Source: Saitoella complicata NRRL Y-17804 (lineage: Eukaryota; Ascomycota; Saitoellomycetes; Saitoellales; Saitoellaceae). Taken from it: a stretch of 64,000 nt of DNA. Of the stretch, positions 1 to 64,000 are shown one piece after another. The stretch's first letter is position 1. Each line of letters opens with the position of its first letter. The DNA is taken from NCBI RefSeq assembly GCF_001661265.1, contig NW_017567002.1:310001-374000 (forward strand). The letters are read 5' to 3'. A model generated the notes under the pieces. It made no database searches, was not told the origin of the DNA, and was given only the letters and a program-made list of their open reading frames with translations. Position numbers and translations under genes: made by a program.

Positions 1-38
1 AGTTCTAGAGTCCTGACATTGGTTGTCTCGCGATATAG

Positions 39-2306
39 GAAGCTCCTGGTATCATCAATGCTCTCACCATCCATCTCCGCCGAACACCCGGCACACACAA
101 ACTAGGCTCTCTCTATGTGGTAGACTCTGTCGCCCGTGCCTACCAAGACTTCGCTCGTAAGAGCCCGGCAGATGAACATGCATTCCTTGCTGGCCTTAAC
201 TTGATCGCCGACAATATCTATAATATTATGAATGACGCCGTCCAGGCTGCTCCTGAGAAAGATAAGGTATGCTATAATGATGTCTTTAAGAGTCAAGTGC
301 CATGTATGGATGGACATTGTCCGTGTATAAGATCGACCCCGACTGAGCCGCCTGCAATATTCACACGATATCAACCACCTGGGGTATATGCTGTCTGTAT
401 GTCGACCTCCGTGGTCGAAAGAGCTCAGGACAACACACATCAGTGAATAACGCAGCCCTAAGACGCCGTTCATTCATGCTGCAGACTCTTATGACATCAA
501 CGTAACGGGAGAATCAGTTGCTAACCATGTACTTCGCGCATAGGAAAAGATCAGGAAGTTGGTAGACATTTGGGAAAAGGCAGCAACGTTCTCGCCAGAA
601 GTTCTAAATGCTATTCGCGCGCAGAGCTTTGGAGGTAGCACCACACCACCCGGACCTCCTCCGACTCACCTTGCTCAGGCTGCACCGACTGCCGCTCCCG
701 TGGTTCCTCAAGGTAATTTTCAGGATGTTGCCCATAACCCACATCGTTTACTTACATACTTGTAGCTTCTGCGTCTGCTTCGGCGGCGACTCCGGTGCCA
801 AATGCTCAGAACACAGATGCGGCCTCCGTGTTGGCCATGCTTGCGAACATTGCCAAGCAAAACACTGCTGCTGCTGCTGCTCCGGCCGCTGCACCCGCAC
901 CCGCACCCGCACCCGCACCTGTTCTTCCGCTTCCGCCGGTACAGGCTCCAACCACTGCTACTCCTCAACCTACAGCAAGCGCTGACCCTAGGTTCAACAT
1001 GATTCCCACGGTCCAACACGCCGCGCCTGCTAATGTCGCGCTGCCCGCACCGTGCGTGACTCGGGAATACTTGACTGCAGATACTAACATCCATTCTTGC
1101 AGTTCAGCCCATCCTATGCCAGCCGCCATGCCTGGCCTTGACCCGCAACAGCTTGCCTTGTTGCAGCTACTTTCAACGCAACCCCAGCTCGCTGCTACCC
1201 TTCTCCAGAATGCAGGCGGCGCTGCTCCGTCGAATCCCGTGGCCATGCCATGGCAGCAACCATCATCTTCCGGACCTGGTCCCAGGGATGATGCTCTTCG
1301 TTCTCGCTCCAGGTCTCCGGGATACCGGGGTGGCCCACGTGACCGCTCACCCGCTCGCCGGGGTCGCAGCCCCTCCTACGACAATTATGGGCGTCGCGCA
1401 GGAGCTAGGGACAGGAGTCCCATGGGCCGTAGGTCCCGCAGTCGTTCGCCGCAAAGAAGGAGAAGTCCTCCTGGGTACGGACGGGAGCGCTCACCCCAGC
1501 GGAACACCGGAGGTGGACCACCGGATCAGCCCAAGAACACGAAGGGTCATCTGGTCCAGCCCGACCCCACCATCAGTCCCAGTGAAATCAAGGTGCTCAG
1601 CCGCACTCTCTTCGTCGGTGGTCTTACACATTCCGTGTCTGAGAGTGAGTTGAAAGACCTGTTTGGCAGGTATGGTGCGGTACAGAGTGTTATCTGTAAC
1701 CACGACAAACGCCATGCTTTCGTCAAGCTATACGAACGTCCTAACGCGGAGGCGGCAAAGAGTGCCATGGAGGTGTACCAGCATGGCGATACCACGTTGA
1801 GGACACGATGGGGTGTCGGGTTTGGACCCCGCGATTGCAGCGACTATGCTACGGGTGTCAGTGTTATCCCCTTGGGACGTCTTACTGATGCCGACAGGCG
1901 CTGGCTTCAGAGTGCCGAATATGGAGGAACTGGTGGTAAGCCTATCACGGGTGGTATCATTGTCGAGGAACCGGATATCGAGATTGGTGCTGGTGTATCA
2001 TCCAAGGCCATCTCTAAGAAGATGCCGACCAGGAGGGATAGGGACAGGGAATACGAGTCTGAGAGGCGTGACCGTGATTACGGGGCACCCAGGCGCGATG
2101 ATCCGTACGGTGGAGCTAGGGACATGGGAGCGATGATGCAGCAGGGCGGTATGATGCCTTGGATGATGCCTCAGAACGGCGGATTCCCTGGACAGGCTCC
2201 CCCTGGGTACCCTCAGGCTTTTTCACCTGCGCCTGGTACTGGAGGTTATCCCGGCTACGGATACCCTGGTCAGCCGGATCAACAGGGAGGAGCTCCCTGG
2301 CAGTAG
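39..2306 (+). CDS. seb1: Nrd1/Seb1-type RNA polymerase II CTD- and RNA-binding protein, 3' part
   Basis: Exons read as 39-266, 544-712, 766-1051 and 1103-2306; the first base of the window lies in an upstream intron, so the N-terminus is missing. The first two exons encode most of a CTD-interacting domain, with the typical KLGSLYVVDSV helix. Then come an Ala/Pro-rich linker, an RS-rich segment (nt about 1290-1500, repeated RDRSP and RSRSRSP), and an RRM with RNP2 LFVGGL near nt 1608 and RNP1 RHAFVKLY near 1712. The C-terminal extension after the RRM and the Gly/Pro/Met-rich tail match Seb1/Nrd1 architecture. Family members bind Ser-phosphorylated Pol II CTD and nascent RNA to direct termination and 3'-end choice in the nucleus. 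The 1052-1102 intron is 51 nt, in frame and stop-free, but has a perfect TACTAAC branch site, so I splice it out. Confidence 0.85.
864..919 (+). repeat. CTG and CACCCG microsatellites inside the seb1-like gene
   Basis: A run of about five CTG triplets (864-880) is followed by about five CACCCG units (892-919). Translated, they give the poly-Ala and Ala-Pro repeat of the disordered linker between CID and RRM. Length variation between strains would be expected to keep the frame, since both unit lengths are multiples of three. Confidence 0.7.
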
Positions 2307-2479
2307 TAGAGGAACGATTGGGATTGGGAAGGTGTTTTTATTATCGATATAGTTAAGACAATCAATTCTTGTTGGAATTCATCATCCCGTATTTGGACAT
2401 TGTGTCGCAGATCACCTAGTAATGTAGACTCGTATGACAGAGGTAAAAGTAAACACCGGAGGATGCTGACAAGTTCAGA

Positions 2480-3583
2480 ATGACGGGAAGGGTGATCGTA
2501 TTCGTGGGTGCTCCGACTGCAACGGAGCTTCTCGACACTTGGTCGCCTCACGAGGATGCTTCGGGACAAGCAAAGGACGCTACTCCATCAAATGGTGGGC
2601 CTAGATGGAGACGTCTGGATATCCCTGACAAAGTCCGCTTCCCGGAAGCTTCTCCGCTGGAAGAAGTACGCTTCTTGTCATCGTCGTTTCCTGAGACGCA
2701 GTTGCATGCTGAGGAAACGAGATGGACGCCGCATACACCTCTGGAGACCTACATTGAACAGAGCTTTGCCATATTCGAGGATGAAGGACCACAACTTGAC
2801 GTAGGGGAGAGAAGCCATACTATCTTACAAGCGGATACCCAGCCAATAGACACGTCGATGGTGTTAACATTGACGCCAATGCCAGCATACACGTTCGACA
2901 TTCGCATACCGGACCTTGAGGTAACCATGAAACCACCCGCATTGTCTCTCGCATACTTACATGACGGGACCAGGACCTTCCATCACAAAAAATGATTGCC
3001 CAAGGAACCTACAAACATCATGAATTTTCCATACTGGTGGCCATCATCGATATAGGACAGACCGCCGTGGTCAGGACGAAGAAGGGGGAGGATCTAGAAA
3101 TAGCACGACTGGTCGTGGGAGATCCCACCGTGTCAGCATTGGAGGTATCACTATGGGGATGGACAGCAGAATGGGCAAAAGAATTTAGAAGACAAGACAT
3201 CATATTGTTCGAGGGTAAGATAACGTCAGTCCATTACTCATGACTAGAACATACTGACTCGGGAGAAGGCCTTGGGTTGCAGAGCTTCGAGAACCGTGTT
3301 TCAGCGTCAACAAGGCGTAACAGAACTCGATGCTCACTGCTGTATCGAACACAGCGACTACACAGGGAAGACGATCAATGGCGGCCCAACCTGGCCGGGC
3401 ATGACGAGCAGACAAAGAGAGTGAGAGAGGTATGTGTTTACTTTGTCAGTCACAGGTTTGTTTTATCTGATCACGCAGATATTTTAGCTTCGCGACTGGG
3501 TTTTACGTTTCGTCCATGTGGGAGGACATCAACATGAATCGAACACGTCATTCGTACCGGAGGAGAGTCAGATGCTTCCCTGA
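2480..3583 (+). CDS. OB-fold-like fungal protein, four exons
   Basis: Four exons rebuild one gene that looks fragmentary frame by frame: 2480-2920, 2974-3214, 3265-3429 and 3488-3583, about 313 aa. All junctions are GT...AG; the third has TACTGAC close to its acceptor. The N-terminal 147 residues are poorly conserved-looking and acidic. The middle part (KMIAQGTYKHHEFSILVAI, then KKGEDLEIARLVVGDP and ALEVSLWGW) has the alternating beta pattern of an OB fold of the kind seen in RPA-like or shieldin-like single-strand binding proteins. The C-terminal part (LLYRTQR, RPNL, VRE-LRDWVLRFV) resembles, from memory, a block conserved in uncharacterised fungal OB-fold proteins. Function is not established; a role in DNA binding is inference only. 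The start is the first ATG of the reading frame, 174 bp after the preceding stop codon. Confidence 0.6.
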
Positions 3584-5756
3584 GCCAAAGTCATGGCTTT
3601 TGGATCCGGCGTGCACTTGCTTGCTCACTTGATCCAAATCAACAACAACGATATACGAACTTTAAAGGTGTTCAGATGAAGAGCCGTTGACGTCGCTTGT
3701 CTTGACTTGAGCCGGACTTTGGTGGAGGCTGTGTAGTGCTATGAAGTTCAAACTAAAGCTCTTATCTTCTTCACGAAATGGACTATGGGCGCGGAGAAAC
3801 ATCCCCGTCCCGTAGTGAGATTTAGCAACATCAAATGGAAGGATATCATTCGTTCGAGTTGGGTGCGAAAGTGATGGAGATTAGGTCAAGAAACCCCCAC
3901 ATACCCCCCCCGCCGGGGATCTCCATGGGGAGGCCGGCGCCGATCCCGTGCCCGACTGAGACTAATGAAGCTTGGCAAACAACGCTGAGGGAAAGAGGTC
4001 TAAGCATTTTTCTAGAGTAGAGGCCTGATCTAGGGGTTTCTTGCCACGATTCAGAGGAGGTGCCTCTCGGACGGGCATGTTTACTTCGATATGATTGGGC
4101 GTGGGGAGTTGCCGGACTCGACATTCCGAGTTCTTCGGAGCGCGCGCGTGTAGAGAAAGAAAGCTGACGGCTCGATCAAGGGAGATGAGCTGTGCTGACA
4201 GAACAACCTCCCGATTTATCCAGGTCAGCTTCAACTATGCACGGGCTTAGACGGCATAGGAAGTCTCCGGAAACAAGCGCTTATCGCGATGACGTTTCGG
4301 AAATGCTCGCGATGGCAGCGGAAGAATCACGGCTTAGACATCTCTCCTGTAATGTTACGTGAATAAAGTGCCTACCTACCCGTCTCCAGTCTTACAGTGC
4401 CGTGATTGCGGCTATGTGCACGGCTATTCCGGCACGGCTTGGCTGCCTTCCTAAACGGTGAGGTGGGTTGGGACGGCCCTTTCCCAAGCTGGCAGTGCTT
4501 CCCCCAAAAGGATCCGCGAGTCGATCATGAATCGCTCGATTGGGAAGGGCCTGGCAGTCCGACATAGCCGACCTCGATGGACGTGATTGACGATAAAGTG
4601 TATGCTGACAGGTTGTAATGGTACGGTAGATGAACATATAAGCATTCCTTGCTGGTCTGTCCGACTGGTCACAACAACAGCATTCCTTGACCCCTTCCCT
4701 TCCCTCTCGTGTGCCCGCCAATCGCAAGCGCTCCAAAGTGCGACGTGACTGCAGTGATTTGCGCGCGTCAAACCGTAAAAAAGTCGAGCAGAAAAGACGC
4801 CGAATATCCGTCTGTGATTGAAGGAGGCTGACATGATGGAGCGCCGCGGATGTTTGCTGCTGGCTGGCGTGTTTATCTCTGCAGCGCTGCTCATATGAAG
4901 TATGTATGGCACTTCAGCCGCCCACGTCAACTGCAATCGTAGAGTGGTTGGGTGATGTCTGAGTGTGGGATGGAGTTACACGGGCTGGACGTAGATACTC
5001 TTTTTCTAATAGCGAGATGGAATGCGATGTTGATCCGGACGTCATCAGGGTAAAAGTACATGGGAGATCAGGCTGGATTTGGATGACAGCGGCAGAGAGA
5101 GGAGAGCACGTCTTATCGCCGGTGAGATCGTCGGCAAAACGACGGCAAAAGTAAGGAAACAAGGTTTGCGTTCGGGGAAGAGGGCAGGAGCCGGACGGAG
5201 ATACCTGATCAAAGTAGGATGACGGGTTGGGTCGGAAGAGGGGCCGAGTGAGGGAAGAGAGGGCAGAGAGAGCAGAGGCCAGACGAGCGTGCAACGACAG
5301 GCAGAATCAAGCGAGCGAAGACCAGTCAGTGTGCCGTTCGGGCCGTTATGAATGTGGTCGCCATAGCAATAGAAGGATGAATTTTTTACCCTTGCCCTCG
5401 TTTCTGTGCTGGTTAGTAGTTGCGCGCGCACTAGGCCACCCTCGCCCAGACGGTCGCCGTCCCCTCCCCTCCCCCCCTGCCAGGCCGAAAAGAGTCGAGC
5501 CGCACTAACTCCGCTGCTGCCCATAAAATCCCCCGGCCTGCCCTCCACCAACAACTCGTCTTCGCACCCCCTCAACCTCCCCCACCAGCAAGTCTTCGCC
5601 CTTTCCAAAGGCAAGAGCCCCGTCAGCTTCTCCACCGAGTTGATTTGATCTTATCACCAGATCTACGGGTATCATCTTCGGAAAACCAGTTGCAATCGTC
5701 GCCCAACTCGAGCGATTCTCCTGTTAGCATACAACCCCGACAACTAATCGCCAACG
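3584..5756. promoter_or_regulatory. 2.2-kb gene-free promoter and leader of the proton ATPase gene
   Basis: I see no credible coding gene, tRNA or repeat family here; open frames are short, overlapping and of unnatural composition. A C-run (3907-3914) is present. From about 5440 to 5610 the strand is strongly pyrimidine-rich (CCCCTCCCCTCCCCCCC and CCACC/CCTC motifs), with a weak TATA-like CATAAAAT at 5521, and the coding sequence follows at 5757. Long pyrimidine-rich leaders are common for highly expressed fungal housekeeping genes. An intron in the 5' UTR cannot be excluded. Confidence 0.5.
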
Positions 5757-8567
5757 ATGTCGTACGTTCCCACCAACACTACTGAGGGTGAGGGCCACCT
5801 CGACCGTCTCAACGTCCCCATCACCACCGGTGAGTACGCCGCTCCCGTTGCTGCTGTGGAGACCGAGAAGGTCTACGAGGCCCCTGCCGCCGCTCCTGCC
5901 CCCAAGGCTACCGCCGGCGATGAGGAGGATGAGGATGAGGACATTGACGCTTTGATCGATGACCTCGAGTCCCAGGACGGTGGTGAGCTCGAGGAGGAAG
6001 AGGAGGAGGGTGACGGCATGGAGGCCAAGCCCACTCCCGAGGAGTTCCTCCAGACCTCCACCCGCACCGGTCTTACCTCCTCCGAGGTCGAGAACCGCCG
6101 CAAGCGTTTCGGTCTCAACCAGATGGCTGAGGAGAAGGAGAACCTCGTCAAGAAGTTCTTGATGTTCTTCGTCGGTCCCATCCAGTTCGTCATGGAGGCT
6201 GCTGCCGCCCTTGCCTTCGGTCTCCGTGACTGGGTTGATGCTGGTGTCATTTGCGCTCTTTTGCTTCTTAACGCCTGTGTTGGTTTCATCCAGGAGTTTC
6301 AGGCCGGTAACATCGTTGCTGAGTTGAAGAAGACCCTCGCTTTGAAGACTGTCGTCCTCCGTGACGGTCAGCTCGCTGAGATCGAGGCCCCCCTTATTGT
6401 TCCCGGTGATATCGTCCAGGTTGAGGAGGGTACCATCATCCCCGCCGACGGTCGTGTCGTTACTGAGGATGCCTACCTTCAGGTTGACCAATCTGCTCTT
6501 ACCGGTGAGTCCCTTGCCGTTGAGAAGCGCACCGGTGACTCCGTCTTCGCTTCCTCTTCCGTCAAGCGTGGTGAGGCCTTCATCGTTGTTACCGCTACCG
6601 GTGACAACACCTTCGTCGGTCGTGCTGCCATGCTCGTTAACCGCGCCGCTGCTGGTTCTGGTCACTTCACTGAGGTCTTGAACGGTATCGGAACGATTCT
6701 CTTGGTCTTGGTTATCTTGACCTTGTTGGTTGTCTACATCTCTGCCTTCTACCGCTCTACCCGTATCGCCCGCATCCTCGAGTTCACCCTTGCCATCACC
6801 ATCATTGGTGTCCCCGTCGGTCTCCCCGCCGTTGTTACCACCACCATGGCTGTCGGTGCTGCTTACCTCGCCAAGAAGCGTGCTATCGTCCAGAAGCTCT
6901 CTGCCATTGAGTCCCTTGCTGGTGTTGAGATTCTCTGCTCTGACAAGACCGGTACTTTGACCAAGAACAAGCTTACCCTCGGTGAGCCCTACTGTGTCGC
7001 TGGTGTTGAGCCCGATGATTTGGTTCTTACTGCCTGTTTGGCTGCTTCCCGCAAGAAGAAGGGTCTTGACGCCATCGACAAGTCTTTCTTGAAGGCTCTC
7101 CGTTACTACCCCCGCGCCAAGGGTGCTTTGGCTAAGTACAAGATTCTGGATTTCTTCCCCTTCGACCCCGTCTCCAAGAAGGTGACCGCCGTCGTCGAGT
7201 CCCCCGATGGTGAGCGTATTACCTGTGTTAAGGGTGCCCCTCTCTTCGTTCTCCGCACTTGTGAGGATGACGCTCCTGTCTCCCCCGAGGTCGCCAAGTC
7301 CTACAAGGACTGTGTCGCCGAGTTCGCTTCCCGTGGTTTCCGTTCCCTTGGTGTTGCTCGCAAGCGTGGTGACGGTGCCTGGGAGATTATGGGTATCATG
7401 CCCTGTTCCGACCCTCCCCGTCACGACACTGCCCGTACTGTCAACGAGGCCCGTCGTCTTGGTTTGTCCGTCAAGATGCTCACTGGTGATGCCGTCGGTA
7501 TTGCTAAGGAGACTTCCCGTCAGCTCGGTCTCGGTACCAACATCTACAACGCTGAGCGTCTCGGTCTCGGTGGTGGAGGTGACATGCCCGGCTCTGAGGT
7601 TTACGACTTCGTTGAGGCTGCCGATGGTTTCGCTGAGGTCTTCCCCCAGCACAAGTACAACGTCGTTGAGATCTTGCAGCAGCGTGGTTACCTTGTTGCC
7701 ATGACTGGTGACGGTGTTAACGATGCTCCTTCCCTTAAGAAGGCTGACACTGGTATTGCTGTCGAGGGTGCCTCCGACGCTGCTCGTTCCGCTGCCGACA
7801 TTGTCTTCTTGGCCCCTGGTCTCGGTGCTATCATCGACGCTTTGAAGACTTCCCGTCAGATTTTCCACCGTATGTACTCTTACGTCATCTACCGTATCGC
7901 CTTGTCCATCCACTTGGAGATCTTCTTGGGTCTCTGGATCGTCATCCTCGACCGTCTCCTCAACCTCGAGCTCGTTGTCTTCATTGCGATCTTCGCTGAT
8001 GTTGCTACCTTGGCCATCGCTTACGACAACGCTCCTTACTCCATGAAGCCCGTCAAGTGGAACTTGCCCACTCTCTGGGGTATCTCCGTTGTCTTCGGTA
8101 TCATCCTCGCTGCTGGTACCTGGATTATGTTGACCACCACCTTCGTCCGCGGCCACGGTATCATCCAGAACTTCGGTCAGGTCGATGAGGTTGTCTTCCT
8201 CGAGATCTCCTTGACTGAGAACTGGCTCATCTTCATCACCCGTGCCAACGGTCCCTTCTGGTCCTCCCTTCCCTCCTGGCAGTTGGCTGGTGCCGTCTTG
8301 ATCGTCGACATCCTCGCCACTATCTTCTGTATCTTCGGTTGGTTCGTTGGTGGCCAGACCTCCATCGTCGCTGTTATCCGCGTCTGGATGTTCTCTTTCG
8401 GTATCTTCTGTTTGTTGGCCGGTGCCTACTACCTCTTGCAGGACTCCGTTGCCTTCGACCGTTTGATGCACGGAAAGCCCATGAAGGAGAACACCAAGTC
8501 CCGCTCCGTCGAGGACTTCCTTGTTTCCATGCAGCGCGTTTCCACCAAGCACGAGAAGGAGAACTAA
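5757..8567 (+). CDS. PMA1: Plasma membrane H+-ATPase (P3A-type)
   Basis: Intronless, 936 aa, close to the 918-920 aa of yeast and Neurospora Pma1. The enzyme pumps protons out of the cell at the expense of ATP and sets the membrane potential for nutrient uptake. Visible motifs: an acidic N-terminal tail ([18 protein letters not shown]), TGES actuator motif at 249-252, phosphorylated Asp in SDKTGT at residue 396, and the hinge GDGVNDAP at about 651-658, with hydrophobic segments before and after the cytoplasmic domains. The C-terminal autoinhibitory tail ends [11 protein letters not shown]; the Ser-Thr pair at 929-930 corresponds to the glucose-responsive S911/T912 pair of yeast. Codon choice is extremely biased (GGT, CGT, GTC, TTG), indicating very high expression. 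Confidence 0.98.
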
Positions 8568-8970
8568 GCATGTTTTTTTTATCACGTCAGTCTTTGAGTT
8601 TTTTTTCCTTGACAAAACGCACATTGTGCAGCTTTCTTAATAATTATAATAGAGACTTGTTCTCGTACCAAACTTCCTGTCTACAGTTTTCTATCCTGTG
8701 CTATCTTATCCTTGCTGCTCTGCTTCTCTTCACCTATCCTTTCTGCTTTGTTGACTTACCGAACTGGTTCCTTCCCTGGCGTTGAGTTCCCGGCTATGCA
8801 CTTCCCCTTTGCCCATGCCGTGCCGAGATTGCTCGACGTAGAGGGCTTCGGTGTCGGCTCTCCCTTGCTGCTGCCACGTGAAATGAAGAGCAGAGACCCT
8901 TCAAGTCGAATGATCCGAGATAAATGCCATGTAGACATCGACTCCTTCTATCGCCATTCACCAATAGACA
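8568..8970. other. Spacer: PMA1 3' region and promoter of the MscS gene
   Basis: Starts with a T-run at 8573-8580 and AT-rich sequence that should include the PMA1 polyadenylation region. The second half, near 8690-8760, is pyrimidine-rich and probably belongs to the promoter or leader of the channel gene starting at 8971. No gene is seen. Confidence 0.4.
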
Positions 8971-11900
8971 ATGCCTGATCCTCCAGAGAAATCGTCTCCT
9001 GTGAAGCACCAGCATACATCCACTCTCGCTGCTCCACCGACTCTATCCCTACCAGCATCACAGCCATTACCATCCAATTTCGGCTCTCCTAGTGGTCCTA
9101 CGGTAAACATCATTCCTGGGACTCCCGCGGCAGAGATCCATGAATCCTCGTATGCGATCCCGACTTTTGCACAGCGTGTTGCATCACCACCGGGATCAGT
9201 CAGCTCTCATCAATTCCTCAGTGAGAAGGATCTACTCTCACCTACAAGATCATTTCGACGAGCCGATACCTTTCGTTTCGAAGATGAGCTCGAAATTGCA
9301 CGAGCTGAGCAATTAGCCCAAGAAGCTACCGTTCAGGATAAGACCTCGCACAAGGGTACCAGGCTAACGTCGAAGACGACAGCTGCTCAGGATGATTTTG
9401 ACCGTCTGGCGAACCGGAAGGAGCATGGGCAGCACCCTGGATTATGGAGACCGCCAAAGGAGCCAATCACTGCTTTCGGGAAGCTGTTCTTGAAGTTGCA
9501 TCATTACTCCATCCTCACCCGGTACTTCTTCTACATGCTGCCAGTGGCACTCGTCATCCTCATCCCTTTGTTTATCGGAGCTTTCACATTCTACGACGCC
9601 AGCATTGGCGGCGTGAGAATGATGTGGTTCTTCATCTGGGTGGAAATCCTCTGGCTGACCCTCTGGGGTGCCAAGATCGTCTCGAAGGCCGTACCTCCGA
9701 TTATTGGTGTGATTTGCGGTACCTTCACGAACAGCTTCAAGAAATGGAGGAACGTTGCTGGACAACTCGAACTCCCTATCACCCTCTTCCTGTGGACACT
9801 CAGTTTCTGGGTCAGTTTCTTGCCATTGATGAAGCATAATCATGTCGATGGGAATATCGCTACAAAGGATTGGGAAACATTGATGAACCGCGTTCTTCTT
9901 AGTTTGTTCATTGCTATGGTGATGAACGTCGTCGAGAAGGTCATCATTCAGATGATCGCTCTCAACTTTCACGAGCGTCAGTACGAGGATCGTATCACGC
10001 TTTCCAAATTCCAGATTTCGAGTTTGGCGAAGATGTACCAGTTCTCTCGCGAACGACTGAAGAACGTGGAAGATGAGGAGTTTGAGCTGCCTGATCCTGA
10101 TCAACTCCCGTCTGGTGCTCGCACACCAAGACAAAACATCAGGAGTGTCGCCAAGACTGTCGGGAAGCAGGCGAAGCGTGGTCTCAACGCAGCTACCGAC
10201 GTCGTCGGTAAGGTGGCCGGCGAGATTGCAGGTCGTCGTGTCGCCATGACCACGGATGCTCTACAGGTTGTTCTTACCCTTCTCAGTACCACTCGCGGTT
10301 CCCAGACTCTCGCACGCAGAATCTACAAATCCTTCTGCACTGACGGGGAAACCGTGTCAACTGACGAAGGTGAAGAGGAAGTTGTCAAGATGGATACCCT
10401 AGCCGACGCATTCGATAGCCAGGACGAAGCCGAAGCCGCCTTTCAAATGTTTGATAAAGACATGAACGGCGACGTTACCTGCGAAGAAATCGAGATGGCC
10501 TGTGTCGAGGTCGGTCGTGAGAGGAAGGCTATCACGACTTCCTTGAAAGATCTCGATAATGCTGTAAGCAAGCTGGACGATATCTTTACGTTTATCGTTG
10601 CAGTGATTGCGCTTATTGTCTTCGTGAGTTTGATTTCGAGGAGTGTTTCGGGGATTCTCACAACTGCTGGCTCGACCTTGCTTGCGCTGTCTTGGCTGTT
10701 CTCGGGAACTGCGCAGGAAATCCTGGCGTCTCTTGTCTTTATCTTCGTTAAGCATCCGTTTGATGTCGGAGATCGTGTTGATGTGCCCGTGAATGGTACT
10801 GTCACTTCGCTCATTGTCAAGGAGATCCGCCTCATGGCAACGGAGTTCAGGATGCTTGATGGGCGTATCGTGCAAGCACCCAACTCTATCTTGAACACCG
10901 TTTTCATTCTCAACATGCGCCGCACGGGTGGTGTCGCTGAAGGTGCACCCGTCATCCTCAAGTTCGGCACAACATTGGAACAGATCGACGCCTTAAGACA
11001 AGCCATGCTCGACTTCGTCCGCTCCGAAAAGCGAGACTTCAAGCCGGATATCCTGACAGAGTTGACCGACGTACCCGAACTCCACTCCGTCAAACTCAGC
11101 GTTATCTTCTTCCACCGCTCTAACTGGCAAAACGAAGGCCTCCGCATCGCGAGGAGAAACAAGTTCATGTGTGCACTCATGGTCAACCTGCAACTGCTCA
11201 AGATCGAGTCCCCAAACAACCTCTGGCCTGGCACGACCCAGACTACGCCGATGTATGTTCATCACTTCAACAATGGTGCGATGGGTTCTCCGCCGAATTA
11301 TGCTACCTCGCCGCCTTCGCCTTCGGGGTCTCCGCCAGGGTCTGCGAGTGGTGGTGCTGGGCAGATTCATAGAGCTGATACGCACGACTCGATGGGCCAT
11401 AGGATGACGCCTATTCCTGAGGAGCAGCAGCCTGTGTCTCTCAAGGACCAACGTAAGCGTGTTGACTTTTCTCTGGGTGCACGCAGGCTTGTTGCCAGTG
11501 ATGACATGACAGACATTCATACGCTCGACGAAGGTCGTTCTGTGCCTCAAGTTGCTTATGAGCAAGCTGAAGCGGAACGTCAAGAGCGTGAGCAGGGTTT
11601 GACTAGGCAGACCTCGAGGCAATCTCAGAACTCTGCGCAAAACTCGCGTTCTTCGTTTGATAGCCACCAGACGCAGGGTAGCAAACTTGCACGCCGTTTT
11701 ACCGGGCGTCATAGGAGTGCATCTCTCAGCTCGATGCAACGCAAGCTTGTGGGCCCTCGCGGTTACCGTGAAGGACACGGGAATAACGGTGGTCATGTCT
11801 TTGACCGCAACATAGATGAACCTTTGCCAGAAGAGGAGGAAGCCGCGGAGTTGGCGGAGATCAACGTGGTTAGGAATGACATTGCGAACGCTGAGTTCGA

Positions 11901-11982
11901 GCCTAGAAGGCCTGAGCCTGCGAGGTTGAATATCTCAGATGATATGAGCGCATATAGGCCCAGGAGGCTTGAGACGCATTGA
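8971..11982 (+). CDS. MscS-family mechanosensitive channel with EF-hand (Msy1/Msy2 type)
   Basis: Intronless, 1003 aa. A disordered N-terminus of about 170 residues is followed by hydrophobic segments near 180-205, 212-232, 258-280 and 308-330. A canonical EF-hand loop DKDMNGDVTCEE lies at about 495-506, then TM segment 537-556 and an MscS pore-lining helix and beta domain (about 560-690, with SGTAQEILASLVFIF and HPFDVGDRV). The C-terminal 300 residues are Ser/Gln/Arg-rich and probably disordered. The order four TM, EF-hand, MscS domain is that of the fission-yeast ER channels Msy1 and Msy2, which release or limit calcium during hypo-osmotic shock. ER location here is inferred from family. 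The start ATG follows an AT-rich leader, with no better upstream ATG. Confidence 0.9.
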   Translation: MPDPPEKSSPVKHQHTSTLAAPPTLSLPASQPLPSNFGSPSGPTVNIIPGTPAAEIHESSYAIPTFAQRVASPPGSVSSHQFLSEKDLLSPTRSFRRADTFRFEDELEIARAEQLAQEATVQDKTSHKGTRLTSKTTAAQDDFDRLANRKEHGQHPGLWRPPKEPITAFGKLFLKLHHYSILTRYFFYMLPVALVILIPLFIGAFTFYDASIGGVRMMWFFIWVEILWLTLWGAKIVSKAVPPIIGVICGTFTNSFKKWRNVAGQLELPITLFLWTLSFWVSFLPLMKHNHVDGNIATKDWETLMNRVLLSLFIAMVMNVVEKVIIQMIALNFHERQYEDRITLSKFQISSLAKMYQFSRERLKNVEDEEFELPDPDQLPSGARTPRQNIRSVAKTVGKQAKRGLNAATDVVGKVAGEIAGRRVAMTTDALQVVLTLLSTTRGSQTLARRIYKSFCTDGETVSTDEGEEEVVKMDTLADAFDSQDEAEAAFQMFDKDMNGDVTCEEIEMACVEVGRERKAITTSLKDLDNAVSKLDDIFTFIVAVIALIVFVSLISRSVSGILTTAGSTLLALSWLFSGTAQEILASLVFIFVKHPFDVGDRVDVPVNGTVTSLIVKEIRLMATEFRMLDGRIVQAPNSILNTVFILNMRRTGGVAEGAPVILKFGTTLEQIDALRQAMLDFVRSEKRDFKPDILTELTDVPELHSVKLSVIFFHRSNWQNEGLRIARRNKFMCALMVNLQLLKIESPNNLWPGTTQTTPMYVHHFNNGAMGSPPNYATSPPSPSGSPPGSASGGAGQIHRADTHDSMGHRMTPIPEEQQPVSLKDQRKRVDFSLGARRLVASDDMTDIHTLDEGRSVPQVAYEQAEAERQEREQGLTRQTSRQSQNSAQNSRSSFDSHQTQGSKLARRFTGRHRSASLSSMQRKLVGPRGYREGHGNNGGHVFDRNIDEPLPEEEEAAELAEINVVRNDIANAEFEPRRPEPARLNISDDMSAYRPRRLETH

Positions 11983-12336
11983 TAAGGCAACGCATAGAAG
12001 ATTTTTTGGATATCCTTATTGCTAGATCTAGAAGGTCCCTTGCTCGATACAATACATGATACCGTGTAACAAACTTTCACTAAGGTGGTGACCTCCCACG
12101 CATACGTATTGACAAATATTACTTTCTATTGAGACCCAAACAGACGAAGAACAGATGCTGCAAACATAACCAAACAAGAAAAACGAAAACCTATCGCTGA
12201 ACATACCCTGCCCTTTCCACGGCATCTATCGCCTGTACGTATCACAAAGAAACCGACCCACAAACCTGTATATTGTCCGCTGCATAAGCCTTGCAGCCAC
12301 AGCCCATACCAAATATGCTAGCTCTGCTTGCGTCGC
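11983..12336. other. Convergent 3' region between the MscS and RasB-like genes
   Basis: The plus-strand channel gene ends at 11982 and the minus-strand GTPase gene ends at 12337, so this 354-bp stretch holds both 3' UTRs. It is AT-rich, with CATAC and AATATT elements, and has no open frame worth reporting. Confidence 0.4.
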
Positions 12337-13074
12337 TCACATGATGATGCACTTCTTCTTTTGCTTCTTCGCGCCCGTGGTCTGACCGCCATTTCCGCGT
12401 CCACCAGCCGCCCGGCCCCCGGGCATGTCACCCCTTCCTCTTCTGATCGCCCTCACGACTTCGTAGAACGCCCTCTCCACGTTAACACAGTCCTTCGCAC
12501 TCGTCTCGATCCACTGCGCGCCGAGCTCCCTGGCAAGTGCCTGACCTTCCTGCGCACTGACCTCACGCTCCTGATGTCTGTCGGCCTTGTTACCGACGAG
12601 CATGCATGGTGGCGGGAGAGATTGCGGGGTGTCTTTTACGCGCGTAAGCTGTGAGTGGAAGCGAGCCAGACGGTCGAAGGTTGGTCGAGATGTGATAGAG
12701 TAGACGAGAAGGAATCCTTCACCATCCCTGTTCGCCCTGATGTTAGTACCGCTATGCGATAGAGGCAGACGACAGCAACAAACCTGATCCACTGATCCCG
12801 CAAAGCTGTATATTCTTCCTGTCCCGCAGTGTCCAAAACCTCCAACATGCAGCTCTGGTCATCGATGACGACCTGCTTGCGATATGAGTCTTCGATAGTC
12901 GGATCGTAGGTCTCAACGAAGTGATTTAAGCAGAGTTGAATGGTAAGAGCAGTCTGTCAAGCAGATCATTAGCATACATCTCGAAATTGGACGCGTTGAT
13001 CGAGAGGAACCCACCTTTCCGACACCACCATCACCCAAGACCACCAGCTTGTAGAGCGTCAACTTGCTAGCCAT
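12337..13074 (-). CDS. rasB: Ras-family small GTPase, RasB/Ras-2 type
   Basis: Three exons on the minus strand: 13074-13015, 12953-12784 and 12727-12337, giving 206 aa. The second intron has a perfect TACTAAC. The protein opens [20 protein letters not shown]; the P-loop GDGGVGKT is at residues 14-21, followed by effector region DPTIEDSY, G3 motif DTAGQEE, NKAD for guanine recognition and ETSAK. It ends in a lysine-rich stretch and the CAAX box CIIM, so it should be prenylated and held at the plasma membrane. The extended N-terminus and the segment [20 protein letters not shown] match RasB of Aspergillus and Ras-2 of Neurospora rather than the RasA group. Family members control polar growth and morphogenesis. 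The first exon is short (20 codons) and is chosen because it supplies the P-loop. Confidence 0.93.
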
Positions 13075-13748
13075 GTTGATTTGTATAGATGAAAGACGCG
13101 ATCGACTTGTTGCTCGGAAGACTGGTACCGATCAGAGATTAAGAATACCGATGGCGATCGAGCACAGGAGGCCGCGTATGCACTGAGGCAGATGTACTGG
13201 ACACTGCAAAGACGTGTCAGCCGAGAGGGATGTCGGACAAAGACGATAAAATACACACCAGTCAAATATACAAGGACGATACTGTCCTTCCTTCCTTTGG
13301 GGGATGCGATTTGTGGTTTGCTCGTTTTGACCCGCTTACGCGATTTGAAGGGCGGCGTGCAACGGTTGCGATTGCGGACTAAAAACCGTAACAAGTGCAT
13401 AAGTCGGCCGCGGACTGGAAGAAGCTTGCGGAGCACGGTCGCACGTGTACGGGACAGCAAGGAGGGGGGGTAGACGATACCGCTGGGAATATGGGAGGAT
13501 AGATTAGACGACGTCAAATGCCATCAGGAATATTCGGGTATTTCAGTTTGTCCCGATTTATTCGGCCTCGATGACAGCCAGCAGTGTACAGATCTAGCTA
13601 CTACGTGGTATCAAAACATGCTTAGAACCTAGGGGACTGACCACAACTCTTCTTCACCTTCACCTTCTGGCAGGGCATAGCTTAGCAAATCTATGAGCTC
13701 GAGATCTGAGTCCGAGTCTGAGCCTCAGTCTGAGCTTGAGTGTGAGCC
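13075..13748. promoter_or_regulatory. Promoter region of the RasB-like gene
   Basis: This 674-bp stretch lies upstream of the minus-strand GTPase gene and downstream of the next minus-strand gene. It contains a run of eight G at 13463-13470. At 13693-13747 there is an imperfect GAGTCT/GAGCCT hexamer repeat, just past the stop codon of the neighbouring gene. No coding feature is supported. Confidence 0.4.
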
Positions 13749-14612
13749 CTACCATGGCTCATTCTCACAGGACACACACCTTTGGATTCCTGCCGACCAA
13801 TCCGCAGCACACTCATCACATAAAGGCATCATATGCACATCAAGATCCCAGATGTTCAACCCCAATCCCTCCTTACATACTCTCTGGAAATCGTCTTTGT
13901 AACTCGCCAAACGGCTGATGCCATTCCAGGGTTCATTGAACCGCCGATTTCCGTTACGACATCCCTGTCTGTGCCCCAAGCAAGCCATCACATCGAACCC
14001 TATGTCTAACCGTACCATTTGTGCCAGTAGTCCGTGGTATGTGGACAGATAGGGCGTCTTTTGCTTGTAGTAGAACTGGGACTTTCCCGCAAACTGTGTT
14101 TCGTCCACATAAAAACCATCAATATCCGCGCAATCTAGTCTTTGCAGGGACGATGTCAGCCGCTTCATATGTGGATGTTTTGCTGAAGATGCGGGTGGAT
14201 CTGGTCGACCGGGTGGGAAGCGATACGTAAACTTTCCCAGGAAGGCCGAAAGTGCTGCCGAGTTCACCTTCGTGCATCCCCTAATAACAAGTCGTTCCAG
14301 GTACGGTACCATCAATATGACATCCCTGACAAACTGAATCGTTATGCCAGTCCCACTAACATCAAGGTATGTTAATCCTCTCGTCCATTTCGTTAGCCCA
14401 AGCCTCCTCAAATCCTTCACCTTCAACTTTGATAGGTTGGCGAATGAAAGTTTGGTAGGCGAAGCTGTCGGGAGAGCAATTTGCGTCGCCGATCTGACAG
14501 ATCGAGAGGTGCAGAGTAAAACGGAGATAGCCTGCGCAGTTTCGATGCGCGGGAGAATACAAGACATAAGAAGAGGGTTGGAGAGGACAGAAGCGCCAGC
14601 GGACTCTTCCAT
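13749..14612 (-). CDS. F-box/leucine-rich-repeat-like protein
   Basis: Single exon, 287 aa. The N-terminal 40 residues (SNPLLMSCILPRIETAQAIS and following) could be a degenerate F-box. Residues about 50-115 contain leucine-rich repeat units of the F-box-LRR kind, such as LTYLDVSGTGIT and YLERLVIRGCTKV. The C-terminus has a Cys cluster, CDECAADW followed by CVSCE, a possible metal site. Such fungal proteins usually recruit substrates to SCF ubiquitin ligases, but no specific ortholog is recognised and the F-box call is weak. The gene is divergent from the MIT-domain gene. An upstream extension of the N-terminus by another exon is possible. Confidence 0.5.
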   Translation of the reverse strand: MEESAGASVLSNPLLMSCILPRIETAQAISVLLCTSRSVRSATQIALPTASPTKLSFANLSKLKVKDLRRLGLTKWTRGLTYLDVSGTGITIQFVRDVILMVPYLERLVIRGCTKVNSAALSAFLGKFTYRFPPGRPDPPASSAKHPHMKRLTSSLQRLDCADIDGFYVDETQFAGKSQFYYKQKTPYLSTYHGLLAQMVRLDIGFDVMACLGHRQGCRNGNRRFNEPWNGISRLASYKDDFQRVCKEGLGLNIWDLDVHMMPLCDECAADWSAGIQRCVSCENEPW

Positions 14613-15229
14613 GCTGAATGTAATTGCGCTTCTTCAAGCGCTGACAGTAAGGCAACACCGAGCCAAGCCTGCTTATGGCGACTCGATCACGCACAAATCA
14701 AACACGAACGGGCAAACAGATGACCCTGGTCCCAGCAGCAATTGGCCATTCAAATACAAGAGCCGATGATTGCAATCAAATGCACCGAGAAAGCAGGTCG
14801 ATCTACCTGGTAATTCGGTTGCTCGATCGAAAACTGGTGGTGGCGTTCATGCCGTTGCTTGTTCATTTGGCCCAAAACGATAAGCTGCGCAGAGCCGCAG
14901 GTCGTGCAGGTATAGCCGGAGCAGGCCAGGAAGAGGTCAAAACGAGCTGCTAAAGGAATATTTTGCTACGTCTCATCAGGCTCTTTGTTCTCCTCATGTT
15001 CAGGTGTAATCCCTTTTCCCCGGAGTTGTACAGAGTTGGGTGCGGGAGGACCCTGGATGTTGAATGCGGGCGCGTCCTCGGTAGGGTGAACCGGAACTCG
15101 AAAAGGAGAAACCTTAAGTTGTACGCTGCAGAGTGTACACTCGGACCCAGCTCAAGACCAGCGAAGCAATTGCATGCGGTCGCGTTAAAGAATCATCATA
15201 TTTGACTGCTGTTCGTCGTCTCTGTCGGC
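14613..15229. promoter_or_regulatory. Divergent intergenic region between the F-box/LRR-like and MIT genes
   Basis: 617 bp separate two divergently oriented starts (14612 minus, 15230 plus), so both promoters should lie here. No strong TATA box, tRNA or repeat is seen. Confidence 0.4.
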
Positions 15230-17887
15230 ATGTCGCTTTCCGCGAAGAAGTCATACGGTGCTCTTTCGCATCATAGGTCGGCATCTCCTGAACGATCGCG
15301 GACTCAACGCCCGTCACGGTCGCCAGCGCGCGAGCAGGATCAAAATGTGGATGACGAAAGGACGCACAAGTCAATGGTGGGTATGCTCACTTTGCTCAAT
15401 GGTCAGTATCGCTAACTTTGTGCAGTTGACCGTCGCGCTTGCAAAAGCGCAGACAGCCGTGACGTACGACACTGCCAACAATACCAAGATGGCAATTGCG
15501 GCATATGCGCAGGCTTGCGATCTTCTCTCAACTGTTATGCAGCGTACCAAGGCCCCGGAGGACCACGAGAAGCTCTCGAGGATTTATTCGACATATGCTG
15601 ACAGAATGCGCCTCCTTATTGCAGAGGCACCAGCACCAGAGACGAACAAGGACTTGCCTCCCTCGCCGCCTGCAGGCGAAGAATCGGACGGTGAATACCA
15701 AGAATACGATCATATCGATCAAGATTATGAAGACGATTACAACGATATCGAGGAGGCGGTCTTAGGATTTGGTGCACGTATTCCCTCAAGGCTTGGCCCA
15801 CCATCTCCAATGAGACCGGAATCCGGGATTCTGGGGATGAATGCTATGCCGCAGTTTTATCAACAAATGAATGCATTAAATCCTTCATCGATGCCTCCTC
15901 CACCGCAGTTTGATCCTGCATCTGTGGTTTCTCCTGGGCATCGTCCTCCGATGACTGAGCGTCAGTCCTCCTCGACGTCGACGACAGCCACAACAAGCCG
16001 GACATCCCTCGGGTTTTCAGCTCAACGCGATTCAGCATCTACCATCGCTACATCTCCGGGCAATTCACCCATCCGGACACATGAGCCATTTCATCAACAA
16101 ACTGGTGAACTGCCTCCATCAAGTCGGGGCCACCGGCGAAAGAAGTCGAGTCTGTCAGCCAGCGGAGATTTCGAGAACGTACTCGGAGCAAATGACGTAC
16201 AGTGGTTGAACACGATTGATGAGGTGTCGAGCCGGACCAGCTCTCCATCAAGCCGGCGAACAGATCCTGCAGATACTCAGCCTTGGCAAGGGCGAAATTC
16301 CCCCAATGTCCAATTACGGACCGAGAAAGGCTTGAGTGAACTTTTTGAGGATACGGATCCCGAGGATGACATGGATGACACAGATCGTCTGCTGACCGAG
16401 ATTACGCGTACACTTGGTTTGAACGATTTGGATGAAGGCCCAGAAGATGAATACAACGCATTGAACGACTCCAAGAGAACGTCCGATGCTTCCTCTGAAG
16501 CTGCACTGTCCCACAGAGAAGGGCAAGTATTGCGGGTGCCTAGTGTTCGTCAGCGACGGCTACCTCAGATTCAGAACCTGTCAATAAGGACGGTGACGGA
16601 ATCAGCAAAGGAACCACCCGAACCATCAAGACCGGCCACTGCCGCAGCTCCACAACCTCCAGTGATGCCATCAATGCCACCGCCTCGTGCACCACTACGA
16701 GCGCCTGCGATGAGCCAGAGGAATTTTACAGCACCTTTACCGCAACTTGTTGCTCCACCAATGACAAAGTCATCTTCGAGCGGCGGGCCGCCTGGTTCAG
16801 CTAGAATGCGACCGACCACACCAAGGAGAGTCATGACAGACTATTCCGTGCCAATGCTGAACGGGTGGCCAGGGCAACGTGCTTATCCACCCCGAGCGCC
16901 AGGAATGCTTCGGATGCAATCTCAGAATTCATTACGGAGCATCGATGTTACGCTAGCTGGTCGTGCCACCCCGAGAAATGAGGATTACTCGCCTACAAGC
17001 TCGATCTTTGCTTCCAGTGAGTATGCGATGTCCTCGGCTGCATCGAGCTTCTCGTTACCCATGTCCGGCGGGGCTCCGGACCGGAAGATCGACTTCTTCG
17101 ACGATAGTTTGTGGGATCTTACCCCTGTTATCGAACCACAACCAGAAAGCACATTATTCCGTCCGTTCTGGCTGATGCGAGTGATTCTGAAATCGCTCAG
17201 AGAGGGAGCTCATCTTACGCCAAACCTTTACATCCCTCAAGACATCTGGATGATGAAGAGTGTCAAGCTCAAGGCTGTGGACGAGAAGATAAATGCCTGC
17301 GAGATTCTCGATAACGGCCTCAGGAGGGTTGGTGGAGTACCCTATGGCGACATCGAATCGCTTCTAGAAGCTCTTCTACAATTCCGCCTAGTCATGGAAG
17401 GAGTCCAGGCTACTCTTACGAAGAAGCTCGGCGAAGAGTTTGGGGGAGACGGTGGCAGTGAGAGGCCAGGCTTGGGTGCCGGGTGGAAGATGTCCCAGGC
17501 GACGCTGTCTCTGAAGGCGAAGTTCAAGAGCAAGAAGGACAGTGGGGCGTCGAAGCTGAATGCGCTAAGTGGTGAGAATGAAGTTATGTTCGAGGGACCC
17601 AATGCTGCATACATGAATGCACTGGCGAGGATGTTGGATCATGCACAAACGCTTGGTAAGTTGTCTATAATGGACTGTACATATGTTTAACTGACAATCT
17701 TACAGAGAAAATGTACGGACACTTCGACGTACACAATCTCCCCAGCAAATCACAAGACCGGTTCAACAAGTCTTTCCGACACGCAAGTGATTTCTTCGGA
17801 GGTGTAGTCTGTAAGTTCGTCATGGCGGACGTCAGTGTTTTACTGGAGAAATATCTCAAGACAGGTAGAGAGTGGATGGAACGCTAG
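15230..17887 (+). CDS. MIT-domain protein
   Basis: Exons 15230-15376, 15426-17655 and 17706-17887, giving about 852 aa. The first exon encodes a basic, Ser-rich start; after the junction the reading frame enters an MIT domain (about residues 50-120: LAKAQTAVTYDTANNTKMAI through YADRMRLLIAEAP), a three-helix module that usually binds ESCRT-III tails or microtubule-associated partners. The middle 450 residues are Ser/Pro-rich and probably disordered. The C-terminal 270 residues are better ordered, with helices around DDSLWDLTPVIEP and RPFWLMRVILKSLREGAHL. A further 54-nt GT...AG segment (17814-17867) is in frame and stop-free; I keep it as coding because it reads as an amphipathic helix (MADVSVLLEKYLKTGREWME). 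No named ortholog is assigned; a role in endosomal sorting is inference from the domain. Confidence 0.75.
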
Positions 17888-19499
17888 GTTGCACATGCTT
17901 TCGTGAACGGATTGCTCGATTGCTGTTCTGTTCTTGTTTTTGGTGCAAGGTCTGCGGGTTCAGACGGAGTCAACATCATCATCTATTACGGCTTTGGAGT
18001 TGTGTTTTTTTTTTTTGCATACTATATTCATGGCTTCGATCAACTGGGCTATAATATTTTTAAGGTAGGAGCTGCTTATAGCTGTTTACGACGTGATATG
18101 AATGGAGTTCTCGTCATTCAGGTTCACAAGGTTCATTTTAGATATGTGTAGAAGTAACAAGATTGTATTGAATAATATAATAACCCATTGAAACAGAAGA
18201 GCACTCAGCATACGAAGTTTTCTCAACAACCGCAGGGGTCCGAAGACCAATGCTTGTCAGGATTTTCAGTGTGTGTATTTACCATCATTGCGCTCTTCCT
18301 TTCCGTCTCCCAGAACGATACGACTGATTACAACGTCAAACATATCGCACAAGAAGAGAGAGAGGATGAATCAAGGCCTTGCACCCCCGAGAATAGTCGG
18401 AATTGAGTTATCACATCCGAGGATGAGACGCCGTACATTGCACTGAAGTTGCTTCTCAGCAAACAACCCCCGCGACAGCCTCCCAAGATCCGTCATCCTT
18501 TGCAGGAGGGACCGTGTCTTTCTGTTACTGTCACAAGCCTGTTAAGGCCAGGCCCTTCGAGAGCTAACACGACTGAGTCGAGTTGTATGAGGGAGATTCT
18601 CCGACCTTAGCCCCCTCGCGTGAAAAGAGAGGATATCAACCCAAGGGCCTCTATCCTTTCCGTGTGTGTAGCGAGGAAGTACGGCATTCGACGGTGCAAG
18701 GACTTGACTGGGTGTTGCGTTTGCGGAGGAGCAGCCAAAATATATAGCCCAGGGCGAGGGACGGCCGCCGTGGGAACTCCCGCAATTCACTCGCAGAAAA
18801 GCCTGAACCGGTCTCCAGAATAATTCACTTTGATGAGCTGGACATGCCGCGATATGTCTCCAGTTATCGAGGAGGATCAATGTCCTGCGAAAATTGTTCA
18901 TGAACACGTGCATACTCAGGGCTGCGGGTATAAGACCGAGGAACCCCGCGCGTACTGCGAAACCTTACAACTATACGTTCCAACGATGAGCAGGTTTACT
19001 CCGTTTAGGCGACCGGTCTAATCAATCGTGTCGACTCGTCGCTCCTGCTGGTTTCGCAAGAGGCCAAAGGGAGTGATGGGCGCTGTGGATATCGCCCTGC
19101 CTCCACCACCATTACAAGGGGCGTTGTAAGCAATCTGAGGTTCTTCCGTCTTGTCGCACTGGTTGTCTGGTTGCGGCAGAGGAGTAGTTGTATTGTGTTA
19201 GTGACGACGAGCAAGTGTTTGTTCGTCGTTTTATCATTTGCTGGCCTTGGGGATGAGTTAGCATCCGAATGGAACATGGCAAATCTGCCAGCGTGATAGA
19301 TAGCCGTACCGACAATAAACCCGTTGATCCGTACCCGCTTCCAACCACCTTTATTCATACTCCCATTTCTCTTGGCCCTGTACGCGTCGGTCTCGGCATC
19401 CCCCATGTTGCACCGATGCTCCGCCACGCACGTCCTCGCGCTATATGACGCTGGTAATCTCGAAGGTTCAACGAGACATACAGACAAACATACACCACC
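17888..19499. other. 1.6-kb gene-free stretch upstream of fimbrin
   Basis: Contains the 3' region of the MIT gene, a run of 12 T at 18005-18016, AT-rich sequence to about 18190, and a TATA-like AATATATAG near 18738. Short frames on both strands have no recognisable product and overlap each other. I regard it as 3' UTR plus fimbrin promoter, with no gene or RNA that I can support. Confidence 0.4.
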
Positions 19500-21428
19500 A
19501 TGAACGCAATTAAGTTGCAGGTAAGCTGATTCGAACATGCCTCTTGACAATTCATTGACTATTTTGTCCAGCGAAAATTCCCGCAGTTTACTCAGCAGGA
19601 TGTTTTCCAGCTGATCAATGACTTTCGAAACATCGACGTGGATGACAAGGGCTCGGTTGACCAACAGACCATCATCCAGGCAGTTTCTAAGACTGAGCGC
19701 GGTACTACCTACGACCAAATTCGCTCTACTCTGAAACAATGTAGCATTGATGCCACCGGTCGCGTCGAGTTGGATGACTACGTGGAGTTGATGTCAAAGC
19801 TGCGCGACACCAGTGCTCCAGCTCAGAACGCTCCCGCTACCCCCGGAAAGCCTTCCGCATCGAAGAAGACCGTCCAGGGATCTAGTGCAAACGTTTCTCA
19901 CACTATCAACGCCGACGAACAGACCGAGTTCACCAGACACATCAACTCCGTCCTTGCCGGTGACTCTGATGTCGGAGACCGCCTTCCCTTCCCCACCGAT
20001 ACTTTCCAGCTGTTCGACGAGTGTAAAGATGGTCTTGTGTTGTCCAAAATGATTAATGATGCTGTACCGGACACTATCGACGAGCGTGTTCTCAACAAGG
20101 GCAAGGGTGGAAAGAGGATCAACAACTTCCAGATGACCGAGAACAACAACATCGTTATCAACTCTGCAAAGGCTATCGGATGCTCCGTCGTCAACATTGG
20201 TGCACAGGATATCATTGATGGAAGGGAGCACTTGATTTTAGGTCTTATTTGGCAAATCATCCGTCGTGGTTTGCTTGGCAGAATCGATATCAAGTACCAC
20301 CCTGAGCTCTACCGTTTGTTGGAGGAGGACGAGACACTCGAGCAGTTCCTTCGTCTTCCCCCTGAGCAGATTCTTCTCCGCTGGTTCAACTACCACCTCA
20401 AGGCTGCGGGCTGGCACCGTCGTGTCACCAACTTCGGCAAGGACGTCAGTGATGGTGAGAACTACACCGTCCTCCTTAGCCAACTCGGCCCCAACGTCTG
20501 CTCTCGTGCTCCTCTCCAGACCCAGGACCTCTTGCAGAGGGCGGAGGAAGTCTTGCAGAATGCTGAGAAGCTCGACTGTCGCAAGTACTTGACCCCTACC
20601 GCACTCGTTGCTGGTAACCCCAAGCTTAACTTGGCTTTCGTTGCCAACTTGTTCAATACCCACCCTTGTCTCGAGCCTCTGGAGGAACACGAGCGTCCCG
20701 AGATTGAGGACTTCGATGCAGAGGGTGAGCGTGAAGCCCGTGTCTTCACTCTCTGGCTCAACTCCTTGGACGTCCAGCCTGGTGTGCACGACTTGTTCGA
20801 GGATCTCAAGGATGGTCTGGTCTTGTTGCAGGCGTATGATAAGGTCATCCCTAACAGTGTTAACTGGAGACACGTCAACAAACCCCGTGCCGAGGGCCAG
20901 GAGCTGTCTCGCTTCAAGATGGTCGAGAACACCAACTACGCCGTGCAGCTCGGTCTTGACAACCGTTTTTCCCTCGTCGGTATTCAGGGTGCTGATCTCA
21001 CTGACGGTCAGAGAACGTTAACTTTGGGTTTGGTGTGGCAATTGATGAGGAAGAATATCGTCAAGACCCTTGCTGCTCTTTCCAAGGGTGGACGGGAATT
21101 GACTGACGGCGACATGGTCAAGTGGGCGAACGAGATGGCTTCCAAGTCCCGATCAAGGCGTTCTCAGCCTATCCGTTCCTTCAAGGATCCAGCTTTGAGG
21201 GACGGTACGTTCTTGTTGGATGTGCTTGAGGGACTGAAGCCCGGATACGTTGACTATGAACTCGTTACCTCTGGACGATCCGATGAGGATTGCTTGCTGA
21301 ACGCCAAGTTGGCTATCTCTATCGCGAGAAAGGTCGGAGCTTTGATTTTCTTGGTACCGGAGGATATCGTAGATGTTCGCTCAAGGTTGATCTTGACGTT
21401 TATCGGATCGTTGATGTCGGTGCAGTAA
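19500..21428 (+). CDS. SAC6: Fimbrin (actin-bundling protein, Sac6/Fim1)
   Basis: Two exons, 19500-19520 (MNAIKLQ only) and 19572-21428, give 625 aa, the usual fimbrin length. The N-terminal region (about 10-80) is the EF-hand-like calmodulin fold (FRNIDVDDKGSVDQQTIIQA). Four calponin-homology domains in two tandem actin-binding cassettes follow: the first pair begins near TEFTRHINSVLAGD, and the second near REARVFTLWLNSLDVQPGVH, with the repeated signature KDGLVL and W-R-HVNK. Fimbrin crosslinks actin filaments in patches and rings during endocytosis and cytokinesis. The tiny first exon is chosen because it gives an ATG in good context right before a GTAAGC donor, and the downstream exon lacks an ATG before conserved sequence. 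Confidence 0.95.
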
Positions 21429-21686
21429 AGAATTCGAGAGGAAGGAAAGAGGAAAGACAGTGTACGAAAGAAGTTCTGTATTCTCGTTACCCTTTAACTT
21501 TGTATATCCGTTTGTAATTTGAAGTCCAGGATAGATTAAGCGACTTAGGCGGAAGTCGGGATCGTCCAGCCGACCGCTTCCCCGCAAAGCCCCACACTCG
21601 ACGTCGTTAAGTATCTAGACGCTATGGAGGGTAAGATCAAGTACTCCAAGGCAAACGAACGAACAGTCAATTGAAGACGATCCAAC

Positions 21687-23130
21687 ATGCTCGCGTTCAA
21701 GTCTTCAGTCCGACCGGCTGGATCATCGGTTTGTACTCCTTCCATGTTGTAGCCTTAGGACTTCTCGCTGATCTATCTCAGTTCCGTCGAGTGATCACAG
21801 CAGTACGGAGGCTTCACATTCATGAACACCAAGCAAACGATCTTTTGAGACACCATGCGATTAGAATTCCTGCAGGCGGGATTGCCCGCACGCCGGCGGA
21901 GGCTCGCGCCGTTGCGGAACAGCTTGAGAAGAGTGGGAAGACGGCGTATATGGTAAAGGCACAGGTGTTGGCCAATCAGAGGCAGACGGGGACATTCGAG
22001 AATGGTGTAAAGGGTGGAGTCAGGGCAGCAAGCAGGTATGCTATACGCTCAGTCTGTTGATCCGGAACGAACTCATCATGATTGCAGTGCCGAGGATGTT
22101 GAGCGTGCCGCCCGGGACATGCTCGGACACCGTCTCACTACGCCAGCACCCACCACCAACCCAGCTGGACTCCCCACAGCATCCGTGCTTGTGACAGAGA
22201 AGCTCGATGGCCGTCAGCTTTACCTCGCCATCACATGTGATCGCAAAACCTGCGCACCCATCGTCGTCTGCTCCCGCCGCGGCGGCATTGAACTGGAGAA
22301 CCTCGACCCAGAAAGCATCCATCGCATTCAAATCAAATACTCCAAAGGAATCACCGACTACGTCGCTGCTAGCGTCGCCAGTGCCCTTGGTTTGGGTATC
22401 GACCAAATGAAGAACACCCTCGAAAAACTCTGGACAATCTTCAAAGAGAAGGAGGCACTCATGTTGGAGATCAACCCTTTGATCGAGACAACTGAGGGCA
22501 AGGTGGTTTGTGCTAGTCCGAAGTTTTCATTCGACAATGCTGCGAGGAGTAGACAGCCTGAGTTATTTGGGGCCGCGTCTAAACACGACGGGTCGACTGG
22601 ATTGAGGGATGTTTCGCAGGAGGTTGCGGAGGAGGTGAAAGCGGAGGAGGCTGATCTGGTATACATCAAGATGTTTGAGGGGAATGTTGGTACGCTCGGT
22701 AGGACTTCCTCCCTCCTAGTTGACAAACCATCTAACGGTGATACCAGTTAACGGAGCCGGCTTGGCAATGTCGACCCTCGATACCATCGCTCACTATGGT
22801 GGAGCTTCGGCCAACTTCTTAGATGCCGGAGGTCGAGCAACCTCAGAAACCATCAAACAGGCTCTGACGCTTATCCTCTCCGACAAGAGAGTCAAATCAG
22901 TCCTCGTTAACATCTATGGTGGTCTCACACGAGGAGACATGATTGCTAACGGTATCATCCTGGCTGCGAAGAGTCTTGATATCCACGTACCCGTAGTGGT
23001 CCGGATTCAGGGAACGAATTCTAAGGAGGGACAGCAAATTATCAGGGAAAGCGGATTGGGATTGATCAGTTGTGACGGGATGGAGGAGGCAGCGAGGAAA
23101 GCGATCGAGTTGGCGAATGCTGAGGCCTAG
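21687..23130 (+). CDS. Succinyl-CoA ligase beta subunit-like protein (LSC2 family, divergent)
   Basis: Exons 21687-21728, 21782-22035, 22088-22698 and 22748-23130, total 429 aa. The first exon and start of the second give a basic mitochondrial presequence (MLAFKSSVRPAGSSFRRVIT), then RRLHIHEHQANDLL aligns with the start of mature beta subunits. ATP-grasp and C-terminal CoA-ligase parts are complete: LEINPL, NGAGLAM, NFLDAGG, VNIYGG and VVVRIQGTN are all visible. The family joins a dicarboxylate to CoA at the cost of ATP or GTP as an alpha-beta pair. It is unusual that the glycine-rich AGGRGK loop of normal beta subunits reads ANQRQTG, and that the second Mg-binding Asp after EINPL is replaced (CASPK). 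The alpha partner lies 2.7 kb downstream. An ordinary TCA-cycle role is therefore doubtful; ligase activity on another acid is inference. Confidence 0.85.
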
Positions 23131-23376
23131 CAGAAGCAGCTGACATATACCGTTTGTTACCATTGAGTGAGATTCACTTATTTCAAGTGCATAAAATGCA
23201 AAGGCTGAACTGTGCGTGAGGAATCCGGACTGAAGTCACCCGTTCCCGCGCGTACATCTGTCCGGCAGCAACCCCGCGTACGCCCTCTCCGCACTCCCCG
23301 CTCGTATAGGTACACCCTGACGTCGTCATGTAAATAAACTCTGTTGGCCTTGAATCCTTCAGCAACCGCTTCAGCA

Positions 23377-24180
23377 ATGGACGTACCAGGCTTCGCACTT
23401 GTCACCGGCGCCGGATCAGGGATCGGCCTGGCATGTGCCATGGTTTACGCAAGAGAAGGTTCCGCAGGTGTCTGCTTGGCTGACATCAGCCCCGAAGCTC
23501 TACAGAAGGCATCCGAGCAGGTACAATCTGTCGCTACCAACCCCGAATTCAAAGCAATCTCTGTGGTGGTCGATGTCAGAAGCGAAGAATCCGTCAACAA
23601 GATGGTCAGCGAAACCATCAAAGCATTCGGAAGATTAGACTACGCTGCCAACTGCGCCGGCGTCTCCTTCAAGCCTGGTCATGGCCACGAAGGCGGTTGG
23701 TCGATGACAAACTATGATTTCGTTACCGATATCAACTTTCGCGGGGTCTTTCTCAGCACGAAAGCCGAAATCGCGGCCATGAAAACACAGGAGCCTCGGG
23801 ACAACCCGCGTCGACCTGACAAGAAACAACGAGGGTCCATTGTGAACATTGCGTCTATGTCTGGCTTAGTGGGATTGAAGAACTCTGCGGCGTACGCGGC
23901 GTCAAAACATGCTGTTGTGGGGTTATCGAAGAACGCAGCAATTGATCATGCCGAGGATCTCATCCGCTGCAACGCGGTATGCCCGGGGTATATCTATACA
24001 GCGCTGACTCAGAATGACACGATCAGGGCAAAGGCGGAGAAGTTGAGTGCGGATAAGCCTATGGGAAGGCTGGGCGAGCCGGAGGAGATCGGGGATGCTG
24101 TTGTCTTTTTGAGTGGAGGCAGGGCTAGTTTTGTTACTGGAACTGCATTTTCCGTGGATGGCGGATATACCGCTGTTTAG
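23377..24180 (+). CDS. Short-chain dehydrogenase/reductase (first of two)
   Basis: Single exon, 267 aa from the ATG at 23377 (MDVPGFALVTGAGSGIGLAC). Classical SDR features: nucleotide-binding TGAGSGIG near residues 10-17, acidic residue after the second strand (LADIS), NCAG, catalytic Ser (SMSG) and YAASK, and the C-terminal GTAFSVDGG. The enzyme should oxidise or reduce a hydroxy/keto group with NAD(P)(H); the acidic residue suggests NAD preference. No targeting sequence is evident. It lies between the beta subunit of the ligase and the acyl-CoA dehydrogenase, and its 3' end is only 86 bp from the convergent dehydrogenase gene. A role as a 3-hydroxyacyl-CoA dehydrogenase in that cluster is inference from context. 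Confidence 0.85.
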   Translation: MDVPGFALVTGAGSGIGLACAMVYAREGSAGVCLADISPEALQKASEQVQSVATNPEFKAISVVVDVRSEESVNKMVSETIKAFGRLDYAANCAGVSFKPGHGHEGGWSMTNYDFVTDINFRGVFLSTKAEIAAMKTQEPRDNPRRPDKKQRGSIVNIASMSGLVGLKNSAAYAASKHAVVGLSKNAAIDHAEDLIRCNAVCPGYIYTALTQNDTIRAKAEKLSADKPMGRLGEPEEIGDAVVFLSGGRASFVTGTAFSVDGGYTAV

Positions 24181-24266
24181 TGATTGGATATATCGAACAT
24201 ACCTACTATTCCACATGACGTGCAGCCCCCCCTTTGGGAATACTGGGTAACCAACGTGAGAACCTC

Positions 24267-25620
24267 TCAATAACTCCTCGGCAACCCCAATACCCTCTCC
24301 CCCAAGAAATTCAAGATCATCTCCCTACTGACCGGCGCAATCCTCGGCACAAAACTCTCCCTCAAGTACCTCTCCACATGAAACTCCTGCGCATACCCCA
24401 TCCCACCATGCACCATTACCGCCCTTTCACACGCCTTGAACCCCGCTTCCGCCGCGAGGTATTTAGCAGTATTAGCAGCAACACCGACCGCGACGGCTGG
24501 AGCACCTGAGTCGTAGAGTCGTGCGGCGTGGTAGGTTGTGTGTGTTGCTGCGAGGAGCTGGGCGTAGGAGTCCGCGAGTGCGTGTTGAATGGATTGGTTT
24601 TGGCCGATGGGACGGCCGAAAACAACGCGTTCTTTTGCGTAGCGAGCGGCACGTTTGAGGGCCGCGTAGCCCAATCCTAGTGCTTCTCCGGCGAGGAGAC
24701 AGCGTTCTGCGTTCATTCCATGTAGGATCTGCTTGAATCCGTCGCCTTCTTTACCGATGAGCGAGGAGGCTGGGATAGGGTAGTCCTCGAGGAAGATCTC
24801 GTTTGCGTCGACTGCCCTACCGCCCATTTTCGGGATCTTGGACATGGTTAGCCCGGGGTGGGAGCGGTCTAGGGGAATGTAGAACATCGATAGGCCGGAG
24901 GATGGTTTGGTCACTTGTTCGATGGGGGTTGTTCGAGCAAGGAGGATCATGTTTTGGCATTGTTGGGCGTTGGTGATCCATCTGTAGAAATGTCAGCTTG
25001 TGATCCGAAGGGGTTGTTTAGAAGTACTACATCTTGCTTCCGGTGACGAGGTATGAGCCGTCACTTCGTTTTTCAGCCTTCGTCCGCAGACGTAGTGTAT
25101 CGAGTCCACTCTCCGGCTCGGTCACACCGAAACACGCTCTTTCCTTGCCACTGATGAGCTTTGGTAGGAACTCTCCCCTCTGCTCCTCCGTAGCGAACTT
25201 CGCAACCGGCATCGTCGCATAGATATTCGCATGGACAGTCTGAGCCCCCGCAATCCCCGCTCCGCTCTCCGCAATAGTCTGCAACATCACCGTAGCCTCA
25301 CTAATTCCTAACCCAGCACCTCCCAAATCATCCGGCAACGCAATTCCGATCCATCCGTCTTTGGCGAGCGCAGCGTGCAGGTCACCGGGGTATTTCCCGG
25401 TTGCGTCCGCTTCGGCCCAGTATGTATCTGGGAATTGGGAGCAGATTTTCTCGATAGACTCGCGGACCATGACTTGGGATTCGGAGAGGATGGAGGTATC
25501 CATGCCTGCGAACTCGATTCCGGCGGAGGTGGATTGCGAGCGGATCCCGACATTGGCGGATCTGATCCGCCAGCCAATTACTCTCGCCAGATCCGTCAAT
25601 GGCCTTCGTACAACGTTCAT
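24267..25620 (-). CDS. Acyl-CoA dehydrogenase, mitochondrial type
   Basis: Two exons on the minus strand, 25620-25031 and 24981-24267, 434 aa. The junction restores the family motif GSKIWITNA. The N-terminus (MNVVRRPLTDLARVIGWRIR) is basic and Arg-rich, consistent with import into mitochondria. Core ACAD elements are present: FGVTEPESGLD, MNAERCLLAGEALG, KERVVFGRPIGQNQSIQHALAD, and VHGGMGYAQEFHVERYLRE, whose Glu sits where the catalytic base lies in short-chain family members. The enzyme should introduce a 2,3-double bond into an acyl-CoA, passing electrons to ETF. It is divergent from the ligase alpha gene over about 223 bp, so the two may be co-regulated. The chain-length or branched substrate cannot be read from sequence. 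Confidence 0.9.
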
Positions 25621-25843
25621 TCTTGTCGATATACCGGTGTTGATTCTTCCTTCAATGGCCCTTGGTGTAGCACTCCCGAGGTCGCTTCCCTACAGTCGAC
25701 CTGTCGCCAAATGATGCCGCTTGCCGACACCGCAAGCGCGACGTTGATCCGCGGAATGTGGGGAACGCCGGGTTGTCCCGCGAAGAGGAGAAAGATCCAA
25801 TACTTGAAGGACAGAACCGAAGCTGTATCAATTGACAAAAACG
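25621..25843. promoter_or_regulatory. Bidirectional promoter between acyl-CoA dehydrogenase and ligase alpha genes
   Basis: 223 bp separate the two divergent ATGs. The stretch contains GC-rich palindromic pieces (CCGCGG near 25750) but no clear TATA. A shared control region for the two genes is inferred from spacing. Confidence 0.45.
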
Positions 25844-26887
25844 ATGTTGTCGACGATGAGATCAAATACTACCAGGGCGGTACAGCGTCGTCTCTTCTCC
25901 TCCTCCACCTCTCAAAGATATCGGGATGGATCTTACCAAGACACAATCAAGAACCTCAAAATCGACGAAAACACCCGTATAGTCTACCAGGGGTTCACCG
26001 GAAAACAAGCAACAGTCAATGCACAGCAAACAATCGATTATGGTACGAAGGTAGTAGGCGGCGTCTCTCCTAACAAGGGTGGATCAGGCGCAACTCATCT
26101 TGGTCTACCCGTCTTTAAGACCATTGAGGAAGCAGCACGGGAACTCAAACCACATGCTACAGCAGTTTTTGTCCCAGCGCTTTCTGCAGCCGGTGCGATT
26201 GAGGCTGCGATTGAAGCGGAGATCCCGTTGATCGTATCCGTGGCCGAACATGTCCCTATCCATGACATGCTCCGCATCAACCAGATCCTCCGCGCACAAT
26301 CTGCATCACGTCTCGTTGGACCAAACTGTCCTGGTATCATCGCTGCCGAAGCCTGTCGTATCGGGATCATGCCACACCTGACCTTCCGCAAGGGCTGTGT
26401 GGGTATCGTCTCGAAATCTGGAACGTTATCCTACGAAGCGGTGGGGTCAACATCCAACGTTGGATTGGGGCAATCGATCACAATAGGAATGGGAGGTGAT
26501 CCCATGCCTGGTACAGATTTCGTCGATGCGCTGAAGATGTTCCTCAAAGATCCCCAGACCAAAGGCATTATCGTCATCGGCGAAATCGGCGGAGAAGCGG
26601 AGTTCGAGGCAGCAGCCTTCCTTGAGGAAAACAACATCGGACCGAACAAGAAGCCCGTCGTGGGTCTTGTTGCGGGGTTGACGGCGCCGTTTGGGAGGGC
26701 TATGGGACATGCGGGGGCCGTGAGGTTGCCTTGGGAGAGGAGTGCGGATGAGAAGAGGAAGGCGCTTGAGAGGGCGGGTGCGAGAATTGTTGTGCATCCT
26801 GGGGAGACTGGACAGACTATGATTGAGTTATTCAAAGAAGCAGGGATTGACTGGACGCCCGTGCCCGAGCGTGAGTATTCTAGCTAG
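25844..26887 (+). CDS. Succinyl-CoA ligase alpha subunit-like protein (LSC1 family, divergent)
   Basis: Single exon, 347 aa from ATG 25844. A presequence rich in Arg and Ser (MLSTMRSNTTRAVQRRLFSS) suggests mitochondrial import. Mature alpha-subunit landmarks follow: YQGFTGKQAT for CoA binding, GGVSPNKGG, VGPNCPGI, SKSGTLSYEAV, GIGGDP-like GMGGDPMPGTDF, and the phospho-His loop GHAGA. Two departures stand out: the usual IMPGHIH segment reads IMPHLTF, and the glycine-rich IISGGKG or IIAGGKG that follows GHAGA is replaced by VRLPWERS. The protein should work with the beta-like product of 21687-23130 as an acid-CoA ligase; the departures suggest a specialised substrate. An identity as the ordinary TCA Lsc1 is the alternative. 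Confidence 0.85.
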   Translation: MLSTMRSNTTRAVQRRLFSSSTSQRYRDGSYQDTIKNLKIDENTRIVYQGFTGKQATVNAQQTIDYGTKVVGGVSPNKGGSGATHLGLPVFKTIEEAARELKPHATAVFVPALSAAGAIEAAIEAEIPLIVSVAEHVPIHDMLRINQILRAQSASRLVGPNCPGIIAAEACRIGIMPHLTFRKGCVGIVSKSGTLSYEAVGSTSNVGLGQSITIGMGGDPMPGTDFVDALKMFLKDPQTKGIIVIGEIGGEAEFEAAAFLEENNIGPNKKPVVGLVAGLTAPFGRAMGHAGAVRLPWERSADEKRKALERAGARIVVHPGETGQTMIELFKEAGIDWTPVPEREYSS

Positions 26888-27195
26888 TCTTATCGAAGAT
26901 TGGAAGCTTCTCGCAGTATACCAAAAGCGAGCTCGTGTGACCTTCTTCGAACTTTAAAAATCGCTATCTCTTGCTTTTGCCAGGCCGAGGGTGCGGGCCG
27001 AAATTCCCAGCAGGCAGGTGCCAACAGCGCGCCAATGACGCTGGGCCCTTCCCCACATGTGAAATTCCATAGACCCTACCGTATCCTGGAGTACCCCGCA
27101 CGCAATTGCGCAATGACCTGAGATATGTTGATCGCTTGGAATTGCCGTACATAAAGGTCCCTTGATCCGCCCTCCTCCAACTCCAGAGATCAACC
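26888..27195. promoter_or_regulatory. Promoter region of the MaoC/HTD2-like gene
   Basis: 308 bp between the ligase alpha gene and the dehydratase gene, same strand. GC-rich in its centre; a weak TATA-like ACATAAAGG at about 27150 lies some 45 bp before the ATG. No gene is seen. Confidence 0.35.
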
Positions 27196-28401
27196 ATGAA
27201 GGCACTGATCAGACCGTTTACACGCTCGATACCCTCAGCAGTACCGCGCACTGTGATCCGCGGCCAATTCCAGCAGATCAGACATGAATCGACTGGCTGG
27301 ATCAGTACGGAACAGGTCGCAGCGCAATTCAACGAACACCACGTAGGGAAGTCGTACACCCGAACTCAATACCTCGACGCGAACCAGATCGCGCTGCTCT
27401 CGTGTACTCTCAACCGCTCTGATCCATCTACCCTTGATCCACAGCAAGGAACTCCAGTTCCGCCAGGATGGCATCTGGTTTATTTCACACCGCGTATCAT
27501 GACGTCTGACCTCGCCCCAGACGGCAGCGACGCAACCTTCAACCCGGGCAAGCCCTTCACCCGCCGCATGTGGGCTGGCGGCGAGATGATCTTTGAGCGA
27601 GACAATGAGTTGGCGATTGGTGATACAGTCACTGAGACCACCGTACTCGAGTCCTGTGATATCAAGCATGGAGCGAAGGGCGGGGAGATGTTGGTTGTAG
27701 GTGTGAAGAAGACGTTTGAGAATGAGAGAGGGTTGGCGGTAACGGATAAGAGAAATTGGGTGTTTCTGAAAGCTGCGAAGGCTGCTGCGGCTGAGGGAGG
27801 GAAAGGGAAAGGAGAGCAGAAGGTGGTGGATGATGAGGCGCGGAGGGAGGCCGGGAAGAAGGTAGCGAGCGACAGTAAGTTGCAGAGCGCTTCCAGCAAT
27901 GGTGATCCACTGCACTTGCCTTTTCTCTCCAAGTCAAGGTCTAACGTGTGTTTAATAGATACAACCCCACTGTCAACGCGTTCGGTAACACAAGACCCAG
28001 CGACCCTCTTCCGCTACTCAGCCCTTACCTTCAACGGCCACAAAATCCACTACAACACCCCCTGGACCCAAACCCAAGAACTCCACCCCGATATCGTCGT
28101 CCATGGACCCCTAAACTTGACCCTCCTTCTCGATTTTTGGCGCGACACGCACGCAAAGCGAATCGAAAACTTATCACTTCGAGCGTTGCGGAGTGCGGAG
28201 TACGATGTGAAGGAGGAAGAGGATAAGGCTGAGCCGAGGATCCAGAGGGTGAAGTATCGTGCTATGACTCCGGTCTATGCCGGGGAGAGGTATGAGTTGA
28301 AGATGAGGGATGTTGAGGGGGAGGGGAATACGAGTGAGTTGTGGGTGGAGAAGGAGAATGGGGCTGTTGGAATGAAGGCGTCCGTTGAGTCCTGGGCTTG
28401 A
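27196..28401 (+). CDS. MaoC/HTD2-type hydroxyacyl-thioester dehydratase (mesaconyl- or itaconyl-CoA hydratase-like)
   Basis: Two exons, 27196-27874 and 27959-28401, 373 aa. The 84-nt intron is in frame and stop-free, but its GTAAGT donor, CTAAC branch and TTTAATAG acceptor are convincing. The start (MKALIRPFTRSIPSAVPRTV) looks like a mitochondrial presequence. A double hot-dog layout is likely: the first half holds GWHLVYFTPR and RRMWAGGEMIF, the second half the active-site segment FRYSALTFNGHKIHYN with the conserved His, and VVHGPLN. These are hallmarks shared by Htd2 of mitochondrial fatty-acid synthesis and by mesaconyl-C4-CoA or itaconyl-CoA hydratases. Its place after the CoA-ligase and dehydrogenase genes favours a hydration step in a catabolic route; mtFAS Htd2 is the alternative. 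Confidence 0.8.
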   Translation: MKALIRPFTRSIPSAVPRTVIRGQFQQIRHESTGWISTEQVAAQFNEHHVGKSYTRTQYLDANQIALLSCTLNRSDPSTLDPQQGTPVPPGWHLVYFTPRIMTSDLAPDGSDATFNPGKPFTRRMWAGGEMIFERDNELAIGDTVTETTVLESCDIKHGAKGGEMLVVGVKKTFENERGLAVTDKRNWVFLKAAKAAAAEGGKGKGEQKVVDDEARREAGKKVASDSKLQSASSNGDPLHLPFLSKSRSNVCLIDTTPLSTRSVTQDPATLFRYSALTFNGHKIHYNTPWTQTQELHPDIVVHGPLNLTLLLDFWRDTHAKRIENLSLRALRSAEYDVKEEEDKAEPRIQRVKYRAMTPVYAGERYELKMRDVEGEGNTSELWVEKENGAVGMKASVESWA

Positions 28402-28725
28402 CGTGTATGATATAGCGATCTGCTGTACGGACACTGTTATCTATGTCAGCGTATTCTTACTCGTATACAATAAAATAGCATTGAAACCGTGAGAATTATG
28501 TCTCTCCTATGATTGTGCGCGGGCCGGCCAGCTGCATTGACTGGTGGGAAAGCGCGTGACTTCCGACACTGGCAATTGCGGGGTCTGATCAGGACTCGTT
28601 CAATTTACCGCCAGCAACGGATGCAATGATTCGAGGTGGGGGCGATGTCTTTCGTATAAAGGGAACGGCAACGTCTCCGCGGACGGTTGTAGCAGAACGG
28701 GCTCGCATCAAACAACTCAAGATCA
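28402..28725. promoter_or_regulatory. Promoter of the second SDR gene
   Basis: 324 bp. A clear TATAAA at 28655-28660 lies 66 bp before the ATG, and a GCGGGG element, a possible CreA-type site, is at 28578-28583. No other feature is seen. Confidence 0.45.
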
Positions 28726-29732
28726 ATGATTATGGCGCCTCATGCTGACGAAGCTGAATTTCTTCCCGTAACTGATGAGAGCACACAATCACTCCGTGGA
28801 GGAGGAGAGGGAAACAGATTGGCCGGAAAAGTGGCAGTGGTGACGGGTGCAGGCAGTGGATTCGGAGAAGGTGTGTGCTCAAAGCTCTCCGCTCTCACTC
28901 GTCGTCTAACGGAATTTAATAGCGATTGCGAAGAAGTATGCTTTTGAAGGAGCAGCTGTCGTCTGTGTCGACATGAACGAGAAAGCGGCTGCACGTGTCG
29001 CTGGGGAGATCGGAGGGGAAAAGTGTATCTCGTTTAAGGCGGACGTGAGCAACTTCAAAGATTGGGAAGCTTTGATCAAGAAATGCAAAGAAGAACTCGG
29101 TGGGATTGATATTCTTGTCAATAACGCTGGGACGTCTCATAAGAACAAGGTACGATATCGGAGAATCAAGGACGTGCATGAGCTCGTGCTAAGGTCAACT
29201 ATCGTACAGCCAACTCTGGAGGTGACAGAAGACGAGTTCGACCGCGTTTTCGCCGTAAATGTCAAATCCATCTTTCACTCGGTCCACGCCGTGATGCCCC
29301 TCCTCATTGAACAAAACCGCGGCGGAAGCATCATCAACACCTCCTCCATCGGCGCTCACCGTCCTCGTCCCGGACTCAGCTGGTACAACGCCAGTAAAAG
29401 TGCCGTAACCAATGTCACCAAATCACTTGCAGCAGAGTATGGACCCAAGGGTATCCGTGTGAACGCTATTTTGCCTCTTATGGCTGCTACAGGTCTTATT
29501 GAAACGTTTATGGGGATGGAGAACACGGAGGAGAACCGGGCTAAGTTCGTGGGAAACGTGCCGATGGGGAGGTTGTGTACTCCGGAAGATGTTGCCAAAG
29601 CAGCGCTTTTCCTTGCAAGCGACGACTCGTCTTTCATTACGTAAGTAAATTCCGGTCAACATTGAGTACTGTAGCTGACTTGGTAATGACAGTGGACAAC
29701 AGCTTGAGGTTGATGGAGGGCGCGGGATCTGA
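28726..29732 (+). CDS. Short-chain dehydrogenase/reductase (second; 3-hydroxyacyl or 3-oxoacyl type)
   Basis: Four exons, 28726-28870, 28923-29149, 29210-29640 and 29693-29732, 280 aa. The first junction rebuilds the cofactor loop TGAGSGFGEAIAKKYA; the 60-nt second intron is in frame and stop-free but interrupts conserved sequence; the last exon adds the family C-terminus TGQQLEVDGGRGI. NNAG, catalytic Ser (NTSSIG) and YNASK are present, and VDMN after the second strand suggests NAD preference. The protein resembles FabG-type reductases and hydroxyacyl dehydrogenases. With the preceding dehydratase it could complete a hydration-oxidation pair, which is inference from order. A 35-residue polar N-terminal extension precedes the Rossmann core. 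Confidence 0.85.
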
Positions 29733-30200
29733 GTTCGCGGCTTTGTAACTTACCCCGAAATACCCTCTTCAATATGATATGGCGCTTATGGTCGTTTAGT
29801 TTGTGCGTCACCTGCTTGTAGTGCCAAGTCACCCGCCCTCTATTTTAACGTCCAGCGTAGAACCACCAAGAATCGGTCCAGTCATGGAACAATTACCTTC
29901 GTTTAACAAGCTGGAACTGCAAACGATTCGTGGTTTACACCGAGTCTTAAATTAGGTTTTTGGTTGTCAATGGCGTATATGCACGCGGGAAGTATCAGCC
30001 ACGTGAATTAACGTTGCTTGATACCATATGCAATTGTAAACACCGGGCCACTGACAATGTCACAAGGCCGGAGGCGGTCCTCAACTCGACTACTTTCGTT
30101 ATAAAGGTCGTCGAGGAGGTTTGCTTTACTCGACAACTGTCAGCGAGTTTGAATAGGAGTACTTGATTTTGTTTCTCTGATCTCCTCGCGACATGACAGA
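29733..30200. other. Spacer between the SDR gene and the tryptophan-rich gene
   Basis: 468 bp of mixed sequence with the SDR 3' region and the promoter of the next gene. No coding, RNA or repeat feature that I can support. Confidence 0.35.
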
Positions 30201-31171
30201 ATGACCGACTGCGATCAAACGACATCGCTCTCGCCAAAGTTGTCTGCCGAACAAATCACAGGTCTTGAGACGTGAGTGATATCTGCCATTTGTCTGTGGT
30301 CTCCTAACACTAGTCCACAGGTGGTGGAAGAGAGGCTGGCACTACGCTGGTGTCAGCAGCTGCGTGACTATGGCCAACGATTTGACAATGCGTGTTACCG
30401 ACGAGCTCGAAGTTTCCCTCCAAGGTAAGTATTCTCGGAAGATCTAGCTTGTGAACTCCTGCTTACCCATGGACCATCAGACGCTAGTGACTATCTTTGT
30501 GAGTACCAGTCTCGGCTGAGGAAGGAAGACCCGGAGAAGCATCACGCCTACGTACGTGACTAATGTTCACGACCTTTGTGTCCGAGAAGCTGAAATATTG
30601 TATTCAGTTGAACTACGTGGTGTGGAGGTGGATGTATACCTGCCCAGTCAATTACTTCGACAAGTCGACTTGGGCGGACTTTGCTGATTTCCCAGGCTAC
30701 GAAAGAAAATCCCATGCATCGCCTAAGCGCACGCACGCCGAGATGAACCACGCAAAAGAGAAGCATTCTTCAACCAAAAAAATCGGGAGATCAGCTTCCG
30801 TCTCTAAGGCATCGCCCAAGAAAGTGAAGTTCACGTTTCCGTCGCCGCCCGCTTCCACGGCTTCGACTTCCTCACAGTCCGTGGACTCCACAGCCCCCGT
30901 CCTAGAAGAATGGGAGGCCTTGTTCGAGGACACTTTTTTGACCGCCCCAATTGGCGCCGTTACGCTCCCAAGCGCCAATGCCCTAATCTCGTCGGCTGTA
31001 AATGAGGCTCGTGGAGGTGGGTATAACCGCGGAAGACGTGCTTCCGTCGCAACCATGCAGTTCGACATGGATGGCACCCGTAAGGAGATGATGATTGGGG
31101 ATGTACCTGGAGTGGTTGGTGGTGGGCTATCCTTGGCGGCGCAATATGGGGGTTATTCTCCGTTACGGTAA
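30201..31171 (+). CDS. Unrecognised protein with Trp-rich N-terminal domain
   Basis: Four exons, 30201-30271, 30321-30424, 30481-30551 and 30608-31171, about 269 aa. All introns have GT...AG ends, and the frame continues through each junction. The N-terminal 115 residues are compact and aromatic (ETWWKRGWHYAGVSSCVTMA, then NYVVWRWMYTCPVNYFDKST and DFPGYERK), look helical and have several Cys. The rest is basic and Ser/Pro-rich (KRTHAEMNHAKEKHSS, SPKKVKFTFPSP), consistent with a disordered, possibly nuclear tail. I recognise no family. The quality of the splice sites and the single long final exon argue for a real gene. Confidence 0.55.
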
Positions 31172-31921
31172 CGGTCCGCAGGAGTGCACGTGCGAAGGTT
31201 GAACACGAGCGGCGAGGGAAAGGAACATTTTCATCAGCCCTAGTCTTGTAGTCGCAGTTTGGTTTATCATGTATCTTTATAAGCTTTTACCTTCCTAGTA
31301 TGAATCGCAAGCTATTATTCAATCCTGGTCATTTTTGGTCAGTCGACCCGAAATTGCGCTGCGACACCAATTCGGGCGTCAGCGGACCGATGCCGCCTCG
31401 CTTTCAGCCTTGGACGCAGGTTTCGACCCGTACATTCCGGCTATTACTTTCCAGGCCTAGCAAGGAAGATCGTCAGTAATACCCTCAGGTGGTGTATGAT
31501 TTGAAGAACGAAAGGCTTGGGTATTCACAGGCATTTCCTTAGTTTCCCACGCGCGTGGATGAATTGTCGCGTTCAAGGGGTATGAGACGAACGCCGGGCT
31601 TTCCCTCCCACTATTACAAGAAGAACTCGCGTAGCTAGTGAAGCAAACTTCGTCATGATCGTCGGGGTTCATTCCTGCGCCGTCTGAAGGCCCATCTGCG
31701 GTACCGGCCGTGATAAAACGCGGGTGGCCGATGGCACAACTACTTCGGTACAGATTGACGATATGATAGGACGTCAAGACACGGTAGAATGTAAGACCAC
31801 TAATGACTTGATCACCCTTCGACGGGCATCCCTATGCTATTCAGAATGTCTATAAAGCAAGGTTTTCTCAGAGCCTCCTCATCCCTCCTCGTAGTTCCTT
31901 TTGCCGCCCAACTCGCCCATC
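31172..31921. other. Spacer upstream of the broken dehydrogenase gene
   Basis: 750 bp without a supported gene. A TATAAA at 31851-31856, 66 bp before the ATG of the degraded gene, is probably its old promoter. Confidence 0.4.
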
Positions 31922-33262
31922 ATGAAGACCGTTTTCACCCTCTTTACTTGCCTCGCCAGTCTCACCTCTGTCATATCCACGTCCTACCCGTGACTTGGAC
32001 TCGACTACACCTCGCCTGTCTTGCTCCCTGGTTATTTTCTTACCAAGCTTGCTGACGGTTTCAAGCACGCTCGTGACATTGTCATCGACAGCTGCGGTAA
32101 CCTCATCTTCGCCTCGCTCGGGGACGGTATAATTGCCTTGAAGCCTGAGTGGAATGATGTCTGTCCCACCATCGTCGAGACCAAGGTGCTCGTTCCCGAT
32201 GACGGCTTGAACTTCACCTCCGCCATCACATTGTCTCCCGATGGCAAAACCATCTTCGCCACGACTCCCCAACTTGCCTTGGGTTGAGAGTACGATATTG
32301 ACAGCTTGCTCTGTCACATCTGAAGCCAAGGTTGTGGTTACGGGAATGGCACCTGGGCCGGTCGCTGAGGCAATTAGTCGCGCCGTTGCTATTCCTCAGG
32401 ATAACCCCGATGTTCTGTTTATCAACCGTGGTCTCGATACTCCCGACATTGACAACGCAACCGCGTTCATCGACAATAGCAAGGGTATGATCCAGGCATT
32501 CGACCTCACCAATATGCCTGCCGATGGATACGACTACACCACCGACGGCACAGTTTTCTCTTGGGGTCTCCGCGACACCGTGGGATTCCCGAGGACGCTA
32601 GTGGTAACTTCTGGGTTACCGACAACGGAGCCGATGGCATTACCCGCAACGGTGTTCCCTTGACCGACAACCCCGGCGACGAATTCAACTGCTTGGGCAA
32701 GTACGACGCGTTCTCTACCTCCCCCCCTCCTAACCCCGGGTACCCATTCTGTCACACCAGCTGGAACGTCTCGTCATTGCCAGACTCCGCAGACCTCAGT
32801 ATCGGCACCGGGTTGTTGCTTGACGCCTCCGTTCACGTTGACTCATTCTGCGCCGAGAACAGTATCCCGCCTCGTATCTCCTTCCTTACACACACAGCAC
32901 CCCTCGGCATCGCATTCTACAAGCCCGAAACTCCCTCCTCCGGCAAAGACCTCGTCGGCTCCGCCTTCGTCTCACTCCCCGGCCCAGCAGGCCATAGCAT
33001 CGTCGTTGTCCCCTTCAAAGACGGAGAACCCGCCGCTCCTGCTGACTCGGGAAAGGGGTACTACGACTTTGTCTGGACATCGCCGAGCGTGAATAAGTCG
33101 CAGTGTAGGTCTGCGTTACTTCAGGCTCCTGCGGGGATTGGTTGTCTGAGTCCGGTGGGGTTGGTATTTGATAAAAGGGGACGGCTGTACTTCACTGCGG
33201 ATGTTACTGGTGAGGTCTTTGTTGTGACGAAGGACCAGCCTGAGGATTGTAGCGGGGACTGA
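31922..33262 (+). pseudogene. Broken secreted glucose/sorbosone dehydrogenase-like beta-propeller gene
   Basis: Conceptual pieces match the fungal secreted sorbosone-dehydrogenase-like family: a signal peptide (MKTVFTLFTCLASLTSVIST), GDGIIALKPEW, LSPDGKTIF, SWGLRDTVG, NFWVTDNGADGI, HTAPLGIAFY and the C-terminal SPVGLVFDKRGRLYFTADV. Functional relatives oxidise sugars outside the cell using a six-bladed propeller. Here the frame carries in-frame TGA codons at 31991 and 32285 and changes of reading frame near 32310 and 32580; no plausible intron removes them. The part from 32561 to 33262 is still open for over 230 codons. The promoter TATA box is retained, so inactivation may be fairly recent. 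Assembly error is the alternative explanation. Confidence 0.7.
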
Positions 33263-33455
33263 ATGCGTTGATGATGAATTGAATGGACAGACAATCTGAG
33301 ATAATATCCATAGCACACCGTATACGTAATCAATAACCTAATATTTTGATCCATCATGCCATATGCATGCAACATTTGTAAACGAAAGTGAAACGCCAAT
33401 CCCCTTACTCTTCCCAAAATCCAAAACGACAGACGGACACGTATCAGTAACCAGC

Positions 33456-35225
33456 CTAAATGCGCCCCCTCTCATCCAAAACCTCCTCCCAACTATCCCT
33501 CCTCACCGCCAAATCCCCCTCGCCCTCATCCGAATCCCTCGTCCTTATCCGCCCCAGCGCTTCCGTCGTAACAGCATCATCCTTCACCAACCCCATCCTC
33601 TCCTCCTCCGTCGGCGCTTCCCTTTTCAGAAACCCACCAAACGAGAATTGTTTCCGGAGTTGTGGTGTGCGTGGTGGTTTCGGTACCGGTTCATCCAACT
33701 CCACCGCCGCTTCGTGCTCGTGCTCGTGGCTGAGATCAGGGAACGTCTCGAATACGGACGGTTTCGGGGACGGCGGGGATAAATGCGACACAGGGAATGT
33801 CTGGAGCTGCGCGGGAGCGGTATCGGGCATTTGAGAGATATTGCCAGGGCTGATACCTGGTGTCGTCACTCTCGGGTCCTGGAAACTTGTCTTTCCGTTT
33901 CCTCCTGGTCCCCAGGTTTGTGGTGCGAAACTTATGTGCCGGCCGCCTTCGCTAGGGACGCCCAGGTGTCCTTCCTCGTCGCCGCGTTTGTAGGACATCG
34001 AGCGTTCCGTACCAGCCGAGAACGAACTCATCCTATGCGGCAACTCCGGGATTTGTGGAGCCGCACTCGTTCGCCTTGATCTAAGTCGAATCCCCAACCC
34101 CTCCTCCAACCCTGACGCCCTCGAAGTCCGCGCCCGTCGCATCGTCGACATCCGCCTCCCCAACATCGCTCCCGGACCCGCCAACGCCTCAGCCCCCGGA
34201 TCATACTCGTCTTGTTCCGCATGTACAGCAGTTTTGACATCATCGAGATCTCCCCTCAATACCTCCGTATCCGAGACATTCTTCGCGCTCTTGGAGAGTT
34301 GAAGGAGGACGACCCCACCACAGATGACGAGGAATCCCATACATACCGTAACGATGACCGTAGGCGTTCCTTTGAAGCCTTGGAACATAATTGCCGAGGC
34401 GACGATGGTGGAGGCGGTGAAACAGACGTAGTATGTTGGTGTCACGATGGCTGTGTTGAATATGTTCAGGGCTTTGTTGAGGTAGTTGATTTCGGTGAGG
34501 AGGGTGATGACGACGAAGACCATCAACACATACATAAACCAATGATTGAACTGCGGCGTTCCACTCGCTGCTGTAACAATACTTGCTCCCAACCCTTGTG
34601 TAGCAACGACAGATAATCCACCGATGAGGGAGCAGATTGCGATGTAAATTAGCATGTTGTCTTTTCCCCACTTGGGTCCAGCCCAGAATGCGAGGATGAG
34701 GGAGGCGATGATGACGAGGGAGCCGTAGACGAGGAAGGGCCATGAGAGCATATAGTGCTGGACATCCTGAATTGTTCGCGCGGATTGCTGTTCGGGTGCA
34801 TTGAGTGTAATAATAACCGCGCCGACGATACACTGCGCACACCCAATCTTCCCAACGAATGGTAGCCGCTCCTTCAGGAATATGGATGACCCAATTGCGG
34901 TGATGACGACGGATAGTGCGCCGAGTGGTGTGACGAGGATGGCCTCGGTGAATGCGTATGCCAAAAAGTTACAGATTTCGCCGATGATCATGAGGACCAT
35001 TCCTGTCCACCATATCCAGCTCTTCAAATAGCCATGTCCTACACCAGCTTCCTTCTGGTCTTTGGTATTGGCTTGTAGTAATCCCTTCTTCTTAAAAATG
35101 AAGCTCACACCGATGAAGAACCCGGAACTTACGGCAAGTGCGATACCGATTCCCTTGTAGAGTGAGGCATTTCCTGATCCGACGATGGAGGAGGAAGAGG
35201 AGTCTACTGATGTCGAGTTTGACAT
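33456..35225 (-). CDS. NIPA-family magnesium transporter-like membrane protein
   Basis: Single exon, 589 aa. After a Ser-rich 20-residue N-terminus there are about nine membrane segments between residues 24 and 320, including GIGIALAVSSGFFIGVSFIF, the segment ILVTPLGALSVVITAIGSSI, and FLKERLPFVGKIGC between helices. These are signatures of the NIPA (DUF803) branch of the drug/metabolite transporter superfamily, whose animal members carry magnesium. The C-terminal 270 residues are hydrophilic, Ser/Arg/Pro-rich and probably cytosolic, longer than in animal NIPA proteins but common in fungi. Substrate in this organism is inferred from family only. Confidence 0.88.
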   Translation of the reverse strand: MSNSTSVDSSSSSIVGSGNASLYKGIGIALAVSSGFFIGVSFIFKKKGLLQANTKDQKEAGVGHGYLKSWIWWTGMVLMIIGEICNFLAYAFTEAILVTPLGALSVVITAIGSSIFLKERLPFVGKIGCAQCIVGAVIITLNAPEQQSARTIQDVQHYMLSWPFLVYGSLVIIASLILAFWAGPKWGKDNMLIYIAICSLIGGLSVVATQGLGASIVTAASGTPQFNHWFMYVLMVFVVITLLTEINYLNKALNIFNTAIVTPTYYVCFTASTIVASAIMFQGFKGTPTVIVTVCMGFLVICGGVVLLQLSKSAKNVSDTEVLRGDLDDVKTAVHAEQDEYDPGAEALAGPGAMLGRRMSTMRRARTSRASGLEEGLGIRLRSRRTSAAPQIPELPHRMSSFSAGTERSMSYKRGDEEGHLGVPSEGGRHISFAPQTWGPGGNGKTSFQDPRVTTPGISPGNISQMPDTAPAQLQTFPVSHLSPPSPKPSVFETFPDLSHEHEHEAAVELDEPVPKPPRTPQLRKQFSFGGFLKREAPTEEERMGLVKDDAVTTEALGRIRTRDSDEGEGDLAVRRDSWEEVLDERGRI

Positions 35226-35758
35226 GTTTCGTAGATGGCGGTGTCTACGTTACAGGTCGTCCAGGAGATTCCAGGGGGATGATTGTTGACGTCTCCTATT
35301 TGGAGGTTCGTGCGATTGCTTGGCGAGATGCGCGGGATATGCACGTGTGATTATAAGGGAATTGTTGCTGGAGTAACCGACGCTCTCACACCGTCATCAT
35401 AGAGACTTGCGTGATTCTTATACCAATGGTAACCTCGGCAGCTATTGGCTGTAACTCCACTCCCGCACCGCCCGTCGCCTCGGCCCGCGCAGGGAGTCCT
35501 GAATTCTACGACGCACCCGCGCGACACGACGCACCCTCACCCGGCACCCGCACCAGGCGTTTCACTGCGCTTTTGGCCGCATTTCAATTGAAATGAGCGG
35601 TGCCGTTTTAAATATGCCGTTAAGGCTATTATGACACACTGTAAGGTAAAAAGAGAAGCGACGGTGATAGGGTGAACTACGGAACGAGTTGTCATAATCT
35701 ACCCCATAATGTATCTATTCAACACTAGCTCTAACGTCTACTTCTCCATCTCCCTCAT
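35226..35758. other. Spacer between the NIPA-like gene and the transposon remnant
   Basis: 533 bp holding the promoter of the minus-strand NIPA-like gene and then increasingly AT-rich sequence towards the transposon remnant. I could not identify a terminal inverted repeat or target-site duplication by eye. Confidence 0.3.
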
Positions 35759-38740
35759 TTATATATGCCTCCCACTACAAAGACCAATTCCCACGCATAC
35801 CACTCCCCTTCTCTTCACACCTGATTCAGTTATCGTCACCACACGCTTCCACCTTTTGGAAGATGAGAGCGCTCCACTGCTCTTCGGTTGTTGAAGTTGA
35901 CATTTCCCCAGGTCCGGGAGGTCTGCTGAAACTGCTCGTTCGATGGTATCTCCTGCAAACTCCTTCACATCGCCTGTACTCTTAACTTCCTCTCTCGGCT
36001 TAAGGTTAGTCCCCATCGAAGTACAATACAAGCAGCAGTATGACTCCAGTAGTTTCTGGCGTTGTTTCTCACTTGACTTCTTCTTTCCCACCTTGCTGTC
36101 TGCCAGTACACAGTCCTCATGTGCCCGAGTTTGCAGTTTGTTCACTGTACAATGTCGTTAACATCTTCTGTTGTTAAGTAATCGTTGTAGTCACATCTTG
36201 TGCATTGTTTATGCCAAGGTTCAAAGGAGGGACGCTTGTCGTGGAGATCTGGTAGTAGTTGGAACATTGACTCCATTACCTCGCTTTCTGGGGCATCCTG
36301 AAATGTGGGCAAAACCTTACCGTCTGAGTCCGCTTTGAGAATGTATCCATGCCCATGCAGTATCTAGGACATGGACTCATAGTATCAGTTGTGTGCAACA
36401 TCTGCATCAACAGTCTATAAAAGACCGTGTTTGAATGCCGCTTGTAGCCCCCCAGACTTGATTTGCATGTCTGTTCACCTTTGTCTTTCAGGATCGATGT
36501 ACCCTTACCACCTTAGGCAAGATTTTGACTGGTATTCTCCTGAGTCTGCAGGCTATCATACTGATATACTGAAGACAGATTCCCAGGCTCAGGAGTCCTA
36601 CGGACATATGAGAAGAAATGCGTACCCGCCATGTCCTTCCCCAGGATTCTGCCAACAAGCTCGTACTTGACAGTCTTGTCTCCGTTGCCCAGGGGGAAAC
36701 AGAGTTAAAGGAAATAATCATCTAAGTTGTTGCTGCTGGTTGTTACTCGGTGCCTCAAACTCGCAAATGAGGATCCTTGGCAGATGAACAACTGCTGCTT
36801 TTCGAATTGATAGCTCAGGACACCCAGATTGACGAAATGCCCGATCCTTCTGTTGTGCCTTGGCGTAATTGATTGTCTTATACTCAGTGTATTTCTGAAC
36901 ATCAGCGTCTGTTCCATCATGAGCTTGACTGAGCAGTTCTTCTGAGTCAGGCTTTGTTGGCACCACATCAAGAGGAGTACTGCTTGGCAGAACAATTGTC
37001 TGTATCTGTATTGGTCTCACAATCCGGCGATAGGGACCTGATTGACAGACCTCAATAGTTATCCTCCCTATGGACAGAGAAAAAAGGCCAAGACCTTTGT
37101 TCCAAGGCTCATCAAAGAGGTTTATACCTGAAACCAAGTTGCACCACCATCGGATGGGATTGTTGAACTGTCCTTGGGGACTGGGTACCAAGTCCTGGAT
37201 CCGTACTTGTTTCAAGATTGCATCCCGCTCAGACAATAACCACTCCTGGAAATCAGGCAGTACCTCACCCTGGTAGTACTGCTTTTTGTGATCTGCAGAA
37301 TGCTGTGTTAGAAGAGCCAGAACATTCTCATCAGGCTGATCCAAGGACTGTGTGTTTTTTTTTTTAGCTCTCTTCCGACATTATAAACCTCAAACAACCA
37401 GAACAGAACTTCCAGTGATGTATCAAACCAACACGTGTTTTCACCGATAGGATAGGACTGGTAGCACCTGTTGCCCTTCATGAAGCAAATCCCATTATGA
37501 CTGACCTTCTGCTTATAGGCTGCAGAGTTTTCTTTTTGCGCTCTTCTGCATGTCATGCCGCAGTGGTGTCTGGTGGCCGGCCGTTGTTTGTTTTTGAACG
37601 TGCCCCTTCGGTTCGCATGTTAGGGATGACCCCAGCCATGCTTGGCACTTGCTCAAGTTTAATGATGGGTAAACTTACTTCAAATCATTCTCAAGTGCTC
37701 AGGAAGATTCTGGGCAAACCGGTACAGCTGCGAAAGACCTTCAAGGACTTCCCAGCGATGGCTCTGGACGGTACCGCACGCCAGGTAAATCTTCCAATGA
37801 AGTGACTCTTCTGCATTTGTGGTGTCTGCAGTCTTCAAATCAGCTTCTGTCTTGGAGCTTCTTCATTAGGTGTAAACTTACCTGGCATACCCTCCAACAA
37901 ATTGGGATGAATGGTTTGATAAGACCGGAAAAGCATCTTAGCGTGCACCGGCTTGATCCACCAATTTAGCCAGGCCATGGCTTCTCCAAGCTCCTGTCTG
38001 ATTTCTTCCGCAGTTTTCTTAAACTCTTCGGTATTTTCACAGTCAACCAATTGCAGCACAAGCTTTTCAAACCTGCCTTGATCCTCATACCTGATGAACG
38101 TGGAATTATTCTTGATTCGTGTAACTGATTGCCGGGTATTGCTCCTTACATCACCGGTACAAATCTTCGACTCGCAATCGGAGACAATCTTCAACCAGGT
38201 CCAGGTGCTCCTGGCTAAGGATGGTCCAGCCAGTAAAGTTCTGGGGATTTCCGGACTTTCATGAATGCCTGCATATAACCAAGTCTCTGTGTCTCACTGA
38301 AATCCACAACATTGGCAAACCAGGTATCAGGTGCATCGGGTGTGACTTCCAAGATCGAACGAAAAAGAGCAGTGAAGTGAGCAGCATAATGTCCCACGGT
38401 TTCTCCTCCTGCCCACGAGATAAGAACTGGCACCCAGCGCTGCATATCAACATGATAGGTTGAGGTGATGAGTAGCTGTCCGATCTTAAAGAATTTGCGT
38501 GCACCATCAGTGATCAAGTGATTATTGCTGCGTCGTGTCGTAGAATTCGATACGCCCTCCCGCGCATGCACATTCCGAAAGCGCTGGCCCGCCCTCGCCA
38601 ACGTCGAGAACCACTGCTTACGAAACACTGAAGCCTCGCCCTTCCTCTCTAACGACGGGACAGCACTCGGCCGTCTCCCGTCTCCAGTCACTGAGCTTCT
38701 GAGAACTTGACTAAGTTCGCGTGTCGTTGTCCCCATATCA
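35759..38740 (-). mobile_element. Degraded DNA-transposon-like element with transposase and ubiquitin-protease-like parts
   Basis: A series of minus-strand frames reads as one decayed protein. The upstream part (38736-38215) contains TYHVDMQRWVPVLISW and FANVVDFSETQRLGYMQAF, and the next (38194-37835) SVTRIKNNSTFI and WWIKPVHAKMLF; both resemble, from memory, transposase-like proteins abundant in fungal genomes. Further on come a papain/ubiquitin-hydrolase-like Cys box, ENTCWFDTSLEVLF (about 37460-37400), a matching His region GTHFFSYVRR near 36610, and a tail with CTRCDYND near 36170. The frames are interrupted at several points, some possibly by introns, such as one ending in a poly-A tract near 37360. 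The sequence is visibly more AT-rich than its surroundings. Ends, terminal repeats and superfamily are unresolved. Confidence 0.5.
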
Positions 38741-39667
38741 CCACGGGCGAGACGTACTCAGCACGTGCATGCACCTCCCCCAGCGTACCCGTCTCCCCTC
38801 CTTCATATGAAAACCGCATGACTCGGGCAACCGGAAATCTCGACAGCTGTCAGATTAGATTATTGCGAAATAGGGACAGAGGACGCAGCAGCTTACCGTC
38901 TCCGATTTGACAGTTGGTATGAATTGTCAGTTTGGATCGGAAGGTCGTTGCGCGTGCCACACTCCTATACTTCATCTCTTGTTGAGTCCTCTATGTGGGG
39001 GCTGTGACATTGGCTCAACCCGCTGATGCCGCGGTAATACTCGTACGGCTACCCACACCAACACGCAGCTGCTGACAGCCGTTTGTCTGACATTCGCCGC
39101 CTCCACGCACCCTAGCTGCCAATTGACAGTACAACCAATAGTACGGCGGCTCTTGACCAGCCTGGCTTGCATGCGATACAAAGCGGCCCGGTTCACCCTA
39201 TCGCATGCCTGGTTAAATGCTACTCCTAACCTTATTTGGGCCCTCTACTATATAGAGGTATCTTGCCATGGCCAGGTGCCAGATGGTACCGCTCAATTGC
39301 AAGGCTTCACGTCGTTCCATCGATTCGAACAAGAGGTCTTTGCGCAACACACACTCGGTGGAAACACCCGCCCACGCGATTTAGGCGACTCAATTTGAAA
39401 AGGGGTGGCCCCGCGGTGTTACTCATCACCAGCCAGCTACTATTGATTGACTGAACCTCGGTCTACTCCCGTGGATTTGTGAAGTGGGGGGCCTATATAA
39501 CTTGAGCCCATTGACCTCTTTCTTGCCGATTGCTCGTCCAGAGTCGATCGTTTAACAGCTCCTTAACCCTTGCCGACCTTGACAGGTGCTCCTGTTCAGT
39601 ACGTCGACGTCAGTCAGCATAAGCAATTCAAATCAGTCTGACCAGCTGTCCAACGAAGTTGTCATCA
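38741..39667. promoter_or_regulatory. Promoter region of the CCCH zinc-finger gene
   Basis: A 0.93-kb stretch without a supported gene. A TATATAA at 39494-39500 stands about 170 bp before the ATG, and a second TATATAG lies near 39248. The part next to the transposon remnant may still include one of its ends. Confidence 0.45.
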
Positions 39668-41588
39668 ATGTCCATCCAGACTTCACCCTTCGTCAACGAG
39701 TCGGCCACGGATTATTTCGTCAAGCAACGTCCGTTGAGTAACCAATTCTACCAAAGCGGGAATCCGATTCGTGTTGCGGTTGCTAGGTCTTTGCCTTGTT
39801 CGCCGTACTTGCATCATCAGGATACGTCGAACACCGGCTCCTACTTTCCTTCTGTCAACGCCCAGCAGGATAAATCGACGCCGGCGGGGTCCAGTTGTCG
39901 TGATCGTGCGCCGCCTTTGACGGCGTACAGCTCAATTGCCGAAAGTCCCTTTTTCGCTCCCCACGCAACCTCCGATGCCGCAACCGCTTATCAAAGTTCC
40001 GGCGCAACCTTCCGTATCGACGAAGGCGTCCCAATCCCCGCCAACGCCGATTTCCAAAATGCAGCTGCGTCTATGGCCGCAAAACCTGCATTCAACCTCT
40101 CTACCCGCGCTCTACTTGCTCGTCAACGTCGTTCGGGCGCTGTACCGCAGTCAGCGAGTGCGCCGAGTGAGACGACTGGTGGTGGTGGCCCGAGTTTGTC
40201 TTATCCGCCTGGGCATGGGCTTGGGATGTCGTCGATGAGCTTGAGGAGAAGTTTGTTGAGTATGGGGACGGTTACGATGCCGGAGGGATTGACGCCTGAG
40301 TCAAGTGCGAAGAGTAGTCCTCTCCTCGAACGAGACGTCTCTGTTGGACAGGGAGGTATAGGAATGGGTATGGGTATAGGATTGGGATTGGGATTCGGGA
40401 ATGGGTCTTTGCCGAGTCCGAGATATTCCCCGCTTTTGAGGACGGTTCAGATGCCTTGCACCCCCGCCTCCGCCGACCGCGAACGTTACTCGCCGCCTAG
40501 GACGGGACATGGGCAGTCGGCGTATTTCACTCCGACGTCCACACATTCTACAGCTCAGGTTCAGGGGTATTTCGATATTCCCGTCGTTCAATCACATGCG
40601 CCTATCCTTGAGGCTCATCGTGCGTCTATGACTTCTCTCTCGATGCCTCGTTCGGGTATCGCTGGGGTTCGGTATGTCCCTACCCCGCCTGCTCCCCTCG
40701 AGTCTGGTCTTAGTCCTGGGTCGGTGATGATGAGCCCTTCCTTGAGCACGGGTGTCAAGTTTGATTCTTCTGGGAAGAAAATCGAGATCAAGAAAGATCT
40801 GTACAAGACGGAGTTGTGCAAGAGTTGGGAAGTGAATGGGTCTTGCAGGTACGTCGTCCATCCTCCTCAGTTTCTGATTGAAGCTAATTGTGTGTTCAGG
40901 TATGGGAATAAATGCCAGTTTGCGCACGGGCAGACGCAGTTGAAGTCTGTACAGCGACACCCGAGGTACAAGACTGAACCTTGTGAGACGTTCATTATGG
41001 TATGTCTTCTGCTTATATCCTCAATTTATGCGGGTGTTAATGAAAGGACAGACTGGCTCGTGTCCTTATGGCGACCGTTGCTGTTTCCTTCATACGCACG
41101 ATTTGGCAGTCATCACGGAATCTTACGCAAAGAAACAACGCCGGGCTCGTGCAGCGAGTATGGGCGCCCTCAGCCCTCAGCAAATCGCAACCGAACTCGC
41201 CGGGTTGAGGATCAGTGGCGTCTCATACCCCCAACCGACTTTCTACGAAGTCCAGACCCTCACTCAAAACGTGAGACAGGACGTCTGGAGTCCGACGAGT
41301 ACGGACACGGGCGGTTCCATCTCGCCGGCTTATTCTCGTTCTACTTCTTGTTCGACGAATACGGCTATCACAACGGGTGGCATGCCTACCTTGTCTGGTG
41401 CTACGGCTTTCCTTGTTCTTGCCACGCCGCCTGTGTCGAGTCCGTCGTATTTTACGGGGTATCCGCCTCCTGCCGCTGTGAGGGACATGAAGTCGCCATC
41501 GATGATGGGGATGGCCATGACCAAGGGAGGGAGCCCACAGCAGCAGCAGCACCAGTTGCAGCAACAGCCGATGATGCGCAGATACTAA
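39668..41588 (+). CDS. zfs1: Tandem CCCH zinc-finger protein (Tis11/Zfs1, tristetraprolin type)
   Basis: Exons 39668-40848, 40900-40999 and 41052-41588, 605 aa. A long Ser/Pro/Gly-rich N-terminus precedes two fingers with the exact C-x8-C-x5-C-x3-H spacing: CKSWEVNGSCRYGNKCQFAH and CETFIMTGSCPYGDRCCFLH, introduced by YKTELC and YKTEPC and separated by the usual short linker. Such pairs bind AU-rich elements in 3' UTRs and recruit deadenylation, so the protein probably destabilises mRNAs. Both introns cut the finger region; the first (40849-40899) is 51 nt, in frame and stop-free, and its retention would put 17 residues between the second and third Cys of finger one. The C-terminus is Ser/Gln-rich. 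The start is the first ATG of the frame. Confidence 0.92.
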
Positions 41589-42085
41589 ACTTTCGAATTC
41601 AAAGTGCCTGATCTCCATGGGCTGATGATACGATACGCATATGCATGTGTAATCTTGTACGTATGGATGGAAATTGTATGTCTTTTTTTTAGCGTTTTTT
41701 TTATCCGTCTGAGGGTAAGAGGTGCTCTTGGCGGTGTTTCTAGAAGAAGTTCATGATAATCATACGTTTTATTTGCTTGCATACACCGAGGAGGGGAGGG
41801 GAGGATCTTCGAATATTGAGAAGAGCTCGAGGGCCGGGAGGTGAAGGAGGTAAAGGAGGAGGGATGGATTGGCGTGGATACCCTTTGATACTCTGATACC
41901 CGATTGTTATACAGCACATGCGTTCTTAGCAATTGATTGATATATTTTTAAGATTCCCCACGACTCTCACTGTACACACGTGCATGGCGGAGAGAGCTGC
42001 AAGGTTTGCATCAACGCACAGAAACAGCTGCAGCGCTTCGAGGTCGCAATTGAGCTCCTCGATAAAGTTATACCCACAGAAGTAA
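41589..42085. other. Spacer between the CCCH gene and GCN1
   Basis: 497 bp. Two T-runs near 41683-41702 belong to the CCCH 3' region, and AT-rich sequence near 41930-41955 precedes the GCN1 promoter. No gene is seen. Confidence 0.4.
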
Positions 42086-45000
42086 ATGGCAATGGCCGAC
42101 GACGAAGTTAATTCTTCGCTAAACGGCAAGCCCGACTTCGATTGGGAGGATTTTGGCCGTGATCTGCGGAGATCGCAGCCTGCGGTCAGGATCGCTGCCA
42201 TTACACATAAGTTAATACCCTTTATTAAGAGTGAAGGTGCGTTCATTGGGGAGAAAGAACTTTTGAGGATTCGCTGACAAGAAGTGCGTAGATTTCACGG
42301 CTCAAGATTTAGTTCTTTCATTGAAGTCGCTCTTCGGAACTTACCCATCATACGTCGACAAAGGATCGAGAAGCGCCGTTACCCGTGCCTTCGCCGCCCT
42401 CAATGAACGCAACTCGGCAGTTTTTTTTACCAAGATCATCCCAGCTATCAAGAAAGAGTCAGCGAAGGCCTCTACCGGAGCAATCGCCGCCTCAAACGCT
42501 TTCGCCCTACTCGAATGGATCAACGACCTGATCGTGTTGGCGTCCACGTCAGAGGAAGCCTTCAGCAAGGTTTCTGGAGATGCTATCATTGCGCAGGCGA
42601 CGTTGTTGGAAGCGTGTATGTCGTACGAGAGCAAGGAGGGTATTAGGAAGGGCGCCCTACAGAGTACGAGGGCTGCGATGCGGGCGTTGTTCAGATTACC
42701 GGAAGGACGTGGCGCGCAGATTGTCCAGCAGTACGTCGAGACTCTTGTCGCTGGAGGTAACCCAACGAATGCTGTTGCGCTCGGTGTTGTCGCTGGCGTT
42801 GCGTCGCACCTTACTGTCACCAGTGCGCCGAAGGAGAAGGTCGAGGAGCTGAATGGACAGTACTACACCTACTTCACCAAGGTTCTCTTGGCGTCCAAGA
42901 CACATGTACCAAGACATATCGCCGAGGGTCTCGGTGATTTCTTCAAGGGGTTTACCACCAGTGAAGACTTCGTGGGACAGCTCGCGACTCCGTTGAAGAA
43001 CTCTCTTCTTCGTGCACCGGATATGGTTCTCAACAGCCTTGCCGGACCAGTATTCACCTCCTTGCGAGAGTCTATCGACCCATCCGAGGCCCTTAACACT
43101 GCCCTTCTCACTCCGATCCTGAACGGTTTGAAGAGCTCTAACACCAGCACGCGTGAAGGTGCGCTCAAGACTCTTCAGGCCGTCCTTCCTCTCTGCAAGA
43201 ACGAAGAAGGTGCAGCCAAGGTCGCAGCCTCCATCGCTGAGAACTTGAAGCCTGGGAAGCTCGCGTCTGCCGAACACCGCACTACCTACGCTCGCAGCTT
43301 GTCTTTCCTTCCACCCTCCATTTCTCTCGCCAAGACTGTACCATCATCTCTACTCGCCGGTATCGCAAAGGAGGCTAACGAGCAGGCGCTCGTTGCTGAG
43401 GTGAAGGCTGCTATGGGATGTGTCTCTTGGGGATTGAAGAACGGTGTGGCTGTCGAGAATGATGTCGCCGCTGCCGTCGTCAAGGGCTTCGCCGACAAGA
43501 AGGGAGCCGTCAAGAGCGTTTGGTTGTCCACTACTGCTGCTGCACTGTGGGATGCCGGTGTCTCTCCCTCAGCGGAGGTCCTGGAGTTCGCTCGCGCTGT
43601 TGCGAAGCCTTTGCTCGATGCTGGGAGGGCTGCGTCTGCTGACGCATTGAAGGCGGTTCAGGACGGTGGCGTTGTTGCTGCTTATGCTGGTACCGCCGTC
43701 GGTCTTGGAAGGTTTGCGCAATGGAAGGAGCTTGAGGTTGACACTGCGGGTATTGCTGCGGCTGCTTTGACTTTGTCTCCTAAACCCTCATATCTTTTGT
43801 ACGACCGTGTGTTTACCAAGCTCGCGTCTCCCGAGGACCATACCTGGTTTGCGAGAGCCTTGCAGACCGTCGCAGAACATGCGTCGGAGAAGCAGTTCAA
43901 GGCAGCCGGTGCCGCTTGGTCTCAGTCCATGATCTACGCCATCACTGCTCCGTCTGTGTCCCACGAGGTTAAGGCGATCGCGCAGGAGTCTCTGAAGGCA
44001 TGCTACTTGGCCCGTCCCGCGCTCGTTTCTGCAGAAATCGCTTCGGGAGTCTGGTCATGGCTCGTGCAGCTCGACGAGGCTCGCAAGGAGGGACCCGCTG
44101 CCTCTGCAGGTGTGCAGTCCTTGAACAACCTCCACAGCGTTCTCATCTCAATCTGCCCTAACACCGACGCCGCTGTCGATCAGGAAATTTTGCAGCAGCA
44201 GATGGTTGACCTCGCGGTTGTTGCGCATCACCCTCTGCTCAAGGTCGGCAAGAGGAACTTGTGGATTGAGTTGTGCTTGAGGGTAGGTGTTGATCCTGGT
44301 GTGTTGGTGGCTACCAGGGCAGAGGAATTGGTTCTTACTGTCGAGGTCGTTCTTAGCCAAAACAGCCCTGACAACGCTGCTCGTGCCGCTGCTTTGCGCA
44401 CGGTCGAGACCCTTGGTTTCGTTACCCCTGACGCATCTTTGCCATTGTTGATCGAGGCATTCAAGCGTGACTTGCAACCCGAATCTTATAGATGGATCGG
44501 CGTTGACGAGGCAGGAATTTGGAGCACCAAGGAGGGATCCCTCTTCGTGGATGTTCTCGACAAGTCGAAGAAGGAAATCAACAAGGGTAACACCAAGGAC
44601 TACGAGACTGCCAAGTGGGAAGCTGAGCTCCGTGCTCAGATTGCGCAAAAGAAGACTGAGAAGAAGCTCACCAAGGAGGAGCAGATACTCGTTAACCAGC
44701 AGTTGGCGAAGGAGAAGGAGATTCGTGCCAAGGTGCAAGACGTATATGTGACTGTTCGTCGTGGATTGGGTATTATCAAGACTCTTGCATCCAGCAAGAT
44801 TGTTGGCGCAGCAGCTTGGATGGGTTCTGCCATCGAATCATTGCTTGGACCTGCCTTGCAGCAGGTTGGACTCATCGTTGGTGACGAAGCTGTCCTGACA
44901 TACTTGGAGTGTTCCGAGCAGGCGACCGGCCGTCTCGGTACTACAGCCAAATTCGTTGGTGTTGCTACCCTTCGTGCTATGGGAGTACCCTATATCCCGG

Positions 45001-48000
45001 CCGAGCTCCGTGAAGAGCTTTTGAAGGACCTCGCTACTCGTGTGCTCTTCCGCTTGCGCTTTGCCGGTGAGCAGCGCCCCTTTGACGACGTTACTCTGAC
45101 TTACGCCCTGCCGTTGATCATCGCAACCATCAACAACGGCGGTACGGGAACTACGGCTCAGGAAGAGGTTGAGGAGCAGATCCTCCTTGCCGTGGAGACT
45201 ATCACCACGCACGCGGAAAACTTCAAGAACGCCTCTTTGCCTCGCCAAAACGTCATTGATGCGTTGCTGTCGATCCTCAAGAACCAGCCCGCTCACTACA
45301 ATGCTGCGAAGGCCTGTCTTGCCGAGATCTGCCAGGGTCTTGCTGAGAACATCTCGAGCGCTGAGCGTGATGCGCTTTTGCGTGGTGCTTCGTCATCGGA
45401 GGTTTCTGTTCGCACCGCTGTCCTCCAGGCTCTTAAGCCCCTGGACCTCACTACCATCGACTTCAGTGAGGAGTTGTGGATGGCTTGCCACGATGAGACT
45501 GAGGCTAATGCCCAGATCGCCATCGAGCTCTGGAACGAGAACGCAATGGAGGTTAACGAGGAGTCGCCCGCCGCTCTCCTCAAGCATGTCGTTTCTGACA
45601 ACGCATATGCTCGTCGTGCAGCGGCTTTTGCTCTTGCTGAGGCATCCGAGCATTTCCCTGCTACTGTCAGTGAGACCGTCACTTCCTTGCAGACTTTGTA
45701 CCGAGAGAAAGCCAAGCCTTTGGTACCTGTTTACGATGAGTACGGTATGATCAAGCCTGCATCCTTGAACCAGAAGGACCCATGGGAGGCACGTGTTGGT
45801 GTGGCATTGGCTCTCAAGAACCTTGCTCCTCTTTTCACTGCTCAAGATCTTCGAGCTCTCGTCAGCTTCTTGGTTGAAGATGAAGCCCTTGGAGATCGTC
45901 ATGCATCCGTTCGCCAGGCCATGCTTGAGGCCGGTATCGCCGTTATCTCCATCCACGGCAAGGCACAGGTCGAGGAGTTATTGCCTCAATTCGAGAAGTA
46001 CTTGTCAGGTTCCTCTGCTAATGAGACTCAAGACCTGGTCCGCGAATCTTGCGTCATCTTGTTCGGAGCCGCTGCTCGCCATCTTGAATCAACTGACAAG
46101 CGTATCCCCAACGTTGTCACTCAGTTGTTGGAAACCTTGAAGACTCCCTCCGAGGCTGTTCAGACCGCTGTTGCTGACTGTTTGCCTCCTCTTGTTAAGT
46201 CTATTGAGAAGGAGGTTCCCAAGCTCATCGACAGTTCGCTTGCACAGCTTTTCGAGGGTGAGAAGTACGCCGAGAGGCGTGGTGCTGCGTACGGTTTGGC
46301 AGGTGTTGTCAAGGGTCGCGGTATTGCTATTTTGCGCGACAGCCAGTTGATGTCTGCTTTGCGTGAAGCATTCGAGGATCGCAAGGAGTCCAAGAGGCGT
46401 CAAGGTGCAGTCTTCGCTATTGAAACCATGTCTCTCATCCTTGGCAAGTTCTTTGAACCTTACGTGATTCAGACCTTGCCATCACTCTTGGGAACTTTCG
46501 GTGACAGCGTTGCCGATGTTCGAGAGGCCACCCAGGATGCCGCAAGGGTCATCATGGGTAGAATCAGTGGACACTGTGTTAAGCTCATCTTGCCTTCCCT
46601 GTTGTCCGGTCTTGATGACACTCAGTGGAGATCCAAGAAGGGTTGTATCGAAATGTTGGGTGCTATGGCCTACTGTGCGCCTAGGCAGCTTTCTATCTCT
46701 TTGCCTACTATCGTCCCGCGCTTGACCGAAGTCATGACTGACAGTCATGCCCAGGTCAGAAACGCAGCCAACGAAAGTTTGTTGCGTTTCGGAGAGGTTA
46801 TCAACAACCCCGAAATTCAAGAGCTTGTGCCTCTTCTGCTCAAGGCTCTTAGCGACCCTAACAAGTACACCGATGATGCACTCGAGAAGCTCTTGAAGAC
46901 GGCGTTTATCCACTATATCGACGCGCCTTCTTTGGCTTTGCTCATGCCCATCTTGTCTCGTGGTATGAGGGAAAGATCTGCTACAACCAAGATGAAGGCT
47001 GCGCAGATTTTCGGAAACATGGCCAGTCTTACGGACCCCAAGGATTTGGTGCCTTACCTCGAGCAATTCTTGCCTCTTGTCAAGGACGTTCTCGTGGATC
47101 CTGTGCCGGCCACTCGTTCCACTGCCGCCAAGGCTCTTGGTACATTAGTGGAGAAGCTCGGCGAGCACAACTTCCCTTCTCTCCTGTCGGACCTCTTCGT
47201 CATTCTCAAGTCAGAGCACAGTGGTGTGGATCGTCAAGGTGCCGCTCAAGGTCTCTCCGAGATCTTTGCTGGTCTTGGTATGGACCGCCTGGAGGCTGTC
47301 TTGCCGGAAATTCTCATTGGAACGGAGAACACCAAGTCATACGTCAGGGAGGGTTACATGTCTCTCTTGGTCTACCTTCCTGCCACTTTCGGAAACAGAT
47401 TCCAGCCATACCTCGGAAGAACCATTCCTCACATTTTGTCCGGACTTGCGGACGACTCCGACTACGTACGCGAAGCGTCTTTGCGCGCCGGCCGCATGAT
47501 TGTCAACAACTATGCCACTAAGGCTGTCGATCTCTTGTTGCCCGAGCTCGAGCGTGGTCTCTTCTCCGAGAATTGGCGCATTCGTCTCAGTTCCGTGGAA
47601 CTCCTCGGAGACTTGCTCTTTAAGATCACGGGTATCAGCGGCAAGACCGAGCTCGACGAAGGAGAGGAAGAAGAGCACATCGACCACCGTAAGCTCTTGT
47701 CCGAGATTCTCGGTCAGGAACGTCGCGACCGTGTCCTTGCGGCTCTTTACATCATTCGCCAGGATTCTTCTGGTATGGTTCGCAGTGCTTCCGTTGCTGT
47801 TTGGAAGTCATTGGTATCCAACACTCCAAAGGTTGTGAAGGACATCATGCCTGTGATGACTTCGATCATCATTCGCAACCTTGCCAGTTCAGCGTACGAG
47901 CGCAAGAAGGTTTCTGCATCCACCCTTGGAGATATCGTCCGCAAGCTTGGCGATTCCGTTCTCGCACAGCTCTTGCCTGTATTGCTCGAGACCTTGGAGA

Positions 48001-50153
48001 ATGGCGACGGAGAGACCAAACAGGGTGTTTGCGTTGCTCTCTGCGAGATTATGGAGAGCACAAGCGCCGAAACCTTGGAGGACCACGAAGATCTCCTCAT
48101 CGCCGCCGTCCGATCAAGTATCGTCGACCACGACGCCGACGTCCGCGAGCACGCTGCTAGGGCGTTCTCGCTCTTGCAGCAGATTTTGGGTAGCAAGGCT
48201 GTTGACCAGATTCTCCCTAGTCTTCTCAGCTTGCTTCAGTCGGGCGAGAACTCTCAGAATGCGCTTGCTGCTTTGCGTGACCTCATGGAGCTTCGCTCTA
48301 ATGTTATCTTCCCTGTCCTTATTCCTACCTTGATCTCTGTGCCTATCAGTGCTTTCAACGCCCGCGCGTTGGCATCGCTTGCTGAGGTTGCAGGAGCTTC
48401 TTTGACCAAGAGGTTGACCGCCATCATCAATGCCCTCGTGGACTCTCTTGTTTTGGAGAAAGACGAAGACGTTGTTGCTGAGCTTAACTCTGCTTTCGAC
48501 ACCGTCATTCTTGCGATCGACGGTGCTGAGGGTATCAACACCTTGATGGCGTTGATGTTGGGTCTTATCAAGAATGAGATCGCTGCCAAACGTGCTCTTG
48601 CCTGTAACCACATGACACGCTTCTTCGCGGAGACTGAGGCAGACTACTCGAGATACGTGCAAGACTGGATCCGCGTGTTGCTGGTTCTCTTCAACGACCG
48701 CGACCAGGGCGTTGTCAAGGCTGCCAACGAAGCACTCGCTGCTCTCACAAAGGCCGTCAAGAAAGAGGACATGGAAGCACTTGTCGTCCCTGCGCGCAGG
48801 TCTATCCAGGCTGTTGGCTATGCGGGCGCGGACCTCCCTGGATTCTGCTTGCCCAAGGGTATCAACGCTATCCTTCCTATCTTCCTTCAGGGTCTGATGT
48901 TTGGAAACATCGATCAGAGGGAGCAATCTGCGTTGGCGATGGCTGATATCGTTCAGCGGACGAGTGCAGACGCATTGAAGCCCTTCATCACCCAGATTAC
49001 TGGTCTCATGATTCGTTCCATGAGTGAAAAGCTTCCTGGCGCCGTTCGTGCGGCCATTCTGCACACGCTCAATGTGCTCTTAGACAAGGTGCCTGCGCTC
49101 TTGAAGCCCTTCTTGCCTCAGTTGCAGCGTACCTTCGCCAAGTGTCTTGCCGATGTCGACAGTGAGGTTGTCCGTACTAGGGCTGCACAGGCCCTCGGTA
49201 CACTCATCACCCTCCAGACTCGTGTCGACCCGCTTATTGCCGAGCTTGTTGCTGGTGCTCGTACACCCGACGAGGGTGTCCGTCTTGCCATGTTGAAGGC
49301 CATCTACCAAGTCGTCAGCAAGGCTGGTACCGGCATGAGCGAGGTGTCCAAGAAGGCCGTCATGGCATTAGTGGAGGAGGGATTGCAAGATCCTTCGCAG
49401 AAGACGTCTATGCTTTGCGCCAAGCTCTACGGAGCAACCGTCAAGATCTTTTCTCCAGAGGAGGCTGCCGGTTCAATCCGCAACCAGTTGTCAGGCGTGG
49501 GTTTGACGAGGCCGTCTACGCTTTGTCTTAACTCGCTGTTGCTTGAATCACCAGCAGCTGTTACTGCTTCTGGCATGGTCGGCGAGGTTGCTGATATCAT
49601 CGCCCGTGGTATCAAGTCAACGGATGCTGTTGTTTCGGAGAATTCTGTTCTTGCTGCTGGTAAATACTTGCTGCAAGAGGAGATTCCTAAGGAGGCTGAG
49701 CAGATCGAGTCTATGTTAGATACTTTGGCGGCAGCAGTGACCGACTCTGCTTCAGGAAGTACCGACAGCCAGAGATTGTCATTGGTAACAATCACAACCT
49801 TGGCTCGCAAGCACTACGAGATGGTCGAGCCACACGTGCAGAAGCTCGCTCCAGTCATGTTCTCCCAACTACGAACAATGGTCATCCCCGTGAAGCTCGC
49901 CGCTGAGCAAGCATGGATTGCATTGTTTAGAATGGTCGCGGACGGAGAGGAGCACATTGACAAGTACATCGCAACGCTACAGGGTACGGACGCTAGAAGA
50001 ATAGGTGACTACTCAAAGAGAGTAGCAAGCAAGTTGGCGGCGGCTGAGAGGGAAAGAATCGAGGCTGGTGGAGATAGAGCACCCGAGCAAGAAGATTTGG
50101 AGGAGATCATGAGCGTAGGAGGAGTCCAAGGAGCTCAGCATTTTGATGACTGA
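42086..50153 (+). CDS. GCN1: Gcn1, ribosome-associated activator of the eIF2alpha kinase Gcn2
   Basis: Two exons, 42086-42236 and 42292-50153, 2670 aa, practically the 2672 aa of yeast Gcn1. The small first exon (MAMADDEVNSSLNGKPDFDW and onward) joins in frame to DFTAQDLVLSLKSLFGTYPS. The protein is built almost entirely of HEAT repeats, with the eEF3-like stretch in the middle (around residues 1300-1700, for example RRGAAYGLAGVVKGRG and VRNAANESLLRFGEV) and, further on, the region that in yeast binds the RWD domain of Gcn2. Together with Gcn20 it senses stalled or colliding ribosomes and lets uncharged tRNA activate Gcn2 during amino-acid starvation. An 8-kb gene with an uninterrupted 7.9-kb exon shows no sign of decay. 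Confidence 0.96.
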
Positions 50154-50410
50154 TGAGTAAAAAAGTCGGTAGGGTTTACCTACAGTAGACATTATGGTGT
50201 ACGTTATTCTCGCACAGGCATTTTAATATCAAACATTTAGCATTGCATAAAACGACCGAAAATACTCGTAATACTCCAAAGTTCACAAGACAATTGACTA
50301 GAAACACAGGTGTGTACATTGGACTCACTAAACGAATCCGAAACCAACAAAAAGGACTCCCTTCACTTCAAAACCTCCATATCAAAACCCATTTTGGCCG
50401 TTGACACCAA

Positions 50411-50436
50411 CTACAACTGCAACTGCAACTGCAACA
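50411..50436. repeat. CAACTG hexamer repeat in the 3' UTR of the StuA-like gene
   Basis: About four tandem CAACTG-like units lie just downstream of the minus-strand stop codon at 50441. They look like a simple microsatellite, with no coding role in either flanking gene. Confidence 0.5.
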
Positions 50437-50440
50437 ACAT

Positions 50441-52295
50441 CTACTCCTTAACAGTCTTTCGTCTCTTCAAGGCACGCTCGTCGCCGCCCTCGACCTCACC
50501 GTCCTCGTTGACAAAGACGTCGTCCTGTTGGACACGACCATCCTCGAGAGCACCCTCCATCTCATCAGCTTCGCGCTTCTGAGCAATAGGAGCATCAGGC
50601 GGGGTAGATCCCTCATCCTTAGGGTTCTCATGGGCAGCCTCATCAGCAGCAGCGATTAAATCCTTACCCTCAACATCCTCCTCAGCCTCATCAGCCTTCA
50701 AGACCAACTCCTCACCACCGTCGGTGCTACCCTCAGTGGTTGTACGCGTACGGTCACCAGCGACGAGCTGGTAAGGGTTCCTGCACGGTGGGGTCTCACC
50801 AAGCAGAGACAACCCACGACGGTGCTTCTTGACGTCACCACCAGTGGGAGTCTTGACCGGGGTTTCAATACGGCGGGCCATAGCGACAGCGGAGGGAGTA
50901 GCGGTAAGTCCCTTGTCAGCAGCAGAAGCAGAGCCAGGAGTACCAGGGGCGACGGGCTCTTCCTTAGCGACGAGGTCTTCACCGTCGTTGGTAGTGGTAC
51001 GGATCCTCACGCCCGGAGCAGGGGGAGCCATTTCGGTCTTGACCTCCTCCAGAGAATCAGCGTGGCGGAGGGAAGCACTGTATTGCTGAGCCTGCTGAGC
51101 CTGGCCGTACTGGAGGGGGTTCAAAGCACCAGCCTGAGCAGCGGGGGAAGTGCCAGCAGTGGCGGCAGCGACAGCAGCAGCGGTGTCAGCAGCCGGAGTA
51201 GCTGGGGTAGCAGCGAGAGGAGCAGCGGCGGGAGCGACAGGGGTAGCCGCGTGGCCGTTTCCTTGCCAGTAAGCGGCAGCGTCGTTAGCACCCAAGATAG
51301 CAGCGTTAGCAGGCTGGGCAGTGGGTGTAGCAACGGCAGTGCCGGTAGCACCACTGGGGGAAGCAGCGCCGGCCTCAGAGTCGCGGCGCTGGTGGAGCTG
51401 CTGACGTTGCTGGGCAGCGGCCATTACAGCGGCAGTGCGAGCATAGTTGGTGGGGTGGTAAAGGAAGGTCTTGATGTCGTTGACGAAAAGAGGGTAGAGC
51501 AAGTCGGTGATGTGCTCCTTGTTGGCGAACTCGAGAGCGCGCTCGAAAGGGATCCTGGAGGCGCCATTAGTTGTGGATCAACTTTAAAGATGAAAAAGAG
51601 CCTTACCAGACACCCTTGAGGTGCATAGCACCGATCTTCACGACGTGACGGGTCTTCTCGCTCTTCAAGATACCATCACGCTTACCGCGGGACATACCAG
51701 CGACGTTCAACAACTTCGTACCGTTGATCATGTCATTATCCTCACGCCTGGCGACACAAATACCCTTAGCCTCAACCTGGAAGCAGAGGGTACCCTCATC
51801 TTCCCAGAGAGTGGTAGTAACGCGTGGCTTCGCGCCCGGAGGACCAAGCTGACCAGAAGGATCAGGGTGGTAAGGCACCTGGTGACCAGGGGGCTGAAGC
51901 GGGTGGTGCGCAGCGTAAGGGTTGCTGTAGCCGTAGAAGGGAGGGGGGAGAACACCGTAGTGCTGGTTGGGAGGGTAGTGGCTCGCGTGTGGGGGAGCAG
52001 CAGCATACGCGGGGTGAGTACCGGGCAAAGATCCATAGGGAGATGGCTGAGAGTAGTCGTAGTACGCTCCGTGCGCTCCGGGTTGGGGAGCGGCCGCGTA
52101 GCCCGCAGGTGGGTACCCAGGGTAAGGCGATTGCTGAGGCGCGGGCTGCGCGAAAGATGGAGGCTGTCCATCGCTGGTCGCAGCAGGAGTAGCGGCCTGA
52201 CCAGTCGTCACGGCCTGAGCAGTTGCGGAGTAAGCGCTCTCAGCACCCTGGTGGCCGTATGCGTTCTGAGCGGGGGTAGAGGGTTGATCCGACAT
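50441..52295 (-). CDS. stuA: APSES-domain transcription factor, StuA/Efg1 type
   Basis: Two exons on the minus strand, 52295-51607 and 51554-50441, 600 aa. The junction falls inside the APSES domain and rebuilds [20 protein letters not shown]. The domain (about residues 155-265) begins at [10 protein letters not shown] and contains [37 protein letters not shown] and [11 protein letters not shown], closely matching StuA, Asm-1, Phd1/Sok2 and Efg1. The N-terminal 150 residues are Pro/Gln/Tyr-rich ([14 protein letters not shown]), the C-terminal half Ala-rich with an acidic end and a nuclear-localisation-like basic stretch ([10 protein letters not shown]). Such factors bind StREs through a bHLH-like fold and control filamentation, conidiation and cell cycle-linked development in the nucleus. 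The family type points to an ascomycete. Confidence 0.94.
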
Positions 52296-52734
52296 TGTTG
52301 GACGTGTCTGAGTGGCGAAAACGGCGGAAAAGAGTAAGAACGGTCTTTAGACAGTAAGACTTCGCGTACAACACGAGAAGATCGAGGCTATATGCACCTG
52401 GTCAGACGCGTCTTTCTCTCGCTTTGGCTTGGGGAATCTGGGGCGTACTGGTCAGGAGACAGACACGGAGCGGCGGGGTGGCGGCGGGAGGAAGTGTATG
52501 CGGCGAGAGAAGAAGGCAAACAGTGGTTCCCGGTTGCTTGCTACAGGCTTTGCTCGTCCTGGTCGCTCGTCTATCCTTCGTACGGGCTGTGGGTCGCTGC
52601 AGGCTGGAAGTAGGTCCAGCAGATTTGCTCGGGGTGGGGGACGGCTCGAATGCGTTGTTCCGCAGCAAACCACAGCCAGGAACGGGAATCCCCTCCTCTC
52701 CGCGGACTGCTGATTATATACATTGAGGTTCCAT
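52296..52734. promoter_or_regulatory. Upstream region of the StuA-like gene
   Basis: 439 bp between the start of the StuA-like gene and the stop of the next minus-strand gene. It is purine/pyrimidine-mixed, without TATA or repeat. Because such regulators often have long leaders in fungi, transcription may start farther upstream. Confidence 0.4.
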
Positions 52735-53952
52735 CTACTTTGCCATGTTCTTTGCTAAGGCCAAAGCCGCCACTACGGGGCCACTGATGACCGGCGTGAC
52801 AATATAACTCCACGTCAGCATCCTCGCCACCCTCCCCTCCTCCGCCGCTCCAACACCACTCATCTCTACCACGGCCGCAAGCGTGATCGCGGGCGGCCCA
52901 ACTGGTCCAATCGCCAGGATGAAGTTGAGCATGAGGTCCGATGTCCAGTAGCCGTGGAGGAAGTAGACCGCGGTGAGGGAGAGTGCCGGGATGATGAGGA
53001 ACCGAATCGCGAAGAGGTAGATGAGTGCGAAGGTTGGGACCGAGGCGCCTCTTTTGGATTGGAGTTTCGAGCCGAGTGTGAACATTTGGAGAGCGGTATA
53101 GAGACCACCGAGCTTGTCGATGGATTGCGTCAAGGATGGGTTAAGCGCTCCATCGTCGGAGAAGAAAAGCTTGTGAAGAACCGGGATGCAGCCAATGAAG
53201 ACAGCGATAAGACCACCAACAAGAGGCGGATTCATCGAAGCCTTAACCTTCTGGAAGATCGTCATCGCATCCTTCTTGACCCTTGTTGACGCCTCCATAC
53301 TGCGATCACTATCGTGACTCTTGCGCGAAATGTCCGAGTTACTCCTTCCCCGTCCATTCAATAACGGCTGCCTATCATCATCGTTATCCCTACCGTTCCC
53401 ACCCTCGGCCTCTTCATCCCTCTCCTGATCCTCCTCCTCCCCCTTCTCAATCAACATTGGCCCAAACGCAAACCGCATAATGTTGTTAACGAGGGCATTC
53501 ACCAAAATATACGATTTGCCCTTAGCGAGTGCATCACTGACACTCCCACCCCCCGCAAGCGGCTCCAACGTCCCCGTCTTCTCCAACGATTCCAAGAGCA
53601 AGAGCGGCAACGACGTAACATTGTTAAACACAGCCGCAGCCATAATCCATCCCGGCATCCCAAAGAACTTATGCCCAACCCAGCCCAACAACAAGCTAAC
53701 CGCCATGAATGCCGGAGCACCGAGTACGAGAGGCCAGTATTCGATCAACTTTGACACGGATACTTGAGGTCCGATTTGGGTGAAGAGGAGGGCAGGGAGG
53801 AAGACGTGGACGCCGAGGTAAGACATATTCCTCTCCCCCTCCTCTGAGATCAAGGAATAACGTCGAGAGATATACCCGTAAAGAAGGACGAGCAACACAG
53901 AAAACGAAGCCTGTGCGGCCGCGATCGTTGTTTCGAAGATATAGCCCATCAT
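52735..53952 (-). CDS. PIN-like/auxin efflux carrier-family membrane protein
   Basis: Single exon, 405 aa. About five hydrophobic segments lie in residues 8-165 (IAAAQASFSVLLVLLYGYIS, then LGVHVFLPALLFTQIG and VFNNVTSLPLLLLES), followed by a charged loop (about 165-245, EEEDQERDEEAEG) and five more segments to the C-terminus (KASMNPPLVGGLIAVFIGC, FILAIGPVGPPAITLAAVVE). This is the membrane-transport (Mem_trans) topology shared by plant PIN/PILS carriers and fungal homologues. The NNVTSLP and GPPAITL segments are the conserved crossover regions. The fungal substrate is unknown, and location may be the ER or plasma membrane. Confidence 0.85.
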   Translation of the reverse strand: MMGYIFETTIAAAQASFSVLLVLLYGYISRRYSLISEEGERNMSYLGVHVFLPALLFTQIGPQVSVSKLIEYWPLVLGAPAFMAVSLLLGWVGHKFFGMPGWIMAAAVFNNVTSLPLLLLESLEKTGTLEPLAGGGSVSDALAKGKSYILVNALVNNIMRFAFGPMLIEKGEEEDQERDEEAEGGNGRDNDDDRQPLLNGRGRSNSDISRKSHDSDRSMEASTRVKKDAMTIFQKVKASMNPPLVGGLIAVFIGCIPVLHKLFFSDDGALNPSLTQSIDKLGGLYTALQMFTLGSKLQSKRGASVPTFALIYLFAIRFLIIPALSLTAVYFLHGYWTSDLMLNFILAIGPVGPPAITLAAVVEMSGVGAAEEGRVARMLTWSYIVTPVISGPVVAALALAKNMAK

Positions 53953-54510
53953 CCTGCTTGTAGTGAAGAGCGAAGGACTGACGGATCAAGGGCCTTTTTG
54001 GGGGTCTTGGAGTGTGCTGCAGTTTCGAGGCGGTGTTGCGGATTTAAGGTTGGGTGATGCGCGGCCACTCACGTCACAAATTTGCAGCGCATGAAACGAT
54101 CGAGGATTGTGAATGCCGATTGTCCGTGGTGAAGCAGTTGAACTTCGAGACTCTTGATCAGTTGCAAGGGAAATGATCTCAAACTCGTCAATGGCGAGGT
54201 GATGTCTTTCATATGAAGGACCGCGGAGTGATAAGGATGCTCATTAGCGCTATGCCGTGGGGATCATCTATCGATCGCGATAAGATACAGCCCATTAAGC
54301 GTCACTTCAAAGAACGGTGAGGAGAGACGGAAGATATTCGCAGAAAGAAGAATGTATTATCAAAGTACAAGAAAACCCAGTCGTAGCTGGTCAAGAAAAA
54401 CGCGTGTGTCCAGCACAATTAACGCGGTATATCCATCCCCTTTCGCTCCTCCCAATCCATATCCTCCATTTTCTCATTCCCCCTCCTTCACAGTAGAATG
54501 TCTGTGCTGC
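53953..54510. other. Spacer between the PIN-like and Ccg-6-like genes
   Basis: 558 bp with the PIN-like promoter and the 3' UTR of the wall-protein gene. The half near 54380-54510 is pyrimidine-rich on the plus strand. No gene is seen. Confidence 0.35.
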
Positions 54511-55050
54511 TCACATCAACATAGCAACAGCACCAGCCAACCCAACAACAGCAGCCATACCAGCACCGACGCTGGTCCTTCCAGCAGCACCAGTAAACAC
54601 CGCCGGGCTGGCAGTAGCCTTCACGGTAACATTGCTGCTCGAGGTACCATTGCTCGCACTCACACCCGTAGCAACCGTAGCCGCAGCCGCAACAGCAGCC
54701 CCAGTAGCAGATGAAGCCGCACACGAAGTCGGGCAAACGGTGACGGTGGAGGTGGTCAACACCTTCGTCCGGGTACACGGGCAATCGGTAACAGTCAACA
54801 TCGTCGCGGACAAAATCGTGTAAGTCTGGAATCCCTCGACCAGAAGCGTTGGGGAGGGGATGTAGGTCGTGTAAGACTTGACGACTTCGGTGGTGGTGGA
54901 GAGAGTGGCCTGGACGGAGGCAGCACCCGCGGGGGAGGAAGCAGCGAGAGGGGTGGTAGCGGCACCGGTGGAGTTGGAGTAGGGTCCGTTTTGGGCGGAG
55001 ACGGCAGCGGCGAGGGCCATGATGGTAGAGATGATTCCGAAGGTCTTCAT
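54511..55050 (-). CDS. GPI-anchored cell wall protein, Ccg-6-like
   Basis: Single exon, 179 aa. A signal peptide (MKTFGIISTIMALAAAVSAQ) is followed by a Ser/Thr/Ala-rich mature part. A central Cys motif, TVTDCPCTRTK and TVTVCPTSC, resembles the fungal clock-controlled Ccg-6 group. The C-terminus has a small-residue site and a hydrophobic tail (AAVVGLAGAVAMLM), typical for GPI attachment. It should be a structural wall or surface protein. The intergenic leader of more than 600 bp upstream fits a highly regulated gene. Confidence 0.75.
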   Translation of the reverse strand: MKTFGIISTIMALAAAVSAQNGPYSNSTGAATTPLAASSPAGAASVQATLSTTTEVVKSYTTYIPSPTLLVEGFQTYTILSATMLTVTDCPCTRTKVLTTSTVTVCPTSCAASSATGAAVAAAATVATGVSASNGTSSSNVTVKATASPAVFTGAAGRTSVGAGMAAVVGLAGAVAMLM

Positions 55051-55673
55051 TGTTGTAGCTGCTGTGTATGTAATAGTAATAAAGCTTCCTGAGCTGTAGT
55101 TGTAGCTGATCGATCTGATCTGTCAAAGACTCGACGGTGTTGTAGTAAAGAACGTAAGGGTAGTGGTCAAACGAATGAATGGAGAAAAACAGAAAAGAGG
55201 GAACCGGCACAGCTTATATTCACCCACCTAAGCCATGCCAAAACGATGAGAAGAGGGGTTGGTTTCGAAGTCGCGACTCTTGAAGGTTCGAGCGTCGAAT
55301 CTTGAGACGGATGGCTCAGGTAAGTTACCCAATTGGGGCTGGGTGGCTGGCGGAGGCTGAGGATGGGGGGCCCGAGCGCGCGAGACTTGAGGCAGAGAAA
55401 GAGAGGATGGCAGGGATGTTGCGATTGTGAGAAACAGTAGCAGGGATGTGACATGACGTAGTCATTTGTATTGCAATACTTCAGAATCGTTTTCTATACT
55501 GGCTATGAATTCGTTGCAATAGCAAAGGCAGAGCTCGAGCATCCGCCGGCGCTTGAATTTGAAAGGAATAAATGGGCTGCGGATCATTGCAATCCGTCCT
55601 GAAGTCGTCCAAACAAGTCCATTCGTACATATTTAACATCATAGATGTCACCAATGCCTGCTTCCCACCCTCG
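55051..55673. other. Spacer between the two GPI-type wall protein genes
   Basis: 623 bp containing the promoter of the 179-aa wall protein. A TATA-like TATATTCA is at about 55217. No gene, tRNA or repeat is supported. Confidence 0.35.
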
Positions 55674-56021
55674 TTACGCCATCATAACCGCCGCTCCCGC
55701 AGCCACGACAGCAGCAAGGATAGCCCTGTCAACGATCGTAGCCACCGCCGCAGCGTTCGAACTGGCGCTTGTCGTAGTCCCGACAGCTGTTGTTGCAGTC
55801 GTAGCTGCCGTGGTAGTGCCGGTAATTGGCAAGGCACTTCGAGTACCTGAGATCACGCTCGCTGTCGACGTAGCGGAGGTACTGGGTGCAGAGCTTGCAC
55901 TCCCGCTCGAGCTCGCCCGTGATGTAACGCTCTGAGAGCCGGACAGGGAAACTGAAGAAGTCGACTGCGCCGAGATGGTTGCTGTAAAGAACAAGGGTAG
56001 TGCCGCAAACGGAAGGATCAT
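55674..56021 (-). CDS. Small Ser/Thr-rich GPI-type secreted protein
   Basis: 115 aa from the ATG at 56021. The N-terminus MILPFAALPLFFTATISAQ is a good signal peptide; the frame is open for 30 more codons upstream, but that extension would bury the signal. The mature part is almost only Ser, Thr, Ala and Gly, without Cys, and ends in a hydrophobic stretch (AAVVAAGAAVMMA) with preceding small residues, fitting GPI attachment. No family is recognisable. The low complexity makes the call less certain, but signal, tail and position next to a second wall protein gene agree. Confidence 0.55.
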   Translation of the reverse strand: MILPFAALPLFFTATISAQSTSSVSLSGSQSVTSRASSSGSASSAPSTSATSTASVISGTRSALPITGTTTAATTATTAVGTTTSASSNAAAVATIVDRAILAAVVAAGAAVMMA

Positions 56022-56461
56022 CGCGGTGATGTCGATGAGGGTTATGGGTTGGGTCGTACCCACTAAACGTCCCTGTGAACTCCTACGGTTAAGTTGATCT
56101 GCCTTCCACAACGCTTGCTCAAAACCATATGGCGTTCTGTTGGGATATTACGGTGGGATAGATCATGCAGGATTCACGCGGCCCGGGACGGGAGCGGGAG
56201 ATCATGTTGCGCTCTTGCACTCTGAGGGTGCTCCAGGTGGACGTTTGGGCATCTCTAGCACGAAGAATGTGCTTGTCATTCCAAGTTCATCAAAGAACTT
56301 TAGATGCCCTTATAACTCCAAAACACAAAGACCGGCCATCGACGAGAGCTGCTGGGTGTCGGCAGTGTGGGGGATCGATAACGATAGCGCGCGACACCCG
56401 ATGCGGTAATCTCGAGAACGCTGACCCTCCTCCAACAGCAGCATTCATCCCCATCATCACG
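56022..56461. promoter_or_regulatory. Divergent region between the small GPI-type gene and the aminopeptidase gene
   Basis: 440 bp between a minus-strand and a plus-strand start. The aminopeptidase frame stays open upstream to 56165, so part of the stretch could be coding if an earlier ATG is used. Confidence 0.35.
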
Positions 56462-58168
56462 ATGCAAATCAAAGCAAACTTCATCTCTCGCCCTCAGCAA
56501 ACACCTTCTCCTCCTCTTCCCCGCTCTGAAGTCACCCCTGACACAGACTCAGACTCCTCCTCCGACGATGACCTCCCCCCCTATGCCTCCCCCTTCCTCA
56601 AATTCATCAATGCCGCCCCAACAGTTTACCACGCCGTCGACTTCTTCGCCTCCGAGCTCACTCGTGCAGGGTACTCCCGTCTCCTTGAAAAGGATGATTG
56701 GTCATCCACGCTCAAGCCCGGTGGAAAGTACTTTGTCACCAGGAACCAGAGTTCGTTGATTGCGTTTGGGGTTGGGGATGAGTATAAGGCTGGTGAGGGC
56801 GGGGTTGCGTTTATTGGGAGTCATATAGATGCGTTGGCGTTGAAGGGTATGCCCTTTCGTGCGATGATTTCCGTTAAAGGAAATTTGACTAACATTGGCA
56901 TACAGTCAAGCCTGTCAGCAATCTACCCACGAAGTCCGGATATCTTCAATTGGGTGTAGCACCTTATGCGGGAGCCATGAACTCTACTTGGTGGGATCGT
57001 GATCTCGGACTTGCCGGGCGGGTTATGCTCAAGCAGGAAGACGGGTCAGTGAAGCATACACTCGTTCGCTTGCCGCGACCAATTGGTCGTATCCCGACTT
57101 TGGCCCCTCATTTTGGTGCCCCGAGTCAAGGCCCGTTCGATAAGGAGACTCGTATGACACCTATCGTCGGGTTAGAGAAGGAAGTGGCCCACAGTCTCGA
57201 GGATAGAGTCGATGGGATGAAGGTGACGAGCAGCGGCATCCCCGTCAACGACGCTCAGAAGAACCACCATCCCCGTTTGTTGAAAGCGTTGGCCAAGGAA
57301 CTCAAGCGTGATGTAAGCGACATCGTCGACTTTGACCTCGAAATGTTCGACACCCACGCCGCCCAACCCTTCGGCCTCGACTCCGAATTCCTCTCCACCC
57401 CCCGCTGCGACGACAAACTCTGTTCCTACGCCGCGATCCAAGGTCTCATTAACGCAACGAAGGATGGTGCTTTGAAGGGGTGTGGGATTGTAAGGTTGGT
57501 GGGATTGTTTGATGACGAGGAGGTTGGAAGTCGGTTGAGGCAGGGTGCGGCGAGTAACTTTTTGCCGGGGGTTGTGGAGAGGGTTGTTGGTACTTTGAAG
57601 GAGAACGGTGAGGATGTTGCGGTACGTCGTAAAACGAAGACAAGGGGGATGAATGCTAATTGGCCGAACAGAACTTGATGCACCGGACATGGGCAAAGTC
57701 GTTCTTCATCAGTGCGGACGTGATTCACGCCGTCAACCCAAACGTACGTCGAAACCATTTAACAGCGTATGAGCACCGCTAACGTTCGATGTACAGTTCG
57801 AAGACGCCTACGAACCCCACCACTCCCCCCGCCTCAACACCGGCCCCGTCATCTCCTGCGACCCAAACGGGCACATGACAACCGACGCCCCCTCCAAATA
57901 CCTCGTCTCCCTCATCGCATCCCGTACCTCCCCTCCAACAACCCTCCAACTCTTCCAAATTCGAAACGGGCAACCAAGTGGTGGGACGATTGGCCCGATG
58001 TTGAGTACGATGACGGGGGTCATGAGTGTGGATATGGGGTTACCGCAATTGAGTATGCATTCCATTCGGGCTACGACGGGAGCTGAGGATGTTGGGCTGG
58101 GGGTTGTGTTTTTTGAGGGTTTCTTCAGGGAGTATGAGGAGGTTGGGAAGATGGTTGTCGTTGACTGA
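56462..58168 (+). CDS. APE4: Aspartyl aminopeptidase (M18 family, DNPEP/Ape4)
   Basis: Exons 56462-56846, 56906-57621, 57672-57743 and 57797-58168, 514 aa; M18 enzymes are usually 450-510 aa. Metal and catalytic landmarks appear in order: GSHIDA (zinc His), TWWDRDLGLAGRV (bridging Asp), FDDEEVGSR (catalytic and zinc Glu), ISADVIHAVNPN (zinc Asp) and LPQLSMHSIRA (zinc His). The enzyme removes N-terminal Asp or Glu from peptides in the cytosol; in yeast Ape4 can be carried to the vacuole by the Cvt route. A 30-residue Ser/Asp-rich segment precedes the core. I chose the ATG at 56462 because the open frame before it codes for an unlikely sequence; an ATG at 56165 would add 99 residues. Confidence 0.93.
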
Positions 58169-58682
58169 AAACCTAAATCGTGGCGTGGGGGATTAACTGT
58201 GGGTGTGGATTGGAGGACATATGGGATGGTGATGGGTGATGGATGATTAATGGGTAATGACAGTTATAGCGGGAGACATTGCATTCGTATCATAGGTAGC
58301 TATCGAAGCAGCCATATCGAGCTCCTGAATGTGCCGTTAGGACAAGACCTCGGTTGCCTAGCTAAACGGTACACAACCCTCTTACATCCTGCGTATCACT
58401 ATCAACGAAACAATCCGTCCAGTCGTCGATCGTCCCAATGGTCGAGAGGCCGTGAACGTTGTTAACGTACGCCGTTGGAATGCTCAACTTCCTCAAATCT
58501 ATGCGAAGAGTATAGCGCTTAAAGTCCCGACTCCCTTCGTGTCGACGTCAGGCATTGCAGCAAAGCTCTCCCTTCCCTTACCCAAACGCCCTTACGACTC
58601 GCTGCAATCAGAATTCTTTAGCATACATCCCCACTATCAATAATCTGACAACAGTACTTCTGCTCGACCATCCAGCTGGTCC
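58169..58682. other. Convergent 3' region between the aminopeptidase and kinase genes
   Basis: 514 bp between two converging stop codons. It contains only short frames and moderately AT-rich sequence; both polyadenylation regions must lie here. Confidence 0.4.
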
Positions 58683-59804
58683 TCAAAACACCAACTTCCT
58701 CGCAATCTTATCCCTCCCTCCCAAGTTCTCTTTCGCATCCGCCTTCCTCTTCAAATCCCTCACTACTTCCCCACCCCTCTCCATCCCCCCTCCCTTCCTC
58801 GGTAACCTATCCTCCCGCGTCGGACGCGGCGCATTCACGAAATACGGATGCAGCAAACACTCCCGTGACGTCGGACGCTTCCGAGGGTCAAAAGTCAGCA
58901 TGCGGGAGAGGAGGTCAAGGGCGTCTGTCGAGGCCGCGGTGAAGAGTCCGGAGAGGGGTTGGCGCGGGTAAGTCGTCCGGGGCATAGCGGTCTCGTATGC
59001 GGGTAATTTTCGCATATCGGGCCATTCGTCCTCTGTCGGTGTTCCTAGTGCTCGGAAGATGACGTCGAGCTGTCCGAGGTCAGTTTCGGAAGCCATGTAT
59101 GGGACACGCAACATCAACTCTGCAAATATACACCCAACGGACCAAATGTCGATGCCGGTGCCATACCATCTCGCACCCATCAGTAACTCTGGAGATCGAT
59201 ACCACCGCGTCACGACGCTATTTGACATGCGTGCCGAGGGACCTGTATCGGCATGATATCTCGCCAGTCCAAAATCTGCGAGCTTGAGAACGCCGGTGGG
59301 GGAGATGAGCAAGTTGTTCGGCTTCAAATCGCGGTGGAGGACAAAGTTGTCGTGGCAGTGGAGGAGGCCGCGGAGGGTCATGCACATCCATGCTTTCACA
59401 TTCCCGGGGGAAAATATAATGGAGCGGTCCCGGATGAGCATCTCGAGATCGCAATCGAGGAACTCGAGAACGAGGTTCAAATTTTGTTTCTGCGAGAAGA
59501 CGTCGAGGAGGTGAATAATATTCTCGTGCCGTAACTCTCTCAATAACTTGATCTCCCGTATCGCAGACAAGTCAATCCCGTTTTTCGCTTGATCCGCAGG
59601 CCCGACCTTGATTTTCTTAATGGCGATTTTGATGTTGGTGTCGATTTGTTTACCGACGTAGACGACGGCATAGGTTCCTTCTCCAACTTTTTCTTCTTTA
59701 AGGTAGCGTTTTCGGACGAGCTCGTTTTGGAGTTCGGCGGGTTCGAGGCCGGTGCCGAAGGTTGAGACGGGGGTTGGTTGGCGGGTGGTGTCTGCGGAGC
59801 TCAT
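58683..59804 (-). CDS. KIN28: TFIIH cyclin-dependent kinase (CDK7/Kin28/Mcs6)
   Basis: Single exon, 373 aa from the ATG at 59804; an upstream in-frame ATG at 59888 would add an unlikely 28-residue stretch. Kinase landmarks: GEGTYAVVY at 41-49, AIKKIKVG, HRDLKPNNLL and DFGLARY. The Kin28/CDK7 identity rests on KIKVG, LLDVFSQKQNLNLVLEFL, the NNLLISPTGVLKLADFG region, and SGLFTAASTDALDLLSRMLT. The T-loop reads SARMSNSVVTRWYR: the position of activating Thr (T170 in human CDK7, T162 in Kin28) is Ser here. The kinase phosphorylates Ser5/7 of the Pol II CTD at promoters and can act as CDK-activating kinase. The C-terminal 40 residues are basic and end in KLVF. Confidence 0.93.
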   Translation of the reverse strand: MSSADTTRQPTPVSTFGTGLEPAELQNELVRKRYLKEEKVGEGTYAVVYVGKQIDTNIKIAIKKIKVGPADQAKNGIDLSAIREIKLLRELRHENIIHLLDVFSQKQNLNLVLEFLDCDLEMLIRDRSIIFSPGNVKAWMCMTLRGLLHCHDNFVLHRDLKPNNLLISPTGVLKLADFGLARYHADTGPSARMSNSVVTRWYRSPELLMGARWYGTGIDIWSVGCIFAELMLRVPYMASETDLGQLDVIFRALGTPTEDEWPDMRKLPAYETAMPRTTYPRQPLSGLFTAASTDALDLLSRMLTFDPRKRPTSRECLLHPYFVNAPRPTREDRLPRKGGGMERGGEVVRDLKRKADAKENLGGRDKIARKLVF

Positions 59805-59974
59805 GCTGCAATTGTATGCTGTCCGGATGGTAAGGAGAGTCGAGGGTATTGTGAACGGTTGTCGTACTAGTAACGTAGACATGTTCACCCCTGGCTATGT
59901 ACTCCCGGAAAGGGAGCCCTCCTTAATCTACACCACCGGCTCCCCCCCAAAGCACCCTCACTCGCAATTGATCC
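59805..59974. promoter_or_regulatory. Bidirectional promoter between KIN28 and the SUB1-like gene
   Basis: Only about 170 bp separate the two divergent starts, or 285 bp if the downstream ATG at 60090 is used for the SUB1-like gene. It includes a C-run near 59944-59951 but no TATA box. Confidence 0.5.
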
Positions 59975-60548
59975 ATGTTCCGACTGATCCCTACCACACG
60001 CGTACGCGCCGTCAACTCCACTCTCGGATCGCAATTGGCCAGGAGGACGAACCACAGCGGATCATCCGACAGAGGCTACGGATACGGACATGACAAAGAC
60101 TCGCAGAGCCCCAGGAGGGAACGTCGCTCGGGCGCGTTCGAGAGGGTTCGTAAATTATCCCTCGAAGGAGGTCTTGAATCTCTTTACTGATCAAGGACAA
60201 CAGCGAGGTGCAGAGCTCGAGGACACGCCAGTGAAACCCCCCACCAAAGTCGCCCCAGAGCTCATCGGAAAGAAACAACTCGACGCAAAGAGCAACTCAT
60301 ACTGGGAAATCGGCGGTAGCTTCCGGCGCGTCTCCGTCGAGCCCTTCGAGAACCAAATCTTGGTCTCAATTCGGCAATTCGTTCAAGACGAAATTGACCC
60401 CGCTAAATTCTATCCTACGAAGAAGGGTATTTCGCTTACGGTTGAGCAGTGGAAGGTGCTGAAGGGGTGTATGGCGGAGATTGATGAGGCGGTTGATGAG
60501 ATGGGGCGTAAGGGTGGGCAGGAGGGAGAGAGGTTTGGGGAGCAGTGA
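59975..60548 (+). CDS. SUB1: PC4/Sub1-type transcriptional coactivator
   Basis: The C-terminal half is a PC4 domain: WEIGGSFRRVSVEPFENQIL, VSIRQFVQDEI, YPTKKGISLTVEQWKVLKG. PC4/Sub1 binds single-stranded DNA and acts in Pol II initiation, elongation and CTD phosphorylation. Two N-termini are possible. A two-exon model, 59975-60149 plus 60196-60548 (175 aa), starts MFRLIPTTRVRAVNSTLGSQ and is Arg/Ser-rich, presequence-like. The unspliced model starts at 60090 (152 aa, MTKTRRAPGGNVARARSRG). The 46-nt intron has donor GTAAAT and TACTGAT near the acceptor; both models give the same PC4 domain. I favour the spliced form slightly. It is divergent from the KIN28 gene. Confidence 0.75.
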
Positions 60549-60668
60549 TTTTGGTTCAGTAGGATGCGTGGGAAAGTATCTGTAGGCGAGCTGTAAATGG
60601 ACTTTATAATTCTTTTGATTATCCGGAATTCAAGCAGTTATCAGTGTAAGTTCAACACCTCGGCCCTT

Positions 60669-61466
60669 CTATACCGGCGCACTCTCCTTCTCCTTCTCCT
60701 CCTCCACCGCAAACCCCTCCACAACACTCCTCTGCACCCCCCCAGTCAAACACCCCACCCGATACCCACTCTCCCTACACCTCCTTCCCCCCTCAAGACT
60801 CTCCACAACCCACTCCACCCCCACAAACTTCACACCTCCACCCCCCGCTCTACCCAACTCTTTCTGAATCTTATTGGCGGCTAACCCAGTTTGCCCCACG
60901 ATCACGTGCGTACAGGATTTGATACGATAGGTCGAGGAGATGGAGCCACCGTGGAGTGCGATGAGGCGTTTTAGGCGGTGGTCGGAGTAGGAGGGGCCGA
61001 GGTAGCCGTTGAAGTAGAGGGTGCAGCCTTTGAAGATTTGGGGGAATTCGTCTTTACTGCCTGGCTGCTTCTCTATTGCCGAGGTCGAGGACATGGATGA
61101 CGCAGTTGTACTCGTCGAAGTTATTGATGATGCCTCACTATTGGTGGAGGTAGTGGAGTCGGTCGACTCATTCCGCTGTAGTTGTAGGGTTGTATGCGCA
61201 CTCCCCATCGGCACCGCAAACTGTCTCCTCAATTTCGCGTTTCGATGCGCCAGATATCCCGCTCCCCTCGCTCGCCCATCACTTACTTCGTGCCCAGATC
61301 CAGCTGATTTAAAAACGTCGTATGGTTTTCGGCGGGTGGTTGTGAATGGGTTGTTTTCCTTGTTTGAGATGTTTCGGATGGCAGAGGAGGAGGAGGATGA
61401 CTTTTTGGTAGGAGGGGCGGGGTGGGGTTTTGTGGAGATGAGGTAGCGGTCGAGGGTGTTTGTCAT
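60669..61466 (-). CDS. Single-BRCT-domain protein
   Basis: Single exon, 265 aa. The N-terminus MTNTLDRYLIS is followed by Lys/Ser/Thr-rich disordered sequence (residues 12-140). A BRCT domain fills about 144-235: FKGCTLYFNGYLGPS, LKRLIALHGGSISSTYRIKS, THVIVGQTGLAANKI and VEWVVESLEGGRRC, with the conserved GG and the Trp of the last helix. The YFNGY start and LHGG recall the BRCT of Rev1. A role in DNA damage or replication is inferred from this. The N-terminal LDRYL could be a partial PCNA-binding motif, but it lacks the usual Gln and double aromatic. It is convergent with the SUB1-like gene, the two stops being 120 bp apart. Confidence 0.75.
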   Translation of the reverse strand: MTNTLDRYLISTKPHPAPPTKKSSSSSSAIRNISNKENNPFTTTRRKPYDVFKSAGSGHEVSDGRARGAGYLAHRNAKLRRQFAVPMGSAHTTLQLQRNESTDSTTSTNSEASSITSTSTTASSMSSTSAIEKQPGSKDEFPQIFKGCTLYFNGYLGPSYSDHRLKRLIALHGGSISSTYRIKSCTHVIVGQTGLAANKIQKELGRAGGGGVKFVGVEWVVESLEGGRRCRESGYRVGCLTGGVQRSVVEGFAVEEEKEKESAPV

Positions 61467-61864
61467 TTGTTTGGGTTGGAGGCCTCGTTGGGCGGTGACG
61501 GAGATGTTTGGTGGTTTGTTTGTGCTGCGGGTTGCTTCGGTCGCGCCCGATGACCGGGGTGAGGCAGCTCACGCGAGCTCGAGGGTTGTGAGGTAAAACT
61601 GTCTGTTCGGCAAGAGATCGGCTCTTGTTGCTAGGTGTGTCCAGCTGTACGTATCAAACGTTTCGTGAAAGCACCCGTTCTCACCGTCCAAAACCAGGGT
61701 CCGAGCGTACCAGCTGTCGATCACGACTTTGCCGTACAAATGTAGTAAAGTTGAAGAAGATACCATTTGAAAAGACTTTTTGATCTAAGAACGCCTACCA
61801 AAACCGAAAACCAAAGCATCAAGCTGTAAAGAGAAAGCACCAAGCCCCGCAAACCCCACAAGAT
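61467..61864. other. Spacer between the BRCT and SIS genes
   Basis: 398 bp including the promoter of the minus-strand BRCT gene and the 3' UTR of the SIS gene. No gene is seen. Confidence 0.35.
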
Positions 61865-62830
61865 CTATACGCTCTCACCACCACCCTCCATAAACTCCTC
61901 ATTCGGCGGCGTAATCGGCCCCCTCATCTCCTTCCCCATCTCGACCTCCCTCTCCCTTGCAACAACCCCCAACGCCCCACCCGGATGATTCCGCGCGAAA
62001 ACAGGCGTAGCCCCCTCCGCGACCTCCTTCACACTCGGACTCATATCCAGTCCATCCCAAGACATCATCTGTAGACGATGGGTACGTTTGAACATGACTG
62101 ACCACGCTATGGCGTCGCCGAGGGCTGTTACGAGTGTTGTTGAGGTCGTAGGGGCTGGGAGGGCGTTATTGAGGACTTCTTGGTTGTGCGGGATTTGCGA
62201 GTCGATAACGATGTCGACTCCAATCTCACTCCGAAGTTTTTCGGGTTCGGGACAACCGGTGATCATGATGATTGGACACCCCCTTGCCCGCATATGCGGA
62301 ATCAACTCCACGACCTCCCTCGTTCGTCCGGAATGTGAGATAGCGATACAGACATCGCCATCCCTCACGATTCCTAGATCTCCGTGTAGTGCATCGCACG
62401 GGTGTAGGTATATCGCCGGAGAGCCCGTACTCGTACACGTCGCCGCGATCTTCCTCGCAATGATTCCAGATTTGCCAAGACCGGTGAGAATGATTTTGCC
62501 CTGTCGAAGAAGGGAGTGTGAGATTAGTGCGATGGCAGCGTTGAAGGAGTGCACGGTGAGGGAGGTCGGTGAGGCAAGACGGGTCGAGACGGCTTGGAGA
62601 GCGGAAGCTTCTTCGGCGAGGATGCGGGAGGCTAAAGAAGCCGAAGAAGAAGGCGTGAAACTGCTTGTGTCGCTGACTGCGGTATCTGGTTTGGTATGCG
62701 AGAGTTCGTAGAAGGCCGGCTTTTCGTCTGGTGGAGTCAGCTGGAACACATGACGCGTGCTCGATCGGGAGGTCGGTCGATGTTCCGAACGTTGGAATGC
62801 GAAAGTATCCATCATAACTCTGGAGGTCAA
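61865..62830 (-). CDS. SIS-domain sugar-phosphate isomerase-like protein (KpsF/GutQ type)
   Basis: Single exon, 321 aa. After a polar 70-residue N-terminus the SIS fold begins, with GKIILTGLGKSGIIARKIAA, YLHPCDALHGDLG, AISHSGRTREVVELIPH and the C-terminal FARNHPGGALG, the signature pieces of bacterial arabinose-5-phosphate isomerases KpsF/KdsD/GutQ. The CBS pair found in the bacterial enzymes is missing. The reaction is probably an aldose-ketose isomerisation of a sugar phosphate, but fungi make no KDO, so the physiological substrate is unclear. An ATG 15 bases later (MMDTFAFQ) is an alternative start. Confidence 0.8.
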   Translation of the reverse strand: MTSRVMMDTFAFQRSEHRPTSRSSTRHVFQLTPPDEKPAFYELSHTKPDTAVSDTSSFTPSSSASLASRILAEEASALQAVSTRLASPTSLTVHSFNAAIALISHSLLRQGKIILTGLGKSGIIARKIAATCTSTGSPAIYLHPCDALHGDLGIVRDGDVCIAISHSGRTREVVELIPHMRARGCPIIMITGCPEPEKLRSEIGVDIVIDSQIPHNQEVLNNALPAPTTSTTLVTALGDAIAWSVMFKRTHRLQMMSWDGLDMSPSVKEVAEGATPVFARNHPGGALGVVAREREVEMGKEMRGPITPPNEEFMEGGGESV

Positions 62831-63124
62831 CAGCAGCAGGAGTAGGAAGAGCTGGCGGTTGGTATCAAGGTCGAAGACGAGTTACTCGATGCCTTTCAGC
62901 CCGTAGCGATGGCGTAGTCTGGTCAGTCTCTGAGATCCGATACACTCGGCTTGCTCTATCGATCGGCCGGCGCGCGGACCCTCCGAGGCGAGACCGTGCA
63001 CGTGAAGCACCCTGCACAGACCATATATGGGAAGGACATCTTGAAACCGAAGACGAATTTGGATGAAGCTCGACATTGCAACTAACTGACTAATACCCGA
63101 CCGTACACCTCCCACCTTGACAGA

Positions 63125-64000
63125 TTAGCAACACCAATAGTACGCCCGCTTCAACTTACTCCTATTCATATTCAATAACTCCTCCTCCCTCCTGATCGCA
63201 TCCAAATCCATATCCCTCCGTCCCGTAACCAAATCAATCGTCCTCGGCGTCATAAACGCCGGCCTCTTATAGATCTTCCATCCCAAATACGTAACGATAA
63301 TAATCGGGAACGCAAGGTAACTCATAAAGAAGGACTCGGCATCAGGTGATCCACCGATAGGGAAGAGCGCAACGTAGAACTGCGCGATGAGACAGAGGAT
63401 GTTCATGATAAGTCCGAGCCAGGATCCCCATGTGCCGAGAGCGGCACGGAAGGGAATTTGGTCGACGGTGTAGCCTTGGACTTTCCAGGCCCTGCGGAAC
63501 ATGATGTGCGCTGCACAAATCGAGCCCCAGGTGAAGAAGTTGGACAAACCGGAGAGTGCGACGAGCCAGTTGAAGACGACGGTTCCACTCGCGGAACAGT
63601 TGATGTACGCCAAACACCCAAGAATAAGCGAAACAAGAACACCAGCCAACGGCCTTCCCTCACGATCGACGTACGAGAAGATCTTTGGCGCAAGACCATT
63701 ATCGGCCAACGCGGCGAGAGTACGGGAGGATCCGTAGACCGAGGAGTTACCGACGGAAAGAACGGAGATCATGATAACGACGTTCATCACCGAATCCAAT
63801 CCATTAATTCCAGCGTTAGTGATGGCGATAACGAAAGGCGAAGCATTCGCTCCAGAAGCGCCAAGGAGGTTCTCGTTGTTGTACGGAACCAACATACCGA
63901 CGAGGAGGAGGGAGATGATGTAGAACAAGGTAATACGCCAGAAAACCTGCTTAACGGCCCTCGGGAGCGTCTTGCGCGGGTTCTCGGTCTCGGCAGCAGC
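63125..64000 (-). CDS. Amino-acid permease (YAT/AAT family), C-terminal part
   Basis: The frame runs out of the window at 64000, so the N-terminal part is missing. What remains (about 291 codons) opens with AAAETENPRKTLPRAVKQVF, the conserved cytoplasmic loop of fungal amino-acid permeases, and continues with hydrophobic segments such as ITLFYIISLLLVGMLVPYN, VMNVVIMISVLSVGNSSVYG, and LVSLILGCLAYINCSASG. SSVYGSSRTLAALADNGLAP and FNWLVALSGLSNFFTW are also typical. The tail ends with LKRAYYWCC; a C-terminal aromatic-Cys end of this kind occurs in many fungal permeases and may be palmitoylated. The protein takes up amino acids with protons at the plasma membrane. Substrate range is not readable from this part. 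Confidence 0.92.
   Translation of the reverse strand, partial: AAAETENPRKTLPRAVKQVFWRITLFYIISLLLVGMLVPYNNENLLGASGANASPFVIAITNAGINGLDSVMNVVIMISVLSVGNSSVYGSSRTLAALADNGLAPKIFSYVDREGRPLAGVLVSLILGCLAYINCSASGTVVFNWLVALSGLSNFFTWGSICAAHIMFRRAWKVQGYTVDQIPFRAALGTWGSWLGLIMNILCLIAQFYVALFPIGGSPDAESFFMSYLAFPIIIVTYLGWKIYKRPAFMTPRTIDLVTGRRDMDLDAIRREEELLNMNRSKLKRAYYWCC

What the first reader, a model, noticed from the sequence alone, without database searches (positions are those of the whole stretch)
21687..29732. Six-gene acyl-CoA cluster built around a succinyl-CoA ligase-like alpha/beta pair
Seen: a ligase beta-like subunit, SDR, acyl-CoA dehydrogenase, ligase alpha-like subunit, MaoC/HTD2-type dehydratase and a second SDR lie in 8 kb. 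At least four have mitochondrial presequence-like starts. Known: in the fungi I know, LSC1 and LSC2 for the TCA cycle are not organised as part of such a cluster. Inference: the products could activate an acid to its CoA ester, dehydrogenate, hydrate and oxidise it, i.e. a beta-oxidation-like route without a thiolase in view. Candidate substrates are C5-C6 dicarboxylates (adipate-like, methylsuccinate) or itaconate, where a MaoC-type itaconyl-CoA hydratase is known. This could be an undescribed catabolic system.
Basis: partly seen in the sequence, partly recalled or inferred. Interest (0 to 1): 0.75.

Follow-up and report, generated by a model that had tools for sequence, protein, structure and literature searches.

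The report
Yeast acyl-CoA cluster, probably for dicarboxylates
Six neighbouring genes of the yeast Saitoella complicata probably form a mitochondrial route that attaches coenzyme A to a small dicarboxylic acid with a diverged copy of a citric-acid-cycle enzyme and then breaks the acid down; similar copies of this enzyme occur in many moulds and their task is not known to us.

Summary
Six intact genes fill window 21687-29732 of the Saitoella complicata genome: ligase beta, SDR, acyl-CoA dehydrogenase (ACAD), ligase alpha, MaoC/FAS1-type hydratase, second SDR. Four have presequence-like starts. Twenty long frames scanned elsewhere in the window gave no further acyl-CoA gene.

The ligase pair is a diverged duplicate. 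The genome holds another alpha and two other betas. The cluster alpha groups with 18 mould proteins against four LSC1-type proteins (100/100), with fixed loop changes and the GHAGA motif kept. The beta is 36-41% identical to the other betas.

The hydratase is nearest, among solved structures, to itaconyl-CoA hydratase. The ACAD is 54-57% identical to bacterial ACADs that are often near CoA-transferases, sometimes near MaoC and lyase genes, seldom near a thiolase.

Best reading: a mitochondrial module for a short, perhaps branched C5, dicarboxylate (methylsuccinate/itaconate type) in which a succinyl-CoA-ligase paralogue replaces the CoA-transferase. Substrate and unity of the route are inferred. 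A lyase homologue lies 82 kb away. Linkage is mostly not conserved: alpha and hydratase share a contig in 2 of 5 comparable species; hydratase and ACAD in 1 of 11. A new variant of a known kind, moderately interesting.

The parts
21687..23130 (+). Succinyl-CoA-ligase beta-like subunit, 429 aa; exons 21687-21728, 21782-22035, 22088-22698, 22748-23130; presequence-like start
   Evidence: Gene model; Pfam ATP-grasp_2 and Ligase_CoA; PRK00696 374.5 bits against cut-off 370, TIGR01016 340.5 below 375.55; 36-41% to the genome's other betas, which are 52% to each other over 230 aa
23377..24180 (+). SDR1, short-chain dehydrogenase/reductase, 267 aa, single exon, no presequence seen
   Evidence: adh_short_C2; best solved relative 5x8h, 167 bits; role not determined
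24267..25620 (-). Acyl-CoA dehydrogenase, 434 aa; exons 25620-25031 and 24981-24267; presequence-like start
   Evidence: Pfam; identical to P0241, G7K_0609; 54-57% to four bacterial ACADs of L031-L034, 40-41% to the ACADs of L035/L036; Glu289 invariant in 7 of 7, N.ER motif in 120 of 120 listed relatives
25621..25843 (.). 223-bp divergent intergenic region between ACAD and alpha
   Evidence: Coordinates; no k-mer shared above chance among the five upstream regions
25844..26887 (+). Succinyl-CoA-ligase alpha-like subunit, 347 aa, single exon, presequence-like start
   Evidence: CoA_binding and Ligase_CoA; PRK05678 344.5 bits over 336, TIGR01019 335.6 below 353.2; grouped with 18 mould proteins apart from four LSC1-type proteins, 100/100
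27196..28401 (+). MaoC/FAS1-type hydratase, 373 aa; exons 27196-27874, 27959-28401; presequence-like start
   Evidence: FAS1_DH_region; best solved relatives 8huc and 8khg (itaconyl-CoA hydratase), E 3.2e-26 and 6.3e-26; trees and motifs
28726..29732 (+). SDR2, short-chain dehydrogenase/reductase, 280 aa; exons 28726-28870, 28923-29149, 29210-29640, 29693-29732; no presequence seen
   Evidence: adh_short_C2; best solved relative TsaC 8sy8, 253 bits; role not determined

Best explanation
A mitochondrial catabolic module for a short dicarboxylic acid, most likely a branched C5 acid of the methylsuccinate/itaconate type. Proposed steps: (1) the alpha/beta ligase, a diverged succinyl-CoA ligase, activates the acid to its CoA ester with ATP or GTP through the phosphohistidine mechanism of its fold; (2) the ACAD dehydrogenates the saturated ester (methylsuccinyl-CoA to mesaconyl-CoA; skipped for itaconate); (3) the MaoC protein hydrates the enoyl-CoA to a hydroxyacyl-CoA such as citramalyl-CoA; (4) a citramalyl-CoA-lyase-like protein encoded 82 kb away on the same contig, or else an SDR, finishes the route. 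Shown: gene content, gene models, duplication and divergence of both ligase subunits, kept GHAGA motif in alpha, sequence relations of ACAD and hydratase. Inferred: substrate, order of steps, that the genes serve one route, which enzyme ends it, location in mitochondria.
For: Own genome: alpha at C14 and betas at C2 and C4 besides the cluster pair. In a tree of 23 rows the cluster alpha and 18 mould proteins are split from 4 LSC1-type rows by a 100/100 branch; 19 of 19 family rows have N59, H136, K191, S196 where the 4 others have H, G, R, T. In the 120 listed relatives [AT]EH[IV] and [SA]KSGTLSYEA occur in 104 each, GHAGA in 119, an LSC1-type motif in 11. Two yeast LSC1-type proteins score 412-423 bits on both NCBIfam alpha models, three mould family proteins 348-358, the cluster alpha 336-345. 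Hydratase: nearest solved proteins 8huc and 8khg; best plasmid relative, 31.8%, lies in L036, ordered MaoC-ACAD-CoA transferase-lyase-transporter-MmgE like the published itaconate/methylsuccinate cluster (PMC12290011 section 4). It keeps RRMWAGG and FRYSALTFNGHKIHY, which the HTD2-like gene on C3 lacks. Bacterial ACAD relatives: of 80 loci, 54 are longer than 14 kb; there type III CoA-transferase in 38, CitE-like lyase in 12, short MaoC in 11, thiolase in 6; lyase, MaoC and CoA-transferase together in 8. Homologues of the missing parts exist in the genome: lyase-like C11:421763-422686, 29-35% over 156-164 aa to four bacterial lyases, and CoA-transferase C4:563993-565165, 34% to that of L036. 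PMC12290011 (section 6) states that succinyl-CoA synthetase can activate itaconate and that some bacterial clusters lack the CoA-transferase gene.
Against: No lyase or MmgE/PrpD isomerase in the cluster. The ACAD is nearer to another bacterial group (54-57%) than to the ACAD of the itaconate-type locus L036 (40%), and that group's substrate is unknown. No bacterial relative locus carries a SucC/SucD-like match (0 of 80). In other fungi ACAD and hydratase lie on different contigs in 10 of 11 species, ACAD and alpha in 3 of 3. The hydratase is only 30-31% identical to three bacterial ones. A CoA-transferase homologue exists elsewhere in the genome, so the ligase need not be the activator. No shared upstream motif. 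Two SDRs are not needed by this route. The cluster alpha is as close to the genome's own C14 alpha (57%) as to its most distant family rows, and in 5 of the 16 diagnostic columns it departs from the family majority, three times to the LSC1-type letter.
Confidence: 0.42

Rival explanations
1. Beta-oxidation of a straight-chain dicarboxylate (glutarate to adipate range): ligase, ACAD and MaoC hydratase act as above, an SDR oxidises the 3-hydroxyacyl-CoA, and a thiolase encoded elsewhere cleaves it.
For: Two SDRs sit in the cluster and their wider relatives include 3-hydroxybutyrate dehydrogenases and 3-oxoacyl reductases; the gene set fits a beta-oxidation turn up to the thiolase.
Against: No thiolase among the proteins and frames scanned in the window; thiolase in 6 of 54 bacterial neighbourhoods of the ACAD relatives against 12 with a CitE-like lyase; the hydratase's nearest solved relative is an itaconyl-CoA hydratase; no presequence is seen in the SDRs.
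Confidence: 0.2
2. Only part of the neighbourhood is one pathway: the ligase pair, perhaps with the hydratase, is the unit, while the ACAD and the SDRs are neighbours with other tasks.
For: Alpha and hydratase share a contig in Lophiotrema nucula and Massarina eburnea (2 of 5 comparable species), alpha and ACAD in 0 of 3, hydratase and ACAD in 1 of 11; close ACAD relatives are listed from many Pezizomycotina; no common upstream motif.
Against: Six adjacent genes of one metabolic type are very unlikely by chance (rough estimate); the ACAD shares a 223-bp divergent upstream region with alpha.
Confidence: 0.23
3. The pair is a back-up or condition-specific succinate-CoA ligase of the citric-acid cycle.
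For: Each subunit passes one NCBIfam succinate-CoA ligase model (PRK05678 344.5 over 336; PRK00696 374.5 over 370); alpha keeps GHAGA; the second models' cut-offs are weak evidence, since one of three mould family proteins passes TIGR01019 and the genome's C4 beta, given as an incomplete frame, also misses TIGR01016.
Against: Alpha lies apart from four LSC1-type rows with fixed changes in conserved loops; beta is more diverged from both other betas than these are from each other; neighbours are acyl-CoA enzymes.
Confidence: 0.08
4. The hydratase is the HTD2 of mitochondrial fatty-acid synthesis and its place beside a ligase pair is accidental.
Against: A second HTD2-like gene exists at C3:244787-245449; the cluster gene keeps the motifs of the bacterial itaconyl-CoA-hydratase-type proteins, the C3 gene does not; the tree puts yeast and C3 on one side (93/80), with a long-branch warning.
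Confidence: 0.07

Closest known systems
Itaconate/methylsuccinate degradation cluster of Pseudomonas and Cupriavidus (ict, ich, ccl, mcd, msi)
   Same: An activating enzyme, an ACAD and a MaoC/FAS1-type hydratase encoded together; the hydratase's best plasmid relative lies in such a locus, L036 (PMC12290011)
   Different: Ligase pair in place of the CoA-transferase; no lyase or isomerase in the cluster; the ACAD is nearer to another bacterial group; two extra SDRs; eukaryotic host with presequence-like starts
Fungal itaconate degradation of Aspergillus terreus and A. niger (IctA, IchA, CclA)
   Same: A hydratase, predicted mitochondrial in A. niger; lyase- and transferase-like genes are present in this genome
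   Different: In A. niger the genes are not clustered and a CoA-transferase is the activator (PMC6320622, passages); orthology of the hydratase with IchA was not tested, the Aspergillus reference sequences being not at hand
Succinate-CoA ligase LSC1/LSC2
   Same: Same domains; GHAGA motif; PRK05678 and PRK00696 cut-offs passed
   Different: Separate group with fixed loop changes; another alpha and two other betas exist in the genome
Bacterial ACADs near type III CoA-transferases (for example Paracoccus L031, Roseomonas L032)
   Same: 54-57% identity, similar C-terminus, Glu289 kept
   Different: CoA-transferase instead of a ligase; substrate unknown

Membership tests
Canonical succinate-CoA ligase (LSC1/LSC2) | Domain architecture, and GHAGA motif in alpha | tested here: met
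Canonical succinate-CoA ligase (LSC1/LSC2) | Both NCBIfam models of each subunit over cut-off | tested here: inconclusive
   PRK05678 and PRK00696 passed; TIGR01019 335.6 against 353.2 and TIGR01016 340.5 against 375.55 missed. Controls: 2 of 2 yeast LSC1-type alphas pass both, 1 of 3 mould family alphas passes both; an incomplete frame of the C4 beta also misses TIGR01016
Canonical succinate-CoA ligase (LSC1/LSC2) | Alpha groups with LSC1 | tested here: not met
   Separated by a 100/100 branch; only 4 LSC1-type rows in the tree, none from Pezizomycotina
Canonical succinate-CoA ligase (LSC1/LSC2) | Activity on succinate | not testable with these tools
   Needs an enzyme assay
Malate-CoA ligase | NCBIfam beta model PRK14046 over cut-off | tested here: not met
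   311.8 bits against 604
Itaconate/methylsuccinate cluster, Pseudomonas type | Itaconyl-CoA hydratase homologue | tested here: met
   8khg E 6.3e-26; 31% to the hydratase of L036; homology only, orthology not shown
Itaconate/methylsuccinate cluster, Pseudomonas type | CoA-transferase in the cluster | tested here: not met
   A ligase pair instead; PF02515 matches on C4, C30 and 47 kb away on C11
Itaconate/methylsuccinate cluster, Pseudomonas type | Citramalyl-CoA lyase in the cluster | tested here: not met
   Homologue 82 kb away on the same contig
Itaconate/methylsuccinate cluster, Pseudomonas type | ACAD orthologous to methylsuccinyl-C4-CoA dehydrogenase | tested here: inconclusive
   40% to the ACAD of L036, 54-57% to another group; no tree made, substrate not tested
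Itaconate/methylsuccinate cluster, Pseudomonas type | MmgE/PrpD isomerase in the cluster | tested here: not met
   The one match found in the genome is on contig C13
Mitochondrial HTD2 | Orthology with yeast Htd2 | tested here: inconclusive
Fungal IchA | Orthology with A. terreus/A. niger IchA | not tested
   Sequences not available here

The most novel reading that the evidence does not exclude
Fungi possess an undescribed family of phosphohistidine-type acid-CoA ligases, derived from succinyl-CoA ligase by duplication and a changed active site, that serves a route for branched C5 dicarboxylates such as methylsuccinate; it occurs widely in Pezizomycotina and is gathered into one cluster in Saitoella.
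Probability: 0.28. Interest if true: 0.65.

Novelty: new variant of a known kind. Interest (0 to 1): 0.5.

Why it matters
Close relatives of the alpha subunit are listed from many moulds as 'succinate-CoA ligase'. If those moulds also have an ordinary LSC1, as Saitoella has a second alpha (not tested for them here), a wrong function may be written into many fungal metabolic models. If the pair makes CoA esters of itaconate or methylsuccinate, it names a eukaryotic activator for these acids besides the CoA-transferase, bears on itaconate production in fungi, and gives a testable route for methylsuccinate. The Saitoella cluster supplies the guilt-by-association hint that most of the compared fungi lack.

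Tried and rejected
Citric-acid-cycle ligase pair: not favoured because another alpha and two other betas exist and the cluster alpha lies apart from LSC1-type rows. 3-Sulfinopropionyl-CoA desulfinase (an ACAD relative that works with SucCD, recalled): considered because the model appears (186.5 bits against 600), not favoured since Glu289, by recall the base position of isovaleryl-CoA dehydrogenase, is kept in 7 of 7 aligned rows. Malate-CoA ligase: far below cut-off. Shared upstream motif: none above chance. PF03328 match on C21: the locus encodes a pyruvate-kinase-like protein (identified by reading, not by a search). Nicotinate catabolic cluster: the one passage seen says hxnT, hxnN and hxnM are unlinked in S. 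complicata (PMC8478523). NCBIfam cut-offs as a test of the pair: weakened by the controls.

Papers: abstract and sections 4, 6, 12 and part 1 of 2 of section 14 of PMC12290011; passages of PMC6320622, PMC6862759, PMC8478523, PMC11817166, PMC9875883 and PMC11494057; only the listing of PMC4447899. In the listings I saw no paper that describes this pair or cluster; the library is partial and only titles and abstract starts were seen there.

Not done: no tree for beta (the three protein searches went to alpha, hydratase and ACAD), none for ACAD or SDRs, no structure prediction, no control set for the neighbour counts, no Pezizomycotina LSC1 in the alpha tree, no expression data.


Full report
Where it is. 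The alpha and ACAD of the window match proteins G7K_0610 and G7K_0609 of Saitoella complicata NRRL Y-17804; the window is C11:310001-374000 of a 14.1 Mb assembly. P0001, the deposited alpha, has a different N-terminus from the frame read here: from the ATG at 25844 the frame gives a presequence-like start.

What is there. Six gene models with GT-AG introns give open frames. Spacers between neighbours are 86 to 324 bases; ACAD and alpha diverge from a 223-bp region. Of 20 long frames scanned elsewhere in the window none is an acyl-CoA enzyme.

The ligase. The genome has six places with Ligase_CoA (seven matches): an alpha on C14, betas on C2 and C4, an ATP-citrate-lyase-like gene on C1, and the cluster pair; those outside the cluster were named by reading the frames. 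The cluster alpha is 57% identical to the C14 alpha (275 aa) and 57-64% to 18 Pezizomycotina relatives (taxonomic placement recalled); in a tree of 23 rows, 19 family rows and 4 LSC1-type rows are split by a 100/100 branch. Sixteen columns are diagnostic, among them TEGIP to AEHIP/AEHVP and SRSGTLTYEA to SKSGTLSYEA; the cluster alpha itself departs from the family majority in 5 of the 16. These loops lie, by recall, near the phosphohistidine and CoA site; that was not tested here. The changed motifs occur in 104 of 120 listed relatives each and GHAGA in 119 of 120; 11 of 120 carry an LSC1-type motif. The rows in the tree were taken from the best hits of the cluster alpha, and no Pezizomycotina LSC1 is among them, so it is not shown here that these moulds have both kinds; Saitoella does. 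As controls, two yeast LSC1-type alphas score 412-423 bits on the two NCBIfam models, three mould family alphas 348-358, the cluster alpha 336-345. The beta is 36% (365 aa) and 41% (252 aa) identical to the C4 and C2 betas, which are 52% identical to each other over 230 aa. Both subunits therefore diverged; that they did so for a new substrate is inference.

The hydratase. Nearest solved proteins are 8huc and 8khg, the latter named itaconyl-CoA hydratase. Its best plasmid relative lies in a Comamonadaceae locus ordered MaoC, ACAD, CoA-transferase, lyase, transporter protein, MmgE/PrpD, the gene set of the published itaconate/methylsuccinate cluster (PMC12290011). The genome's second HTD2-like gene on C3 is 23-24% identical and lacks the shared motifs. 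In the tree the cluster gene groups with Pezizomycotina proteins, with bacterial hydratases as the next group and the C3 gene outside, but the C3 branch is very long. Whether this fungal family is IchA, HTD2 or both is not settled.

The ACAD. It is 54-57% identical to ACADs of Paracoccus, Roseomonas, Polaromonas and Frigidibacter and 40-41% to those of L035 and L036. Of 80 bacterial loci returned (the best 80 of 585), 54 are longer than 14 kb; there a type III CoA-transferase is found in 38, a tripartite-transporter-type protein in 17, a CitE-like lyase in 12, a short MaoC in 11, a Cat1-like transferase in 11, an enoyl-CoA hydratase in 11, thiolase in 6, SucC/SucD-like genes in none, and lyase plus MaoC plus CoA-transferase in 8; 13 of 54 have neither lyase, MaoC nor type III CoA-transferase. 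No control set of other ACADs was examined, so these are descriptions, not enrichments. The pattern points to an acid activated by CoA transfer and sometimes cleaved by a lyase.

Linkage in other fungi. Comparing contig lengths in the listings, alpha and hydratase share a contig in Lophiotrema nucula and Massarina eburnea, not in Colletotrichum cereale, Pleurostoma richardsiae or Purpureocillium takamizusanense; alpha and ACAD in 0 of 3; hydratase and ACAD only in Periconia digitata (a 5-Mb contig) of 11. Equal length is taken as the same contig; positions on it are unknown. Under an assumed 40-Mb genome a shared contig by chance would be about 3% and 1% for the two positive alpha-hydratase cases. 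The full cluster is thus known only from Saitoella on present evidence. Saitoella coloradoensis has the hydratase at 92% identity; its gene order was not seen.

Missing enzymes. A lyase-like gene lies at C11:421763-422686, 82 kb from the cluster and beside an aldehyde-dehydrogenase-like frame; the contig is 3% of the genome, so sharing it is weak evidence. CoA-transferase-like genes lie on C4, C30 and, 47 kb from the cluster, C11. One MmgE/PrpD match lies on C13.

Verdict. Observation confirmed. That the ligase pair is a diverged duplicate with a task other than the ordinary one I hold at about 0.8; that ligase, ACAD and hydratase act together on a branched C5 dicarboxylate is my best single reading (0.42). 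It resembles bacterial itaconate/methylsuccinate clusters but does not meet their definition. Interest 0.5.

Noticed in passing
window 18381-18697, minus strand: Nuclear RNase P RNA gene (RF00009, 98.3 bits).
   Followed up: no
G000:C4:374791-375964 and C2:267161-268273: Two further succinyl-CoA-ligase beta genes, 52% identical over 230 aa, beside one separate alpha; perhaps ATP- and GTP-type forms.
   Followed up: partly
window 25844-25930: The deposited alpha protein (P0001) has another N-terminus than the presequence-like one read here; the database gene model may be wrong.
   Followed up: partly
G000:C11:421763-424600 (L042): A CitE/citramalyl-CoA-lyase-like gene lies next to an aldehyde-dehydrogenase-like reading frame.
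   Followed up: partly
L082, L106, L126: Three MAG records titled Bordetella parapertussis carry these ACAD loci; the species labels look doubtful.
   Followed up: no
window 32480-33259: TrAA12-like domain (97 bits), apparently part of a gene with introns.
   Followed up: no
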